Part shown: positions 1 through 64,000 of the stretch, piece after piece
Layout of the letters: each line of letters starts with the position of its first letter
How positions within the stretch are numbered: the first letter of the stretch is position 1
Assembly (NCBI GenBank): GCA_030729385.1
Contig: JANQXM010000051.1
Span: forward strand, 1-64,000
DNA length: 64,000 nucleotides
Direction: 5' to 3'
Source: Opitutales bacterium
GTDB lineage: Bacteria; Verrucomicrobiota; Verrucomicrobiia; Opitutales; Coraliomargaritaceae
Translations under genes and position numbers: made by a program
The notes under the pieces: model-generated
The model's input: the letters and a program-made list of their open reading frames with translations, nothing else
Databases searched by the model: none
Told to the model about the DNA's origin: nothing

Positions 1-550
1 CATCGTCCTTGCCAGGTATCATCATCGAATTGATCCAGTTGATGCTGCGATCACCTGTAAGGATTCCGCACTCGAAGTCGACGGGACCTAGCTCGGCAAT
101 GAAGCCTTTGATGTCTGTGCTTAGCTGTTTGCCTGCTGGTCCATTGATGAAGTGGAAGGCTTTCCAGTGACCGATCTTATCGACAACTTCACTGCCTTGG
201 TTTGGCGGGCTGAGCATGACGACGCGCCCAATGTTAGGCAGCGGGGCGCTCTTTTGCATTTGTCGCACTAAGATGCCGCCCATGGAGTGGGTGACGAAGT
301 GGACCTGCGCACTGTCTGCAGTATCTCTAGCAACCTGTCGCCTTACCGTGCCAGCAAGCACTTCGATTGTCTGGTCGCGAGAGGGGTAGTCGATATTCAG
401 CACACGGTAACCTTCGGCTTCCAACGCGCTTGCCATTTTGCTCATTGAAGTGGGTTGGCGCATGAGACCGTGCAAGAGGACCACAGTGTCTTTGGCGTGA
501 AGGCTAGGGATCATTAGTAGGAGCAGTGTGAGTGTGGAGAGGAGTTTCAT
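1..550 (-). CDS. Lipase-like alpha/beta hydrolase, exported (3' part cut off by window edge)
   Basis: The start is visible and the C-terminal end lies beyond base 1; 183 residues can be read. A hydrophobic N-terminus (about residues 1-19, ending LHA) looks like a signal peptide. It is followed by the oxyanion strand VVLLHGLM, and T-H-S-M-G-G at about residues 87-92 is the nucleophile elbow, with Ser89 as the likely catalytic serine. These features match the triacylglycerol lipase/PGAP1-like alpha/beta hydrolases, so hydrolysis of an ester substrate in the periplasm or outside is likely; the substrate is unknown. The catalytic Asp and His would be in the missing part. Its ATG overlaps the stop of the upstream TetR gene (ATGA, 547-550), so the two are probably translated together and the regulator may control the enzyme. 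Confidence 0.8.
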   Translation of the reverse strand, partial: MKLLSTLTLLLLMIPSLHAKDTVVLLHGLMRQPTSMSKMASALEAEGYRVLNIDYPSRDQTIEVLAGTVRRQVARDTADSAQVHFVTHSMGGILVRQMQKSAPLPNIGRVVMLSPPNQGSEVVDKIGHWKAFHFINGPAGKQLSTDIKGFIAELGPVDFECGILTGDRSINWINSMMIPGKDD

Positions 551-1122
551 TTTTGTAGAAATTGATCTAGAAATCGTTTTACCAGCTCTTCTGGAGTGTC
601 GGTCGTCGATACGTCGAGTTTTCCGTGTTCTTTAAGCAGGCATATACCGTGCAGGGTGGACCAGAGGATTTTGGCGTCTTGCCGGGCGGCTTTTGCGCTT
701 CCGCTGAGTGGTTGTAGTGCCTCGGCGACTTGGTCGAAGATGCGGTGCACCGCTTGCCGGTAGGCGTCTGAGTCACTGTTGATGGGAGTTGCGAATAGTA
801 GAGCCCACAGATAGGGCTCCTCTTCTTGGAAAGTGAGGTAGGCTTTGGAAATGAGGCGCAGGCGCTTCTTTGGTTTCGCGTTGTGCCTGAGGATTTCTTC
901 AATCCCTTTGGCAAATGAATCCATGCTCTGAATGTTGATTGCTGCTGCAAGGCCATCGATGTTCTCGAAAATATTGTAGAGCGTGCCTGCGGTATAGCCC
1001 ATCATTTTGGCGACATTGCGCGCGGTGAGTGCACTAGGACCTTCTGCGATAACGAGTTGTTGTCCGCATTTGGTGGCGAGGGCGGTGAGTTCTTCACGAG
1101 TGTGATCTTTGCGGCGAGCCAT
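547..1122 (-). CDS. TetR/AcrR-family transcriptional regulator
   Basis: A 191-residue protein with the usual TetR layout. The N-terminal helix-turn-helix covers about residues 8-55, where ALTARNVAKMMGYTAGTLYNIF is the recognition region, and an all-helical ligand domain follows. The C-terminal half (LLFATPI, LWSTLHGICLL) resembles the TetR WHG-type ligand domain. It probably represses by binding palindromes and releases DNA on binding a small hydrophobic ligand. The gene diverges from the DUF2339 gene at 1242, and two palindromic sites lie in the 119-bp gap. A TTAACA/TATATA pair with an 18-bp spacer at 1194-1165 on this strand could be its own promoter and overlaps the first palindrome, suggesting autorepression. 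Its stop overlaps the start of the lipase-like gene. The ligand is unknown. Confidence 0.88.
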   Translation of the reverse strand: MARRKDHTREELTALATKCGQQLVIAEGPSALTARNVAKMMGYTAGTLYNIFENIDGLAAAINIQSMDSFAKGIEEILRHNAKPKKRLRLISKAYLTFQEEEPYLWALLFATPINSDSDAYRQAVHRIFDQVAEALQPLSGSAKAARQDAKILWSTLHGICLLKEHGKLDVSTTDTPEELVKRFLDQFLQK

Positions 1123-1180
1123 TTAATTGAGTGGGTTTGGAAAGTTTTGGGTGCGTTTTTGCGTTATATATTACTTTATT

Positions 1181-1217
1181 ATGAACACTGTTAAAAATAA
1201 TATTGAACAATGTTCAA
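1181..1217. promoter_or_regulatory. Tandem palindromic operator sites of the TetR-type regulator
   Basis: Two 15-bp sites share the pattern TTGAACA-N-TGTTCAA. The second (1203-1217) is a perfect inverted repeat with a one-base centre. The first (1181-1195) has the same TGAACA left arm and a degraded right arm. The centres are 22 bp apart, about two helical turns, so two dimers could bind one face of the DNA. The sites lie between the divergent TetR and DUF2339 genes, over the likely promoter on the minus strand and 25 bp before the DUF2339 start. That TetR binds here is inferred from position and symmetry. Confidence 0.65.
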
Positions 1218-1241
1218 ATATATTCTTAAACTTTTTGCATT

Positions 1242-3920
1242 ATGGAACTTCTGGCTATCTTAATTCTGTGTGCACTACTAGCGGCGATGGTTTTACCTTG
1301 GGTGAATTTGTTGCGTCATAACTCGTTACGGGGAGACATCGAGCGACTTACCAAGGAACTGGAACGATCCAGAACGTCGGGTGCTCCGAATCAAGAGGCA
1401 CCAGCTAAAGTGGAAGCCGACGTGAAACCGATTTCGAAAGAGGTCGTGGTTGAGAAGGTGGCACCCGCGCCGGTTGTGCCACCACCGATGCCAAAGGCGG
1501 TCATTGAATCAGTTAAGCCGGTAGCGGCTGCTCCTGCGAGAACCCCTGCGCCAGAAGCGCGAGTGGAAGCTGCGGTCGAGTCGAATGACTGGTTCAGCAA
1601 GGTGGCTGTTTGGGTTGGTGGTGTTGCCCTGTTGATGGCGGGGTTCTATATGGTCAAATACTCGATCGAATCGGGCTGGCTGACGCCGATGGTGCGACTG
1701 TGGCTGACTGCTGGGTTTGGTGTGCTGCTCTGTGGGGCTGGTTTTGTCATTAGTGTGAAGTCGAAATTGGCTGGGAATGAACGAATTGGTCAGGCTTTGT
1801 CTGGGGCGGGTGTCGCTTGTTTGTATTTTGCGGCCTATGCGGCGGTGCACTTGTATGGCTTTTTGTCGCCGACCCAGGGCTTCATCTCGATGGTGGCAGT
1901 CACGGGTTTGGCGGTTGGGCTCTCGCTGAAGAACGGTGCGCCGATTGCGTTGATGGGCTTGGTTGGCGGATTTCTCACTCCTTGGCTGATGCAAGCTGAT
2001 CTGGCGGACACCGCTATGCTGTTTAGTTATCTATTTCTACTGTTCTGTGGTGCTCAGTTTCTTTGCATGCGACGTGGTTGGTGGGGTTTGCTACTGGGCA
2101 CTTTGGTAGGGGCGTATGTTTGGTCTTTTATTGTGATCGCAGAAGGTCTGAATCATTCAGCCCAGCACATTGAAGGTGCGATGTGGTTTGTGATGGGGAT
2201 CTGTGTGGCCAATGCGTTGTGGGCGGTGATGGCTAAAGCCGAGACGCCGAGTGAAGGGACAATCTTATTGTTTTCAACGATTCGGTTACTTGCTTGGGGC
2301 GGTGGGCTGCTGCAATCGCTAGCGCTTGTTTGGCTGGGCGGTTTTGCTGGCGTGGACATGGCACTCTTTGGGGTGTTGGGCTTGGGTGCCTTGCTCTTAG
2401 CTGTTCTGCGTGAGGAGGAATTCATTTGGGCTGCTTGGTTTGCATTGGCTGCGATCGCGGTGGGTGTCATTGCGAATCCTAGTGTGGGTTGGTTGAGTTG
2501 GTTTATCTGGCCTGCAGGATTGTTGGGCGTATTTTTCGCGGTGGGTCACTGGCAGGGGTTGCGCTCTACGCAATTCACAATTTGGCGGGGATTGTCAGTG
2601 GCTTCGGCACTTTTGTTTGCACCGTTGTTGTATCTAAATCGCGTTGTCTTGTTGGGCACGTCGCAGGAAATAGATTTCATCTGGCGTAATGTGGCAGAGC
2701 AGAATAACCCAGCTTTCGAGGTTCCGTTCTCGGGGTTTTGGTTTCTGCTCGCATCAGTTGCCGCAGCGTTATTGCTATTGGCGGCAGAGCATTTACGTCG
2801 TCGTGAAGAATCACTCGAGGTGGTTGGAGAATATTCATGCTTTGCAGTCGCGATGATTGGTTTTGGTTTATGGACGTATGTGCCGGCAACTTATCTCGCG
2901 CATAGTTTAGCCGGGCTGTTCATCGTTTCGGCACTCTATTGGAAATGGCGTGATTTAGGGCGTATGGGTTTAGTGGTCGGGCTTGTGAGTGCTGCGTGGG
3001 GAGTGGTGATGTTGCCTTTTGCCGCGGATGCTGTGGCCTATTTCTTTAGAGAGACTTTTCAGCACGAGACTCATCAGGATGGAGTCGCGGTGTTGGCTTG
3101 GCTCTGCGGGGCGATCGGTTCGGTGCTGATCCTGTGGCTGGGGCGAGAAGAAGACGGTCTGCTGAGCCGTGCGTCTGCTTGGTGCTCGGGACTCGTCGCC
3201 TTATTGGGTTTTGTGGCGCTTTACCAGTGGTTGGATCAATCGGTGGTGCCGGAGTCGTGGACTCGTGTTATGATCGAGGGTGGGTTGACGGCATTGCTCG
3301 CCGTCTTCGCAGTCGTCGGGCGTGCTTATGCGGGTCGTCTCTGTGGTGGCCGCACGGCCAGTTTGCTGCTTTCGGTTTTGGTCGCGATACGTGTGGTCTT
3401 TTTGCACCTCGCTGATTCGGGTGCGGCAGGTGAGAGCTTTTTCTTCAATGCGTTGCTGTTGCAGTTTGGTGTGCCTTTCTTTGCCGCTTTTGCCCTCGCG
3501 TGGTTTTGTGGTGAGAGCGAAGACGAGGTGGCGCGTCGACTCTATCAGTTGTGTGCGATGATGCTTGGTTTTGTGTGGAGCACCTTTTTGGTTCAGGATT
3601 ACTTCGGCGGTCAGTATTTGTTCAGCTGGAAAGCTTCTAGCGCGGAGGTTTATACTTATTCAGTCGTGTGGTTGCTCTTGGCGGTAGCTTATCAAGCCAT
3701 TGGGCTTTGGAGGAATCAGCAAGTGATTCATACTGGTTCATTGGTGTTACTGCTGGTGACCGTGGGTAAGGTCTTCCTGGTGGATGCATCGGAACTAGAA
3801 GGTATCTTCCGCGTGTTTTCGTTTCTAGGTTTGGGTGTGGCTTTGATGGGGATCGGCTTCTTTTACAATAAGGTGGTGTTTGCACGGGAGAAGGCAGCTG
3901 CAGTTCATCGGACGAATTAG
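1242..3920 (+). CDS. DUF2339 domain integral membrane protein
   Basis: An 892-residue protein with an N-terminal membrane anchor (residues 1-23) and a short charged helix (RGDIERLTKELERSR). A Pro/Ala/Val-rich linker runs to about residue 110, followed by roughly 20 or more predicted membrane spans to the end. The segment from WFSKVAVWVGGVALL through NERIGQALSGAGVACLYFAAYAA is the signature region of DUF2339 (predicted membrane protein of unknown function). The length fits the family. The role is unknown; family members are sometimes placed near envelope or surface-polymer genes. The start was chosen at the ATG at 1242, which begins the first membrane helix. An upstream in-phase alternative was not seen. 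The shared intergenic palindromes suggest control by the divergent TetR regulator. Confidence 0.88.
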   Translation: MELLAILILCALLAAMVLPWVNLLRHNSLRGDIERLTKELERSRTSGAPNQEAPAKVEADVKPISKEVVVEKVAPAPVVPPPMPKAVIESVKPVAAAPARTPAPEARVEAAVESNDWFSKVAVWVGGVALLMAGFYMVKYSIESGWLTPMVRLWLTAGFGVLLCGAGFVISVKSKLAGNERIGQALSGAGVACLYFAAYAAVHLYGFLSPTQGFISMVAVTGLAVGLSLKNGAPIALMGLVGGFLTPWLMQADLADTAMLFSYLFLLFCGAQFLCMRRGWWGLLLGTLVGAYVWSFIVIAEGLNHSAQHIEGAMWFVMGICVANALWAVMAKAETPSEGTILLFSTIRLLAWGGGLLQSLALVWLGGFAGVDMALFGVLGLGALLLAVLREEEFIWAAWFALAAIAVGVIANPSVGWLSWFIWPAGLLGVFFAVGHWQGLRSTQFTIWRGLSVASALLFAPLLYLNRVVLLGTSQEIDFIWRNVAEQNNPAFEVPFSGFWFLLASVAAALLLLAAEHLRRREESLEVVGEYSCFAVAMIGFGLWTYVPATYLAHSLAGLFIVSALYWKWRDLGRMGLVVGLVSAAWGVVMLPFAADAVAYFFRETFQHETHQDGVAVLAWLCGAIGSVLILWLGREEDGLLSRASAWCSGLVALLGFVALYQWLDQSVVPESWTRVMIEGGLTALLAVFAVVGRAYAGRLCGGRTASLLLSVLVAIRVVFLHLADSGAAGESFFFNALLLQFGVPFFAAFALAWFCGESEDEVARRLYQLCAMMLGFVWSTFLVQDYFGGQYLFSWKASSAEVYTYSVVWLLLAVAYQAIGLWRNQQVIHTGSLVLLLVTVGKVFLVDASELEGIFRVFSFLGLGVALMGIGFFYNKVVFAREKAAAVHRTN

Positions 3921-3974
3921 CTGTTATCCGCTTGTGACTTCTTGGTTGGGGTCTATTAATCGACGGTTTCAACC

Positions 3975-4904
3975 ATGTCTGAGCGAATTATAGAATTTAA
4001 TGTTCCTAAAGGTGCGAAGGCAGGGCGTGCGGATAAGATCTTTGCGGCACAGTTTGACGATGTCAGTCGTGTGCGATTGCAACGTGCATTTGAGTCAGGT
4101 CTAGTGACATTTGATGGGCAGGTGATCGATAAACGATTCAAGGTAAACCAGCCGGGACTTTTACGTGCTGTTCTGGAAGAGCCTGACCTCGGTGAAGGAC
4201 CGAAGGCAGTGGCGATACCTTTGGATATTATTTACGAAGATGAGTCGTTGGTCGTCGTGAATAAAATGCCGGGTATGATTACGCATCCGGGCAGTGGCAC
4301 AGGGGACGATACTTTGGTGCACGCACTCTTGCATCATTGTAAGGGCAACCTGAGCAGTGTTGGTGCCCCGGACCGTCCGGGCATTGTGCATCGATTGGAT
4401 AAGGAAACGAGCGGACTGATTGTGGTCGCGAAGAACGACTTAGCGCATCATAAGCTCGCATCGGCATTTAGTGAACGTGAAACCTATAAACGTTATACTG
4501 CATTGGTTCAAGGTGTTCCGAAAATTTCCAGAGGTTCGGTCAAAGAGCCGATCGGTCGGCATCCGGTGATGCGCACAAAAATGGCAGTCGTTTTTTCGGG
4601 AAAGGAAGCGCATACCGATTGGCAAGTGGTGCAACGCTTTGGCAGTAAAGCCGCGATGATTAGTTGTGTGATTCATACTGGCCGCACGCACCAAATACGT
4701 GTGCACCTCAGTTCATTGAAGTTCCCCATTTTGGGTGATCCGACATATGGCTATAAGGCGAGTCGCTTGAAAGAGCTTCAGGTGCCGCGGGTCATGTTGC
4801 ATTCAACCGAGCTTCACATTCAGCATCCGGAACGTGATGAGTTGATGCAGTTTATCGCTCCTTTGCCGGATGATTTTAACGAGATAATTGAAAAGCTAAG
4901 TTAA
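3975..4904 (+). CDS. RluA-family 23S rRNA pseudouridine synthase (RluD-like)
   Basis: A 309-residue enzyme that isomerises uridine to pseudouridine in structured RNA, most likely 23S rRNA. An S4-like RNA-binding domain occupies about residues 15-75 ([27 protein letters not shown]). The catalytic domain starts at [17 protein letters not shown] and contains the RluA signature [17 protein letters not shown], whose Asp is the catalytic residue. [10 protein letters not shown] and the late GDPTYG motif are also present. The S4 domain and length favour the RluD/RluC branch; the exact target position cannot be read from sequence. It follows the DUF2339 gene by 54 bp on the same strand and may share its transcript. 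Confidence 0.92.
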
Positions 4905-5158
4905 GTGCTAGATGCGCTTGAGCTGATTTAATGGGGGCGCTCGTTATATTTTAACAAACTATTTAATCCCTGAGGGTCTTTATCTTTTTATTCACTAATT
5001 TCAATCCGTTGAACATTGAAAGTGCTCTAGAGGCTTATTTGTAGGTGGTTCGTGGTGTAGGTGTTGTTGTGTAACTCTATTGCATCATACTATAACATAA
5101 GGAATTTGTAGGTTATTAACTGCTTTAATCATGAGTTGCATGTAAGAATCGTTTTAGT

Positions 5159-6409
5159 ATGTTGAATCGTCCAATTATGAGTATTCACATTCTCACTACG
5201 GATAAGAAAATGGTCGATCAGCTCACGCAATTATTTGCGGGTGGGCAACAGCCGTTCAAATTTTATTCTGACTTAGAGGCGTTGATTTCTGTCCTCCCTA
5301 AGTTGAAGAAGGTGGACATGGTTTTTTACGACTTGCAATTGGAGGCGACACTCTGGGCTTTCGACGCAATTCATTATGGTTCGACCAAGACAAACTTAAT
5401 TGCATTTGAGTCAATTGAGGCAGGCGGTGAAGAAGGGGAGCATCGTTGCCCTGCAAATGCGCAGCATTATCTAGTGCTTTCTTCTGATATGCGGCGCTCT
5501 AAAGTTCGCTTGCAGCAGGTCATTCACGAGGTGGATCAAAAAAATGCAAAGAAGAAGGCGAAGCGTAAGCGCGCTGTTGTGGCAAAGGCGAAGCCTGTTG
5601 TTCTAGAGCAAAGCAACTATCGGAATGATTCTATTTCGCCAGTAACGATCCCAAGATATTTGATTGCTCGGAGTTCTGTTATGCAGGATTTTGTCGCGAA
5701 AATTTGTGAGGTCGCGAATAATGCGTCACTTGTTTTGATTGAAAGCGAAGACGGTGCTGAGTTTGAATTAGTCGCACGTGAGTTGAACTTTCGTGCAAAT
5801 GGTGATGAGACGTCATTAACGGTTTTAGATCCGATGCATGTTGATGCCGATGAATTGGAGGCCTTGATTAAGCAGCAGGATACGACGATTTACTGTTATG
5901 TTGGTTTGTCGTATGAATTGACCCGACAATCCGTTGAGCAATTTTCTCATTTTCTGGCGCAAATCCATGCCGTGAATGAAGAGACTCCCGTCAGATTTAT
6001 ACTAGGGCATGTGATCGACTCGGAAGAGTATGTCTCGGAGAGTGCGATTGAGTTGGTCGATTATTTTCGCAAGTCAGGCACGATACTAGAATTGCCGGGC
6101 ATGAATGAGCGTAAAGAAGATGTGCATGTGATCGCACAATCCATTTTTACGACGCTTCGAGTGGCGCATCCTTTTCTTTGCACGCGCACGCTCTCCAGTG
6201 GTGCGGTTCAATATCTGGAATCAATTCATGAAGCGCTGGACTACTCTCGCTTGGTTCGAGTGATCCGTAATTCTATGGCACTGACCCAGCGCGATACGCT
6301 GACTGAGGAAGAACTGAAAAACTTTCGAGATGATAGTCCCACTTCGCAGCATTTGATCGAGAGCCTCGCCGACGAGAAGTTCTTCAAGGAGCAAAGTGGA
6401 GTAGCGTGA
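5159..6409 (+). CDS. Degenerate sigma54-activator-like protein (pseudo-AAA+ domain, no DNA-binding domain)
   Basis: A 416-residue protein. Residues 7-75 look like a receiver-type fold (MSIHILTTDKKMVDQL, VDMVFYDLQ) with a poor acidic pocket. A basic linker (KKKAKRKR, about 131-138) follows. From about 166 the sequence tracks the central domain of bacterial enhancer-binding proteins: ARSSVMQDFVAKICEVA aligns with the usual entry segment. LVLIESEDGAEFELVARELN aligns with the Walker A region (consensus GESGTGKELVAR) but lacks the P-loop glycines and lysine. GMNERKEDVHVIAQ matches the R-E-R-x-E-D-I segment. There is no Walker B, no GAFTGA loop and no Fis-type helix-turn-helix. ATP hydrolysis and sigma54 activation are therefore unlikely. 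It may act as a regulatory scaffold; the function is unknown. An ATG at 5177 is an alternative start. Confidence 0.7.
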   Translation: MLNRPIMSIHILTTDKKMVDQLTQLFAGGQQPFKFYSDLEALISVLPKLKKVDMVFYDLQLEATLWAFDAIHYGSTKTNLIAFESIEAGGEEGEHRCPANAQHYLVLSSDMRRSKVRLQQVIHEVDQKNAKKKAKRKRAVVAKAKPVVLEQSNYRNDSISPVTIPRYLIARSSVMQDFVAKICEVANNASLVLIESEDGAEFELVARELNFRANGDETSLTVLDPMHVDADELEALIKQQDTTIYCYVGLSYELTRQSVEQFSHFLAQIHAVNEETPVRFILGHVIDSEEYVSESAIELVDYFRKSGTILELPGMNERKEDVHVIAQSIFTTLRVAHPFLCTRTLSSGAVQYLESIHEALDYSRLVRVIRNSMALTQRDTLTEEELKNFRDDSPTSQHLIESLADEKFFKEQSGVA

Positions 6410-6451
6410 TCGGATTAGCTGCTGTTATCGAAGCGGCATTTTTAATACGAA

Positions 6452-6487
6452 AAAGCCCGACGGTATATAACCGTCGGGCTTTTGTTT
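6452..6487. terminator. Bidirectional rho-independent terminator
   Basis: A 12-bp perfect stem (AAAGCCCGACGG paired with CCGTCGGGCTTT) has a 7-base AT-rich loop at 6464-6470. A-runs on one side and T-runs on the other make it usable from both strands. It sits between the convergent gene ending at 6409 and enolase, whose stop is at 6505. Confidence 0.92.
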
Positions 6488-6504
6488 AAATCGTATTCTA
6501 GGGC

Positions 6505-8145
<1,641 letters not shown>

Positions 8146-8907
8146 GTGTCTGCTCTCTTACCTATACTCTTTCTTTTTGTCGCTTGGCTGTATGCGATGG
8201 CCGGTTTCGGAGGTGGGTCCACTTATATCGCTTTGCTTGCGATCAGTGGTTTGCCGTTGGCAGCGATACCGATAGTGGCTCTTTCGTGTAATCTAATTGT
8301 TAGTGCACAGGGTAGTATTCTGCTGATAAGGCGAGGTTTTGCAGAGTGGCGTATCCTGAGACCTTTATTGATCGCTTCGATACCTTGTGCATTTATCGGG
8401 GGCGCGTGGCGACTTCCCGAGTCGGCGTTTCTGGTTTTACTGGCAGTGGCGCTGACTTTGGCGAGCGGCGCGATGATTCTTCAAAATATATTGGAGAAAG
8501 ATGGGCAGGATGTCGTTCAAGCGCCGCGAGCTGGTCTACTTATTGGTGTAGGTATTCTCTTGGGCTTTCTCGCTGGCATTACCGGAATCGGTGGAGGCAT
8601 TTATCTGGCCCCGATTATGCACTTATGCGGATGGGCGCGTGCGCAAACAATTGCTGCCTGCACATCAATGTTTATCGCATTGAATAGCTTTGCCGGACTC
8701 ATGGGGCAGTTGACGAAAGGAGAGCGCTTGCTGGACTCCCTGCCAGTAATGGTCCTGATCGCCTGCCCAATCGCCGTGCTGGTCGGAGGGCGAGTGGGCA
8801 CCTACCTTTTAACAAATAAACTACCGCGCGCACGTGTGCGGTTTGTCACGGCCATGGTAATCTTACTCGTTGCTATCCGACTATGGCTGAAGGTGCTAAT
8901 TACCTAG
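8146..8907 (+). CDS. Sulfite exporter TauE/SafE family (UPF0721) membrane protein
   Basis: A 253-residue protein of about eight membrane spans. The two halves carry the internally repeated glycine-rich motif of the family: MAGFGGGSTYIALLAISGLP near residues 17-36 and GITGIGGGIYLAPIM near 144-158. Family members export sulfite, sulfoacetate or related organosulfur anions, or act as uncharacterised anion carriers; the substrate here is unknown. The GTG at 8146 opens the first hydrophobic helix directly, and no ATG lies nearby in frame. No ribosome-binding site is obvious. It stands alone, divergent from eno and convergent with the TPR gene. Confidence 0.85.
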   Translation: MSALLPILFLFVAWLYAMAGFGGGSTYIALLAISGLPLAAIPIVALSCNLIVSAQGSILLIRRGFAEWRILRPLLIASIPCAFIGGAWRLPESAFLVLLAVALTLASGAMILQNILEKDGQDVVQAPRAGLLIGVGILLGFLAGITGIGGGIYLAPIMHLCGWARAQTIAACTSMFIALNSFAGLMGQLTKGERLLDSLPVMVLIACPIAVLVGGRVGTYLLTNKLPRARVRFVTAMVILLVAIRLWLKVLIT

Positions 8908-8956
8908 CACCGATGGGTGCAAAGATCGAGCAACGGAGCGCAATGATGTTTACTGG

Positions 8957-9643
8957 TTAGCGAGCTTGTTGCTGGTAGTAGCTGAGGCGTTGCTGCCATG
9001 CACCGGCTAGGGGCATTTCGTTGATTTGTGCAACATAGCTGTCAAATTCTGCGCTACGACCTGCGACGTCGGCTTCGATGGCGAGGTGGTATGCGGCTTC
9101 TGCGCGAGCGGACTCGGGTAGGCTGCTGTTGGCGGCAATGGCATTGAGCTTAGCGAGGCCTGCTTCAGCGCTGCCGGACAGGTAGAGTGAGAAGGCTTCT
9201 CCGAGTGCGGCGCGTCCTGCGAGGATGTTGTCAGCGAGGGCGCTGCTAGCGATCTGGTAGAATTCCAGTGCTTTGGTAAATTCTTCTGCTTCGAAAGCGG
9301 CGTCGGCAGTTGTTAGTGCTGCGAGTCCACCGAGCTCTTTATTTGAATTGGCTTTCGCGAAATCAGCGAGTGTGTCGGCTGCCTGTGCTTCGGCGTAGTT
9401 GGCTTGAAGCTGCTTGACCGCGTGGTCCTTATACATGCGCATGCCGTTGAAGGCGATGATGATCAGCGCTAGCACGGTGACGCAGCCAGTGATGAAGCCT
9501 TTATTCTCCATCCAATACATGCTGATACGATCTTCGATCGAAATGTCCTCAGAGTCTTCTAGGTCGATGAGGTTGCGCTCGTCGATTTGTTGATCGTCGG
9601 GAAGCGTTGGATTTTTAGATTTGTTTTGTTTTGGGTGGTTCAT
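8957..9643 (-). CDS. Single-span TPR-type membrane protein (YfgM-like layout)
   Basis: A 228-residue protein with a hydrophilic acidic N-terminus (about 1-48) and one membrane span at about 49-70 (GFITGCVTVLALIIIAF). The remaining C-terminal helical region is Ala-rich, and its pairs of helices resemble tetratricopeptide repeats (DAAFEAEEFTKALEFYQIA, RAALGEAFSLYLSG, ARAEAAYHLAIEA). The arrangement is like YfgM/TPR_21 ancillary proteins of the Sec translocon, with the TPR part on the periplasmic side. The sequence does not prove that role. It lies downstream of purU on the same strand, separated by a short AT-rich repeat tract. Confidence 0.65.
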   Translation of the reverse strand: MNHPKQNKSKNPTLPDDQQIDERNLIDLEDSEDISIEDRISMYWMENKGFITGCVTVLALIIIAFNGMRMYKDHAVKQLQANYAEAQAADTLADFAKANSNKELGGLAALTTADAAFEAEEFTKALEFYQIASSALADNILAGRAALGEAFSLYLSGSAEAGLAKLNAIAANSSLPESARAEAAYHLAIEADVAGRSAEFDSYVAQINEMPLAGAWQQRLSYYQQQAR

Positions 9644-9650
9644 GGGTCTA

Positions 9651-9732
9651 AATTGCTAATAGGTAATAAGTAATGGCTAAAGTGGGCGTAGTAATTAATT
9701 AGCTATAAGCTATTATCAATTACAAATTGCGG
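9651..9732. repeat. AT-rich short-repeat tract (TAATTAGCTATTA class)
   Basis: The tract consists of degenerate, partly inverted units such as GCTAATAGGTAATAAGTAATGG and GTAATTAATTAGC followed by AGCTATTATCAATTAC; the outer GTAATT/AATTAC arms are an inverted repeat. It fills the gap between purU and the TPR gene. It resembles the other short-unit tracts listed for this window in size, location at gene ends and lack of coding. Confidence 0.5.
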
Positions 9733-9741
9733 CGTAGCCGC

Positions 9742-10593
9742 TTAGTCGAAGACGACTGTTTTGTTGTTATAGACTAGAATGCGGTTGTCGAGATGAAGGC
9801 GTATGGCTTGGGCAAAGACAGATTTTTCGAGATCTTTACCTTTACGAACTAGATCAGGCACCGAGTTGCGGTGATTGATGCGGGTAACGTCTTGGTGGAT
9901 GATTGGGCCTTCGTCAAGGTCTGCTGTGGCGTAGTGTGCGGTCGCGCCAATCAGTTTTACCCCGCGATTGTGCGCCTGGTGGTAAGGCTTGCCGCCAGCA
10001 AAGGCAGGCAGGAAGGAGTGGTGAATGTTAATCACTGGGCAACCTGCACCATTTAGGAAGTCATTTGACAGCACTTGCATGTAGCGGGCCATCACGATCA
10101 GGCTGATGTCCTGTTCGTGCACGATACGAAGTTGCTCGGCTTCTGCCTCTGCTTTGTTCGTTTTTGTGACTGGAACGTGAAAGAAGGGTAGGTTGTAGCG
10201 AGCGGCTTCCTCAGCAAGTGCTTCGTGGTTGGAGATGATGCACGCGAGCTCGCCGGACATTTCACCTGAGCGGAAGCGCAGGATGGTATCGTGGAAGCAA
10301 TGATCGATCTTCGAAACGAAGAGTGCGACCTTCGGTCGGTCGGTGGACTGCGCGACTTTTGCAGTCATTCCGAGTTCTTTAGAAGCGAACTTCTCAAAGC
10401 TAGCGGCTTCCTCGTCGATCTGACCAGAAGGGATCCATTCAATACGTTGAAAGAAAATGCCAGCTTCCGGATCTTCATGTTGGTCGGCGTGGACGATGTT
10501 ACTCCCGCATAGAAAGATCCAACTAGACACGCGCGAAACCAGACCTGGTTGGTCCGGGCCATAGAGTAGTGCGATGATGGAGTTTGCTTTCAT
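9742..10593 (-). CDS. purU: Formyltetrahydrofolate deformylase
   Basis: A 283-residue enzyme that hydrolyses 10-formyltetrahydrofolate to formate and tetrahydrofolate, supplying formate for PurT-type purine synthesis and balancing the one-carbon pool. An N-terminal ACT domain (IIALLYGPDQPGLVSRVSSWI) precedes the formyltransferase fold. The latter carries ARYMQVLS, the catalytic INIHHSFLPAFAGGKPYHQA region and LDEGPIIHQD. An in-frame extension to 10704 exists, but the ATG at 10593 matches the family N-terminus and gives the usual length of about 280, so it is preferred. It lies 31 bp downstream of carB on the same strand and is probably co-transcribed with it. Confidence 0.94.
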   Translation of the reverse strand: MKANSIIALLYGPDQPGLVSRVSSWIFLCGSNIVHADQHEDPEAGIFFQRIEWIPSGQIDEEAASFEKFASKELGMTAKVAQSTDRPKVALFVSKIDHCFHDTILRFRSGEMSGELACIISNHEALAEEAARYNLPFFHVPVTKTNKAEAEAEQLRIVHEQDISLIVMARYMQVLSNDFLNGAGCPVINIHHSFLPAFAGGKPYHQAHNRGVKLIGATAHYATADLDEGPIIHQDVTRINHRNSVPDLVRKGKDLEKSVFAQAIRLHLDNRILVYNNKTVVFD

Positions 10594-10624
10594 TTGGGGC
10601 AGCGACGGAGGCAAATTCGAAATG

Positions 10625-13861
<3,237 letters not shown>

Positions 13862-14036
13862 AAATTGTCGAAAGGGTGGATTTTTTGACCTCCCATGCAA
13901 GCACGAACGCGGACGAAATCGACCACATTTTTAGGTCATTTCGGAACGTGCAAATTTGTCACAAGTCCATAGTTTTTCCTTATATCATCTGATGACTTCC
14001 ATTGTCAGACCCCAAAACGTCCTTTTTATTGAAATC

Positions 14037-15632
14037 ATGAGTCGAAATCAAAAGCCTGTCGTCATCGTCGCCATTGTGCTCGGGGCACTTATCATCTTGC
14101 CATTGATCATCTTAATGATCTCCCGCGCCGGGGGAGATGCACCTCAATTGGGGATCGATGAAGCTTCCTCGAAGGGCAACAGCACAGTTGTGGACTTTGA
14201 CCTGCGTCAATTGGCGGATCATGCCGAAAAGCTCTTATCTAAGGATTTGGTCGATGCGGTGCAAAAAGGGGATATCTCGCTCGATTTCATGGCAGGGTTA
14301 AACAAGGAGGCAAACAAGGCGCGTTCCGCACTGGCCTCAGGCAAATTGGAGCGAGCTGAGCAATACTACCGCAGCGTCGTGCAAACCGCGGAAGCGCAAC
14401 TCGCGGCTCTTGCCCTAGCCGACCAGGCCCGTGCGCTCAACGATTCCACTTATACTGAACTCCAGCGCTTGGAATACTTGCAAAGTGCTTTCATCAACAC
14501 CTACCGCGAAGCCGTAGAAACATACAGCGAAGCGCTTCGCTCGCTCAATGCCGGTCAATATCAGAAAAGTATCTATAGTCTCCTCTCGACCGGAGCCATT
14601 CTCGGGGATTTGGAAGCCAGAGCGATTCAGCAAATTGGTGATATTTTGGAAACTGCCAAGGTCGCCCTAGAGGCGTATGATTTATCCGCAGCAAAAAATG
14701 CCTATCAGGAAGTATTGCGCATTGATTCGGCAAATAAGTCCGCGACTGAGGGACTCGTCATGGTTCAGGCGCTTGAGGGCATTGCCGAAGAAGTGAAGTC
14801 TATCAAAGCCCTTGAAGCGGCAGGGCAATACGAAGCGGCACTCGAGCAACTTGATAAGTTAGCTGCGAACAATCCGAATAATCCTTTTCTCCGTAACCAA
14901 CGAGTCGCGATCGAGGCACGCATATTAGAGCGCGACTATAATGCGCTAGTAGCTCAAGCGACCAAAGCTGAAGCTGAAGGTCGTTTAGCTGATGCGATCA
15001 AGGCGCTCGAAGCGGCGATTGCTCTCAAGCCAACCGCTGAGATGCAGAAACGCCTCGTCGCGCTTCAAGAACAATACAAAGCGGTTCGTCTCGAACAGCT
15101 GTTGGTAACTGGTTACGACGCGCTCAAAGCTGGACGTTACGAAGTAGCCCGTGATCTCTATAAAGAAGCTATCGCACTTGAGCCCAACTCTAAAGAGGCC
15201 CGCACTGGCCTCGAAAAAGCATCGAGCCTCTACCTCGCAAATATTCGCTATACTCAGAATATTGCCAACGTTTCCAAGTATATCAAAGAAGGGCGCTACC
15301 CCTTGGCTGCAAAATTCTTTAATGACGCCATGGCGAGTCGCCCCAGCACGGTGCCACCTTCACAAATCGCCGCAGAGCAAAAGCTGCGGACTGTGATCGA
15401 TGCGCAAAGCCAAGAGGTTTCGGTGACTGTCGAGTCAGATAAACGCACTTATGTCAGTATCATCGGTGTGCAACCGCCGGATCGTTTTAAAGTTACGGAG
15501 CTAAATCTGTTTCCTGATGTCTATATAGTGAAGGGCACACGCAGCGGCTACAAATCAGTCGAAATCGAGTTGAAAGTCGATGCCACGAAACAGAACCAAA
15601 AAATCACCGTCGAATGCACCGAGAAACTCTAG
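14037..15632 (+). CDS. Membrane-anchored TPR protein with C-terminal PEGA-like domain
   Basis: A 531-residue protein. A membrane span follows a short basic N-terminus (VVIVAIVLGALIILPLIILMI, about 9-29), so most of the protein should be extracytoplasmic. Residues of about 45-430 are helical repeats rich in Ala, Leu, Tyr and Glu (KLERAEQYYRSVVQTAEAQ, YDLSAAKNAYQEVLRIDS, GRYEVARDLYKEAIALEPNS), typical of TPRs. The last 75 residues form a beta-rich PEGA-like segment (DVYIVKGTRSGYKSVEIELKV). The ATG at 14037 was preferred over an in-phase one 81 bp upstream because it places the anchor at the N-terminus. It is the first gene of a four-gene run of exported proteins and overlaps the next by 19 bp. 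The function is unknown; a scaffold or surface-assembly role is a guess. Confidence 0.7.
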   Translation: MSRNQKPVVIVAIVLGALIILPLIILMISRAGGDAPQLGIDEASSKGNSTVVDFDLRQLADHAEKLLSKDLVDAVQKGDISLDFMAGLNKEANKARSALASGKLERAEQYYRSVVQTAEAQLAALALADQARALNDSTYTELQRLEYLQSAFINTYREAVETYSEALRSLNAGQYQKSIYSLLSTGAILGDLEARAIQQIGDILETAKVALEAYDLSAAKNAYQEVLRIDSANKSATEGLVMVQALEGIAEEVKSIKALEAAGQYEAALEQLDKLAANNPNNPFLRNQRVAIEARILERDYNALVAQATKAEAEGRLADAIKALEAAIALKPTAEMQKRLVALQEQYKAVRLEQLLVTGYDALKAGRYEVARDLYKEAIALEPNSKEARTGLEKASSLYLANIRYTQNIANVSKYIKEGRYPLAAKFFNDAMASRPSTVPPSQIAAEQKLRTVIDAQSQEVSVTVESDKRTYVSIIGVQPPDRFKVTELNLFPDVYIVKGTRSGYKSVEIELKVDATKQNQKITVECTEKL

Positions 15633-16342
15633 TTTATCCGATCAGCTGCGGCCTGTTATTATTGGCGTCGGCAGTGTTGCTGACGGCGGCGCCGGACCCG
15701 AATATTTTTGACGGACGTGTCCAGTCTTCGGAGAGCACTGAGTCTTCCGAGAGTGCATCTAGTGGCACGGCCGCAGAGATTCCTGCCGAGGCAAGTGGCT
15801 CGGGTGCAGAATCCACCGACGGTTCCAGTGAACGGGACTTTAGTGAAATCGGCGGTGTGGGTGGTGGAGAAACTGTCGCACAATCCGGTTCAAAGGATGA
15901 GACTAGTGGCAGCTCAGGTGCCGAATCTGAAGTAGCTGGTCAAACCCCGAGCGGAGGCGGAGGCGGTGGCAGCGCGAATGGACAAGAGCCACCCGAGGGC
16001 ACCATCCCAGGAGGCAGTGGTAGCGGCGGGGTTGCAGGCGAAATACCAGAAGGTGCTCAACCCGGTGGCTCCGGTTCCGGCAATGGTTCTGAACCGCGGG
16101 ATTTTAATGAATTTGGTTTTGGTGGGGCGAGCTCTGAAGAAACAGTTGAGGTGAACCGCTCTAAAAGTAGTGGCGGTGGCAGCGAGTCGAGTACTGCTTC
16201 TACAGGCACTACGAACTCGGGCAGCACGAGCACCGGCAGTTCGAATAGCCAAGGACAAGACTCTGCTGGTGGTTCGCAATCTGGTAATGTCTCCGGCGGC
16301 GGCAGTGGTGATTATGGCTCCAACCTACCTTCCGGAATTTGA
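15614..16342 (+). CDS. Exported Ser/Gly-rich low-complexity protein with internal repeats
   Basis: A 242-residue protein with a hydrophobic N-terminus (about residues 8-26) that could be a signal peptide. The rest is dominated by Ser, Gly, Glu and Thr. Two kinds of internal repeat are visible: RDFSEIGGVGGGETV against RDFNEFGFGGASSEETV, and PEGTIPGGSGSG against PEGAQPGGSGSG. No known domain is recognised. It overlaps the preceding TPR/PEGA gene by 19 bp and abuts the next gene, so the set is an operon. The composition suggests an extended surface or matrix linker; this is inference. Long Ser/Gly tracts can also be translations of the wrong frame. Here the overlap with its neighbours and the uninterrupted frame favour a real gene. 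Confidence 0.6.
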   Translation: MHRETLVYPISCGLLLLASAVLLTAAPDPNIFDGRVQSSESTESSESASSGTAAEIPAEASGSGAESTDGSSERDFSEIGGVGGGETVAQSGSKDETSGSSGAESEVAGQTPSGGGGGGSANGQEPPEGTIPGGSGSGGVAGEIPEGAQPGGSGSGNGSEPRDFNEFGFGGASSEETVEVNRSKSSGGGSESSTASTGTTNSGSTSTGSSNSQGQDSAGGSQSGNVSGGGSGDYGSNLPSGI

Positions 16343-16345
16343 GTG

Positions 16346-16834
16346 ATGAAAAGTAAATTTAGAATAGTGAACTACGGCTGGCTTCTTTTTTTGGTGGCGC
16401 TTTCTACTGCACATGGCCAGCTCCGCGTGATTGAAGAAGAAGCGATTCCATTCACCCGATTTTTATCGAAAGCAGATTTTGATCAGCGCTACCCCGGCGC
16501 GATTTTGGATGATCCATCAAAGCTCGATACCGGTTGGTATGTGATCTATGAGCACGAGTCGCTCAGTTATTATTTCGGTCCGATCTTGCTCGAGTCGACT
16601 GGGCAAGATTACTACGAACAACTCAAAACCACTGTCGGTGAAGCGGTGGATCAGCGTCCGACGATAGAAGGTTATCGTTTAGAGTTAAGCTTCGAGCCGA
16701 AAGCGTCTTCATCCTCATCGACCGCCACAACAAATCCACCGGCAGAGGAATCCAGTGAGAGTGGTTACAGTACACCACAACCCGCGCCGAAGCCTAGTAT
16801 CTTTGAAGTGATTAAGCGCTGGTTTGGTTTTTGA
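16346..16834 (+). CDS. Exported hypothetical protein
   Basis: A 162-residue protein with a clear signal peptide (WLLFLVALSTAHG, cleavage likely near residue 25). A folded middle of about 100 residues follows (FTRFLSKADFDQRYPGAIL, GWYVIYEHESLSYYFGP). The tail is Ser/Thr/Pro-rich (SSSSSTATTNPPAEE), and the C-terminus is amphipathic (FEVIKRWFGF). No family is recognised. The ATG at 16346 is four bases after the previous stop; a GTG at 16343 directly in front is also possible. It is the third of four co-directional exported proteins and probably shares their task. Confidence 0.6.
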   Translation: MKSKFRIVNYGWLLFLVALSTAHGQLRVIEEEAIPFTRFLSKADFDQRYPGAILDDPSKLDTGWYVIYEHESLSYYFGPILLESTGQDYYEQLKTTVGEAVDQRPTIEGYRLELSFEPKASSSSSTATTNPPAEESSESGYSTPQPAPKPSIFEVIKRWFGF

Positions 16835-16841
16835 ACGTTAA

Positions 16842-17546
16842 ATGGTAATTCGCATCTTAGTTTTGTGTTTCATCGGTCTTAGTTCAGCACTGGCTGGTCC
16901 GATCGCCACCTTACGTCTGGATAAAGGAGTGATGGTGCGCTCTGAGATTTTGTATGCGGATGATGATTTTCTTTATTGCCGAAAGATTACGAACCCGGAT
17001 GAGGAATTTTCAGTGCCAATGGATAGGGTGCCTCAGAGCTTACAACGACGGGTGCAGGATTTACTTAAAAAGGGAGATTTGACAAAGCCTCCATCTGAAA
17101 TTGCGCAGGAGAAGCTCGCTAATGACCAGAGCATCGGTGGTTGGATATTGACGGACTTGAACTCTCCCGAAGATGGGCAGGTGATTAAGTTACTCAGCCT
17201 TGAGGCTGAAGCGAATTATCCAGGTAAACCGAAGATACATTTTCGTTTTTATCGAAAGAAATACGAAGCATTCATCGATTTTGACCACAAGATGACGTTT
17301 ATCCGTAAGTGGACGGTCGCATATCAAGTGGATGATGGACCCTTGATAAAGGAGAGCTGGACGTTGAATAGTGTGGGTAAAGTTTCTTTCTCACCTCGTG
17401 CATTTTATTTAAGGGATCAAATGAAGGGCGGACGGGTGCTGCGCGTCTTTGTTAAAGACTACCATGATCAGGAATTAGAGCTGCAGTTTGATATAAACGG
17501 CTTCGGAGAAGGTATTGAGCAGTTGGAGGCAGGACTTGGACTTTAG
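16842..17546 (+). CDS. Exported hypothetical protein
   Basis: A 234-residue protein with a signal peptide (ILVLCFIGLSSALAG, about 4-18). After cleavage comes a small beta-rich stretch (ATLRLDKGVMVRSEILYADDDFLYCRKI) resembling SHD1/SH3-like modules. A beta-rich C-terminal domain (GKPKIHFRFYRKKYEAFID, ELQFDINGFGEG) follows. No family can be named with confidence. It starts 7 bp after the previous gene and is the last of the four-gene run ended by the terminator at 17569. Confidence 0.6.
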   Translation: MVIRILVLCFIGLSSALAGPIATLRLDKGVMVRSEILYADDDFLYCRKITNPDEEFSVPMDRVPQSLQRRVQDLLKKGDLTKPPSEIAQEKLANDQSIGGWILTDLNSPEDGQVIKLLSLEAEANYPGKPKIHFRFYRKKYEAFIDFDHKMTFIRKWTVAYQVDDGPLIKESWTLNSVGKVSFSPRAFYLRDQMKGGRVLRVFVKDYHDQELELQFDINGFGEGIEQLEAGLGL

Positions 17547-17568
17547 TCCGTAATACTGGTAACCATAA

Positions 17569-17598
17569 AAAAGCCGCATCGGTTAGGATGCGGCTTTT
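17569..17598. terminator. Rho-independent terminator
   Basis: The stem AAAAGCCGCATC pairs with GATGCGGCTTTT around a 6-base loop (17581-17586), with A- and T-runs at the two ends. It lies between the end of the exported-protein operon on the plus strand (17546) and the stop of gltD on the minus strand (17648), so it can serve both. Confidence 0.9.
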
Positions 17599-17618
17599 GA
17601 AAAACTTATGGTATCAGA

Positions 17619-17650
17619 GCTTCTAACTCCCAACTTCTAGCTCCTTTTTA
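17619..17650. repeat. CTTCTAAC-type short repeat at the gltD stop
   Basis: The tract contains the degenerate units CTTCTAACTC, CCAACTTCTAG and CTCCTTTTTA and runs directly into the gltD stop codon (17648-17650). The same arrangement is found at the gltB stop (19551-19589). The same unit family, in the opposite orientation, lies in front of gltD (19141-19177). Confidence 0.6.
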
Positions 17651-19135
17651 CGGAAGCTTGGTGGTTCCCATTAGGAACTTGTCGCACTCGCGGGCGACGG
17701 CACGACCTTCGTTGATCGCCCACACGATGAGGGACTGTCCGCGGCGCATGTCGCCGGCTGCGAAGACACCGTCGACGCTGGTCTTGAACTTGCCGTATTC
17801 GGCTTGCACGTTGGAGCGAGCGTCGAGGTCGAGACCTAGCTCTTCAGCGATGGTGGCTTCTGGTCCTAGGAAGCCCATTGCGAGGAGGACGAGTTCGGCT
17901 TTGAGCACGCGCTCGCTGCCTTCGACTTTCTTCGGGATGAAGCGACCGTTGTCGTTGGTCCATTCGATGTTGTGGATGTGCACTGCCTTGACGTTGCCAT
18001 TGGCATCGCCTGTGAAGCGGCTAGAGCTGACTAGGTATTGACGTGGGTCTTCACCTTGAATCGCTTCGGCCTCTTCTTGACCGTAGTCCATCTTGTAAGT
18101 CTTTGGCCATTCTGGCCATGGGTTGTTTGCCGTGCGCTCTTCTGGCGGTTTCGGCATGATCTCAAGCTGCACGACGCTCTTACATCCGTGGCGGAGGGAA
18201 GTGCCTACACAGTCGGTGCCGGTGTCGCCACCGCCGATGATCACGACGTTCTTGCCTTTAGCGAGTTCGCTGAACTGCTTTGACTTACCGTCCTTGACGT
18301 CCCAAAGCTCCTTGGTGTTGGGCCCGAGGAACTCCATTGCGTAACGGATGTTTTTAAGCTCGCGGCCTTCGATCGGAAGGTCACGTGGCTTAGTGGCACC
18401 ACAGCAAAGCACGACGGAGTCGAAGTCTTCCAAGAGCTGCTTAGAGGAAATGTCGACGCCGATTTCGACGCCGCACTTGAGGATGACGCCTTCGTCTTCC
18501 ATCAACTTGACGCGACGAGTGACGACTTGCTTTTCAAGCTTCATGTTGGGGATACCATACATGAGGAGACCACCTGGGCGGTCTGCACGTTCGAAGAGAG
18601 TGACGAGGTGGCCAGCTTTGTTCAGCTGATCAGCAGCTGCGAGACCTGCAGGTCCGGAACCGACGACGGCTACCTTCTTGCCAGTGCGCTCAGCAGGCGC
18701 TTGTGGCGTGACCCAACCTTCGGCCCATGCCTTGTCGATGATGGAGCATTCAATGTCCTTAATGGTCACGGCTGGCTCGATGAGTCCTAGCACGCAAGAG
18801 CCTTCGCAAGGGGCGGGGCAGACGCGGCCAGTGAACTCTGGAAAGTTGTTGGTCTTCGAGAGGCGCAGGTAAGCATCCTTCCACTTGCCGCGGTAAACGA
18901 GGTCGTTGAACTCCGGGATCAGATTGTTGACGGGGCAACCGCTCGCCATGTTGGCGAGGGTCATGCCTGTGTGGCAGTAAGGTGTGCCGCAATCCATGCA
19001 ACGTGAGCCTTGAGTGCGCACTTTGTCTTCGTCGAAGTGTTCGTGAATTTCGTTCCAGTCCTTGACGCGTTCGAGTGGCGGACGATTTGCAATCGTCTTG
19101 CGCTCGAATTCCATAAATCCAGTTGGTTTGCCCAT
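17648..19135 (-). CDS. gltD: Glutamate synthase (NADPH) small subunit
   Basis: A 495-residue FAD-linked oxidoreductase that takes electrons from NADPH and passes them through iron-sulfur clusters to GltB. The N-terminal region has the cysteine patterns for two 4Fe-4S clusters ([13 protein letters not shown]...[16 protein letters not shown]). An FAD-binding [17 protein letters not shown] segment and an NADPH-binding [15 protein letters not shown] segment follow. [19 protein letters not shown] is near the C-terminus. Length and motifs are normal. It lies downstream of gltB on the same strand, separated by an inserted S23-type gene and repeats rather than by the usual short gap. Confidence 0.96.
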
Positions 19136-19140
19136 AATTT

Positions 19141-19180
19141 AAAAAGAAGTTAGAAGTTAGGAGACAGTAGTTAGAAGCTA
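19141..19180. repeat. CTTCTAAC-type short repeat before gltD
   Basis: Read on the plus strand the tract is units of AGAAGTTAG: GAAGTTAGAAGTTAGGAG, then GTAGTTAGAAGCTAG. It provides the TAG stop of the S23-type gene (19178-19180) and ends just before the gltD leader. It is the inverted counterpart of the tract at 19551-19589, so the small gene between gltB and gltD is bracketed by inverted repeats. Confidence 0.6.
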
Positions 19181-19549
19181 GCATGATGAGGCCAAGACCT
19201 TTTGCGAGTAGCTGTTTAACATACGTCCAATTTCGTCGATTTGTTTGAAGTGTGTTTCTGTTTTTGCGTAACCGAGGTCGGCTGCGAGTCGGAGGTAATA
19301 GCGGCATTCATTTAATGAACCCTGCGCTATGTTAAAGAAGCGTGCTTTATCTGCAGACGAACGTTTCCCATATCCTTCGGCAATATTGGCCGGGATGGAC
19401 ACTGCGGCACGTCGGAACTGAGATGTCAGTCCGAACTTTTCGCAATCTGGGAATTGTTGTGTCATTTGATAAGTGTCTAATACGAATTGATGTGCTTTTT
19501 GCCAAACAAGGAGTTGTTCGAAGCTAGCGGTCGTCGGGTTTGTTTCCAT
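19178..19549 (-). CDS. Four-helix-bundle protein, S23/23S rRNA intervening-sequence type
   Basis: A 123-residue, all-helical protein matching the S23/IVS four-helix-bundle family: FEQLLVWQKAHQFVLDTYQ, FGLTSQFRRAAVSIPANIAEG and SLNECRYYLRLAADLGY are the hallmark segments. Relatives were first noted as ORFs in intervening sequences of 23S rRNA genes and also occur as free-standing genes; Avd of diversity-generating retroelements shares the fold. The molecular function is not established, though nucleic-acid binding is expected from the basic surface. Here it sits between gltB and gltD and is flanked by inverted CTTCTAAC-type repeats, one of which supplies its stop codon. No rRNA is nearby, so it has probably been inserted into the operon as a cassette. 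Confidence 0.9.
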   Translation of the reverse strand: METNPTTASFEQLLVWQKAHQFVLDTYQMTQQFPDCEKFGLTSQFRRAAVSIPANIAEGYGKRSSADKARFFNIAQGSLNECRYYLRLAADLGYAKTETHFKQIDEIGRMLNSYSQKVLASSC

Positions 19550-19550
19550 T

Positions 19551-19589
19551 GCTTCTGACTTCTAGCTTCTAAATCCTAACTCCTTTTTA
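19551..19589. repeat. CTTCTAAC-type short repeat at the gltB stop
   Basis: The units GCTTCTGACTTCTAGCTTC and TAAATCCTAACTCC are followed by TTTTTA, which includes the gltB stop (19587-19589). The end closely matches the tract at the gltD stop (17619-17650), giving both genes the same 3' junction. It is inverted relative to the tract at 19141. Confidence 0.6.
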
Positions 19590-22500
19590 GTGTCCCGCTG
19601 CGACGTTTTCTTCGAATGCGGCTTGAATGGCATCGTCACCGGCGAGGCCGGCGGCTTCTGCGCGTTTGATGGCTTGGAGCACACGCTCGTAGTCCTGTGG
19701 CATGATCTTGAGGATCTTGCCGGCTGTGTCAGGCCAGCCATCGAGGATGGATTGACCGCGAACCGAACCTGTGAGTTCGACGTGTTTCTCGATCTTACCC
19801 TTCACTAGTGCGATCTCTTGATCTTCGCACTCGATGAGTTGGTAGACGTTGACCATGTCAGGATTTAAACTGTTCTGCACGAAATCACCTGCTTCGTCGT
19901 AGACGTAAGCCACACCGCCGGACATGCCAGCGCCAAGGTTACGGCCAGTCTTGCCGAGGTTGATCACCATACCGCCAGTCATGTATTCGAGCGCATGATC
20001 ACCGAGACCTTCGATGACGGCTTCGACGCCGGAGTTGCGAACGCAGAAGCGTTCACCAGCCATACCTGCGATGTAGGCTTCGCCCTTGGTTGCGCCGTAG
20101 AAGCAGACGTTACCAGTGATAATGTTTTCGTGAGCCACGAATGGAGATTCAGGATCGGGACGAACGATGATTTTCGCACCGGAGAGACCCTTGCCTAGGT
20201 AGTCATTGGTATCACCAGTGACGGTGAATGTCATACCCTTCGGGCAGAATGCGCCAAGGCTTTGACCAGCAGAGCCCTTGACATTGATCTTCAAGGTATC
20301 ATCTGGGAGGCCCTTAGCCCCATACTTACGAGAGATTTCAGCTCCAGTGATGGTGCCGACTACACGGTTAGTGTTGATGATCGGCAGGTCAATGACGACA
20401 GGCTTGCCGTCGTTGATGGCAGGCTGTGCCTTCTCGAGGATCTCGGTGACGTCGAGCGAGCGGTCAAGCAAGTGATCCTGATCCTTGGTGCAGTAAGTGC
20501 CGACTTCTGGTCCTACGTTTGGACGGTAGAGGATCTTGCTGTAATCGAGGCCCTTTGCTTTCCAGTGATTGATGCCGGCGCGCATTTCGAGTTTATCGAC
20601 GCGACCAACCATTTCTTCGATCGTGCGGAAGCCAAACTTCGCCATGACTTCGCGCATTTCTTCGGCGATGAAGTTCATGAAGTTGACCACTGCGTCTGCA
20701 CCACCCTTGAACTTCTTGCGGAGTTCGAGGTCTTGAGTGGCGACGCCGACAGGGCAAGTGTTCTTGTGGCAAACACGCATCATCAAGCAACCAAGGGTCA
20801 CGAGTGGTGCCGTGGCGAAACCGAACTCTTCGGCGCCAAGCAAACAAGCGATCACGACGTCGCGACCTGTCTTGAGTTGACCGTCTGTTTCAACCCGAAC
20901 ACGTGAGCGTAGGTCGTTGAGAAGGAGCGTCTGATTGGTTTCGGCAAGACCGAGTTCCCAAGGAGCACCTGCGTGCTGGATGGAGGAGCGCGGCGATGCA
21001 CCTGTGCCACCGTCATAGCCGGAAACGAGGATGCCGTCGGCCTTTGCCTTGGCAACACCGGCAGCAATTGTGCCGACACCGACTTCGGATACCAGCTTCA
21101 CATTCACGCGGGCTTTGACGTTGGAGTTCTTAAGGTCGTGGATCAGTTCCGCCAAATCCTCAATTGAGTAGATGTCGTGGTGAGGTGGAGGAGAGATCAA
21201 GCCAACACCTGGAGTGGTGCCGCGAGTCTTAGCGATTTGTGGCAACACCTTGTGTCCAGGTAGCTCGCCACCTTCGCCAGGCTTTGCGCCTTGCACGATC
21301 TTGATCTGGATTTCGTCAGAATTGACTAGGTAATTACTGGTTACGCCGAAACGTCCGGATGCAACTTGCTTGATGGCTGAGCGGCGGCTATCGCCATTTT
21401 CATCGGGGGTGAAACGATCTGGATCTTCGCCGCCTTCACCAGTGTTGGACTTGCCGCCGAGACGGTTCATTGCAATGGCGAGGGCTTCGTGTGCTTCCTT
21501 GGAAATGGAGCCGTAGGACATCGCACCGGTCTTGAAGCGCTTCACGATGGAACGTGCAGATTCGACTTCTTCCAGCGGGATTGCTTTGGCTCCGTCAAAT
21601 TTGAAATCCATGAGACCACGAAGTGTGAACATCTCCTTTGACTGATCGTTGACGATATTAGAATATTCGGTGAATACCGCACGATCGCCTTGGCTGGTTG
21701 CGAGCTGTAGCTTGTGGATCGTCATCGGGCTGAAGAGGTGGCGTTCGCCGCCTGCACGCCATTGGTAGATGCCACCTGGATCGAGCGCTGCACCTTTTTC
21801 GTCACCGCGAAGACCGAATGCGTTGGAGTGGCGAATCCCTGCTTCCTTCGCGATGGTGTTGAGGCCGATACCTTCGACGCGTGATGCAGTCTTGGTGAAA
21901 TACTTCTCTATGACGTTACGATTGAGACCGATCGCTTCGAAGATCTGTGCACCACGGTAGGATGCGACAGTGGAGATGCCCATTTTCGACATGGTCTTAA
22001 TCACGCCGTTGAGGTTCGCCTTGAGGAAGTTATAACCAGCCTTTTCAGGAGTTAGATCCAGATCTCCACGGTCGACCATGTGACGAACTGACTCAAGAGC
22101 GAGGTATGGGTTGATGACGTTGGCGCCGTAGCCAAGCAGCAGTGCGAAGTGGTGCACTTCGCGAGGCTCACCGGACTCGAGGACGATGGAGACACGTGTG
22201 CGTGTGCCCTTGCTGATCAAGTGGTGGTGGAGACCGGCAACTGCAAGAAGTGCAGGGATAGGTGCCTTCTTTGGTCCGATCTTACGGTCTGTAAGGACGA
22301 GTATATTTACGCCGTCATTCACCGCGGCATCGGCTAATTCAAAGAGTTTGTCGAGTGCTGCCTCGAGGCCTGTTCCTGAGATTGAAGGCTCGGAGATGCT
22401 ATTGTGCCCTTCTGCTAGGCCGCCGACTTGTGCTTCGAAAGTAATTGGAAGTTTGGCGGACTTGAAGCCAGCTAGCTTGATGTTCTTAAGTTGGGCGAGT

Positions 22501-24233
22501 TGCTTGTCGTCGATCAATGGCGACTCGAACTTAATCATGCGGCAGCTATCTGGACCTGGGCGAGTGAGGTCGCCTTCAGAGCCAATGAACGACACGCTGG
22601 CCGTGACGAGTTCTTCACGGATCGGGTCAATCGGAGGATTGGTGACCTGAGCGAAGAGCTGCTTGAAATAGTTATACATCGTCTGCGACTGATCGGAGAG
22701 GACGGCCAGTGGCGCGTCGTTACCCATCGAGCCGAGTGATTGCTTACCTGTTTCGGCACTTGGTCCGAGGATGAAGCGTATGTCTTCGAAGGTGTAGCCA
22801 AATGCCTTTTGGCGAGTTTCGATGTCGTCGAAGTTGTCTTCTGGAAGTCCTTCGGGCTCTGGAAGTTCTTCGGAGTTCACTAAGTTCTCCTTTAGCCACT
22901 GTCCGTAAGGAGCTTGCTTGGCGACATTTTCCTTTACCTCGGCATCGCCGATGATGCGACCTGCTTTCATATCCACTAGGAACATGCGACCTGGCTCTAG
23001 GCGACCTTTTTTGACGACGTTTTTAGGCTCGATGCCCGCAAGGACGCCGACTTCAGAGGCGAGGATGACTTTGTCATCGGATGTGACGTAGTAGCGAGAA
23101 GGGCGGAGACCGTTTCGATCGAGTGTGGCGCCGATTTGGACGCCGTCCGAGAAAGCCATGGATGCTGGACCATCCCAAGGCTCCATCATACAAGCATGGA
23201 ACTCGTAGAATTCCTTCTTGAAGTCGGGCATGTTTTTGTGACGTTCCCAAGGTTCTGGGATCATCATCATCATGGCATGCGCGAGGCTACGGCCGGAAAG
23301 GATAAGGAACTCTAGGCAGTTATCGAACTTCTGCGAGTCGGAGCCATCTTCACGGATGATGGGTAGGAGCTTCTTGATGTCTTTGCCGAATACTTCGCTG
23401 GCAAGCTGCATTTGGCGAGCGTAGAGCCAGTTTTCGTTGCCGCGAACCGTGTTGATTTCACCATTGTGGCAAAGGTAGCGGAATGGCTGAGCGCGCGGCC
23501 AGCTTGGAAATGTATTGGTCGAGAAACGTGAGTGCGTTAGCGCGAGGGCTGAGTCCATGGACTCATTTGATAGGTCAGGGAAGTATGCCTCTAGCTGCTC
23601 AGTGGTCAGCATGCCCTTGTAGGTCATTGTACGGCTGGAGAGGGAGCTGATGTAGAAGAGCGCATCTTCATCGCTGCCGCTATAGCGGATCCGGTGCGTA
23701 GCGACACGGCGTAGGATGTAGAGCTTGCGTTCGAATTCGAGGCCAGCGGGCACATCGCCACGGCCTACGAAAAATTGGCGCATTACGGGCTCGCAGGCCT
23801 TGGAAGCTTTGCCGAGTATTTCGCTGCGGACAGGAACGTCGCGCCAGCCGATCATGCTTAAACCTTCTTCTGTGACGATGTCTTCGATGATTTGTTCTTC
23901 AGATTTACGCTCTTCATCGTTCTTAGAGAGGAAGACAAAGCCGACGCCGTAGTCACCTTCAGCGGGGACGTCGAAGCCGCACTCAGCTTGGCAGACGCTC
24001 TTAAAGAAGTTATGTGGTAGCTGGATGAAGATACCTGCACCGTCACCAGTAATAGGGTCACAGCCACAACCACCGCGGTGGTCGAGGTTTACACAGATTT
24101 CCAGTGCGCCTTTAACGATATCGTGGGATTTACGCCCTTTCATATCGACGATGAGGCCGATACCGCAGTTTTCGTGTTCGTTTTGAGGATCGTAAAGACC
24201 CTGCGCCTTGGGCTGGATGTGTGATTTGTCCAT
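19587..24233 (-). CDS. gltB: Glutamate synthase (NADPH) large subunit
   Basis: A 1548-residue enzyme that makes two glutamates from glutamine and 2-oxoglutarate. The N-terminal class II glutamine amidotransferase domain starts after a short propeptide at Cys23 (ENCGIG), which should be exposed by cleavage. The central domain and the FMN-binding synthase domain follow ([40 protein letters not shown]). The 3Fe-4S cysteines are [21 protein letters not shown] beta-helix domain forms the C-terminus. Length and motifs are normal for bacterial GltB. It heads the gltB-S23-gltD run. The roughly 250-bp leader has no recognisable riboswitch. Confidence 0.97.
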
Positions 24234-24484
24234 AACTTGTATTAAATGATTCGGTTAAAAGTGGCTTATTTATCGCGATTTCAGGCGCTCGCAGCGCTAA
24301 GTTGATGGATCGCAGATATTAAAAGGAAGGTGGAAAGTAATAATTGCTGGGGCACTGTCTAGAGAAAATAACCCTTATGCGCGCAAGTGTTTCAACTTGC
24401 ACCTTTTTTTGTAGCAGATTTGAGTCCAAAAAACTGGGACATGCCCGGTTTTGAAGTAAACGCATTACGCGCTGTCAGGCTTTC

Positions 24485-24820
24485 TTAGAAGAAGCGCACT
24501 GTTTTCGAGCGCATGGCTTCGTGCTCTTCGTCTGTGCATGGTGCATTAGTCGGTGCATCGGCTTCTTTAGCAGTCGAAGAGACTAACTCGTTGCTGAGCA
24601 TGTAGTTCTCCACTTCTTCGCCGCTGACATCGGCCAGCATAGTGCCGTCGATTTCGACACATGGGGAGAGTGGTTGTCCCGATTTCTCGACCATTTCCGC
24701 ATATTGAACGGGATTATTGATGATATCACGGTCTTCGTATTCGAGACCGTATTTTTTCATGATAGCGCGAACGCCCATGCTCCATCCGCAGGTAGGTTTT
24801 AGATATGCAATAATCTTCAT
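24485..24820 (-). CDS. Glutaredoxin-like protein with CGxS motif
   Basis: A 111-residue thioredoxin-fold protein: MKIIAYLKPTCGWSMGVRAIM has the strand, active-site loop and helix of glutaredoxins, and LSPCVEIDG has the cis-Pro-like turn. The active site C-G-W-S resembles the CGFS of monothiol glutaredoxins, which handle iron-sulfur clusters rather than disulfides. A C-terminal extension (about 85-111, with one extra Cys in APCTDEEHEAM) is unusual. The start gives the standard N-terminus. It is transcribed alone, upstream of gltB; a link to the iron-sulfur enzyme pair GltBD is possible but not shown. Confidence 0.75.
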   Translation of the reverse strand: MKIIAYLKPTCGWSMGVRAIMKKYGLEYEDRDIINNPVQYAEMVEKSGQPLSPCVEIDGTMLADVSGEEVENYMLSNELVSSTAKEADAPTNAPCTDEEHEAMRSKTVRFF

Positions 24821-24903
24821 ACTCGCTACTTGTTGGGATTTTGAGGCGATGTCAACTCAGCGAGTGGCAAAGGGGTGCTTTTGCGGCGATTAAAATGGAA
24901 AAT

Positions 24904-25377
24904 CTACTGTTTGGGAACCGGGCGCGCGCTGACAATGCGCCAAGTACCGTCGCTTGTTTGCCCTATGCTAAACAGGCTGGTAAATTGATCTTCCTCCGCA
25001 TACTCGACTCGCATCCGCTGACTGGGTGTGAGACTGGGGCCATAGCGAACTCCATCATGCTCGTAATCAATCGCTTCCTCAGGTGCCCCTGAAAGCGGTT
25101 CGAAGGTGATGCGCTTAATTGGTAGGCCGAGCTCGTAGATCAGAGCCGCTTTGAGCATGGATAGTGTGCGATCGTCACAGCCTTCGAGTTCATAGAGCGC
25201 GAGGAGGGAATCTACGGTGCTGGCTTGATTCGCTTGGCGGAATTCGGTAGCAAATCCGTCTAAGCCTTCTACCGATGCTTCGAACCGGCTGCAAGCGGAG
25301 GTCGTGAGCAAGCAGGCTGAGAAAATAAAAACGGCTACCTGAGATAGCCGTCGTAAAATGGAGAATGCTGGTTCCAT
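24904..25377 (-). CDS. Putative lipoprotein of unknown function
   Basis: A 157-residue protein with an N-terminal hydrophobic segment (VAVFIFSACLLTTSAC). The Cys at about residue 29 could be the lipidated one, although the lipobox is imperfect. The mature part has a helical start and ends in a beta-rich region (QFTSLFSIGQTSDGTWRIVSA), resembling nuclear-transport-factor-like folds. No family is named. A strong terminator-type hairpin for the same strand lies inside the signal-peptide codons (25331-25351). Either premature termination regulates the gene or its true start is not where it seems. It follows the AmaP-like gene by 62 bp. Confidence 0.55.
   Translation of the reverse strand: MEPAFSILRRLSQVAVFIFSACLLTTSACSRFEASVEGLDGFATEFRQANQASTVDSLLALYELEGCDDRTLSMLKAALIYELGLPIKRITFEPLSGAPEEAIDYEHDGVRYGPSLTPSQRMRVEYAEEDQFTSLFSIGQTSDGTWRIVSARPVPKQ
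25321..25351 (-). terminator. Terminator-like hairpin inside the lipoprotein 5' coding region
   Basis: On the minus strand ACGGCTA (25351-25345), a 7-base loop and TAGCCGT (25337-25331) are followed by TTTTATTTTC (25330-25321). This is a textbook rho-independent shape. It would end the AmaP-like operon, but it lies within the first 20 codons of the downstream lipoprotein gene. Confidence 0.6.
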
Positions 25378-25439
25378 TGTATAGGACTCACCGCTTCGTC
25401 AGCGGCGGGGTCGTGATATTTGAAAACGTTCTTTGCTCG

Positions 25440-25967
25440 TTAGAGTGATTTGCTTTCTGCCGAATCTTCGGATGTTTCGAAATCGTAGTCGTCAAAAGAA
25501 TCCTGCGTCGGGTCGGCTGGGCGGTTGACAGTGCTGGATTGTTCGATGCGACCACTTTTGAAGCCGGTGGCGACGATGTTGATGCGTCCGAGGTGCTCGA
25601 TGCCCAGGTTTTCAGTTAGCGCGTGGCGCAAATGAGCCTGCAAGGTTTCCTCGACTGAGCGTAGGCGCCCACCACTGAGGAGTTTGATAGAGACGTCAAG
25701 GTGAGTGATTTTACCTTTTTGCTGTATGCGGACATGTGGCTTGGAAACATCATTGAGTTGCTGGCACGAAGTTTGCACCAACTCGATGATGGCCGAGCGA
25801 CTGACCATAACGCGCCCGTTCTCTGTGACATAAGCGACGACTTTCTTTGGCTGGCGTCGCACCAGTAATATCAGCAGAAACGCGCATACGATTGCGCCGC
25901 CGCCAATATACAGGTAAGCGGGCTGTGTCAGGTGCTGTAGTGCCTCAGTGATTTCGGCGAAGTCCAT
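25440..25967 (-). CDS. AmaP-like membrane anchor of an Asp23/Gls24 protein
   Basis: A 175-residue protein with one N-terminal membrane span (about 18-37, YLYIGGGAIVCAFLLILLV) and a cytoplasmic domain (RVMVSRSAIIELVQTSCQQL, KITHLDVSIKLLSGGRL, VEETLQAHLRHALTENLGI). This domain has the layout of the alkaline shock response membrane anchor AmaP and related Asp23-like folds. The acidic tail (SFDDYDFETSEDSAE) is low in complexity. It lies 29 bp downstream of an Asp23/Gls24 gene on the same strand, which is the classic partnership: AmaP tethers Asp23 to the membrane. The role in this diderm lineage is inferred from Gram-positive work. Confidence 0.72.
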   Translation of the reverse strand: MDFAEITEALQHLTQPAYLYIGGGAIVCAFLLILLVRRQPKKVVAYVTENGRVMVSRSAIIELVQTSCQQLNDVSKPHVRIQQKGKITHLDVSIKLLSGGRLRSVEETLQAHLRHALTENLGIEHLGRINIVATGFKSGRIEQSSTVNRPADPTQDSFDDYDFETSEDSAESKSL

Positions 25968-25996
25968 AATGTTTTAGTGCGTAAGGAAGGTGCCGA

Positions 25997-26437
25997 CTAG
26001 TCGGTGTGTGGTTGGTGATCCCAGTCTTCTTTAGCTTGTTCTTCTTCCGAGCGGACACCGTCGATCACAACATTGACGCGAGCGACGTTCTTGCTGGTCA
26101 TTTTTTCAACCTGCTCAGAGATACGTTGCTGAATGTCTGTGGCGACTACGGCCAGTTCGACGCCAAAGCGTAGAATTACGCGGATTTCGATTTTGTAATC
26201 GCCGACTTCGTCTTCATCGACGCGGACGCCACGTTCGTCGCCTTTTTTCGATTTAAAGATGTCTGCGATACCGTCAACGAAGCCGCCGCCGACAGCGACG
26301 ACACCTGTGACTTCGAGTGCGGCGAGGCGCACGATGTTGGCGACAACGCTATGATTGATGCGGATTTCGCCAAGTGAATTGGAATCCTCAGATAGTGTAG
26401 GGATTGTGGACTCGTTGTTTTCAGATGAATTACTCAT
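25997..26437 (-). CDS. Asp23/Gls24 family envelope stress protein
   Basis: A 146-residue protein with the Asp23/Gls24 core: [31 protein letters not shown], then [34 protein letters not shown] and [11 protein letters not shown]. In Gram-positive bacteria the family coats the inner membrane face and responds to envelope stress. Polar N- and C-terminal tails flank the core. It sits between accC (29 bp upstream) and the AmaP-like gene. This order, with biotin carboxylase genes, recurs in several phyla and suggests coupling of lipid synthesis and envelope integrity. Confidence 0.9.
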
Positions 26438-26465
26438 GGTCTGTTGGATACGGGTTGAATGCTTT

Positions 26466-27830
26466 TTAAGTGTATAGGTCTTTAGGGACGCGTTCGATAA
26501 ACTCTTCGATGTATTTCGTCGTGGCTTTACCTTCGCGGAAAATGGGGTCGCGGATGATTGCCCGCGAGAAGGGAATGTTCGTTTTGATGCCGCGGATTAA
26601 ATATTCGCCAAGTGCGCGATCCATGCGGTCGAGCGCGAGTTCCCGAGTCTTACCGGAAGTCATGACTTTGGCGATCATACTGTCGTAGTAAGGTGGAATG
26701 GTGTAACCGCTATAGCAGTGTGAGTCGATGCGCACGCCATGGCCACCTGGAGCATAGTAGAGACCGATTTCACCTGGGCAGGGGGCGAAGTTGCGGCCCG
26801 GGTCTTCAGCGCAAACACGGCATTCGATACAATGTTTGGTGATTTTGATATCTTCCTGCTTGTAGCTGAGTTTCAGTCCGCTGGCGATGAGCAGTTGCTC
26901 TTTAACTAGGTCCACTCCGGTGACTTCTTCAGTCACGCCGTGCTCCACTTGGATTCGAGTGTTCATCTCGATAAAGAAGTAGTCTCCGTTGCCATCGACG
27001 AGGAACTCGACCGTGCCAGCCCCTTCGTATTTGACAGATTTCGCCAATTTGACGGCATCTTCACCCATTTTCTTGCGAATTTTATCGGAGATAAAGGGAG
27101 AGGGCGCTTCTTCGATGACCTTCTGGTGGCGACGTTGAATTGAGCAATCTCGCTCACCAAGGTGGATGACGTTGCCAAATTGGTCGCCTAAGAGTTGAAT
27201 TTCGATATGGCGTGGTGCGTCCAGGAAGCGTTCGAGATATACAGCGCCGTTGCCGAATGCCTTTTCAGCTTCGTTGCGCGCGTTGTTATATTCTTTGACG
27301 AATGTGACTGCGTTGTGGGCTGTGCGCATGCCCTTACCGCCGCCGCCGGCGACGGCTTTAATAATAACCGGATATCCGATCTTTTTAGCCTCTGCTAGAG
27401 CGTCTTTCTCGTTGTCGACCGTGCCATCACTGCCTGGAATAACAGGCACCTTGGCTTTGACCGCCATATCACGCGCTTTCGCTTTGTCGCCGAAGTTGAT
27501 GATCGCTTCAGGGCCGGGGCCGATAAACTTGATATTGCACTTCGCGCACTGCTCGGCGAAGTCTGCGTTTTCCGCGAGGAAACCGTAGCCTGGGTGGATT
27601 GCATCGACGTTCGCTATTTCAGCAGCTGCGATGATGCGATCTGCCTTCAGATAGCTTTGATTGCTTGCAGGTGGCCCGATGCAAATCGCTTCGTCTGCGA
27701 GTTGAACGTGTAGGGACTGCTCGTCGGCCTCGGAGTAAACGGCGAGCGTTTTGATCCCAAGCTCGTTACAAGCGCGGACGATGCGGAGCGCGATTTCGCC
27801 CCGATTGGCGATAAGAACTTTTTTAATCAT
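26466..27830 (-). CDS. accC: Biotin carboxylase subunit of acetyl-CoA carboxylase
   Basis: A 454-residue ATP-grasp enzyme that carboxylates the biotin on AccB using bicarbonate and ATP, the first half-reaction of malonyl-CoA synthesis. [21 protein letters not shown] opens the protein, with [12 protein letters not shown] as the glycine-rich ATP loop. [15 protein letters not shown] and [20 protein letters not shown] contain the biotin- and metal-binding residues. Length is standard. It lies 7 bp after accB; the accA and accD carboxyltransferase genes are not in the window. Confidence 0.97.
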
Positions 27831-27837
27831 TCAAAAA

Positions 27838-28293
27838 CTATGCAGTTTTAACTTTGAACAGTGGCTGGCCGTATTCGACCGCTTCACCATTCTCGATGAG
27901 CACTTCAGTGATAGTGCCGCTGATCTCAGCTTGGATCTCGTTCATCACCTTCATTGCTTCGATGATGCAAACGATGGAGTCAGCGCCGATCTTGTCGCCA
28001 ACTTTTGCGAATGCAGGGCTCTCAGGTGATCCTGCACTATAGAAAGTGCCGACCATCGGGGATTTGACGACCTCGATGCCTTGTTCGTCCACTGGTGCTG
28101 CAGCGGCAACGGGTGCGGCGGCAGGTGCTGCTGCGGCTGGCGCGGCGGCAACGGGTGCGGCATGAATAACTTGTGGCGCTTCACCGTTTTTACGGCTGAG
28201 GCGTAGCTTGAAGCCTTCTTCTTCGATTTCGAACTCAGAGAGCTCCGAGCGTTTCATCAGATCGACTACCTGTTTAATTACTTTTAGGTCCAA
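27838..28293 (-). CDS. accB: Biotin carboxyl carrier protein of acetyl-CoA carboxylase
   Basis: A 151-residue protein with a conserved N-terminal helix region ([25 protein letters not shown]), an Ala/Pro-rich mobile linker (about 55-80) and a C-terminal biotinyl domain. The lysine of [15 protein letters not shown] is the biotin site. It is first in the accB-accC-Asp23-AmaP run. The leader (28294-28370) contains an AT-rich short-repeat tract. Confidence 0.96.
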
Positions 28294-28330
28294 ATTGTGT
28301 CCTTTCTTAAGGGTTAGTAAGTGAAGCGTG

Positions 28331-28370
28331 AGATTTATTTACTATTTACTACTAAGAAGAAGTAAATAAT
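28331..28370. repeat. AT-rich short-repeat tract upstream of accB
   Basis: The units ATTTATTTACTATTTACTAC and AAGAAGAAGTAAATAATTGG form a loose inverted arrangement (TTTACT / AGTAAA). The tract resembles the other short-unit tracts in the window in unit length and intergenic location. Confidence 0.4.
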
Positions 28371-28489
28371 TGGTCACACTTAAGGGAAGCTTTTCTGAAG
28401 GTGCAATGCCTTTGTTGCATTCTTGATGCACTTGGAATCGGCTGAAAAATGAGCTTTCACTTGATCGATACGCCACTCATCCTCCCCGA

Positions 28490-29569
28490 ATGCCCAAGTG
28501 CAGTTTTAATCAGGTAAAAATCAGTGGCCTTGTCACCTGCGTGCCCTCGACCGAGAAATGTATCGACGACGAGGTGGCGCTCTTTGGCGGAAACGAGAAG
28601 CAAATTGCACGTTTGAAAAAGACGATCGGTTTGGACCGTCGTCGGGTGGCGGATCCGGGCACGACTGCAGCAGACCTTTGCGGGGCGGCCGCGCAGCATT
28701 TATTTCAGCAGTCCGCAGTCGGTATTGATCAAGTCGATGCTTTGGTCTGTGTGACCCAGACGCCCGATTATTCGCAACCATGTAACGCGGCTGTACTCCA
28801 TGGGCAGTTGGGGCTACGCAAGGATTGTGCCGCATTTGACGTCAACCTCGGTTGCTCCGGTTATGTTTATGGCCTTTGGTTGGCGCATATGATGGTTTCG
28901 GCAGGTGGTTGCGAGCGTGTCGTGGTGCTTGCCGGTGATACGATCAGTCGTTTGGCGCATCCAAAAGACCGCGCCGTTGCGCCGATTTTCGGCGATGGTG
29001 GCAGTGCCACTTTGGTTGAACGCAGCGCAGCGGACTTACCTGCGTGGTTCAGTCTCGAAACCGATGGCACCGGATTTGATAAATTAATTGTTCCAGCGGG
29101 CGGTCAACGCACGCCGTGCTCTCCGGAGACGGCAGTCGAAACGGAGGATGAGGGAGGCAATTGTCGCACTCCAGAAAATCTCTACATGGACGGCGCGGAG
29201 ATTTTTAATTTTTCGATTCAAGTCGAGCCACGCGCGGTGCAAGAGCTGTTAGAGTATGCGGGCATCGAGATTGAGGCGGTGGATCATTTTGTATTTCATC
29301 AAGCCAATCGCTATATTTTGACGAATATCGCCAAACGTTTGAAAATCGATCTAGCGAAAGTGCCGATGCAAACAGTGGAGCGCTATGGCAATCAAAGCTC
29401 CGCATCCATACCATGTGCGATTTGCGGTGAGCTGCCCGACGCCTTGCGAGCAGGCTCGCAGCGGGTGCTACTGTCCGGCTTTGGTGTGGGGCTATCTTGG
29501 GCGAGTGCTCTTTTAGATCTAGCGAATTTGTCTGTTTGTGAAATCATCGACTTTAAGGCGAGTGAATAG
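28490..29569 (+). CDS. 3-oxoacyl-ACP synthase III family (KAS III) of an accessory acyl pathway
   Basis: A 359-residue FabH-type thiolase-fold enzyme. The Cys-His-Asn triad is visible in [27 protein letters not shown] and [12 protein letters not shown], and [12 protein letters not shown] and [12 protein letters not shown] are further family motifs. KAS III condenses an acyl-CoA with malonyl-ACP. The protein is longer than housekeeping FabH (about 320) and has an insertion around residues 190-230. It is followed by its own acyl carrier protein, an SDR reductase and a NeuD-type acyltransferase. It is therefore more likely to make a short 3-oxoacyl or 3-hydroxyacyl group for a surface glycan than to start membrane lipids. 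It is divergent from accB. Confidence 0.85.
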
Positions 29570-29627
29570 AAACTTGTTCACCTACATGATTTAAGGTATC
29601 CATCGTCTAACTACAAAACTGACCCTT

Positions 29628-29864
29628 ATGAGCTTAACGCAATTTATTGAAGACTTTGAAGAAGCGGTTGAAGACGTCGAAGCCGGCACTTTAAATGGTG
29701 CAACGAATTACCGCCAGCTAGAGCCGTGGGACTCGCTTGCCGTGCTCACGGTCATCGCAATGCTGGATGCTGATTACGGAGTGCGCCTCAAAGCCGACGA
29801 CTTGAAAAGCTGTGAAACTTTAGAGGCACTTTACGCGCTGGTTCAAACCAAGGTGAGTTCATGA
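29628..29864 (+). CDS. Acyl carrier protein (accessory, not the housekeeping AcpP)
   Basis: A 78-residue acidic helical protein. Ser in EPWDSLAVLTVIAML corresponds to the phosphopantetheine attachment site (D-S-L). The sequence is distant from the canonical AcpP encoded at 44676 (which has [11 protein letters not shown]), so it is a dedicated carrier. It is preceded by the KAS III gene and overlaps the SDR gene by 4 bp (ATGA at 29861-29864). It probably carries the acyl chain made by KAS III and reduced by the SDR. Confidence 0.85.
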   Translation: MSLTQFIEDFEEAVEDVEAGTLNGATNYRQLEPWDSLAVLTVIAMLDADYGVRLKADDLKSCETLEALYALVQTKVSS

Positions 29865-30574
29865 GCGGTTCTATTTTAGTGATTGGCGCAACCGGTTCGA
29901 TCGGCGGTGCCATCGCGAGCCATCTGCCTACAGATGGTTTTGAAGTGACGCTCTCTGGGCGTAGTGCAGAGAAACTGAATATACTTTCCATCGATGGCGC
30001 GGAGCAAAAAATCGTTGCCGATTTATCAACCGAAGAAGGTCGACAAGCACTGGTCGCCAGTTCACCTGAGTTAGATGGTGTTGTCTTTGCTGCAGGGGTG
30101 GCACCACTCGCGCCCGTCCGCTATTTGAAAGAGGTGGATTTGGAGGCATGTTTTCAACTCAATGCATGTATGCCGCTGCTGTTGGTTCGAGATTTATTGA
30201 AAGCGAAAAAGATCAATAAAGGCGCATCCATTGTTTTTCTTTCTTCTGTATCAGCCAGTAAGGGCGCAGTCGGTTACGCGGCTTACTCTGGCAGCAAAGC
30301 GGCGCTTGAAGCATCGGCGCGTTGCCTTGCAGTGGAGTTAGCGCCGAAAGGAATTCGCGTGAACTGTATCGCGCCTGGAATGGTTGAAAGTGATATGTCT
30401 GACGGCTTCGCAGAAAATGCTTCAGCAGATGCGCTGGAGGCACATGCGAAAGCTTATCCATTAGGGGTGGGTCGACCGCAGGATGTCGTCGGTGCAGTCA
30501 GCTTTTTACTTTCAGATGCTTCGCGTTGGATCACCGGTGTGACCTTGCCTGTGGATGGAGGATTTACGATATGA
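29861..30574 (+). CDS. SDR-family oxidoreductase (FabG-like)
   Basis: A 237-residue classical short-chain dehydrogenase. The nucleotide-binding motif is VIGATGSIGGAIASHL, and the catalytic Ser is in VFLSSVSASKG. Tyr and Lys are in YAAYSGSKAALEA, followed by VNCIAPGMVESDM and GVTLPVDGGF. It most likely reduces a 3-oxoacyl-ACP to the 3-hydroxyacyl-ACP with NAD(P)H. It overlaps the carrier gene before it and the acyltransferase gene after it by 4 bp each, so translation is coupled through all three. Confidence 0.88.
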   Translation: MSGSILVIGATGSIGGAIASHLPTDGFEVTLSGRSAEKLNILSIDGAEQKIVADLSTEEGRQALVASSPELDGVVFAAGVAPLAPVRYLKEVDLEACFQLNACMPLLLVRDLLKAKKINKGASIVFLSSVSASKGAVGYAAYSGSKAALEASARCLAVELAPKGIRVNCIAPGMVESDMSDGFAENASADALEAHAKAYPLGVGRPQDVVGAVSFLLSDASRWITGVTLPVDGGFTI

Positions 30575-31203
30575 AAAAATTAATCATCGTCGGCGCCGGC
30601 GGCTTCGGCCGTGAAGTATATGCTTGGGCTGCGCAGCATCCAGAGTGCGGCGAGGCATGGGAGATACATGGCTTTTTAGACGACGACACCACTGTCTTGG
30701 ATCGGTTTAAATATCCGGTTGGTATCATTGGCACGATTGAAGGTCATGTTCCGCAAGCGGACGAGCTCTTTGTTTGTGCAATTGGTGCACCTCTTATTAA
30801 GCAGCGAGTCTGCGAAAAACTTTTAGAACGTTCGGCAAATTTCATTACTTTGATCCACCCATCCGCCGTGGTCGGCGTCAATGTGAAGCTTGGACGTGGT
30901 GTTGTTATCTGCCCTCAGGCAGTGCTGACGGTCGATATTGAACTCGGTGATTTTGTGGCAGTGAATTGCCACAGCAGTATCGGGCACGATGTGGTGATTG
31001 GTGATTACGCAACGCTCAGTGGGCATTGTGATGTCACTGGAAATGTTAGCATCGGTGCAAGGACTTTGCTTGGGAGTGGGGCACGTATTTTGCCGAGTAA
31101 AAAAGTTGGTTCGAATGCGCTTGTGGGTGCCGGTTCGGTAGTCATTCGCTCCGTTGCAGACGGTCAAAAAGTTTTTGGAAATCCGGCGCGTAAGTTTGAT
31201 TAA
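30571..31203 (+). CDS. NeuD/PglD-type acyltransferase with left-handed beta-helix
   Basis: A 210-residue protein. An N-terminal nucleotide-binding-like segment (KKLIIVGAGGFGREVYAWAA) is followed by hexapeptide repeats forming a left-handed beta-helix. GVNVKLGRGVVICPQAVLT, VNCHSSIGHDVVIGDYATL and NVSIGARTLLGSGARILP show the repeats, and His in SSIGHDV is the usual catalytic base. Relatives N- or O-acylate sugars such as sialic acid or bacillosamine precursors. The ATG at 30571 overlaps the SDR stop and gives the family N-terminus. With KAS III, ACP and SDR upstream, the acyl donor may be an acyl-ACP rather than acetyl-CoA. No glycosyltransferase or sugar gene lies nearby. Confidence 0.85.
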   Translation: MKKLIIVGAGGFGREVYAWAAQHPECGEAWEIHGFLDDDTTVLDRFKYPVGIIGTIEGHVPQADELFVCAIGAPLIKQRVCEKLLERSANFITLIHPSAVVGVNVKLGRGVVICPQAVLTVDIELGDFVAVNCHSSIGHDVVIGDYATLSGHCDVTGNVSIGARTLLGSGARILPSKKVGSNALVGAGSVVIRSVADGQKVFGNPARKFD

Positions 31204-31217
31204 GCGGCGCTAGCTGT

Positions 31218-32504
31218 TCAAATCGATGCGATGCCTGCGGCTAGAATTTCAGCGGCGCGTTCAATGTCTGCGCCATTGTGAGCGGTGCAAATGAAGCAGG
31301 TCTCGTAGGCGGAAGGTGGTAGGTAAACCCCATGCTCTAGCGCGTAGTTGAAGAGTTTGTTAAAATGACTAGTGGTGCTGGCGATGGCGTCATCGTAATT
31401 ACGCACGGGTTCTTCACTGAAGAAAACGGCAAACATTGATCCGACTTGTGGCACCTGTAAGGGGAGACCCTTGGTTTGCGCTGCGTCAAGAAGCGCGGTG
31501 CGAATGGTGCTGCCTAGTGTGTCGAAAAGTGGATACGGGTTGTCAGTTTTTAGCTTCGTGAGTGCTGCAATGCCTGCGGCCATCGCGAGTGGGTTGCCGC
31601 TTAAAGTGCCTGCTTGATAGACGGGGCCAAGTGGCGCGAGATAATCCATAATTTCAGCTTTACCGCCAAATGCGCCGACAGGTAAACCACCACCGATAAT
31701 TTTACCGAGTGCGGTTATGTCGGGTGTGATGTCCACGAGTTCCTGCACGCCACCTTTTGCTAGGCGAAATCCGGTCATCACTTCGTCGAAGATTAAGACC
31801 GTGCCATGCTCGGTGCAAAGTGAACGTAGGAGTTCAAGGAAACCTTTGTCGGGTAGGATGAGTCCGCAGTTGGCGGGATAGGGTTCGACGATCAGCGCGG
31901 CGATTTGTTCGGGGTGTTGCTCAAACGCGGCACGAACTCCTTCGGGGTCGTTGTAATCCACGACGATTGTTTCGGCAGCAAAACTTGCGGGTATGCCTGC
32001 ACTGTCAGGGTTGCCTAGGGTCAGTGCACCGGAGCCTGCTTTCACGAGCAATGAATCGACATGACCGTGAAAGCAGCCTGCGAACTTTATGATTTTATCG
32101 CGACCAGTGTAGCCGCGAGCCAAGCGAATCGAAGACATCGTGGCTTCAGTGCCGCTGTTGCACATGCGCACTTTTTCGACCGAAGGCACCATCTCGACGA
32201 TGAGCTCCGCCATCTCGACTTCGTAGGGATTGGGTGTGCCGAAACTGGTGCCGTTTTCGAGGGCCTTGGCGATTGCGGCTCGCACGTCCGGATCGTTGTG
32301 CCCGTGGATCGCGGGGCCCCAGGTGCAGACAAAGTCGATCAGATCTGTGCCATCGGCAGTCGTCAGGTGTGCACCGTTGGCGCTTTGGGTAAAGAAAGGT
32401 GCACCACCTACTGAGCGGAAGGCCCGAACCGGCGAGTTGACCCCACCGGGTATGAGTTGCTGCGCACGAGCGAAGAGATCGGTTGAAATTTGTTGGCTGT
32501 CCAT
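31218..32504 (-). CDS. hemL: Glutamate-1-semialdehyde 2,1-aminomutase
   Basis: A 428-residue PLP enzyme that converts glutamate-1-semialdehyde to 5-aminolevulinate in the C5 route to tetrapyrroles. The N-terminus has [33 protein letters not shown] leads into [19 protein letters not shown], whose Lys binds PLP, and [16 protein letters not shown] is characteristic. The ATG at 32504 was chosen; an in-phase TTG at 32525 would lie inside the upstream repeat. Its leader contains the CAACTTTCAAC repeat that also ends nadE. Confidence 0.96.
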
Positions 32505-32512
32505 AGACGCAC

Positions 32513-32556
32513 TTTCAACTGCCAACTAACAACTTTCAACCAACAACTCTCAACTT
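32513..32556. repeat. TTTCAACT/CCAACTAAC short-repeat tract between nadE and hemL
   Basis: Units of about seven bases are repeated with variation: TTTCAACTGCCAACTAAC, AACTTTCAACC, AACAACTCTCAACTTAC. The nadE stop codon (32550-32552 on the minus strand) is inside it. It has the same style as the tracts around gltD and gltB, but a different consensus base pattern (CAAC rather than CTAAC). Confidence 0.55.
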
Positions 32557-34196
32557 ACATATTTTTGTACGATGGGGATCCGGCGCCCGACACCGAAGGC
32601 GAGGGGTGTGGTTTTGAGTCCCGGAGCGGCTTGTTTGCGTTTGTATTCGTTGAGGTCGACCTTGCGGATGATGTCGCGCACGATTTCGGCATCGTAGCCA
32701 CGCTCGATGATCTCTGCGGAGGAGAGACCTTCTTCAACATAGAGGCGAAGAATGCCGTCGAGAACTGGGTAAGGGGGCAAGGAGTCTTCGTCTTTTTGAT
32801 CTAGGCGTAGCTCCGCGGAAGGCGCTTTTTCAATCGTGTTGACGGGGATGATTTCGCGCTCGTTGTTGATGTGACGTGCGAGGGCATAGACTTTCATTTT
32901 TGGCAAGTCGGAGATCACCGCGAGACCGCCGCACATGTCGCCGTAAAGCGTGCAGTAGCCTACGGAAATTTCGCTCTTATTGCCAGTTGTCAGCAGCAGT
33001 GCGCCGAACTTATTGGACATCGCCATGAGGAGCACGCCACGCGCACGGGCTTGAATGTTTTCTTCGGTCACATCGGCTTGCATGCCTTCGAAGAGCGGAG
33101 CGAGGGCAGACTCAGCGGAAGCGACGGTCTCGGCGATGGCGACTTCGTGATATTCGATGCCGAGGTTCTTTGCCAGTGCTGCTGCGTCGTCGCGGCTGTG
33201 CTGACTAGAAATCGCAGAGGGGAGGGCGATGCCGATCACGTTTTCTGGGCCAAAGGCTTCGGCGGCAATCGCTGCAACCACGGCAGAGTCGATCCCACCG
33301 CTTAAACCGATGAGGGCTTTCTTGAAACCGCTTTTGCGGGCGTAGTCACGTAGCCCCAGCACGAGCGCATCTTGTGTGGCAGCGTTGCCCTTAGGATTGA
33401 AATGCTCGGAGACGACCACCGCGGATGGATTGTTGATATCTATGACGCGATTTTCTGCGCGAAACGCGGCGAGGCCTGCGATGAGTCCGCGCTCGGGGTC
33501 GGCAATCAGGCTGCCTCCATCGAAGATGAGTTCATCATTGCCACCGACTGCGTTGCAATAAATGGCCGGGCATTTGCAGCGATCCGCAGCAAATTGGAGC
33601 AATGGTTCACGTGCTTCGTTTTTACCATCATGCCAAGGGCTAGCTGATAGATTAAGTAGCAGGTCGATCCCTTTCTCGGCGAATGTGGTGAGTGGGTCGA
33701 CATTGTAGCGGCGGTTTGTTTGCACAGCGGGTGCTGTCCAGATATCTTCGCAAATAGTAATGCCGATACGTTTGCCATTCCATTCGTGGATGACAGGTGC
33801 TAGTGCAGGTTGGAAATAGCGGTCCTCATCAAAAACATCGTAACTAGGGAGGAGGCATTTGCGGGCCATGGTTTGTATGGTGCCGTTCTCGCACCATGCG
33901 GCTGCGTTGTAAAAAGGGCGCCCTGATTCGTCTTTGTTGCGCGCTTCGACTGTGCCTATGACTGCTGGCACGCTGCCTATCTCTGTGGCGATTGTTTTGA
34001 GGGTTGCTTCAATATCGCTGACGAAGCGGCTTTTAAAGAGAAGGTCCCGCGGCGGATAACCGCAGATGGCTAGCTCGGGGAAGAGCACAAGCTCTGCGCC
34101 GTCGGCCACGAGTGCCTGATAGGCATCAAGGATCAATTGTTGGTTGCCAGCTAAGTCGCCGACAGTGGTGTTGATTTGGGCAAGACCGATCTTCAT
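32550..34196 (-). CDS. nadE: Glutamine-dependent NAD+ synthetase
   Basis: A 548-residue two-domain enzyme that amidates nicotinic acid adenine dinucleotide to NAD+. The N-terminal nitrilase-type glutaminase has the Glu-Lys-Cys triad: [35 protein letters not shown] and GITICEDIW. The C-terminal synthetase domain has the PP-loop [18 protein letters not shown] and [22 protein letters not shown]. Length fits the two-domain form. Its last codons and stop fall in a short-repeat tract. It lies upstream of hemL on the same strand. Confidence 0.96.
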
Positions 34197-34303
34197 GGGT
34201 AAAATTTAAAACAATTGTTTGATGTGGCGACTTGCAAATCGACCGATGGCATAGATAGTCACGATCGGTTACAAAACAGCCGAGAGGTAACGACTATTTT
34301 CCG

Positions 34304-35662
34304 ATGTTAAGAGAACTCAAGACTTTCAGTATTTTCATTTCGATTACCCTGCTATTTTGCACTGCTGCAATCGCTTCGGAATCCGTTGTGCCTGATGTGT
34401 CGGAAACAGCTGAGACAGCGGAAGGACCATTGTTTTTGACGGTCGATTCGATAATGGAGCATATTAAGGCGAAAAGCCCTCGTGTTCTATTTGAGAAAGA
34501 ATCGGTCCAGCGTGCGCTAGAGAAAAGCTTTCAACAGCGCGCGGCGCTCTTACCGCAGCTCTCGATACAGTCACAGCAGACACGTCAGCAATATGGCAGT
34601 GGCTTCGCGGGGGCTGATTTTGAGTCGCCGCCATTTAATTCGTTCAATGCTCGTGTGGTTGGGACCCAGACTCTGTTCGATACGCAAAAATATTCCCAAT
34701 ATCGTGTGGCAAAAATAAGTGAAGCCATCGCGCACAATGACTATGATGTCGCGGTGCAGGATATTTTGAATCAGGCGCTGCAGCTTTACTTTACCCATTT
34801 GCGGGATTTGCGCCGAGTGGAGATTTCGCAGGGAAATATCGAACGCGATCTGGAACTACTGGAGCTTGCACAGAAGCAGTTTGATGCCGGGGCGGCGATT
34901 AAGATCGATGTCACCCGGGCGGAGGTGCGTGTGGCGACGGAGCGCAGGACATTGATGGAAGCGGAAGCCTTGGTTGTAGATTCGATTCTCCAGTTGAAGG
35001 CACTTCTCGACGTGGACTTGGACCGCGAGCTTTTACTAGACCGATCAATCATTGAAGGCATCAAGTCGCCCCCGTCCTTGAAAAAGTATGCTACGATGGA
35101 AGATCTTCTTGGATTACGCCCTGAACTGGCGAGTGAGCAATTGCAGTTGGATCAGGCGCGATTAACTAGGAAGGCCGCGGCTTGGCAACGACTGCCTAGT
35201 ATCGAACTGTTCGGGGAGTGGGGCTACGATTCGGATGACGCTTTTGATCGCGACGAGAAGGAGGCGTGGCTAGCAGGCATACGAGCGAGCATTCCCATTT
35301 TTGAAGGTGGACGTATCGCTTCGGAGCGCCGGGAGGCCGCTGCCGTGGTTCGTCAGCGCGAATATCTGATGCGTGATTTAGGGAATCGCATACAGCGCGA
35401 GTTTCGCTTCGCGATGATCGATATGGATTCGCGTTATGCTCAAATCGAGATTGCGCGTGATGAGATTCGTCTTGGGCGTGCGGAAATCGAGCAGGCGGAA
35501 GAACGCTATCGCGAGGGCCTCGCTGATAACCGCGAGTTGATCGACGCGCAGCAACGTTTATCCGATGCGGAAAACAGTCATCTGCGAGCCATTTATTTAT
35601 ACGGATTAAGTCGTTTGGCTTTTGCCCGTGCCATCGGATCAGTGGAGCGTGTGTTGGAATAG
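34304..35662 (+). CDS. TolC-family outer membrane efflux protein
   Basis: A 452-residue protein with a signal peptide ([20 protein letters not shown], about 7-26) and two repeated helical outer-membrane-efflux domains. [41 protein letters not shown] and [24 protein letters not shown] are the typical TolC repeat segments. It would form the trimeric exit duct of a tripartite efflux pump or a type I secretion system. No inner-membrane pump or periplasmic adaptor gene is beside it, so the cargo is unknown. It is followed 4 bp later by maf. Confidence 0.92.
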
Positions 35663-35666
35663 TTCG

Positions 35667-36263
35667 ATGGCATCGCAACCTGAAAAACTTGTGCTCGCTT
35701 CGGCGTCTCCACGGCGGAGTGAATTACTCCAGCGTATGGGCTTGGCTTTTGAGGTGCATCCATCGCATGCCGAGGAAGACGATTCCGGATCGAACGGTCC
35801 TGAGCAAATGGTGCATCATAATGCGGCACTCAAAGCTGCCGCGATGGAGGACACTTATCCCGACGCACTCATCCTTGGTTCCGATACGACTGTTGCGATT
35901 GATGATCGGGTGTTGAGCAAGCCGACTGATTTGGCAGATGCCAAAGCCATGCTGCAACGTTTGTCCGGTCGCGTGCACACTGTCTATACTGCAGTGGCTT
36001 TGCATTGGAATGCTGGTGGCTTTAGGGAATGTTTTGTTGAGCGTAGTGATGTGTGTTTTAAGTCACTCGATGATGCCACGATCGATGCTTATTTTGCGAT
36101 CGTCAATCCGCTCGATAAGGCCGGCGCTTATGGCATTCAGGAGGGCAGGGAATTGATTATCGAGTCCGTCGAAGGCTCTGTTGAAAATGTGATGGGGCTG
36201 CCGATTCAGGCACTGGCTGTTAAGTTTGCGGAACATCGCTTCGACTTTCGGGACGAAAGCTGA
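35667..36263 (+). CDS. maf: Maf-family nucleotide pyrophosphatase
   Basis: A 198-residue Maf/HAM1-superfamily enzyme that hydrolyses non-canonical or excess nucleoside triphosphates such as dTTP, UTP or [22 protein letters not shown] is the N-terminal signature, [19 protein letters not shown] holds the catalytic acid, and [15 protein letters not shown] and [27 protein letters not shown] complete the family pattern. The ATG at 35667 gives the expected N-terminus; a longer in-phase version would overlap tolC. Which nucleotide is preferred cannot be read with certainty. Confidence 0.93.
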
Positions 36264-36278
36264 TTCGATTCCTTTGAT

Positions 36279-37406
36279 TTGAACGGCACAGAAACAGTTT
36301 CCAGTGGGCAGCACCCCTTTGATACGTATCGCCATGATCGTCGCTTCACGACTGTGTGCGCCCTGCTCATTGCGTTGTTACTGCATGTCGGTCTGCTTTG
36401 GGTGATTCCCGAGCAAATACTATTCTCTGCTGTTATCGGAGAGAAGGCAGATGACGTGCTCGAAGTGACGCTTGTGCCGCCCGAGCCTTTGACTGCGGAT
36501 CAATTACGCTTCGTTGAGGTTAATCCAGAGGCTCCGGAGAATACGCCAGATCGGCAGGACCAGTATTCATTCAAAAATCAGCAATTGGCCAGTGAGAAGG
36601 TGAGTGACGAGCTGCTCGAAGCACCGGATGTGGATGGCGACACGCAGTCGCAAAAAATAATTCAAGGGGCATCGGAGCAAGCCCCACCCTTGACACCGGG
36701 CGTTTATTCGCCTCAAGCGAAACCAGGAGAGGGCGACGGCACTGACGGAGGTAAGCCAGGTGCGATTGCTCAGCCTACACCGACACCTGCGCCACCATTG
36801 CCAACACCGGCATTTTTAGAGCAAACACCCGTGACTGAAGAAGGTCCGGGTAGCCGGCTGGAAACGCCGGGGGTCGCAACCGAAGTGACGCCGAACCCCG
36901 ATCCGGATGCGCCGATCAATGTTTATAAGCCATCGCCGCAGTCACCATCCGTTGAGCAAGCGCAAAACGGTGAAGGTAATGGTGGGTCGACAGCCAAGCC
37001 GATGCCCCGCGAACGTCCGCGCTTGGATCCCGAGTTGATACGCGGACCGTTGATGCAATCGACTGGCTCCACTCGTCTACGTGGCACCTTGGCGATCGAT
37101 GCGACTTTCAGCGAGTTTGGCGAATATCAGCAACAGTTCTACGCCGCACTACAGGCTGGGTGGTATCAGGAGATTGAGTTTTACCAACCGATTGACACGT
37201 CTGCCACCGTGCAGGTTCGTTTTACGATACATGCGGATGGTAAGGTCACCGATGTTGAAGTCGTGCGAACTACGGCAGGTGAGATTGCCACCATTATTTG
37301 TGAAAGTGCGATCGTGAAGCGCTCACCGTTTCGCCCATGGACGCACGAGATGGTTCAGGTATTTGGCCAAGAGCGCACATTGACGGTCGCTTTTCATTAT
37401 CGATGA
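36279..37406 (+). CDS. TonB/TolA-like energy transducer with Pro-rich linker
   Basis: A 375-residue protein. A single membrane span lies near the N-terminus (VCALLIALLLHVGLLWVIP, about 27-45). A long Pro/Glu/Gly/Gln-rich extended region follows (about 70-270, PTPTPAPPLPTPAFLEQTP). The C-terminal beta-alpha domain (ATVQVRFTIHADGKVTDVEVV, then AIVKRSPFRPWTHEMV) is of TonB C-terminal type. This is the layout of TonB/TolA proteins that span the periplasm and transmit proton-motive force. The only plausible start is the TTG at 36279, because the frame is closed by a TGA at 36261 and no ATG or GTG precedes the membrane span. ExbB and ExbD genes are not nearby. Confidence 0.75.
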   Translation: MNGTETVSSGQHPFDTYRHDRRFTTVCALLIALLLHVGLLWVIPEQILFSAVIGEKADDVLEVTLVPPEPLTADQLRFVEVNPEAPENTPDRQDQYSFKNQQLASEKVSDELLEAPDVDGDTQSQKIIQGASEQAPPLTPGVYSPQAKPGEGDGTDGGKPGAIAQPTPTPAPPLPTPAFLEQTPVTEEGPGSRLETPGVATEVTPNPDPDAPINVYKPSPQSPSVEQAQNGEGNGGSTAKPMPRERPRLDPELIRGPLMQSTGSTRLRGTLAIDATFSEFGEYQQQFYAALQAGWYQEIEFYQPIDTSATVQVRFTIHADGKVTDVEVVRTTAGEIATIICESAIVKRSPFRPWTHEMVQVFGQERTLTVAFHYR

Positions 37407-37468
37407 GTCGTAGTTGAAGGAAAGGGTTGTGATTTTTCTAGATCTCATAACATTGCAACGTTTCAAGC

Positions 37469-38320
37469 ATGCATAACGAGACACAGATTAAAGATTTACC
37501 CCTCACTAGAGGTGTGGGCGTCTTGGCGTCGAATGAAGACGGGCTCGTCGCATTGGAAAAGCCGATAGGGGTGCTTGCGCATCCAAATTCTGCGAAGGAT
37601 AAGGAGCGTGCATTACTTGATGCGGCTTACGATTATGATGAGGAATGCTTCAGCTGGCAGAACGAGGCAGGCGAGGAGCAGCGAGTTTGGTTGATCAATC
37701 GCCTGGATTCACCGACCTCGGGAGTGATTTTGATCGGATTGAATGCCGAGATCGCCACGACGATTAAGCAACTTTTTGCCACTCATAAAGTAGCGAAGAC
37801 CTACTATGCGGTGGTCAAGCGAGCGCCTTCATTGCCGACCGGTGTATGGAACGATTCCTTGAAAAAGGATGTGCTACGCGGCAAGCGCTTGGTCCGCAAT
37901 GGTCAGAGCGTGCCGGCCAAGGCTCGCTATCAAGTGGTCAAGTCCCCCGTCGGAGGTTTTCCTGTATCTTTAATTAAACTCATGCCAGTGACAGGGCGGA
38001 CGCATCAATTACGTGTGCAGTGTAAAAAACACGGTCATCCTATCGTGGGTGATCGCACATACGGTAGCTTTAGTTTTAACCGCGAAGTTTCGCGCGAAAC
38101 GGGTGAAAAGCGAATGATGCTCCATTCGGGGGAAACGTCCGTGCGCTACGCTTTTAACGGTAAGATGAAAGATTTCAAAGCAGTTTCTGAACTACCTGAA
38201 GCTTTTCAATCGGTTCTATCGTTTCGCCCCGGTTTAAACCATGGGCGCCCGCAGCCGAAATCGGCCTCTAAGAAGAGACCTGTCAGTTCGTCTTTAGCGG
38301 CTCGTCGTTTTCGACGCTAG
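37469..38320 (+). CDS. RluA-family pseudouridine synthase
   Basis: A 283-residue enzyme lacking an S4 domain. LVALEKPIGVLAHPNS and INRLDSPTSGVILIGLN carry the catalytic Asp (RLD), with Asn in place of the usual preceding His. GRTHQLRVQCKKHGHPIVGDRTYG is the late family motif. Absence of S4 suggests the RluA or TruC branch, and the RNA target is unknown. The basic C-terminal tail (KKRPVSSSLAARRFRR) may help RNA binding. The gene is isolated, 62 bp after the TonB-like gene. Confidence 0.88.
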   Translation: MHNETQIKDLPLTRGVGVLASNEDGLVALEKPIGVLAHPNSAKDKERALLDAAYDYDEECFSWQNEAGEEQRVWLINRLDSPTSGVILIGLNAEIATTIKQLFATHKVAKTYYAVVKRAPSLPTGVWNDSLKKDVLRGKRLVRNGQSVPAKARYQVVKSPVGGFPVSLIKLMPVTGRTHQLRVQCKKHGHPIVGDRTYGSFSFNREVSRETGEKRMMLHSGETSVRYAFNGKMKDFKAVSELPEAFQSVLSFRPGLNHGRPQPKSASKKRPVSSSLAARRFRR

Positions 38321-38485
38321 ATAATCTTTGTTGGCTATGGTTGGCTTGAATATCTGATTTCTTTGGTGAGGGGTATCCTTTAGACCGCTGTAAAAAACTC
38401 ATTTGGTTTGTCGGATTTCGCTCAAATCAGTGCTTCAAATGGATTTTAGTTTGAAGCATGGGTAAGTTTCTTGTTGTTTAGATTT

Positions 38486-38908
38486 ATGAACTTAGAGGCT
38501 GCTACTACTCGAATCGAAAAGTCCTTTGCGAAATTAAATCAAGCCTATGGACGGCCGGTTTTTGATGAGCTGGCGATAGTTGGACTATCGGGTAGTTCAC
38601 TGGAATTACACTTTTACGAAGGTCCTCGCGAAGCGGCCTTCATGGGTGAGTTTGCAGACGATAGTATTTCGCTGCGCAAAGAATTGACCGAAGATCAAAC
38701 TGCACTTGGTGGTGAGTTCAGCTTTACCCGCGAAGGTGACGGTGTGGGAATCGACGCCTATATCTGCCTCGGTCCAGATGTTTACCTTTTCTGTAATAAT
38801 ACGAAGAAATCGATGTCCGAAGTGACTGCGGACCCAGCTTGGCTGGATGCGCAAGGGCAGTTCCTAAATGCTAGCCAGTTTTTCGCGGTCGACCCGTTGC
38901 AGTTGTAG
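38486..38908 (+). CDS. Conserved-looking hypothetical cytosolic protein
   Basis: A 140-residue acidic protein with no signal peptide or membrane span. It has alternating strands and helices (ELAIVGLSGSSLELHFYEGP, EGDGVGIDAYICLGPDVYLFCN). No domain is recognised. The ATG at 38486 is preferred over a TTG at 38471. It stands alone, convergent with proC. Base composition and codon use look like those of its neighbours, so it is probably native. Confidence 0.55.
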   Translation: MNLEAATTRIEKSFAKLNQAYGRPVFDELAIVGLSGSSLELHFYEGPREAAFMGEFADDSISLRKELTEDQTALGGEFSFTREGDGVGIDAYICLGPDVYLFCNNTKKSMSEVTADPAWLDAQGQFLNASQFFAVDPLQL

Positions 38909-38950
38909 TGGCTTCTCGCGGGTAACTTCGCGCTTAAAGCGATATCTTAC

Positions 38951-39757
38951 TTACTCTTGTGCCAGCTCCAGCGAGCGGGCTTTCGCAGCAGCGAGTGCTT
39001 TATCGACGAGTCCGCGAAGGTCGCCTTCTTGAAAGACTTTAAGTGCGGCTGCGGTGGTGCCTCCTGGAGAGGTCACGGCGTCACGTAGATCTTCCGGTGC
39101 ACTTTCGCTGTCCGCGAGTAGCATGGCTGATCCGAGTAAGGTGTCGATGGCGAGGGATTCTGCCAGTCCTTCGTCGAGCCCGCAGTTGATGCCGGCCTCA
39201 CGTAGTGCGGCGACAAATTCAAAGACATAAGCAGGACCGCTGCCGCTGAGTGCGGTTACCGCATCGAGGTCGGATTCGTCCACCTCGTGGAAATTGCCCA
39301 ATGAACTGAGGGTGTTTTCAACGATGCCAAAATCTTTCTCGGTGAGCCCGCGTAGTGGCGCAAATGCGGTGACGCCTGCTCCGATTTGACCGGGCGTGTT
39401 GGGCATGGTCCGAACAATGTTACGGGCTTTGGCGAATTTCTCGCTGAGTCTCGCGAGTGGTGTGCCGGCGAGGATGGAGAGCACAAGCTTGCCGGTGGCG
39501 GCGTCGGCGAGCGTGGTATCGATCGCGTTAAATTGCTGTGGCTTGCAGGCGAGTACGACGGCTTCGGCTTCGTAAAGCGCGTTGGTGATGTCGGCAAAAT
39601 AGTGGATGCCAGTCTCTTCTGCAAGCGTGGGGCCAGTCGGATCGTCGCCGCAGGTGCAGGCGATTTCTTCAGGTAGGTAATGCTCTTTATCAAGCAAGCC
39701 GCGAACGATGGCGGAAGCCATGCGCCCTGCACCTATAAAAACAATGCGAATACTCAT
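38951..39757 (-). CDS. proC: Pyrroline-5-carboxylate reductase
   Basis: A 268-residue enzyme that catalyses the last step of proline synthesis with NAD(P)H. The N-terminal dinucleotide-binding segment is IRIVFIGAGRMASAIVRGLL, followed by VVLACKPQQF, VRTMPNTPGQIGAGVTAF and ALSGSGPAYVFEFVAAL. DLRDAVTSPGGTTAAALKVF is the PROSITE-type signature near the end. Length is standard. It lies 10 bp downstream of the receiver/half-kinase gene on the same strand. Confidence 0.96.
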   Translation of the reverse strand: MSIRIVFIGAGRMASAIVRGLLDKEHYLPEEIACTCGDDPTGPTLAEETGIHYFADITNALYEAEAVVLACKPQQFNAIDTTLADAATGKLVLSILAGTPLARLSEKFAKARNIVRTMPNTPGQIGAGVTAFAPLRGLTEKDFGIVENTLSSLGNFHEVDESDLDAVTALSGSGPAYVFEFVAALREAGINCGLDEGLAESLAIDTLLGSAMLLADSESAPEDLRDAVTSPGGTTAAALKVFQEGDLRGLVDKALAAAKARSLELAQE

Positions 39758-39767
39758 ATTGGATTCC

Positions 39768-40388
39768 TTAAAGGGGATGGGTCATTGTGGCAGTGCAGCC
39801 ACCGTCGGGATTTTCGATCAAACGAATTTCACCTTCTAGATTGCGCATGGTGTGGCGCGCGATGGTGAGCCCCATACCTCGACCTACGGAGGTCTTGGTG
39901 GTGATGAATGGCTCGAACAAAGTGTCGGTTACCTCGGGGTCGATTCCAGTGCCTTGATCAACGACTTTCACTTCTAAGACACTAGGACCTTTTTCGCGGA
40001 ACATTTCCTGTAGGCGAAGCTGCGTGCGCACACGCGCGATCGTCTCGTCGAGGTCGATCGGCTTGGTGATGTAGTCGACAGCACCGGCATCTAGACCTTC
40101 CAGTTTGCCTTCTTTAGAGGCTTTGGCGGTGATGAAGATGATCGGAATTGTTTCCGTCTCAGGGTTTGCCTTCAGATGTTGACAAGTCTCGATGCCGTCC
40201 ATTTCGGGCATCATGATATCGAGCAAAATAAGATCGGGTTTCGCCTCGCCTACGATGTTGAGGCACTCGCGACCATTGTAGGCGACAAATACTTCCATCC
40301 CTTGCCGCTCTAACTTGCGTTGCAAGAGCTTAATGTTGATGGGTTGGTCGTCGACGACCAGGATTTTGGGCTTGGGTTTTGTGCTCAA
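39768..40388 (-). CDS. Receiver domain fused to the C-terminal half of a histidine-kinase ATPase domain
   Basis: A 206-residue protein. Residues 7-125 are a complete response-regulator receiver: ILVVDDQ (Asp13, Asp14), phosphoacceptor Asp57 in LILLDIMMPEMDG, FITAKASKEG (Thr87) and the conserved Lys109. From about 138 the sequence jumps straight into the late part of a HATPase_c domain: G1 box DQGTGI (144-149), F box LFEPFITTK (157-165) and G2 box GRGMGL (169-174). The dimerisation/phosphotransfer helix with its His and the N box are absent. Hybrid REC-HisKA-HATPase proteins are common, so an in-frame internal deletion is the simplest explanation. The start is a TTG at 40388; no ATG is available. 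Confidence 0.8.
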   Translation of the reverse strand: MSTKPKPKILVVDDQPINIKLLQRKLERQGMEVFVAYNGRECLNIVGEAKPDLILLDIMMPEMDGIETCQHLKANPETETIPIIFITAKASKEGKLEGLDAGAVDYITKPIDLDETIARVRTQLRLQEMFREKGPSVLEVKVVDQGTGIDPEVTDTLFEPFITTKTSVGRGMGLTIARHTMRNLEGEIRLIENPDGGCTATMTHPL

Positions 40389-40466
40389 AATAGTTCGGGA
40401 TTTAAATGTGCGTGATTGTCGTAGGCAGTATGCCGCGATTGGTTCTGCTTATAGATAGGATCTTAT

Positions 40467-40514
40467 CTGAGAAGGTAAAACAGTAAATTCGTGGATTATC
40501 TCAGTGGTTTTACC
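40467..40514. other. Interleaved inverted repeats with pseudoknot topology
   Basis: CTGAGA (40467-40472) can pair with TCTCAG (40499-40504), and GGTAAAAC (40474-40481) with GTTTTACC (40507-40514). The order A-B-A'-B' is that of an H-type pseudoknot in either strand's transcript. It lies between the RDD gene and the receiver/half-kinase gene, about 80-125 bases before the TTG start of the latter. It could be chance in AT-rich DNA. Confidence 0.3.
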
Positions 40515-40520
40515 CCGCTT

Positions 40521-41171
40521 TTACTCTTTGGGGTGTGAGAGACGCTCGTCGATTACGGCTGTGCGGCTGAGTAAGTCATGCACGAGTTGACGGCGTTTAT
40601 TGAAAAAGAGGCTGCACATGCCGACTAAGATACTGACGGGGAAGAGTAGGAAGATGGTCGTGGTTTTCAGTCCTGCGCGCACGATGCCCGTGAAAAAAGG
40701 TGCTGTGCCGAGGCTGATTGTGCTGACTGTGCGAACGCAGCATAGTCGTTTGCCGAGAGAGCTGCCTGCGTAAAAGGTTTCGCCGATGGCAAAGTAGATC
40801 CAGAAAATAAAGAACTGTAAGTTTTGTGCGTAGCCGAGCGCTTCAATCAGCGAGCGACTCATTTCTGGTGCTGCTGGTTTTTCTCCTGCGATTTGTAGCC
40901 AAGCTGTGAATGCATCCACCCATGCGGTAAACTCGTGAAACGCGCCGGGGTGGTTCTGAGGAATCGCAAATTTCCAAATCAGGAGCATCGACACAGCGGT
41001 GAGGAGCACGAAGTCGAGGAGGAAGGCGATCCCGCGGATACCGAGACCAGCGGCCGGCATGGGGCCACCTTGTTGGAAGATCGAGTCCAGCACGTTGGCT
41101 GGCTTGAGTGGCGGCGGCAAATCAGAGCGCCGCTCTGGCTTGAGCGGTTCGTTATGTTTGGGTTCTTCCAT
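40521..41171 (-). CDS. RDD-family membrane protein
   Basis: A 216-residue protein with a hydrophilic N-terminus (about 1-40) and several membrane spans (GIAFLLDFVLLTAVSMLLIW, FFIFWIYFAIGETFYAGSSLGK, TIFLLFPVSILVGMCSLFF). The first span contains R-G-I-A-F-L-L-D, the RDD-type start. GKRLCCVRTV resembles the family's conserved loop, and RRQLVHDLLSRTAVI is the C-terminal hallmark. RDD proteins are of largely unknown function; some act in ion homeostasis. It is 5 bp downstream of folD on the same strand. Confidence 0.82.
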   Translation of the reverse strand: MEEPKHNEPLKPERRSDLPPPLKPANVLDSIFQQGGPMPAAGLGIRGIAFLLDFVLLTAVSMLLIWKFAIPQNHPGAFHEFTAWVDAFTAWLQIAGEKPAAPEMSRSLIEALGYAQNLQFFIFWIYFAIGETFYAGSSLGKRLCCVRTVSTISLGTAPFFTGIVRAGLKTTTIFLLFPVSILVGMCSLFFNKRRQLVHDLLSRTAVIDERLSHPKE

Positions 41172-41176
41172 CCAGT

Positions 41177-42049
41177 TTAGCTCTGGCTGGCTTTGAAAGC
41201 GCGCAGGGTGTTGTGCATGAGCATGGCCACTGTCATGGGGCCGACACCGCCTGGCACGGGGGTGATGTGTGACGCTTTTTGAGAAACGGCTTCGAAATCG
41301 ACATCACCGACTAGGCGGTAGCCGCTCTTGCGGGACTCGTCGACAACGCGGTTGATACCTACGTCGATTACGGCGACGCCCTCTTTGACCATGTCGCCAG
41401 TGACGAAGTTGGGGCGGCCAATCGCAGCGATCAGGACGTCGGCTTGACGTGTGATGCTGGGCAAGTCTTGAGTGCGAGAGTGGCAGATGGTGACGGTGGC
41501 GTTTCCTGACACGGCCTTGCGCACCATCAGCAGGGCGGCGGGCTTGCCTACGATTTGGCTGCGACCGAGCACGACGACGTGCTTGCCCTGCGTTTCGATT
41601 CCGCTGCGCTCGATCAACTGGACGATGCCAGCTGGGGTGCAGGCGACAAAGCCGCTGCTGTCTTCTTGGCAAAGTTTGCCGATGTTAATGGTGTTGAAGC
41701 CGTCGACGTCTTTACCTGGAAGGACGCGGTTGAAGGTTTCGGTCTCATCGATGTGGTTCGGAAGGGGCGCTTGAATCAAGATGCCGTTCACATCAGGGTC
41801 GGCATTGAGTGCATCGATCTGAGCGAAGAGGTCTTCTTTGCTGACGTCCTCAGGTAGAATGTGCATGCGACTGCCGATACCAATACGTGCGGCAGTCTTC
41901 TCCTTTTTCCGCACATACGAAACAGACGCGGGGTCTTCGCCAACACGGATCACGGCGATGACTGGTTTTTTGCCCGGAAGTGCACCGACCTCTTTGGTCA
42001 GTTCTTCAATGATAGATTCTGCGATAGCGTTGCCGTCGATGAGTTGCAT
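41177..42049 (-). CDS. folD: Bifunctional methylene-THF dehydrogenase / methenyl-THF cyclohydrolase
   Basis: A 290-residue enzyme that interconverts 5,10-methylene- and 10-formyl-tetrahydrofolate. [18 protein letters not shown] contains the catalytic Tyr and Lys, [14 protein letters not shown] and [14 protein letters not shown] are signatures, and [19 protein letters not shown] is the NADP loop. [16 protein letters not shown] ends the protein. The ATG at 42049 gives the expected N-terminus; a 21-codon in-phase extension would overlap the upstream gene. With purU in the same window it shapes the one-carbon pool. Confidence 0.97.
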
Positions 42050-42074
42050 GATAATGGGTGGTTGAAAAATGGGA

Positions 42075-42986
42075 TTATTGGTCGATACGTATGGTGCGCG
42101 CGGTGATGGCAATCACTTCGTTGTGGCCTTCGCTTAATTGAACCTCGCCGTGGATGTAAACCTGCTGGTTGAGATAAGGCGTGATGTCGTTGATATACAT
42201 TTGCGAGATGTCGACGTCTGCCAAGCGGTTGCCTTGGCTATCTTCGAGCTGTAGTGCATTACCCGCTTGGGCTAGGGTGCCGGAGAAGCGATAAATGACG
42301 CCAGGTAAGAAAGTCGTCTGTTGGGCTGCAGTAGCTTGAGAGAGTGGTGCCGGTGTGATCCTTGGCGCTTTTGGTTTTGGTTCTGGCCGAGGGATTGGTG
42401 CACTGTTGGAGCTCCTCCAAACCACATTTTCAGGGGGTAGGGCTTCGGGGCGGGTGATGCCTACGCCACGCGCGGGATCAAAGTCGTTCAGGTAGCTTTT
42501 ATCGTTCGTATCCCGGCGGTATGTCGGCTTGTCGACCATCGTGATCGGTGCCAACGGGGTGACCGGTCTGGTGAGTTGCTCGAAATAAACCGAGAGCGTT
42601 TTGGTGACGCGTAGTTGTGCCCATTGGTCGGCCACTTTCAGCACCTTTATCTGGTCGGATTGTTCGATGCGAGTGAGTGGTGTGCCGTTGAGGCTGGAAT
42701 CGGCAGAGAGCGGTGTTTGCAGTTCGATTTCGAAGTTTTTCGACATTTTAGCGGTCGAAATGTAGCCCTCGATCGAGACCTTGTGTTGACTCTGCTTCCA
42801 GCCATTTTGAGCCAGAAAGGGGTTGGCGACTTGGGTGCTTCGCTGGATGGTTGTGCTTGTTTCGTCAACGCGAGCCACCGTCGGAGCATTGGCATCGGGG
42901 TTCAGTCGTAAAAGCACTTCACCAGCTTGTGAGCCTGCGGTGGCGCAAAATAAAAGTGCCAGTGTGTATCTTAGAATGCGCTGCAT
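42075..42986 (-). CDS. Exported hypothetical protein
   Basis: A 303-residue protein with a signal peptide ([17 protein letters not shown], about 7-22). The first part (residues 50-150) is beta-rich and SH3-like ([37 protein letters not shown]). A Pro-rich linker follows ([18 protein letters not shown]). The C-terminal domain of about 75 residues ([39 protein letters not shown]) resembles small OB-fold beta-barrels. No family is named. It precedes folD by 25 bp, and the two are probably co-transcribed. Confidence 0.6.
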
Positions 42987-43026
42987 GGTATCAATATGTG
43001 TCGATGGACGGGCGGTTTAACGAGTA

Positions 43027-43758
43027 TCAAGCGAAGAGGCGCTCGATGTCCTTTTTCCCGAGGATCTTTATGCCGCCTTTAGGGATATTTTTCAAGATGA
43101 TGCCACCGATTTGCACGCGGACGAGTTTTTTGACGAAATATCGGTTTGCTTCGAACAGGCGGCGCACTTCACGTTTCTTGCCGTGGTGTAGGTGCACTTC
43201 AAGTCGGCGTTGGTGGCCTTCGCCGATCTGTGGCGCAGGGAGGACTTTTTCGGCTTTGAGGAAATCGCCTTCGTATTCAACGCCATTAAGGAGTTTTGGA
43301 ATGTCCTCTTTGTTGAAATCGCGATGCAGTACGACCCGGTAGCGTTTCACGATCTCGGTGCTAGGGTGGGTGAGCCGGTGTGCGAGATCGCCATCGTTGG
43401 TGATCACGAGCAGGCCTTCACTGTCTTTGTCCAGTCGTCCCGCGCAAAATAAGCGCAGGCGCAGCAAGTCGGCTGGCAGTAGGTCAAACACAGTCCGTTC
43501 CGCATGCGGATCCGAGTTAGTGCACATCACGCCCTTGGGCTTGTTCATAATCAAGGTGACGATACGCTCCTGCTTCATTAGCAAGGGCTTGTTGTTTACA
43601 AATATCGGCGCGCTTGGAAGCGCTTTGTCGCCTAACTCGGCGACTTTGCCGTTTACGCGCACCTTGCCATCTTCGATGTAGCGCTCTGCTTCACGACGTG
43701 AGCAGAGGCCTGCATTGGCTATAATTTTTTGAATACGCTGTTCTTCCTGGTCTGACAT
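43027..43758 (-). CDS. RsuA/RluB/RluE-family pseudouridine synthase (RluB-like)
   Basis: A 243-residue enzyme. The S4 domain lies at residues 5-50 (EEQRIQKIIANAGLCSRREAE). The catalytic domain has IVTLIMNKPKGVMCTNSD, and the signature LFCAGRLDKDSEGLLVITNDG contains the catalytic Asp in GRLD. HHGKKREVRRLFEANRY is typical of RluB. It probably modifies 23S rRNA in the peptidyl-transferase region, as RluB does; the exact site is an inference. The ATG at 43758 was preferred to an upstream alternative. It is the third pseudouridine synthase gene in the window and is divergent from fabG. Confidence 0.9.
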   Translation of the reverse strand: MSDQEEQRIQKIIANAGLCSRREAERYIEDGKVRVNGKVAELGDKALPSAPIFVNNKPLLMKQERIVTLIMNKPKGVMCTNSDPHAERTVFDLLPADLLRLRLFCAGRLDKDSEGLLVITNDGDLAHRLTHPSTEIVKRYRVVLHRDFNKEDIPKLLNGVEYEGDFLKAEKVLPAPQIGEGHQRRLEVHLHHGKKREVRRLFEANRYFVKKLVRVQIGGIILKNIPKGGIKILGKKDIERLFA

Positions 43759-43894
43759 ACCTGAACTTGAGCCGAAATCAGGAGCTGCTGTCAATGTTGC
43801 TTGGAGTTAACATTCGTGCTTGCCCCCATCTATGGAAATACTGTGAACTTTATCTGTTTACTGATTCAACCGACTTTGACTTATTATTTACTGA

Positions 43895-44641
43895 ATGACT
43901 GATTCGACTGACAAAAAAATTGCCCTTGTAACTGGTGCCGGTCGCGGCATCGGCAAGGAGATCGCTGTGCTTCTCGCTGACAAAGGACACCACGTAATTT
44001 GCGTGAGCCGTTCTGAAGGTTCTTGTGGTGCAGTTGCAGATACAATCAATGCAAATGGTGGCTCCGCCCAGTCGCTTGCTTTAGACGTAGCCGATAAGGC
44101 TGCAGTTAAAGAAGCCTGCGAAAAGCTCCTCGAAGAGCATGGCAATATCGATATTTTGGTAAACAACGCAGGGATCACCCGCGACGGTCTCCTTTTCCGT
44201 ATGAGCGACGACGATTGGGAAGATGTCATCGCGACAAATTTAACCAGCTGCTTTACTTGGATTAAGCACTTGGCCCGCCCGATGACGCGCAAGCGCTGGG
44301 GTCGTATCATCAATATGTCCTCTGTAATCGGACTGACTGGTAATGCCGGTCAGGCGAATTACGCCGCTGCAAAAGCTGGCATGCTTGGCCTCACAAAGAG
44401 TCTTGCCAAAGAATTTGCAGCACGCAATGTAACCGTTAATGCGATTGCACCTGGTTTTATTGCGACAGACATGACTGCTGAATTAAATGAAAAACAGCAG
44501 GAAGCCATCGTCGGCATGATTCCCATGAAACGCATGGGAACCGCTGCAGACATCGCTCATACAACCGCATTTCTCGCCTCAGAAGAAGCAGGCTACATCA
44601 CCGGTCAAGTTTTTACAGTTGACGGTGGTATGGTGATGTGA
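43895..44641 (+). CDS. fabG: 3-oxoacyl-ACP reductase
   Basis: A 248-residue short-chain dehydrogenase that reduces 3-oxoacyl-ACP with NADPH in type II fatty-acid synthesis. ALVTGAGRGIGKEIAVLLA binds the cofactor and LVNNAGITRDGLLFRM is strongly FabG-like. The catalytic Ser is in INMSSVIGLTGN, and Tyr/Lys are in NYAAAKAGMLGLTKSLAKE. VNAIAPGFIATDMT and GQVFTVDGGMVM finish it. It heads the fabG-acpP-fabF operon, the housekeeping counterpart of the SDR at 29861. Confidence 0.95.
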   Translation: MTDSTDKKIALVTGAGRGIGKEIAVLLADKGHHVICVSRSEGSCGAVADTINANGGSAQSLALDVADKAAVKEACEKLLEEHGNIDILVNNAGITRDGLLFRMSDDDWEDVIATNLTSCFTWIKHLARPMTRKRWGRIINMSSVIGLTGNAGQANYAAAKAGMLGLTKSLAKEFAARNVTVNAIAPGFIATDMTAELNEKQQEAIVGMIPMKRMGTAADIAHTTAFLASEEAGYITGQVFTVDGGMVM

Positions 44642-44673
44642 TGCTGAGATTCCTTTCACTCAAACCTAGAAAA

Positions 44674-44930
<257 letters not shown>

Positions 44931-44992
44931 TTCCACTCTCTACATTTTAACGACTAAGCCGCTTAACCGCGGCTTAGTTTTTATAAACTCTT

Positions 44993-46249
44993 ATGGACGA
45001 AGCACCTAAACGAAACCGAGTAGTCATTACAGGAATCGGAACTGTCACCAGTTACGGTGACGGCGTCGAATCCTTCTGGGATAACATCCTAGCCGGTAAA
45101 AGCGGTATCGACACCGTTCAATCTTTCGACATCACCGATTACCCGTCAAAGGTTGGGGCTGAAGCGCTCCACTTTAACGCGGGTGATTACATGGACCCGA
45201 AAGAGGCCCGTCGGAATGACCGTTACACGCAATTTGCTGTCGCTGCGTCTCGTCTCGCATTGAAAGATGCCGACCTCGACCCCACGACACTCGATGCTGA
45301 TCGCTTTGGCGTTCTCATCGGGTCTGGTATCGGCGGCATGATCACGATTCAGACGCAAAGCCGTCGCCTCTTCGAGGGTGGCCCGCGTAAGGTATCGCCA
45401 TTTATGATTCCTTCCTTGATTGCTAACATCGCCAGCGGTGTGGTTGCGATTGAAGTTGGTGCACGTGGTCCGAATTACGGCATCGTCAGTGCGTGTGCTT
45501 CCGGCACACACAGTATCGGTGAAGCTTTTAAAATGCTCCGCGATAGCGATGCAGACATCATGCTCGCTGGTGGTAGTGAGGCTGCAGTGACAGAACTCGG
45601 TTATGCCGGCTTCTGTTCCATGAAAGCCATGAGCACGAGCTATAACGACGCCCCACAGACAGCCAGCCGTCCTTTCGATAAGGGTCGCGATGGATTCATC
45701 ATGGGTGAAGGTTCTGGCGTCTTGGTCATGGAAACTTTGGAGCACGCACAAGCGCGTGGTGCCAACATTATTTGTGAGATTGCAGGCTACGGAGCGACTT
45801 GCGACGCTTACCACATCACCTCTCCGGACCCAGAAGGTAAAGCCCTTGGTGCCGCCATAACTAAAGTGATTCAGCAGGCAGGCCTTCAACCTGAAGACGT
45901 CAGCTATATCAACGCGCATGGCACTTCCACGCCTTACAACGACAAGTTCGAGACAGGTGCGATCAAGAAAGCTCTCGGGGATCACGCATACAAGATTCCC
46001 GTCTCTTCCACGAAGGGGATGACTGGTCACTTGCTCGGTGCTGCCGGTGGTATTGAGTCTGCGGTTTGTGCGCTCGCGATTCGCGACAGCAAAGTACCGC
46101 CGACGATCAACTACACCGATCCCGATCCAGACTGTGATTTGGACTGTGTGCCAAACGAGGCACGCGATGCCGAAGTCAATGTCGCGATTTGCAACAACCT
46201 CGGATTCGGTGGTCACAACGCAACGCTTCTCTTCAAGAAGTTTGTTTAG
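44993..46249 (+). CDS. fabF: 3-oxoacyl-ACP synthase II
   Basis: A 418-residue KAS II that elongates acyl-ACP with malonyl-ACP. The active-site Cys is in GIVSACASGTHSIGEAFKM, the two His residues are in YINAHGTSTPYNDKFE and SSTKGMTGHLLGAAGGIE, and NNLGFGGHNATLLFK ends the protein. Length is standard. It is the last gene of fabG-acpP-fabF, ended by the terminator at 46272. Confidence 0.97.
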   Translation: MDEAPKRNRVVITGIGTVTSYGDGVESFWDNILAGKSGIDTVQSFDITDYPSKVGAEALHFNAGDYMDPKEARRNDRYTQFAVAASRLALKDADLDPTTLDADRFGVLIGSGIGGMITIQTQSRRLFEGGPRKVSPFMIPSLIANIASGVVAIEVGARGPNYGIVSACASGTHSIGEAFKMLRDSDADIMLAGGSEAAVTELGYAGFCSMKAMSTSYNDAPQTASRPFDKGRDGFIMGEGSGVLVMETLEHAQARGANIICEIAGYGATCDAYHITSPDPEGKALGAAITKVIQQAGLQPEDVSYINAHGTSTPYNDKFETGAIKKALGDHAYKIPVSSTKGMTGHLLGAAGGIESAVCALAIRDSKVPPTINYTDPDPDCDLDCVPNEARDAEVNVAICNNLGFGGHNATLLFKKFV

Positions 46250-46271
46250 TTTATCCTAGAATAGTATTTTC

Positions 46272-46298
46272 AAAAGCCCGACTTCGGTCGGGCTTTTT
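46272..46298 (+). terminator. Rho-independent terminator after fabF
   Basis: The stem AAAAGCCCGAC with a TTCG tetraloop and GTCGGGCTTTT, followed by further T residues, lies 22 bp after the fabF stop. It is a strong and typical structure. Confidence 0.95.
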
Positions 46299-46312
46299 TG
46301 TGTCGTGATTTA

Positions 46313-46394
46313 GTATGGGGTAGGGACGCCTGCCCCCGGGCGTCCGATTATGTTGCGAGTTGCCGCGGACGGCTGAGGCAGCCGTCCCTACCAT
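46313..46394. repeat. REP-like inverted pair with GTAG/CTAC ends (REPIN type)
   Basis: Two imperfect palindromes point toward each other. The left one (46318-46346) begins GGTAGGGACGCC and folds on GGACGCC/GGCGTCC. The right one (46364-46391) folds on GGACGGCTG/CAGCCGTCC and ends CGTCCCTACC. Each unit is a GTAG tetranucleotide next to a hairpin, the hallmark of REP sequences mobilised by RAYT (TnpA-REP) transposases. It sits between fabF and the broken gene at 46439. Confidence 0.75.
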
Positions 46395-46438
46395 AAAGTT
46401 AGAATCGACCCCGCGCGGATTCTCGCAATGCTCGTGTC

Positions 46439-47185
46439 ATGCGATTCATCAGTTTGAGCGTCATCATGTCATTGCTCGTCGGTAGCACTGCGTTCGGACA
46501 ACTCGCTACCACGGAGATAGAATCAGCGTCGCGGGTAGAGACTTTTGTCGCTTGGTTGCTTGAAGACGAGGCACCTTTACAGGTCGTGTCGTTTGCGGAG
46601 GTTGTGCGTGCCACTTCGGGTTGCTCGGTGCTTCCCGTTAATGCCGAAGACCCTGTCGATGCGGCCATGCTTGCAGCCTTAGGAAGCCCCATGGATCAAA
46701 CTTTTGTAACATTGGCTTAGGCGGAACATCCGATTCATCAAGTGGGTCGAGTGAATGAAATCAGTCGCCACGTGGAGGACACCTTAATCAAAGCACTGGA
46801 TGCTATGGAGGGGCTGACTTGCGGCGTGCCTGTCAATGCATTGGGCGATCTTCAGCGCTCGGGTTATCCGGATATCCGACTGCTGTATGAGGCTTCCGGA
46901 CGTATCTTTTACATCGACCCTAAAGTCTATAAAGCGGGCAGTGAGACGAGTAGCTTTCGCACTTTCTATTTCGAGCCACAGCGTAGCACTAATAAAATAA
47001 CCGAAGATGCCAGCCACTTAATCGTTGGTGTTTCCCATCAAGGTCGCATGGGAGATCGCTGGCTATTGCAGTCTTGGCGCGTGGTGGACTTGATTGATTT
47101 CAAAGTTCGCCTAAAGGCAGAGTTTCAAGCCAGCAACCGCGACCTCTATCATGCGGGCGCTATCATTTTGAAAAAGGAAGACTGA
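46439..47185 (+). pseudogene. Exported PD-(D/E)XK nuclease-like gene interrupted by an in-frame TAG
   Basis: One reading frame of 249 codons is interrupted only by TAG at 46718-46720. The first 93 codons encode a signal-peptide-like start (LSVIMSLLVGSTAFGQ, about 7-22) and a helical segment. The frame continues without shift into 154 further codons (AEHPIHQ, VNEISRHVEDTLIKAL). These end in a domain with SGYPDIRLLYEASGRIFYIDPKVYK. The P-D...D-x-K spacing and flanking strands resemble a PD-(D/E)XK nuclease core, though this match is weak. A single nonsense mutation or a sequencing error is the simplest reading; recoding is possible but unsupported. The gene is bracketed by two REP-like inverted pairs. 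Confidence 0.7.
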
Positions 47186-47220
47186 GCGGTGGAGCCTACA
47201 CATCACAAAGATTTTGATGT

Positions 47221-47316
47221 GTAGGGGCTTTGCTTGCGAAGACCGCGACAACTCAAACCAGACGATCCTTCTAGGACTAGATCTCTGTTCGCGGTCTTCG
47301 CGAGCAAAGCCCCTAC
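47221..47316. repeat. REP-like inverted pair with 28-bp arms and GTAG/CTAC ends
   Basis: The left arm 47221-47248 (starting GTAGGGGCTTTGCT) is the reverse complement of the right arm 47289-47316 with one mismatch in 28. The arms are separated by 40 bp. Each arm begins with GTAG at its outer end, and the body can form an imperfect hairpin. A diverged single arm of the same family is at 53938-53966. It lies between the broken gene and the convergent TPR gene. Confidence 0.85.
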
Positions 47317-47319
47317 GGC

Positions 47320-50300
47320 TTACTCTAAATTCCCGAGGTCGATGAACAGTGCTTCGATCGATTCAATCACTTGATTTTGTTTTAGTGCGTCGGCTGGATG
47401 TTTGATGACGTTCTCCATCATGTAGTCGAAGCCAGATTGGGCTGTGGTTACAGGCAACTTGGCAGCCGCTTTGAAAGGATAGACTGACTTAGGAGTAGGG
47501 ATAAGGTCGACCAGTTCCTGATTCTTGAGCACGGCAGTCCATACAGCCTTGAGGTCGGAGACTTCTCCTAGGTCGGCGGATGAATGGTTCTGCATCGGAT
47601 CGAGCGAATAGATCTTTAAAATCAACTTATCTTTTTCTGCTGCGGTCATGTGCATACGCTCGCTGAGCGAGGCGATTTTTTCCCATGCGTTGAGGTAGTC
47701 GGGATCCAAGGCGACGGCATCTTGGAAGTGCTTCATTGCTTCGACTTCGCGCTCTTGGTGATCTCTGAGATAGCCGATCAGGTAGTGGACTTGAGGCACT
47801 TCGGGCTGGGTGATGAGCAAGTTGCTGAACACTTCATCGGCGATGGATTGTGGCTTCTCGCCGCTGAAAACGCTCTCGCAGCCGAAGCAATGGCTCTCGA
47901 CGCGTCCGAAGCTGGACGGCATGAGCTCGTAAGCTTTTTTGTAGTGAATCGCTGCTTCATCGACGCGGCCTTCATCGTAGAGGCGCACTGCGAGTCGTGA
48001 TTGCACGCAATAAGCGTCGGCAAAGAAAGTGAGTGATTCTTTGTAGCGCTTAATGGCCTGAAGGTAGAGACCTGCGCTGTAAAACTGATCGGCATTTTCG
48101 GAGTGGCGGATCGCTTTGACGACATCAGCGAAGAACTTCGCTTCCTTGTTGTTGCCTTGTGCGGCGCGAATCTGACGCATCACATCATAGACGCGCATAC
48201 GGTCGTTGCGCGGTTGCTCGCCGTCGGAGGGGTCGATGGCGATCGCTTGTGTCGCAATCGCTTCGGCTGCGCTCAAATCGCCTTCGTTGACGAGGTGCTG
48301 TGCTTTCCAAATAAGTGGGCGCTCTTGAAATTGATCGAGTGCGAAGAGCTTGTCGAAAAAGCCGAGGGCATCAGCGCCTTTGATTTCTAAATAGAGCGCA
48401 TAGGCGGGGTCGTAGCCGTTGTCTTGTTTGAGCAAAGCTTCGAGAGTCATGGCGGCTGCATCGGTCTTGCCTGAATGCTGGAGTGTCTTGGCGAGTAGCC
48501 AGCCAAAGCGGCGGTTCTCAGGTGAGGCATCACCACGTGCTAAGAGCTCGATCGCATCATGAGTCAGCCAAAGTGTGCTTTCATCTAATAATTTTAAGGC
48601 GGCGGTATAATCTTTGTTCGAGACGAGCAGTCCCATCTTCATGATCAATGCATCTTGATACTCGCGCTTATTGTCAGCGCGAAAGGCTTCGATTGTTTTG
48701 TAATCATTACCACGATAGTAGTCTTCTTCTTTCGTCTTTTTTGCCTGCTTGGCGACGAGTGCCTCACCACTTGATTCGAGACGTTGAATCAATGCATCGG
48801 CGAGATCTATAGCGCCTGCACGATCCCCGGTTGTTATTTTGAGTCTGATTAAATCGCGATAAGGAGATGCGTTGATGCTGCCATATTCAGTTTGGAAATC
48901 CAAGCCGTCGACCTTTGCCTCGGCGAAGCCTTCTTTGACCCATGCGGAGTTGTTTATTAGATGACCCACTTCGATTAGTTTTGTCGCCACTTCGTATTGC
49001 GCTTGCTTCGCCTCGGAGGAGTCCGCCTCGACTTTAAGGGCTTCTAGGAGCCGTAGGACAGCTTGCTCGATGTCATCACTGGCGAGATAGGCAGAAGCGA
49101 GAATTTGGTGCTTTTCGATAACGGCTGCATGATCGCTATCTTTGTTTTCGATGGCTGCTTTCACACGTGCCAGCATGGCTTCATTTTTATTCAACTCTGC
49201 GGAGAGTGCCATGTAGTCGTCCCAGAGTTCTACCTCAGGGTATGTGGCGAGTAGTTGATCGAGGAAATTCCAGGTTTCATTGGTGTAGCCGGCTTTTTTG
49301 AGTGAGCGGACCGCGTCCCAAGGTAAGGAATCCTGTAGGTCGGGAATACTGCGGATCAATTCCATGGCTTCGGTGGCACGGTCGGCAGCGACCAGCCCCC
49401 AGAAGTAATACCCCGTGGCATTCTTGCGCTGGTAGTTGTAGTTGTTCTCTACTTTCGTCGGAAACTTTGTGTTCATCGCTTCGTAGAGCGCGACTTGATC
49501 GATTGATTGCGCCAGTCCCCATTGTGGGGCGGCGAGTGTGTCGATGTTTTCCGAAGCCAACTTTTGGGCGAGCCGGAGTGTGGCATCGGCGTTGTCGATT
49601 GAGAGCTCGACCTTCGCTTGCAGCGCTTGAAGCAGCAGCTCCGTGGCTTGGGCTTCGTCGGTCAGCGTGATGAGGTCAGGCACTTGAATGCTTGGCAGAT
49701 ACATATCCTGCATCGGGTTGATTCCATTCTCAAAATACTTTTGGACGAGTGGGTTGTCCTCATGTGCTTCCATCGCGGCCACGGCTTCGGCGTGTGCTGT
49801 TGGTAGCTTCGTGGCTCGCTCCTGTAGCGCGAAGATTTCTGCTTCGCCACCTTCGGGCATGCCGCTCTCAAACAGCTTCATGTAAGTCAGCATGATTTCC
49901 TGCTGGGCAGCAGTATATGCTTTAAGCTGTTCCAGTATCTCTGGGCCGCCAAGGATCTCGGCGATCTCGGCTTCGTTGATTGGTTGGTTTGACTTTAATT
50001 GCAGCTTAAATTGATCGAGCGCTTTTTCGGGGTGAGTGTCTTGCTGGACTGCGAATAGCTGACTGCGGAGTTCGCTGGTGTCGCTATACCAGTCATCGAT
50101 GGATCCGACTTGTGTTTCAAAGTCGATCAAGAGGGCTTCTGCTGCAGCTAGATCGTTGTTGAGGTAAGCCAGCATGAGGCGAGTGAGTAGAGCTTCCTCC
50201 TTGCTGGTGCCGTCTTGTGGCAGTGATGCGTTGTAGGTCGCCTCTAGTTCGCTCCATTTGTCCGGATGGGGTAATGCTAGCAATACGTCGTGTAGTTTTA

Positions 50301-50457
50301 TCTGGGGCGCCTCTCCTGGCGCCTGTGTATCCCAGCGATGCTGCTTTCCTTCGATGCCCGCATATTCATGCGCGGCGTTGACCCATGTTTCGGAAGCGTA
50401 GGTGGAGGTTAAAGCGGTAAGGGTAAGTAGTAGGGTAGTATTGAATAATTTATACAT
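47320..50457 (-). CDS. Large exported TPR protein
   Basis: A 1045-residue protein with a signal peptide (LFNTTLLLTLTALTSTYASE, about 4-23). Almost the entire remainder is helical repeats. TPR-like units are clear in the last third (RPLIWKAQHLVNEGDLSAAEA, AIHYKKAYELMPSSFG, EAMKHFQDAVALDPDYLNAWE). Two close Cys (HCFGCE) occur near residue 885. No enzymatic domain is seen. Proteins of this size with many TPRs usually scaffold envelope or secretion complexes. The target is unknown. It lies downstream of the ribB-type gene on the same strand, 58 bp away. Confidence 0.72.
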   Translation of the reverse strand: MYKLFNTTLLLTLTALTSTYASETWVNAAHEYAGIEGKQHRWDTQAPGEAPQIKLHDVLLALPHPDKWSELEATYNASLPQDGTSKEEALLTRLMLAYLNNDLAAAEALLIDFETQVGSIDDWYSDTSELRSQLFAVQQDTHPEKALDQFKLQLKSNQPINEAEIAEILGGPEILEQLKAYTAAQQEIMLTYMKLFESGMPEGGEAEIFALQERATKLPTAHAEAVAAMEAHEDNPLVQKYFENGINPMQDMYLPSIQVPDLITLTDEAQATELLLQALQAKVELSIDNADATLRLAQKLASENIDTLAAPQWGLAQSIDQVALYEAMNTKFPTKVENNYNYQRKNATGYYFWGLVAADRATEAMELIRSIPDLQDSLPWDAVRSLKKAGYTNETWNFLDQLLATYPEVELWDDYMALSAELNKNEAMLARVKAAIENKDSDHAAVIEKHQILASAYLASDDIEQAVLRLLEALKVEADSSEAKQAQYEVATKLIEVGHLINNSAWVKEGFAEAKVDGLDFQTEYGSINASPYRDLIRLKITTGDRAGAIDLADALIQRLESSGEALVAKQAKKTKEEDYYRGNDYKTIEAFRADNKREYQDALIMKMGLLVSNKDYTAALKLLDESTLWLTHDAIELLARGDASPENRRFGWLLAKTLQHSGKTDAAAMTLEALLKQDNGYDPAYALYLEIKGADALGFFDKLFALDQFQERPLIWKAQHLVNEGDLSAAEAIATQAIAIDPSDGEQPRNDRMRVYDVMRQIRAAQGNNKEAKFFADVVKAIRHSENADQFYSAGLYLQAIKRYKESLTFFADAYCVQSRLAVRLYDEGRVDEAAIHYKKAYELMPSSFGRVESHCFGCESVFSGEKPQSIADEVFSNLLITQPEVPQVHYLIGYLRDHQEREVEAMKHFQDAVALDPDYLNAWEKIASLSERMHMTAAEKDKLILKIYSLDPMQNHSSADLGEVSDLKAVWTAVLKNQELVDLIPTPKSVYPFKAAAKLPVTTAQSGFDYMMENVIKHPADALKQNQVIESIEALFIDLGNLE

Positions 50458-50515
50458 GGTTATTATTTGAAATTAATAGACATAGTAAAGCAAGCGTTCC
50501 TTTTACAGGAAGAAA

Positions 50516-51619
50516 CTAGATCTCGATCTGCTCGACGATTTCTAAGTCGTAGCCGTCGATGCCGACTACTTTGCGCTGCGTGCTAGAGAGCAGGCGGATC
50601 TTCTGCAAGCCGAGCGCGACGAGAATTTGTGCGCCGATGCCATAGTCGCGGAAGTCCATTTTAGTCGGACCAATCTCGCGGGTTTTGCCTTCGATGATAC
50701 GGACGCCGCCTTGTGGTTGCTCGATGTAGAGGAGCACGCCATGCCCGGCTTTGTTGATCGCTTCCATCGCGGTCTTGAGCGAGTTATAGCCGCCACTGCT
50801 GGATGATCGGAAAATGTCGGCCAACAGGTTTTCACTCTGCACACGCACAAGTGTCGGTTCCTTGCTGAGCGTGCCTTTGGTCAAGGCGATGTGCTGACGA
50901 TCGTCGAGCACGCTGCGGAAAATATGGAGGTCGAAGGTGCCAAAGTCGGACTCGAAGGGGCGGGTCAAAACCAGTTCCACTAAGCGGTCGCGAGTGTGAC
51001 GGTATTCGATCAGGTCTGCGATCGAGATCAGTTTGAGACCATGCTCCTTCTTGAACTCGATGAGATCCGGAAGGCGGGCGAGGCTGCCGTCTTTGTTGAG
51101 GATCTCGCAAATCACACCGCTGGGGTTGAGCCCCGCGAGTTGGGCGAGATCGACTGCTGCTTCGGTATGACCTGCGCGTTGTAGCACGCCGCCTGGTTTG
51201 GCGCGTAGCGGAAAGACGTGTCCCGGTTGAACCAGTGCATCGGTGTGCGCCTCGGGGTCGCTGAGGATGCGGATCGTGGTGGCGCGGTCGTAAGCGCTGA
51301 TGCCAGTGGTGATGCCCTCGGCGGCATCGACGGAGATCGCAAAGTCGGTCTGGTGGGACTCGCGGTTTTCTGCAGCCATTGGATTGATTGCGAGACGGCG
51401 TAATTGGTGGCCGAGCATGGGTACACAAATCAGGCCACGGGCATGGAGCGCCATGTGATTGATCGCCTCAGGGGTGGCCTTGGAGGCCGCCATCACGAGG
51501 TCGCCCTCGTTCTCGCGAGCTTCGTCGTCGGTTACGATCACCATTTTGCCGTCTGCGATATCGCGGATTGCGGACTCAATGCTGTCGAATGCGTCGGAAG
51601 GTATGTTTGCCGTAGTCAT
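50516..51619 (-). CDS. ribB: DHBP synthase with degenerate GTP cyclohydrolase II domain (RibBX-like)
   Basis: A 367-residue protein. The N-terminal 205 residues are a full 3,4-dihydroxy-2-butanone-4-phosphate synthase: TDDEARENEGDLVMAASKA, HARGLICVPM, FPLRAKPGGVLQRAGHTEA. The C-terminal part aligns with GTP cyclohydrolase II, but the zinc-site region, which should read with Cys at three positions (SEC...RCDCG), is SENLLADIFRSSSSGG here. The Q-E-G-R-G-I-G-L loop is replaced by EQPQGGVRI, and the following helical segment is shortened. Cyclohydrolase activity is therefore lost. The first reaction of riboflavin synthesis from GTP must be done by another gene. No FMN riboswitch was found in the leader. 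Confidence 0.88.
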   Translation of the reverse strand: MTTANIPSDAFDSIESAIRDIADGKMVIVTDDEARENEGDLVMAASKATPEAINHMALHARGLICVPMLGHQLRRLAINPMAAENRESHQTDFAISVDAAEGITTGISAYDRATTIRILSDPEAHTDALVQPGHVFPLRAKPGGVLQRAGHTEAAVDLAQLAGLNPSGVICEILNKDGSLARLPDLIEFKKEHGLKLISIADLIEYRHTRDRLVELVLTRPFESDFGTFDLHIFRSVLDDRQHIALTKGTLSKEPTLVRVQSENLLADIFRSSSSGGYNSLKTAMEAINKAGHGVLLYIEQPQGGVRIIEGKTREIGPTKMDFRDYGIGAQILVALGLQKIRLLSSTQRKVVGIDGYDLEIVEQIEI

Positions 51620-51983
51620 TATTTTGAAAGAGAGGGACAGTATTGTGCGTCCCGCCCGCGCGCAACCGTTATTGAAGAGAAGTTTTGGGCCGAATTAATG
51701 TGGTTTAACCACCCGTTCCTTTCAGTCTCAGGAGTGCGCGGAGGCATGAAGGAGGAGTAATGTGGGAATGCATGGAGCAGTGTTATTGCCGGAATGATAC
51801 CCCTTGCACAGTTAGTTAATTTCACTAGACCTATAGAGGTTGATTGGTGCTGACCCCTGATTTTAAGGTGAAAAGTGCCATTGCCTTAGTGCTCATATTT
51901 AAACGCATTCGATTTTTAAAAATTCACACCTCGAGCTATTCGCGACTGAGTCGCGGATATGACACCAATAGACGAAAGAAATT
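51620..51983. other. 364-bp intergenic region between ribB and the PLDc_N gene
   Basis: No gene, tRNA or recognisable FMN riboswitch is visible. A perfect 15-bp inverted repeat with a one-base centre (CGCGACT-G-AGTCGCG, 51941-51955) lies 28 bp before the start of the gene at 51984 and may be an operator. The ribB-proximal part is GC-rich (51650-51664). Confidence 0.45.
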
Positions 51984-52277
51984 ATGGAATCAACCGCACC
52001 TAACATCGTAATCACACTCATTCCTGTGTTGTTCCTCCTGATCGGCGGAGTGATTTCAATTAGTTTTCTAGCATTCTGGATTTGGATGCTCGTTGACTGC
52101 TTGCAATATGAAAAGAATGAAGAGAACCAGAAACTAATCTGGATACTCGTCATCGTCCTGACGAATTGGATAGGCGCACTCATCTACTTTTTCGTAAGAA
52201 GAAAAGAAAGAAAGCAGAATGAATCTATAGGGATGCATTCGTCACAATCCGCAATCAACGGACCAGAAGAAGTCTAG
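51984..52277 (+). CDS. Small membrane protein with PLDc_N domain
   Basis: A 97-residue protein with two membrane spans (ITLIPVLFLLIGGVISISFLAFWIWMLVDCL and LIWILVIVLTNWIGALIYFFV). The sequence WIWMLVDCLQYE followed by K-L-I-W and N-W-I-G-A-L-I-Y-F is typical of the PLDc_N (phospholipase D-nuclease N-terminal) membrane domain. That domain often occurs without the phospholipase part, and its role is then unknown. A charged tail follows. A palindrome lies 28 bp upstream. Confidence 0.75.
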   Translation: MESTAPNIVITLIPVLFLLIGGVISISFLAFWIWMLVDCLQYEKNEENQKLIWILVIVLTNWIGALIYFFVRRKERKQNESIGMHSSQSAINGPEEV

Positions 52278-52334
52278 CCAGGTGTAGGCGGGAAACGGCT
52301 AAAGCAACGCACTGCTTCACGTTTAAAATATGTA

Positions 52335-52769
52335 ATGTCTATCTTACTGAAAGCTTTCGTCGTCGTTATTATCTTAGGCGTTGGTGTCGTTTCAGTGCTC
52401 ATCTTGTGGGAGCCTAGTATGACCCACAGGATTGGGCAGGGTTCTAGCCTTAAACTGCAATTGCAGAATGAATGGATGGTCACAACATCCTCTCCATCGG
52501 GTGAATACTGGCCACTTTCGGCTTTCTCTGAAAAGCTAGGCTTAAATCTTGCGATACGAAGCGGCAGACTGTTCACGAAAAGAACCAATGAAAGTGAATG
52601 GTCTTATTACACCGAAATTATCTATGGAGAGGAGTTCTCCCTTGGCAGTGCTGGTGAGATTCTGATTGATGGGGAAATGATTGCTCCCAAAGAGAAGACT
52701 TCGTTGCCCTTAGATGAACTCTATAAGTTTGAACCAGCTTCATCGCTCAACCAAATAACCCGCCCATAA
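52335..52769 (+). CDS. Small membrane-anchored hypothetical protein
   Basis: A 144-residue protein with an N-terminal hydrophobic helix (LLKAFVVVIILGVGVVSVLILW, about 4-25) serving as anchor or signal. The rest of the protein is beta-rich (SLKLQLQNEWMVTTSSP, EWSYYTEIIYGEEFSLGSAG). No family is recognised. It follows the PLDc_N gene on the same strand by 57 bp. Confidence 0.5.
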   Translation: MSILLKAFVVVIILGVGVVSVLILWEPSMTHRIGQGSSLKLQLQNEWMVTTSSPSGEYWPLSAFSEKLGLNLAIRSGRLFTKRTNESEWSYYTEIIYGEEFSLGSAGEILIDGEMIAPKEKTSLPLDELYKFEPASSLNQITRP

Positions 52770-52873
52770 ATTCCTCCACACCATCTTGGGTATTACTCTG
52801 TTGCTCACAGTCATCGTGTGACGTATGGCTTCGTCATTGATTTGATGGCTGTGTTCGGTCAGTTTAAACGGCT

Positions 52874-53830
52874 GTGGCTGACTTAGATATACCGATCGAA
52901 TTACAGGGGCTTGCTGACCGAATGGGGGAGGCGAAGTTTCTGGAGCGCTTGGATAAGGAGGCGCAGTTGCGTGAGCGGCGTGGGCATGGTCAAGGGAAAG
53001 GGATATTTCGTTGGGAGGACAGTTTTGATCTGTATGGCTGTATCAAATTTTGCCTGAAGGTTTCCGGTCTTTGGGCGCGAGGCTTGCGTAACTACTTAGA
53101 TATTCGAGTAGAGTCGAACGAAGTTTTCTTGGAGCGTTTAGCGCCAGAGTTTGATGGGTTTCGTATTTTGCAGCTGACGGACTTGCACGCGGACCTGCAT
53201 CCGGATTTCGCGGCTGCGGTGCGGTCAGCCGTGGAGAATGTGCCGTGCGATTTGATCGTGGTGACGGGCGATTTCCGGACCTGCACTTATGGTGACCACA
53301 CGGGGGCGACGGAGGCGGCAATTGAAATTCTACAAGGTTTGTCTGCGCCTTGTTATGCGATCTTAGGTAATCACGATTTCTTAATCAAGGTGCCACCGCT
53401 TGAAGCGGCGGGGGTGAAGTTTTTGTTGAATGAGTCGGCGACGATTCGCCGCGGTGAGGCGGCTTTACATCTGACGGGGATCGATGATCCGAATTTTTAT
53501 AAGACGCATGATTTTGAGCATGCGATGCGTGACTTGCCGGATGATGGGGCGTGTCGGGTGCTTTTCTCACATGCGCCACAAACGCATAAAATCGCGGCGG
53601 ACTTAGGCTTTGATCTGCAGTTGTCCGGGCACACGCATGGTGGGCAGATTTGTTTACCCGGTGGGCGGGTGGTGGTGCACGATGGCACGGCCGAACGGCA
53701 TCTATTGTCAGGTCCTTGGCGTGAAGGTAATATGCAAGGCTACACGAGTCGCGGCACGGGGGCGTCGGGCTTGCCGATTCGGTTGAATTGCCCAGCCGAG
53801 GTGACGGTGCATACCTTGCGTTCGGAGTAG
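52874..53830 (+). CDS. Metallophosphoesterase (YkuE/calcineurin-like)
   Basis: A 318-residue metal-dependent phosphoesterase. The five blocks of metal ligands are visible: LQLTDLHADLHPDF, DLIVVTGDFRT, AILGNHDFLI, RVLFSHAPQTH and LQLSGHTHGGQICLPG. The usual second aspartate motif D-x-H appears as D-L-H. Relatives of this length with GHTHGGQ are YkuE-type phosphodiesterases, some acting on UDP-diacylglucosamine or membrane lipids; the substrate here is not known. The start is a GTG at 52874; the ATG at 52922 is an alternative. Confidence 0.88.
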   Translation: MADLDIPIELQGLADRMGEAKFLERLDKEAQLRERRGHGQGKGIFRWEDSFDLYGCIKFCLKVSGLWARGLRNYLDIRVESNEVFLERLAPEFDGFRILQLTDLHADLHPDFAAAVRSAVENVPCDLIVVTGDFRTCTYGDHTGATEAAIEILQGLSAPCYAILGNHDFLIKVPPLEAAGVKFLLNESATIRRGEAALHLTGIDDPNFYKTHDFEHAMRDLPDDGACRVLFSHAPQTHKIAADLGFDLQLSGHTHGGQICLPGGRVVVHDGTAERHLLSGPWREGNMQGYTSRGTGASGLPIRLNCPAEVTVHTLRSE

Positions 53831-53837
53831 AGGAGGA

Positions 53838-53966
53838 ACGTTGAACGTCCAACATCGAATGGTGAGTTGATGCCACGAATGGACGAATGGTCTTTGGACT
53901 TTTGCTAGCGGCGCTACCTTTCTGAACTGGCTACATTTCGCGGTCTCCGCAAGCAGAGCCCCTACG
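53838..53966. repeat. Repeat mosaic between the phosphoesterase and SurA-like genes
   Basis: Three repeat types follow each other. GTTGAACGTCCAACATCGAAT (53840-53860) is a short-unit tract. CACGAATGGACGAATGG (53874-53890) is a direct repeat of CGAATGG. TCGCGGTCTCCGCAAGCAG plus AGCCCCTACG (53938-53966) is a diverged single arm of the REP-like pair at 47221-47316, ending in CTAC. Nothing here looks coding. Confidence 0.6.
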
Positions 53967-53981
53967 AGTTAGCGAGGCCGC

Positions 53982-54965
53982 TTACATGTAGTAGCGGATG
54001 TAGGCCTTGTTGCGGATGTCTTGCAGCCACTTCTCTTGGGTGTCGCGGGCGATTTCGCCGATGAGGACATTTTCGATGATGTCGCGCACTTGTGAGATGG
54101 GCTGGATCATTTCTTCGCGTTTGTCTTCGGCGTAGAGAATGAAAATAGCTCCGGAGAGTTCGACGGGTTCGCTGTATTGTTTGGGCACTAGATTGAATGC
54201 GACTTCACTGAGTTCTGAGCGGATGTCTTTGCGCTCGATCCAGCCCCAGTCGCCGCCGCGACGACTCATGTCGTCTTGGCTATATTTGCGAGCAAGGTCG
54301 CCAAAGTTGGCGCCGGCTTGGAGCTCGCTCATGATTTGCTTGGCGGTTTGGCGAAGTGGCACGAGGCCTTCGTCGGCCATAGGAGTGAGAATGATCTGGC
54401 GGAGGTGGAGCGCTTCGCCTTGGTAGAACTTGAGTTTGTTTTTAACGTAGAAGTCTTCGATCCGCTCGGGACTGATTTCAGATTGCGATTTGCGCGTTTG
54501 TTGGCGCATGACGTTGACCACGACTCGTTTGTAGACGTCTTTACGGTAGTAGCGTGCGGTGATGCCGCGAGCGTTGAGATATTGGAGGAAGCGTGCACGG
54601 TCGCCGCCAAAGTCACGTGCGATGACATCGTCATACTCTTGATCGATGTAGGACTGTGGGATCATAATCCCTTTTTCTTCGGCTGCTTTGACGATGATGA
54701 TGCGATCGATCATGTTTTGCAGGATCTCGCGGCTGAGCTCGTCGATGCGTTTTGAGAATTCCTGCTCATTCTTTGATTCGACTCGCAGGCGTGGAATGAT
54801 GGGTTCGAGCTCTTGGCGGAGCTGCTCGACGGTGATGATCTCACCTTCGGCGACGGCTGCTATCCCGTTGCCGAGACGGGCGAGGGCGGGATCTTGTTGC
54901 GCGTTGATTGCCGGTGTAATGGCGGTCAGTGCGAGGAGAAGGGAAAGTGTGCGATGGAGCTTCAT
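53982..54965 (-). CDS. SurA-like peptidyl-prolyl cis-trans isomerase
   Basis: A 327-residue periplasmic chaperone. The signal peptide ([17 protein letters not shown], about 6-22) is followed by a SurA N-terminal domain ([40 protein letters not shown]). A single parvulin (PpiC) domain follows ([35 protein letters not shown]). It lacks the second parvulin repeat of E. coli SurA. It probably helps outer-membrane protein folding. Its ATG overlaps the mfd stop by 4 bp (54962-54965), so rnc-mfd-surA-like is one operon. Confidence 0.88.
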
Positions 54966-57900
54966 AGGCGCGCGTAGCGATTTAGGAATTTCTTAATTTC
55001 GCCCAACCTTAGAAGCGGATCATGTGCGGTCAAGCGGGGAAAGCGGGTGCCAGTCTTTAGATACTCGCCGGCTTTGCCTGGGTGGGCGAGGCGGCAGATG
55101 AGGCGATCGCCTTCGCTTTCGACGCGGCGGACGCTGGCGGCCTCGGCTAAGACGCGTATTTCACTGATGGCGACGAGGGCTTGTGTGGCTAACGGGAGCT
55201 TACCGAAGCGGTCGAGCATCTCGTCGGCGATGGCTTGGACGGCTTCGCGGCTATCGGCGAGGGCGAGTCGGCGGTAGAGGTCGATCCGGAGGCGTGGCTC
55301 GGCGATGTATTCGACTGGGAGGGCGGCTTCGATGATTTTACCGGGGCGGCTGTATTCGGCCTCTTTGATGGCGGCAAAACTGAAGGTGCCACTGGTGCTG
55401 CGCGAGCGACTGCCGCCTTCACCGGTGGCGATGAAGTCGAGCTTCACCTCGGCGCGGATGCGGTCGGCGCCCGGTTCACCCTTCAGTCGGGCGACGCTTT
55501 GCTTGAGCAGTTGGCAATAGAGCTCGAAGCCGACACCGGCGATGTGACCGCTTTGTTGGGAGCCGAGGAGGTTGCCCGCGCCGCGTAGCTCGAGGTCGCG
55601 CATGGCGATGCGGAAGCCGGCGCCGAGTTGGTTGTGTTGCTTGAGTGCGTTGAGCCGCTTTTGGGCTTGGTCGACGAGCGCAGCGTGGCGGTGGAGCAGG
55701 AGGTAGGCGTAGGCTTGGCGGTTGAAACGTCCGACGCGGCCGCGGATTTGGTAGAGCTGTGCGAGCCCAAAGCGGTCCGCGCCTTCGATGATGAGGGTGT
55801 TGCAATTGGGGATATCGATCCCTGACTCGATGATGGTGGTGCAGACCAAGACGTCGAAATCGCCGGCGACGAATTTTGTCATGATCTTTTCGAGTTGCCC
55901 CTCTTCCATCTGCCCGTGACCGACGGCGACTTTGAGCTTTGGGTGCATCTCGTTGATCTTAGCGGCGACGCCTTCGATGGTGGAGACTCGGTTGTGGAGG
56001 TAGAAGACTTGGCCGCCGCGATCGGTTTCGGCCTGGATCGCGCTTTTGACTAGATCTTCGGAGTAACTTTTGACCACGGTTTCAATGGGTCGACGGTCGA
56101 CGGGTGGTGTTTCGATCACGCTCATGGCGCGTGCGCCAGCCATGGCCATGTAGAGGGTGCGGGGGATCGGCGTGGCGCTGAGGGTGAGGATGTCGATGTC
56201 GGCGCGGAGTTGTTTGATCCGTTCCTTTTGGCGGACGCCGAAGCGTTGTTCTTCATCGACCACGAGTAGACCGAGGTCTTGGAAATGGACGTCCTTGCTG
56301 AGCAAACGGTGGGTGCCGATGACGATATCGATACGACCCGAGGCGAGGTGGGAGATGATCTCTTTGTTTTGTTTACTGCTGCGAAAACGGCTGACCATAT
56401 CGATGATGATCGGATACTGCGCCATACGCTCGCGGAAAGTGTTGAAATGCTGCTGGCAGAGCACGGTGGTGGGCACGAGGATGGCGACTTGTTTGCCAGC
56501 AAGCACTGCCTTAAGTGCGGCTCGTATTGCGACCTCAGTTTTGCCAAAGCCGACATCCCCACAGATCAAGCGATCCATCGGCAGTGGCTTTTCCATGTCG
56601 TCTTTGGTGTCTTCGATCGCGGTGAGCTGGTCGGGTGTTTCTTTGAACGGGAAGGCGGCTTCGAAGTCTTTTTGCCAGTGATGCTCGGGCGGGAACGCAT
56701 AACCGCCGGATTGACTGCGCTTGGCGTGGAGATTGAGCATTTCTGCTGCGTAATCGAGGGTGGCGCGTTCGGCGGACTGGCGGGTCTTTTCCCATGCCGC
56801 GCCGCCGATTTTACCAAGCTTCGGGTGGGCTTTAGTTAGGCCGACATAGCGGGTCAGCAAATGCGATTCGTGCAGTGGCACGTGGATCGTCATTTGATCG
56901 GCAAACTCGAGAGAGATGACTTCTTTGCTGCCACCTTGGATGTCGAGCTTGCTAAGTCCGCGAAAAAGGCAGACGCCATGCTGGAGGTGCACCAGTGAGT
57001 CGCCATCGGCGAGCTCGGTGAAGTCGAGCAATTGATCCACTTGCGAGATCGTAGGTCGGGCGCGCTTTTGTGTGTTGCCGATTTTGCGTTGGCGACGACC
57101 AAAATATTCCGTCTCGGTAATGAGGGCGAGACCCTTAGCTTTCGCAGTCGTTTTGGTGGGTAACCATGTGGCATCACCGCGGGCGACGAAGCCGCCGGAG
57201 ACAGGACCTTCGAGGAATTGAGGCTTCAGCTTTGCAGTGAGCGGGTTCTCGGCGAGTAGCTCGGCGATGCGCTTTGCTTCGCTCGGACCAGTCGTCACGA
57301 AGGCGATCTTGAGGGCGTCCTTTTTTGCCCAATCTGAGATTTGTGATTCGAATTTTGAGCGTGCGCTTTGTTCGGATTCAAAACGGTCGTAGCCGACTTG
57401 GCTGGCGTCGGTGTGGAGGCGGTAGTTCTCCGTGGGTTCTGTTGAGATGCTTACACGTGTGGCTTCTTTGAATAAGTTGGGCTCTGTATCCACTTCGCAA
57501 ATACCAAGTAGTGAATCTTCTGTGGCTTCGCGTTGCTTGAGTATTTGATAGAAGGAACGAGTTGTGCCTGATGCTGCTTTGATGTTTTCGAAGCGATAGG
57601 GGTGTTCGCGCAGGAGCAAAGCCGGATCTTCCAATATCCATTGTATCGCTTGCGTCGGGAAGTATTCGAGTAGGGCGCCTTCACCTGAGTGGGTGGCTTC
57701 GTCGCTAGCCGAGGCGGAAGCGGTAATCGAGTGGACGTTCTTCTCCGTGCGCTGGGTGGTCGGGTCGAAGGTGCGTATGCTTTCGATCTCGTCGCCGAAG
57801 AAATCGATTCGATATGGTTGCGTGGCGTCGTAAGGGTAGATGTCGATCAAGCCGCCGCGAGTGGCTAGCTGACCAGGGTGTTCGCACAATGCCTCGGCGT

Positions 57901-58354
57901 CGTAGTCGAGTTCATTGGTGAGGTGGTCGACCAGTTGTCGAAATGGGTGCGTCTCGCCGACGGTTAGTTTGATCTGGCGTGCTTCAAAGGCAGTCTTGCG
58001 TGGGCATGCGCCGAGGAGTGCTTCGGGGGTGGCGAGTAAGAGTCGGGGCGTTTTAGTCGTGCGAAGCAGCGCGCTGAGCACGGTGAGGCGGTCGCAGATG
58101 CGGTCGGCACGGCGGTGTGCGTCGATATCAGGCGGCGGGTATTCGGGGAAGTGGAGGACCTCAATGGATTGCTTCGTCCAACCAGCGTAGGTTTGCACCT
58201 CGACCGAGAGTTCCATCGCGCGGCGTGGGTCGGCAACCAGAGCCACTGTGGTCGTGGAGGCTTTAGCTAGGCTCGCGACCAAGGCAGCCCTAGCTTCGGA
58301 GCAGACGCCATGAAACAGGCGAGGGCCATGGGCCGTTGGAAGCGGCTTTGGCAT
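54962..58354 (-). CDS. mfd: Transcription-repair coupling factor
   Basis: A 1130-residue translocase that removes stalled RNA polymerase and recruits UvrA. The N-terminal UvrB-like region is present ([33 protein letters not shown]). A CarD/RID segment follows ([20 protein letters not shown]). The SF2 helicase motor carries Walker A in [32 protein letters not shown] and [30 protein letters not shown] is motif VI, and a TRCF C-terminal domain ends the protein. It starts 2 bp after rnc and is translationally coupled to the SurA-like gene. Confidence 0.97.
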
Positions 58355-58356
58355 GT

Positions 58357-59034
58357 TTAGATCTTGATCGTATCCAGTGCGGCTTTGGCAGCGGCGGATT
58401 CAGCGGCTTTCTTAGAGCTGCCACTGCCTTCTGCTAGCACTGTGCCCTGAATCGATACGGAGGCGGTGTAGTGGCGGTCGTGGTCGGGACCGCTCTCTGA
58501 GAGTGATTTGTATTCGGGGATGGCTCCTTTGTGCTTTTGTTGGGCCCATTCTTGAAGGCGACCTTTTGAATTTTTGGAAGATTGCCCGATGTCGGCGTAT
58601 TCGATGTTCTGACTGAAGAGCTTGAGGATTGTTCCACGGGCAGCGTCCATCCCGCCATCGAGGAAAATGGCACCAAAGATCGCTTCAAGTGCATCTTCAA
58701 GCATAGCGTGGCTGGGGTCGGGGTGATGCTCTCTGTGGGCGTCGCTGACTTGCAGGAAGTCGCCGAGACCGATGTCTAAGGCTTTTCTGGAGAGTGACTT
58801 GCCGTTGACGATACTTGCACGCAGGCGATCCATCGTGCCTTCGTTAATGTTTTCGTAGTTGGTGTATAGCGCCTCGGCGATGACGAGATCGAGCACGGCA
58901 TCGCCTAAAAATTCGAGTCGTTGGTTGTCGCCGCTGGGCAAATCGCAACTGGGGTGGGTGAGGGCGAGGCTAAGTTGCCCCAAATCTTTGAACTGGTAGC
59001 CGATTTTGGCCTCTAATTGGTTAAAATCTGTCAT
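58357..59034 (-). CDS. rnc: Ribonuclease III
   Basis: A 225-residue double-strand-specific endonuclease that processes rRNA precursors and structured mRNAs. The catalytic signature [18 protein letters not shown] contains the acidic residues, with a second acid in [18 protein letters not shown]. The C-terminal dsRNA-binding domain ([37 protein letters not shown]) is complete. It is the first gene of the rnc-mfd-surA-like operon. Confidence 0.97.
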
Positions 59035-59130
59035 AGTTTAGGTAAAAAAGTGAGCGAACGTGTTTACGGCTTGCGCCTGACATGGGTGGGAGAGTAAGCC
59101 TATTGATAGTTCAATAACCGCAGGCTGCAA

Positions 59131-60720
59131 ATGGCAGTTTGCAATTTAGTTGTTACCAATACTAGTCCCTTGCCGAAACAAAAATCGCTCAAAAACAAGG
59201 CCAAAATATTTGTCCTTGATACCAACGTCCTCCTTCATGACCCCCAGTGTCTACATAAGTTTGAGGATAATACTTTAGCCATCCCTGTCGAGGTTCTCGA
59301 AGAACTGGATCGAAAGAAATCTGCTCCCGGGGAGCTCGGATTTGCGGCTCGAAAAATTCATCGCGATTTACGTGCGCTGTTTGACGACGAACTCGCGGTG
59401 CCGCCTGAAATGAAGGATAAAGGGAGCTCGGCCTTGAGCCGCGACCTCGCCAACGGCGGTCGCTTGATCGTGGTGATCAACGATTATTTTGTAGGTGGTG
59501 ATCCAGCCAGCGAAGGTATGAGCCGCCTCAAAGCCACGCTGGTGGATATGGAAAAAATGGACAGCCGTATTTTGGCTTCGGTCTTTTTCTTGAAGGATGT
59601 TTGCGATGATCAGCGGGTGATCTTGGTCACGAAAGACGCGAACATGGCGCTGAAGGGTATCGCGCTCGGTCTCGAAGTGCAGGACTACATGAACGACAAA
59701 GTGACGTCCTCCAAGATCGGTGGCGGTTGCAAGACGCTGACTGTTGAGAAGCCGGACTATGTGCGTTTTATCGAGGAGCACGGCGTCGATCTTTCACCCG
59801 AGCAGACCAATCATTTGTTTCTCAATGAATATATCTTTATCAGTGATGGCGTCAGCAGCGAGCCAGCCCGTTATCGCGGGGATGGTCAGATTGAGGCGTT
59901 GATTCTCGGTAATGAGGTGGGCATTAAGATTCCGAAGGGTATCAAAATTCATCCACTCAACGATGAGCAGCGCATGCTGATGGATGCCATACTCGACGAG
60001 GACATTAAGTTGGTCACTTGCTGCGGTAAAGCAGGCACCGGTAAGACGCTTGTCAGTATCGCTATGGCGCTTTACCAAACACTTGGTGAAGACAACCTCT
60101 ATGAGCGTGTTTTTATCACGCGACCTTTGGTGCATATCGGTAAAGATACCGGTGCATTGCCTGGCACCCTAGATGAGAAGATGGCTCCCTACATCGCGCC
60201 GTTTTATGATAATTTGGAGGTGCTCTTTAGTAACCGAAAAATCGTCAAGCCAGAGGAACCTCAAAAGGGGCATTCGGAGATCGATCGCATCACCTCGAAC
60301 CGTAAGCGCAAGAAGGCGATGGCTAAGCTAGCCAAGCAACCCGCGCACGGCGAGTCGGATGAGGAAGAATCTAACAAGTCACGTAAGCCATATCAGTTTC
60401 TCTTCGACTATGGTATCGTTGAGGTGGAAGCCATGACTTTCATCCGTGGACGTTCGCTCGCCAACACCATCTTTATCATCGACGAAGCACAGAATTTGAC
60501 GCCACACGAAGCTAAGACTGTCGTCAGTCGTATGGCGGAGGGCTCAAAAGTTATCTTACTCGGTGATCCATATCAGGTGGACAGCATGTTCCTCGATGCT
60601 TGGTCGAACGGTTTGGTTCACACCGCGCAACGCTTGAAGGGCACAGAGATCACAGCTCACCTTGAGTTGATGACGGGTGTGCGTTCCGAGCTCGCTGAGT
60701 TGGCTGCAGATCTTCTCTAG
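59131..60720 (+). CDS. PIN-PhoH family ATPase (YlaK-like)
   Basis: A 529-residue protein joining an N-terminal PIN nuclease domain ([28 protein letters not shown]; acidic residues conserved) to a PhoH ATPase domain. The latter has Walker [36 protein letters not shown] as Walker B, and [12 protein letters not shown] charged insert at about 390-415 ([15 protein letters not shown]) lies within the PhoH part. PIN-PhoH proteins act as unwinding RNases in some bacteria. It is divergent from rnc, so an RNA-processing theme is plausible. The ATG at 59131 gives a polar leader of about 25 residues before PIN. Confidence 0.92.
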
Positions 60721-60831
60721 CGAGTAGAGTAAATTTGTGCGGAACCTCGTGTTTCGCGCTATGTCATGTTGATCAGACAGATGTTGAATCTAGTTTGTCT
60801 CTTTCGTTATCTAACCACAGTATATGACATT

Positions 60832-62292
60832 ATGAAATTGATCGCTACTTCGTTGTTTGCATTGGCTGCCACTTGTGGACTGTCTTTTGCGGAGGAAAAC
60901 CCACCTTTAAATGTGAGCCAAGACACTCGCGCCATCGTGCAAGAGGCTGGTCGCCCAGTGGTATCTTACGCCGACGTTTTGGAGCAAGCCACGCCCTCGG
61001 TTGTGTCGGTTTATACGTCACGGATCACCGGTGGTGCGAATGCCGCACCTCAGCAAGTCCCCGAGTTTTTTCGTCAGTTTGGATTACCAGTGCCGGAGCA
61101 AAATGGTTCCGCGCAGCCGCAACGCGAGCGCCGTGAATCGCTCGGTGTTGGTTCGGGAGTGATTATTTCCAGTGATGGATACATTGTAACGAATGAGCAT
61201 GTTGTGACGGGTCTTCGAGGAGAAGCTGCGGATGAGATACTTATCCGATTGAGTGATAATAGTGAGTATGTCGCTGAGTTGATTGGCTCGGACACGAAGA
61301 CGGATATTGCCGTCTTAAAAATCGAAACGGAGGATCCACTGCCTGCATTGACCATTGCGGATAGTCAGAAACTACGTGTGGGCGATGTGGTCTTTGCGAT
61401 CGGTAATCCTTTGGATGTTGGGCTCACCGCGACGCAAGGTATCGTCTCGGCTACAGGGCGTAACTCTCGTCAGATATTAGGGCCCGGTGCATATGAGGAT
61501 TTCATTCAGACCGATGCTGCGATTAATTTAGGTAACTCGGGTGGTGCGCTGGTCGATGCTTGGGGACGCTTGGTCGGTCTCAACACCGCGATTGTTTCAC
61601 GCTCGGGTGGCAGTAACGGCATCGGTTTTGCGATCCCATTGGATTTAGCGCTGAACGTGGTGCGTAACTTGATCGAAAGCGGTGAGGTGCCTCGCGGTCT
61701 GTTGGGCTTGTTTCCCGAGAATCTAGATCGCGATATGGCCGAAGCGTTTGGCTTGGACAGCACGCGTGGTGCACTCGTTAATCAAGTGCAGCCAGACTCT
61801 CCCGCTGAACGTGGCGGTATTCTTCATGGGGATGTCATTCTGCGTATCGATGACGTCGAAATCGAATCGGCTCCGCAACTCCGCTTGGTGGTTTCGCAGA
61901 TGATGCCTGGGACAGAAGTCGCAGTGGAACTAGTGCGGCAAGGTAAACCCATGTCATTGCAAGTGGTCCTCGGAAGTTTGAATGGTCCAGTGGCGATCGT
62001 TGAGCCCGAGCAGGGGATATTGGAGGGGGTTACATTCCGTCAAATAGATGACATGGGTCGGAAAGCTTTCACGATCCCTAAACAGATCGAAGGTGTGCTC
62101 GTTGAGAGTGTGTCTCCTGATTCTCTCTACAGTGAGATCGAAGAGTTTTCCCGCGGCGTGGTGATTTTGGAGGTCAATGGTCAGGCTGTTTCGACACCCG
62201 AAGAGGTGCAGGCGCATCTGAAGGAAGGTGCCAATCGTTTCTACACATGGTTTGCAGGCACGAAGCGCTTTATTGTGCTGCGGGTGAGGTAA
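60832..62292 (+). CDS. HtrA/Deg-type periplasmic serine protease
   Basis: A 486-residue protein with a signal peptide (ATSLFALAATCGLSFAEE, about 5-22). The trypsin-like domain has His123 (VTNEHVVTG), Asp158 (TKTDIAVLKI) and Ser237 (NLGNSGGALVD). PDZ domains follow: one is clear (GALVNQVQPDSPAERGGILHGD), and the second (GVLVESVSPDSLYSE, RGVVILEVNGQAV) is less typical. It degrades or refolds damaged envelope proteins. The ATG at 60832 was chosen because it starts the signal peptide. An in-phase ATG at 60766 would add 22 residues. Confidence 0.93.
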   Translation: MKLIATSLFALAATCGLSFAEENPPLNVSQDTRAIVQEAGRPVVSYADVLEQATPSVVSVYTSRITGGANAAPQQVPEFFRQFGLPVPEQNGSAQPQRERRESLGVGSGVIISSDGYIVTNEHVVTGLRGEAADEILIRLSDNSEYVAELIGSDTKTDIAVLKIETEDPLPALTIADSQKLRVGDVVFAIGNPLDVGLTATQGIVSATGRNSRQILGPGAYEDFIQTDAAINLGNSGGALVDAWGRLVGLNTAIVSRSGGSNGIGFAIPLDLALNVVRNLIESGEVPRGLLGLFPENLDRDMAEAFGLDSTRGALVNQVQPDSPAERGGILHGDVILRIDDVEIESAPQLRLVVSQMMPGTEVAVELVRQGKPMSLQVVLGSLNGPVAIVEPEQGILEGVTFRQIDDMGRKAFTIPKQIEGVLVESVSPDSLYSEIEEFSRGVVILEVNGQAVSTPEEVQAHLKEGANRFYTWFAGTKRFIVLRVR

Positions 62293-62294
62293 TT

Positions 62295-62720
62295 ATGTCA
62301 CTGCCAGCAACGCAGAGCGCATGTCCGTGTGGCAGTGAAACTGACTACGATCTATGCTGCGGTCGCTATCACGGTGGCACCGAAAAAGCGCCGACAGCGG
62401 AGGCGCTGATGCGTTCTCGTTATGCCGCTTACGTGATGGGGGCGATTGATTATCTGCTGCAGACGACGCATCCGGATAAGCGAGCGAAAGATCTTAAAGT
62501 GGCATATCAAACCACATATGAGACGATTCAATGGGTCGGTCTCGAAATCGTCAGCACCTTTCAAGGGACGCCATCGGATAAGACCGGCAAGGTCGAGTTC
62601 AAGGCGACCTATTTACAAGGCGGGCAAACTTCTGTGCATCATGAGCATTCCCGTTTTAAGCGTCATGCAGGTGCCTGGCATTATCTCGATGGTGTGATCA
62701 CCGATTCCTCAATCGGATGA
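62295..62720 (+). CDS. YchJ-family SEC-C motif protein (UPF0225)
   Basis: A 141-residue protein. The N-terminal zinc-binding SEC-C motif is ACPCGSETDYDLCCGRYH, followed by the YchJ NTF2-like domain. The latter includes PTAEALMRSRYAAYVMGAIDYLLQTTHPDKR and VEFKATY...HHEHSRFKRHAGAWHYLDG. The function is unknown. The start at 62295 follows the htrA stop by 2 bp, so the two genes are co-transcribed. It overlaps the GIY-YIG gene by 4 bp. Confidence 0.9.
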   Translation: MSLPATQSACPCGSETDYDLCCGRYHGGTEKAPTAEALMRSRYAAYVMGAIDYLLQTTHPDKRAKDLKVAYQTTYETIQWVGLEIVSTFQGTPSDKTGKVEFKATYLQGGQTSVHHEHSRFKRHAGAWHYLDGVITDSSIG

Positions 62721-62965
62721 CTTGGAGTGTGTATATACTGCGCTGTGTGGATGGAACTTTATATACGGGTGTAGCCATCGATGTGGCGCGCCGCTTTGAG
62801 GAGCATCAATCCCAAGGTCCGAAAGGCGCAAAATACACGCGTGGTCGGGGACCGCTGAAATTGGTGTATCAATCAGAGATCGGCACACGCTCGGAGGCCT
62901 GTGCTGAGGAGTATCGAATCAAGCAGCTGTCTCGTTCCGAAAAGAAGGCTTTGGTGGCGGGATAG
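62717..62965 (+). CDS. GIY-YIG nuclease family protein (UPF0213)
   Basis: An 82-residue single-domain GIY-YIG protein. The tyrosines lie in WSVYILRCVDGTLYTGVAID, the conserved Arg in ARRFEEHQ, and the conserved Glu in EACAEEYRIKQLSRSEK. Free-standing proteins of this size (YhbQ type) are not homing endonucleases and may process DNA. Its start overlaps the ychJ-like stop (ATGA, 62717-62720). Confidence 0.92.
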   Translation: MTWSVYILRCVDGTLYTGVAIDVARRFEEHQSQGPKGAKYTRGRGPLKLVYQSEIGTRSEACAEEYRIKQLSRSEKKALVAG

Positions 62966-62993
62966 GTGGGGCTATATTTTTAACCCCATATGT

Positions 62994-63070
62994 TGTAGCC
63001 ACGGCACTCTGTGCCGTGTATTGGGGACTATGTTTTTTTGACCAACACGTCACAGAGTGACGTGGCTACA
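62994..63070. repeat. REP-like inverted pair with TGTAGCC/GGCTACA ends
   Basis: The left unit (62994-63018) is TGTAGC followed by the palindrome CACGGCAC-TCT-GTGCCGTG. The right unit (63046-63070) is CACGTCAC-AGA-GTGACGTG followed by GCTACA. The two are reverse complements with two compensatory differences that keep each hairpin paired (G/C in the left, T/A in the right). The spacer is 27 bp. GTAG/CTAC at the outer ends marks it as REP-type. It lies between GIY-YIG and the terminator of pal. Confidence 0.85.
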
Positions 63071-63089
63071 CTCGGAGATAAGTGAATAC

Positions 63090-63127
63090 AAAAAACGCCC
63101 GTCGGCATTAACCGGCGGGCGTTTTTG
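63090..63127. terminator. Bidirectional rho-independent terminator
   Basis: The stem AAAAACGCCCGTCGG, loop CATTAA and CCGGCGGGCGTTTTT form the hairpin, with one G-T type mismatch. It separates the convergent GIY-YIG gene and pal, whose stop is at 63147. Confidence 0.92.
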
Positions 63128-63146
63128 TTAAAGTGGTAATCGCTGA

Positions 63147-63719
63147 TTACTTGAGGATGATCAAGTCGGCGCGGCGGTCTTGGGAAGACTGCTCTTTGGA
63201 GAGACCTGAGGTGGACTCGAGGCTACCTTTGGAGAGAGTGTTTACACGGCTAGGGCTGATGCCCAAGGTCGTGATGTAGTCTTTCGCGCTGATGGCGCGG
63301 CGCTCACCGAGAGCAATGTTATATTCTGCTGTGCCATACCAGTCGCAGTGACCCTCGATGAGGAGAGCCTCGGCTGGATTGTCCATGAGGTAGTCAGCCG
63401 CTTGCTGGAGTTTCGCGCGCTCAGACGCAGAAATGGAGGAAGAGTCGAAGCCGAAATAGACGGAGGGAAGGATGCCTTCAACCATGTCCCAATCTCCATA
63501 TTTGTTGCCATTAATGCCATCACCTGCAGCACGGGCTTCCAAACCTTCAGCGCCGAGACCGTAGTCGCCTTCCAAACTGGGGACGATGTCGCCGTAGTCA
63601 GCGCCACTGCCCATGCCCGTATCGGTGCCGTAGCCGCTTGGTAGCTGCTTTTTTGTGCAAGCTGGGAGGAGGATTGCAACGAGGAGTAGGGTAAAGAAAT
63701 ATCGAGCCGTCTTATACAT
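63147..63719 (-). CDS. pal: Peptidoglycan-associated lipoprotein, OmpA family
   Basis: A 190-residue protein. The lipobox LLPAC puts the lipidated Cys at residue 21. A Gly-rich linker follows, and the C-terminal OmpA-like domain binds peptidoglycan: VYFGFDSSSISASERAKLQ, LLIEGHCDWYGTAEYNIALGERRA and INTLSKG-like VNTLSKGSLEST. It anchors the outer membrane as part of the Tol-Pal system. The ATG at 63719 was chosen because it directly starts the signal peptide. No tol genes are in the window. Confidence 0.92.
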   Translation of the reverse strand: MYKTARYFFTLLLVAILLPACTKKQLPSGYGTDTGMGSGADYGDIVPSLEGDYGLGAEGLEARAAGDGINGNKYGDWDMVEGILPSVYFGFDSSSISASERAKLQQAADYLMDNPAEALLIEGHCDWYGTAEYNIALGERRAISAKDYITTLGISPSRVNTLSKGSLESTSGLSKEQSSQDRRADLIILK

Positions 63720-63899
63720 AGTGCGATGAATGTGGCATATCGTTTCCATCTCGCAAACATTTTCCTTTAATCTGAGAGAGAAAAGAGGGCATTGTGAATA
63801 AATAATGCCACTGGGGCATGCTTTACTTGGCGAAGATTGCTAATTCGTGAAAACTTTGCAGTTTGGCGCTTCGCCCAATTCTCGCGGAAAGGCCTTTTC

Positions 63900-64000
63900 A
63901 TGAAATCACCGACCACAGTTTTTCTTATCGATAACGGATCGCTGCGTCCGCAGGCGACTCTTGCGCTCAGGGCTTTGGCGGGACAACTTTCGACCCGTGC
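63900..64000 (+). CDS. Start of a gene, possibly CbiX/SirB-type (cut by window end)
   Basis: Only 33 codons are visible, starting at the ATG at 63900. VFLIDNGSLRPQATLALRALA resembles the N-terminal strand-loop-helix of CbiX-domain proteins (sirohydrochlorin or cobalt chelatases). In those proteins the loop normally carries a His-Gly-Ser; here it is Asn-Gly-Ser. The assignment rests on this short stretch and is tentative. Confidence 0.4.
   Translation, partial: MKSPTTVFLIDNGSLRPQATLALRALAGQLSTR

Follow-up and report, generated by a model that had tools for sequence, protein, structure and literature searches.

A receiver joined to part of a HATPase domain

The window, by which we mean the whole 64,000-nucleotide stretch of the Opitutales contig that was analysed, carries between proC and a gene for an RDD-family-like membrane protein a short reading frame whose product joins a response-regulator receiver to the C-terminal part of a HATPase_c domain. 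The gene, its features and its two neighbours are as follows.

38951..39757, reverse strand: proC, lying downstream of the gene; it is full length and aligns collinearly and without gaps to both congeners (87% and 85% identity)
39768..40388, reverse strand: truncated REC-HATPase gene with a TTG start and 206 codons before its stop; orthologous, at the same locus, to a REC-HisKA-HATPase gene for 370 aa
39774..39989, reverse strand: C-terminal part of HATPase_c, residues 134-205 (Pfam PF02518, E 1.3e-12)
39870..39884, reverse strand: G2 box GRGMG, G169-G173, from the translation; G169, G171 and G173 invariant in 28 sequences
39906..39917, reverse strand: F box FEPF, F158-F161, from the translation; F158, P160 and F161 invariant in 28 sequences
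39945..39959, reverse strand: G1 box DQGTG, D144-G148, from the translation; D144, G146 and G148 invariant in 28 sequences
40029..40364, reverse strand: receiver domain, residues 9-120 (Pfam PF00072 Response_reg, E 1.6e-33, and invariant columns)
40218..40220, reverse strand: codon for Asp57, where phosphorylation is expected, from its place in the translation; invariant in 28 sequences
40521..41171, reverse strand: RDD-family-like membrane protein, the upstream neighbour, named from sequence and position; both congeners have an orthologue at the corresponding position

A reading of the sequence alone had described this protein as an intact receiver with Asp57, followed by G1, F and G2 boxes with no dimerisation helix, phospho-His or N box, and our profile searches bear that description out. 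The Pfam match to the receiver is nearly whole, covering positions 1-110 of the 111 in the Response_reg profile, and the pocket residues D13, D14, D57, T87 and K109 are all present and invariant in 28 aligned sequences; the acidic pocket, the phosphoryl-accepting Asp, the Thr and the Lys of a complete receiver are in place. The HATPase_c match spans only positions 35-108 of 111, which leaves out the part of the profile that holds the N box, and the same search of the 206-aa protein returned no match to HisKA. The dimerisation and phospho-His domain of a functional REC-HisKA-HATPase kinase is absent, with both dimerisation helices and the phospho-His itself, and the Bergerat ATPase is incomplete. 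In an AlphaFold model (28 sequences) the receiver is predicted with confidence, and what is left of the ATPase domain forms three strands and a single helix; its lid is poorly predicted, with pLDDT below 50 at residues 166-170. Judged from established histidine-kinase biochemistry, the 206-aa protein should not be a kinase; its receiver may stay phosphorylatable but would be unable to drive kinase output.

Full-length orthologues at the same locus

The order folD, RDD gene, kinase gene, proC is common to the two congeners (G001 and G002) and to an Opitutia bacterium (L009), and in all three the kinase gene encodes 370 aa. These orthologues have a HisKA match at about residues 152-206 and a HATPase_c match that starts at profile position 7 or 8, and their sequences read GIAHNLNNLLG at the phospho-His motif and NAWES at the N box. 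In its full-length form the protein is a soluble kinase whose input domain is a receiver. Against the two congeners, the window protein aligns without gaps over residues 1-132 and again over the final 73-74 residues. Between these two blocks it lacks 164 residues. The receivers are about 88-89% identical. With the locus shared and the sequence collinear outside the gap, the window gene is by descent an orthologue of the REC-HisKA-HATPase gene. The 370-aa proteins have the locus, the neighbours, the context of the TTG start, the G1, F and G2 boxes and the C-terminal end in common with it; they differ in keeping the middle 164 codons, which hold the dimerisation helices, GIAHNLNNLLG and NAWES.

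The sequence-only reading had proposed comparing the locus upstream of proC in related genomes, and that comparison showed a full-length gene in both congeners, as in all the remaining matches at order level. A family search gave a match in 29 of 44 genomes, and an order-level sample in 80 of 223; among these 80 only the window copy is short, all the others having an open frame of at least 367 aa. One apparent second short orthologue from the family search, a 256-aa frame in genome G035, was rejected as an internal deletion; the frame (1450-2217) runs to the end of a locus of 2218 bases (L103), which is a contig edge.

Two further features of this kinase family emerged from the same comparisons. 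A REC-HisKA-HATPase gene has been kept beside proC across many families of the order (L089, L095, L009 and others), and the phospho-His region of this proC-adjacent kinase is unusually invariant, reading GIAHNLNNLLGVVVGY.

The missing segment and its junction

Relative to the congeners the missing segment is exactly 164 codons (492 bp; 370 versus 206 aa), within the 150-200 codons estimated beforehand from the window alone. It codes for the linker behind the receiver, then the two dimerisation helices together with the phospho-His, and after them the opening third of the ATPase domain, N box included. The segment was not found elsewhere in the 2.59-Mb genome, where nothing closer turned up than distant kinases at 17-25% identity, and the idea that it had been relocated as an exon-like segment was rejected on the same result.

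The junction, placed by alignment to the congeners and other relatives, falls within the stretch of about 39970-40000 that the sequence-only reading had named:

39991..39998, reverse strand: deletion junction CGCGAAAA

In the window this region reads TTC CGC GAA AAA GGT CCT, and the junction word of the short allele is CGCGAAAAAGGTCCT. At the left break point relatives have TTY CGC GAA AAY; at the right one the form typical of the family is CGC GAN AAN GGN CC. The window thus retains one copy of CGCGAAAA at its junction, and one relative (L100, which has the same sequence as L009) carries the identical 8-mer at both break points; three others (L090, L096 and L107) share 5-6 bp of it there. In the two congeners the right-hand site has diverged and the 8-bp repeat is lacking there. 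As a background for these genes, 0.04% of positions show a match of at least 8 within 12 nt at an offset of 492 bp. The likely route is thus a deletion between short direct repeats, with the ancestral right-hand site reconstructed from the window's own junction and from more distant relatives. The 492-bp segment would then have dropped out when two such repeats (approximately CGCGAAAA) recombined illegitimately or when replication slipped from one to the other, and a repeat-to-repeat deletion of this kind would have kept the reading frame.

The clean frame had been offered as an argument for retention after any deletion, and here the sequence-only reading is on weaker ground. A deletion has one chance in three of being in frame, and where the repeat copies lie in one codon register, as they do here, the frame is preserved automatically, with no need for selection. 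Moreover, freedom from decay would fit a recent event just as well.

Selection on the remnant and the age of the probable deletion

The C-terminal remnant shows no decay. We examined it with a codon model written for the purpose (19 sequences, fixed topology and fixed relative branch lengths), in which omega for the remnant is 0.054 on the window branch versus 0.089 overall, a neutral window branch is rejected with 2 delta lnL of 127, and the likelihood profile disfavours by about 2 lnL units any neutral share above roughly 3% of that branch; between these genomes synonymous sites are close to saturated, which makes all of these figures approximate. Pairwise comparisons agree, in that the window remnant is 67-84% identical to its relatives, whereas the congeners reach 63-67% against the same outgroups. 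This signal fits recency, functional retention or artefact equally. With the N box gone and the remnant undecayed, however, the deletion is most simply explained as a recent event on the window branch, recent by comparison with the split from the congeners; if the remnant is now neutral, we infer that the event was very recent.

We favour, as the probable explanation, a recent, real, in-frame loss-of-function deletion in a conserved gene for a soluble REC-HisKA-HATPase protein that lies between the RDD-family gene and proC. The origin in a full-length gene of this kind, which the sequence-only reading had offered as one of two options, is supported by the syntenic orthologues and the 164-codon loss; the conservation of those orthologues and of the gene order, together with the absence of truncation in the other aligned genes of the block and an in-frame stop in a second gene 6 kb away, likewise supports a deletion. 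As for its consequences, the intact receiver probably still accepts a phosphoryl group on Asp57 from an upstream kinase or a small phosphodonor. Lacking the phospho-His, the dimerisation helices and the N box, the protein would neither bind Mg-ATP properly nor autophosphorylate, and kinase output would be lost. The short product would then act at most as a phosphate sink, and perhaps a weak one.

The short form is known from one assembly only, a draft of 73 contigs, and its remnant is undecayed, all of which would also agree with a gene that is full length in the organism, whether because the contig joins its two halves wrongly or because a minority deletion variant or a chimeric read was taken into the consensus. 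We regard such an artefact as unlikely. With de Bruijn assemblers, two repeats ordinarily collapse only when they have in common a word of roughly k-mer length or more, far beyond 8 bp, and 8 bp is the most that relatives have in common at the break points; moreover, proC, folD, the RDD gene and further conserved genes of the aligned block have no comparable gap relative to the congeners. The shortness of the repeat and the ungapped neighbours thus make an ordinary collapse unlikely, although a mixed population or a chimeric join may still lie behind the short form; the lost segment was found on no other contig. Even less probable, in our judgement, is a minimal protein of a receiver and half a HATPase domain that has been retained for a new function, for example as a binding module that combines the receiver with the G1/F/G2 half-sheet and is controlled by phosphorylation, or as a dominant-negative partner of another kinase. 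The open frame, the preserved TTG start and context, and the strong purifying selection on both parts along the window branch would suit such a protein. However, the deletion may be younger than most of the branch over which selection was measured, the short form occurs in no other genome searched, and the remnant has neither N box nor dimerisation helices and a poorly modelled ATP-lid region. The most specific form of this idea, a fixed regulator in which phosphorylation of the receiver controls the half-ATPase domain as a binding surface, would amount to a new minimal two-component architecture, and we consider it very improbable. This was the other option of the sequence-only reading; it has no positive support, and no second example of a receiver with half a HATPase domain was found in the genomes searched (the family and order samples).

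Relation to known signalling proteins

An N-terminal receiver with a C-terminal HisKA-HATPase is a recognised arrangement, counted in a census of two-component proteins (PMC5847659). The window protein shares with those regulators the N-terminal receiver and the C-terminal homology to HATPase_c, but lacks HisKA and has an incomplete HATPase_c. Nonenzymatic or incomplete histidine-kinase-like proteins have also been described, namely proteins with HisKA and no HATPase (PMC5847659). Like these, the window protein is a partial kinase unable, by its domain content, to autophosphorylate; unlike them, it has lost HisKA and part of HATPase rather than keeping HisKA and losing HATPase, and it is a single instance. 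A search of the literature found no described family that combines a receiver with the G1-F-G2 half of HATPase_c, and no degenerate histidine kinases built in this way. Should the remnant be inert, the protein would behave as little else than a lone receiver of the single-domain (CheY-like) kind, from which it differs in carrying a 73-residue HATPase remnant and in having originated by deletion within a hybrid kinase.

On present evidence, the gene most likely represents ordinary gene erosion of a known kind, and not a new architecture or class of signalling protein. If the deletion is real, it would illustrate how a conserved hybrid kinase can be reduced, by an internal loss between tiny repeats that keeps the frame, to a protein resembling a lone receiver. 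It also carries a caution, which is that an odd domain architecture met once in a draft genome should be compared with its syntenic orthologues first.

A second disrupted gene lies 6 kb from the truncated kinase gene, at 46403-47182 on the forward strand, with an in-frame TAG at 46718-46720. A Pfam search assigned it to no family. It is homologous to a single 250-aa frame in one congener (G001), and the 152 codons past the TAG are still 68% identical to that frame. The genome from which the window comes is 2.59 Mb, versus about 3.2 and 3.5 Mb for the congeners, which is in line with possible gene loss.
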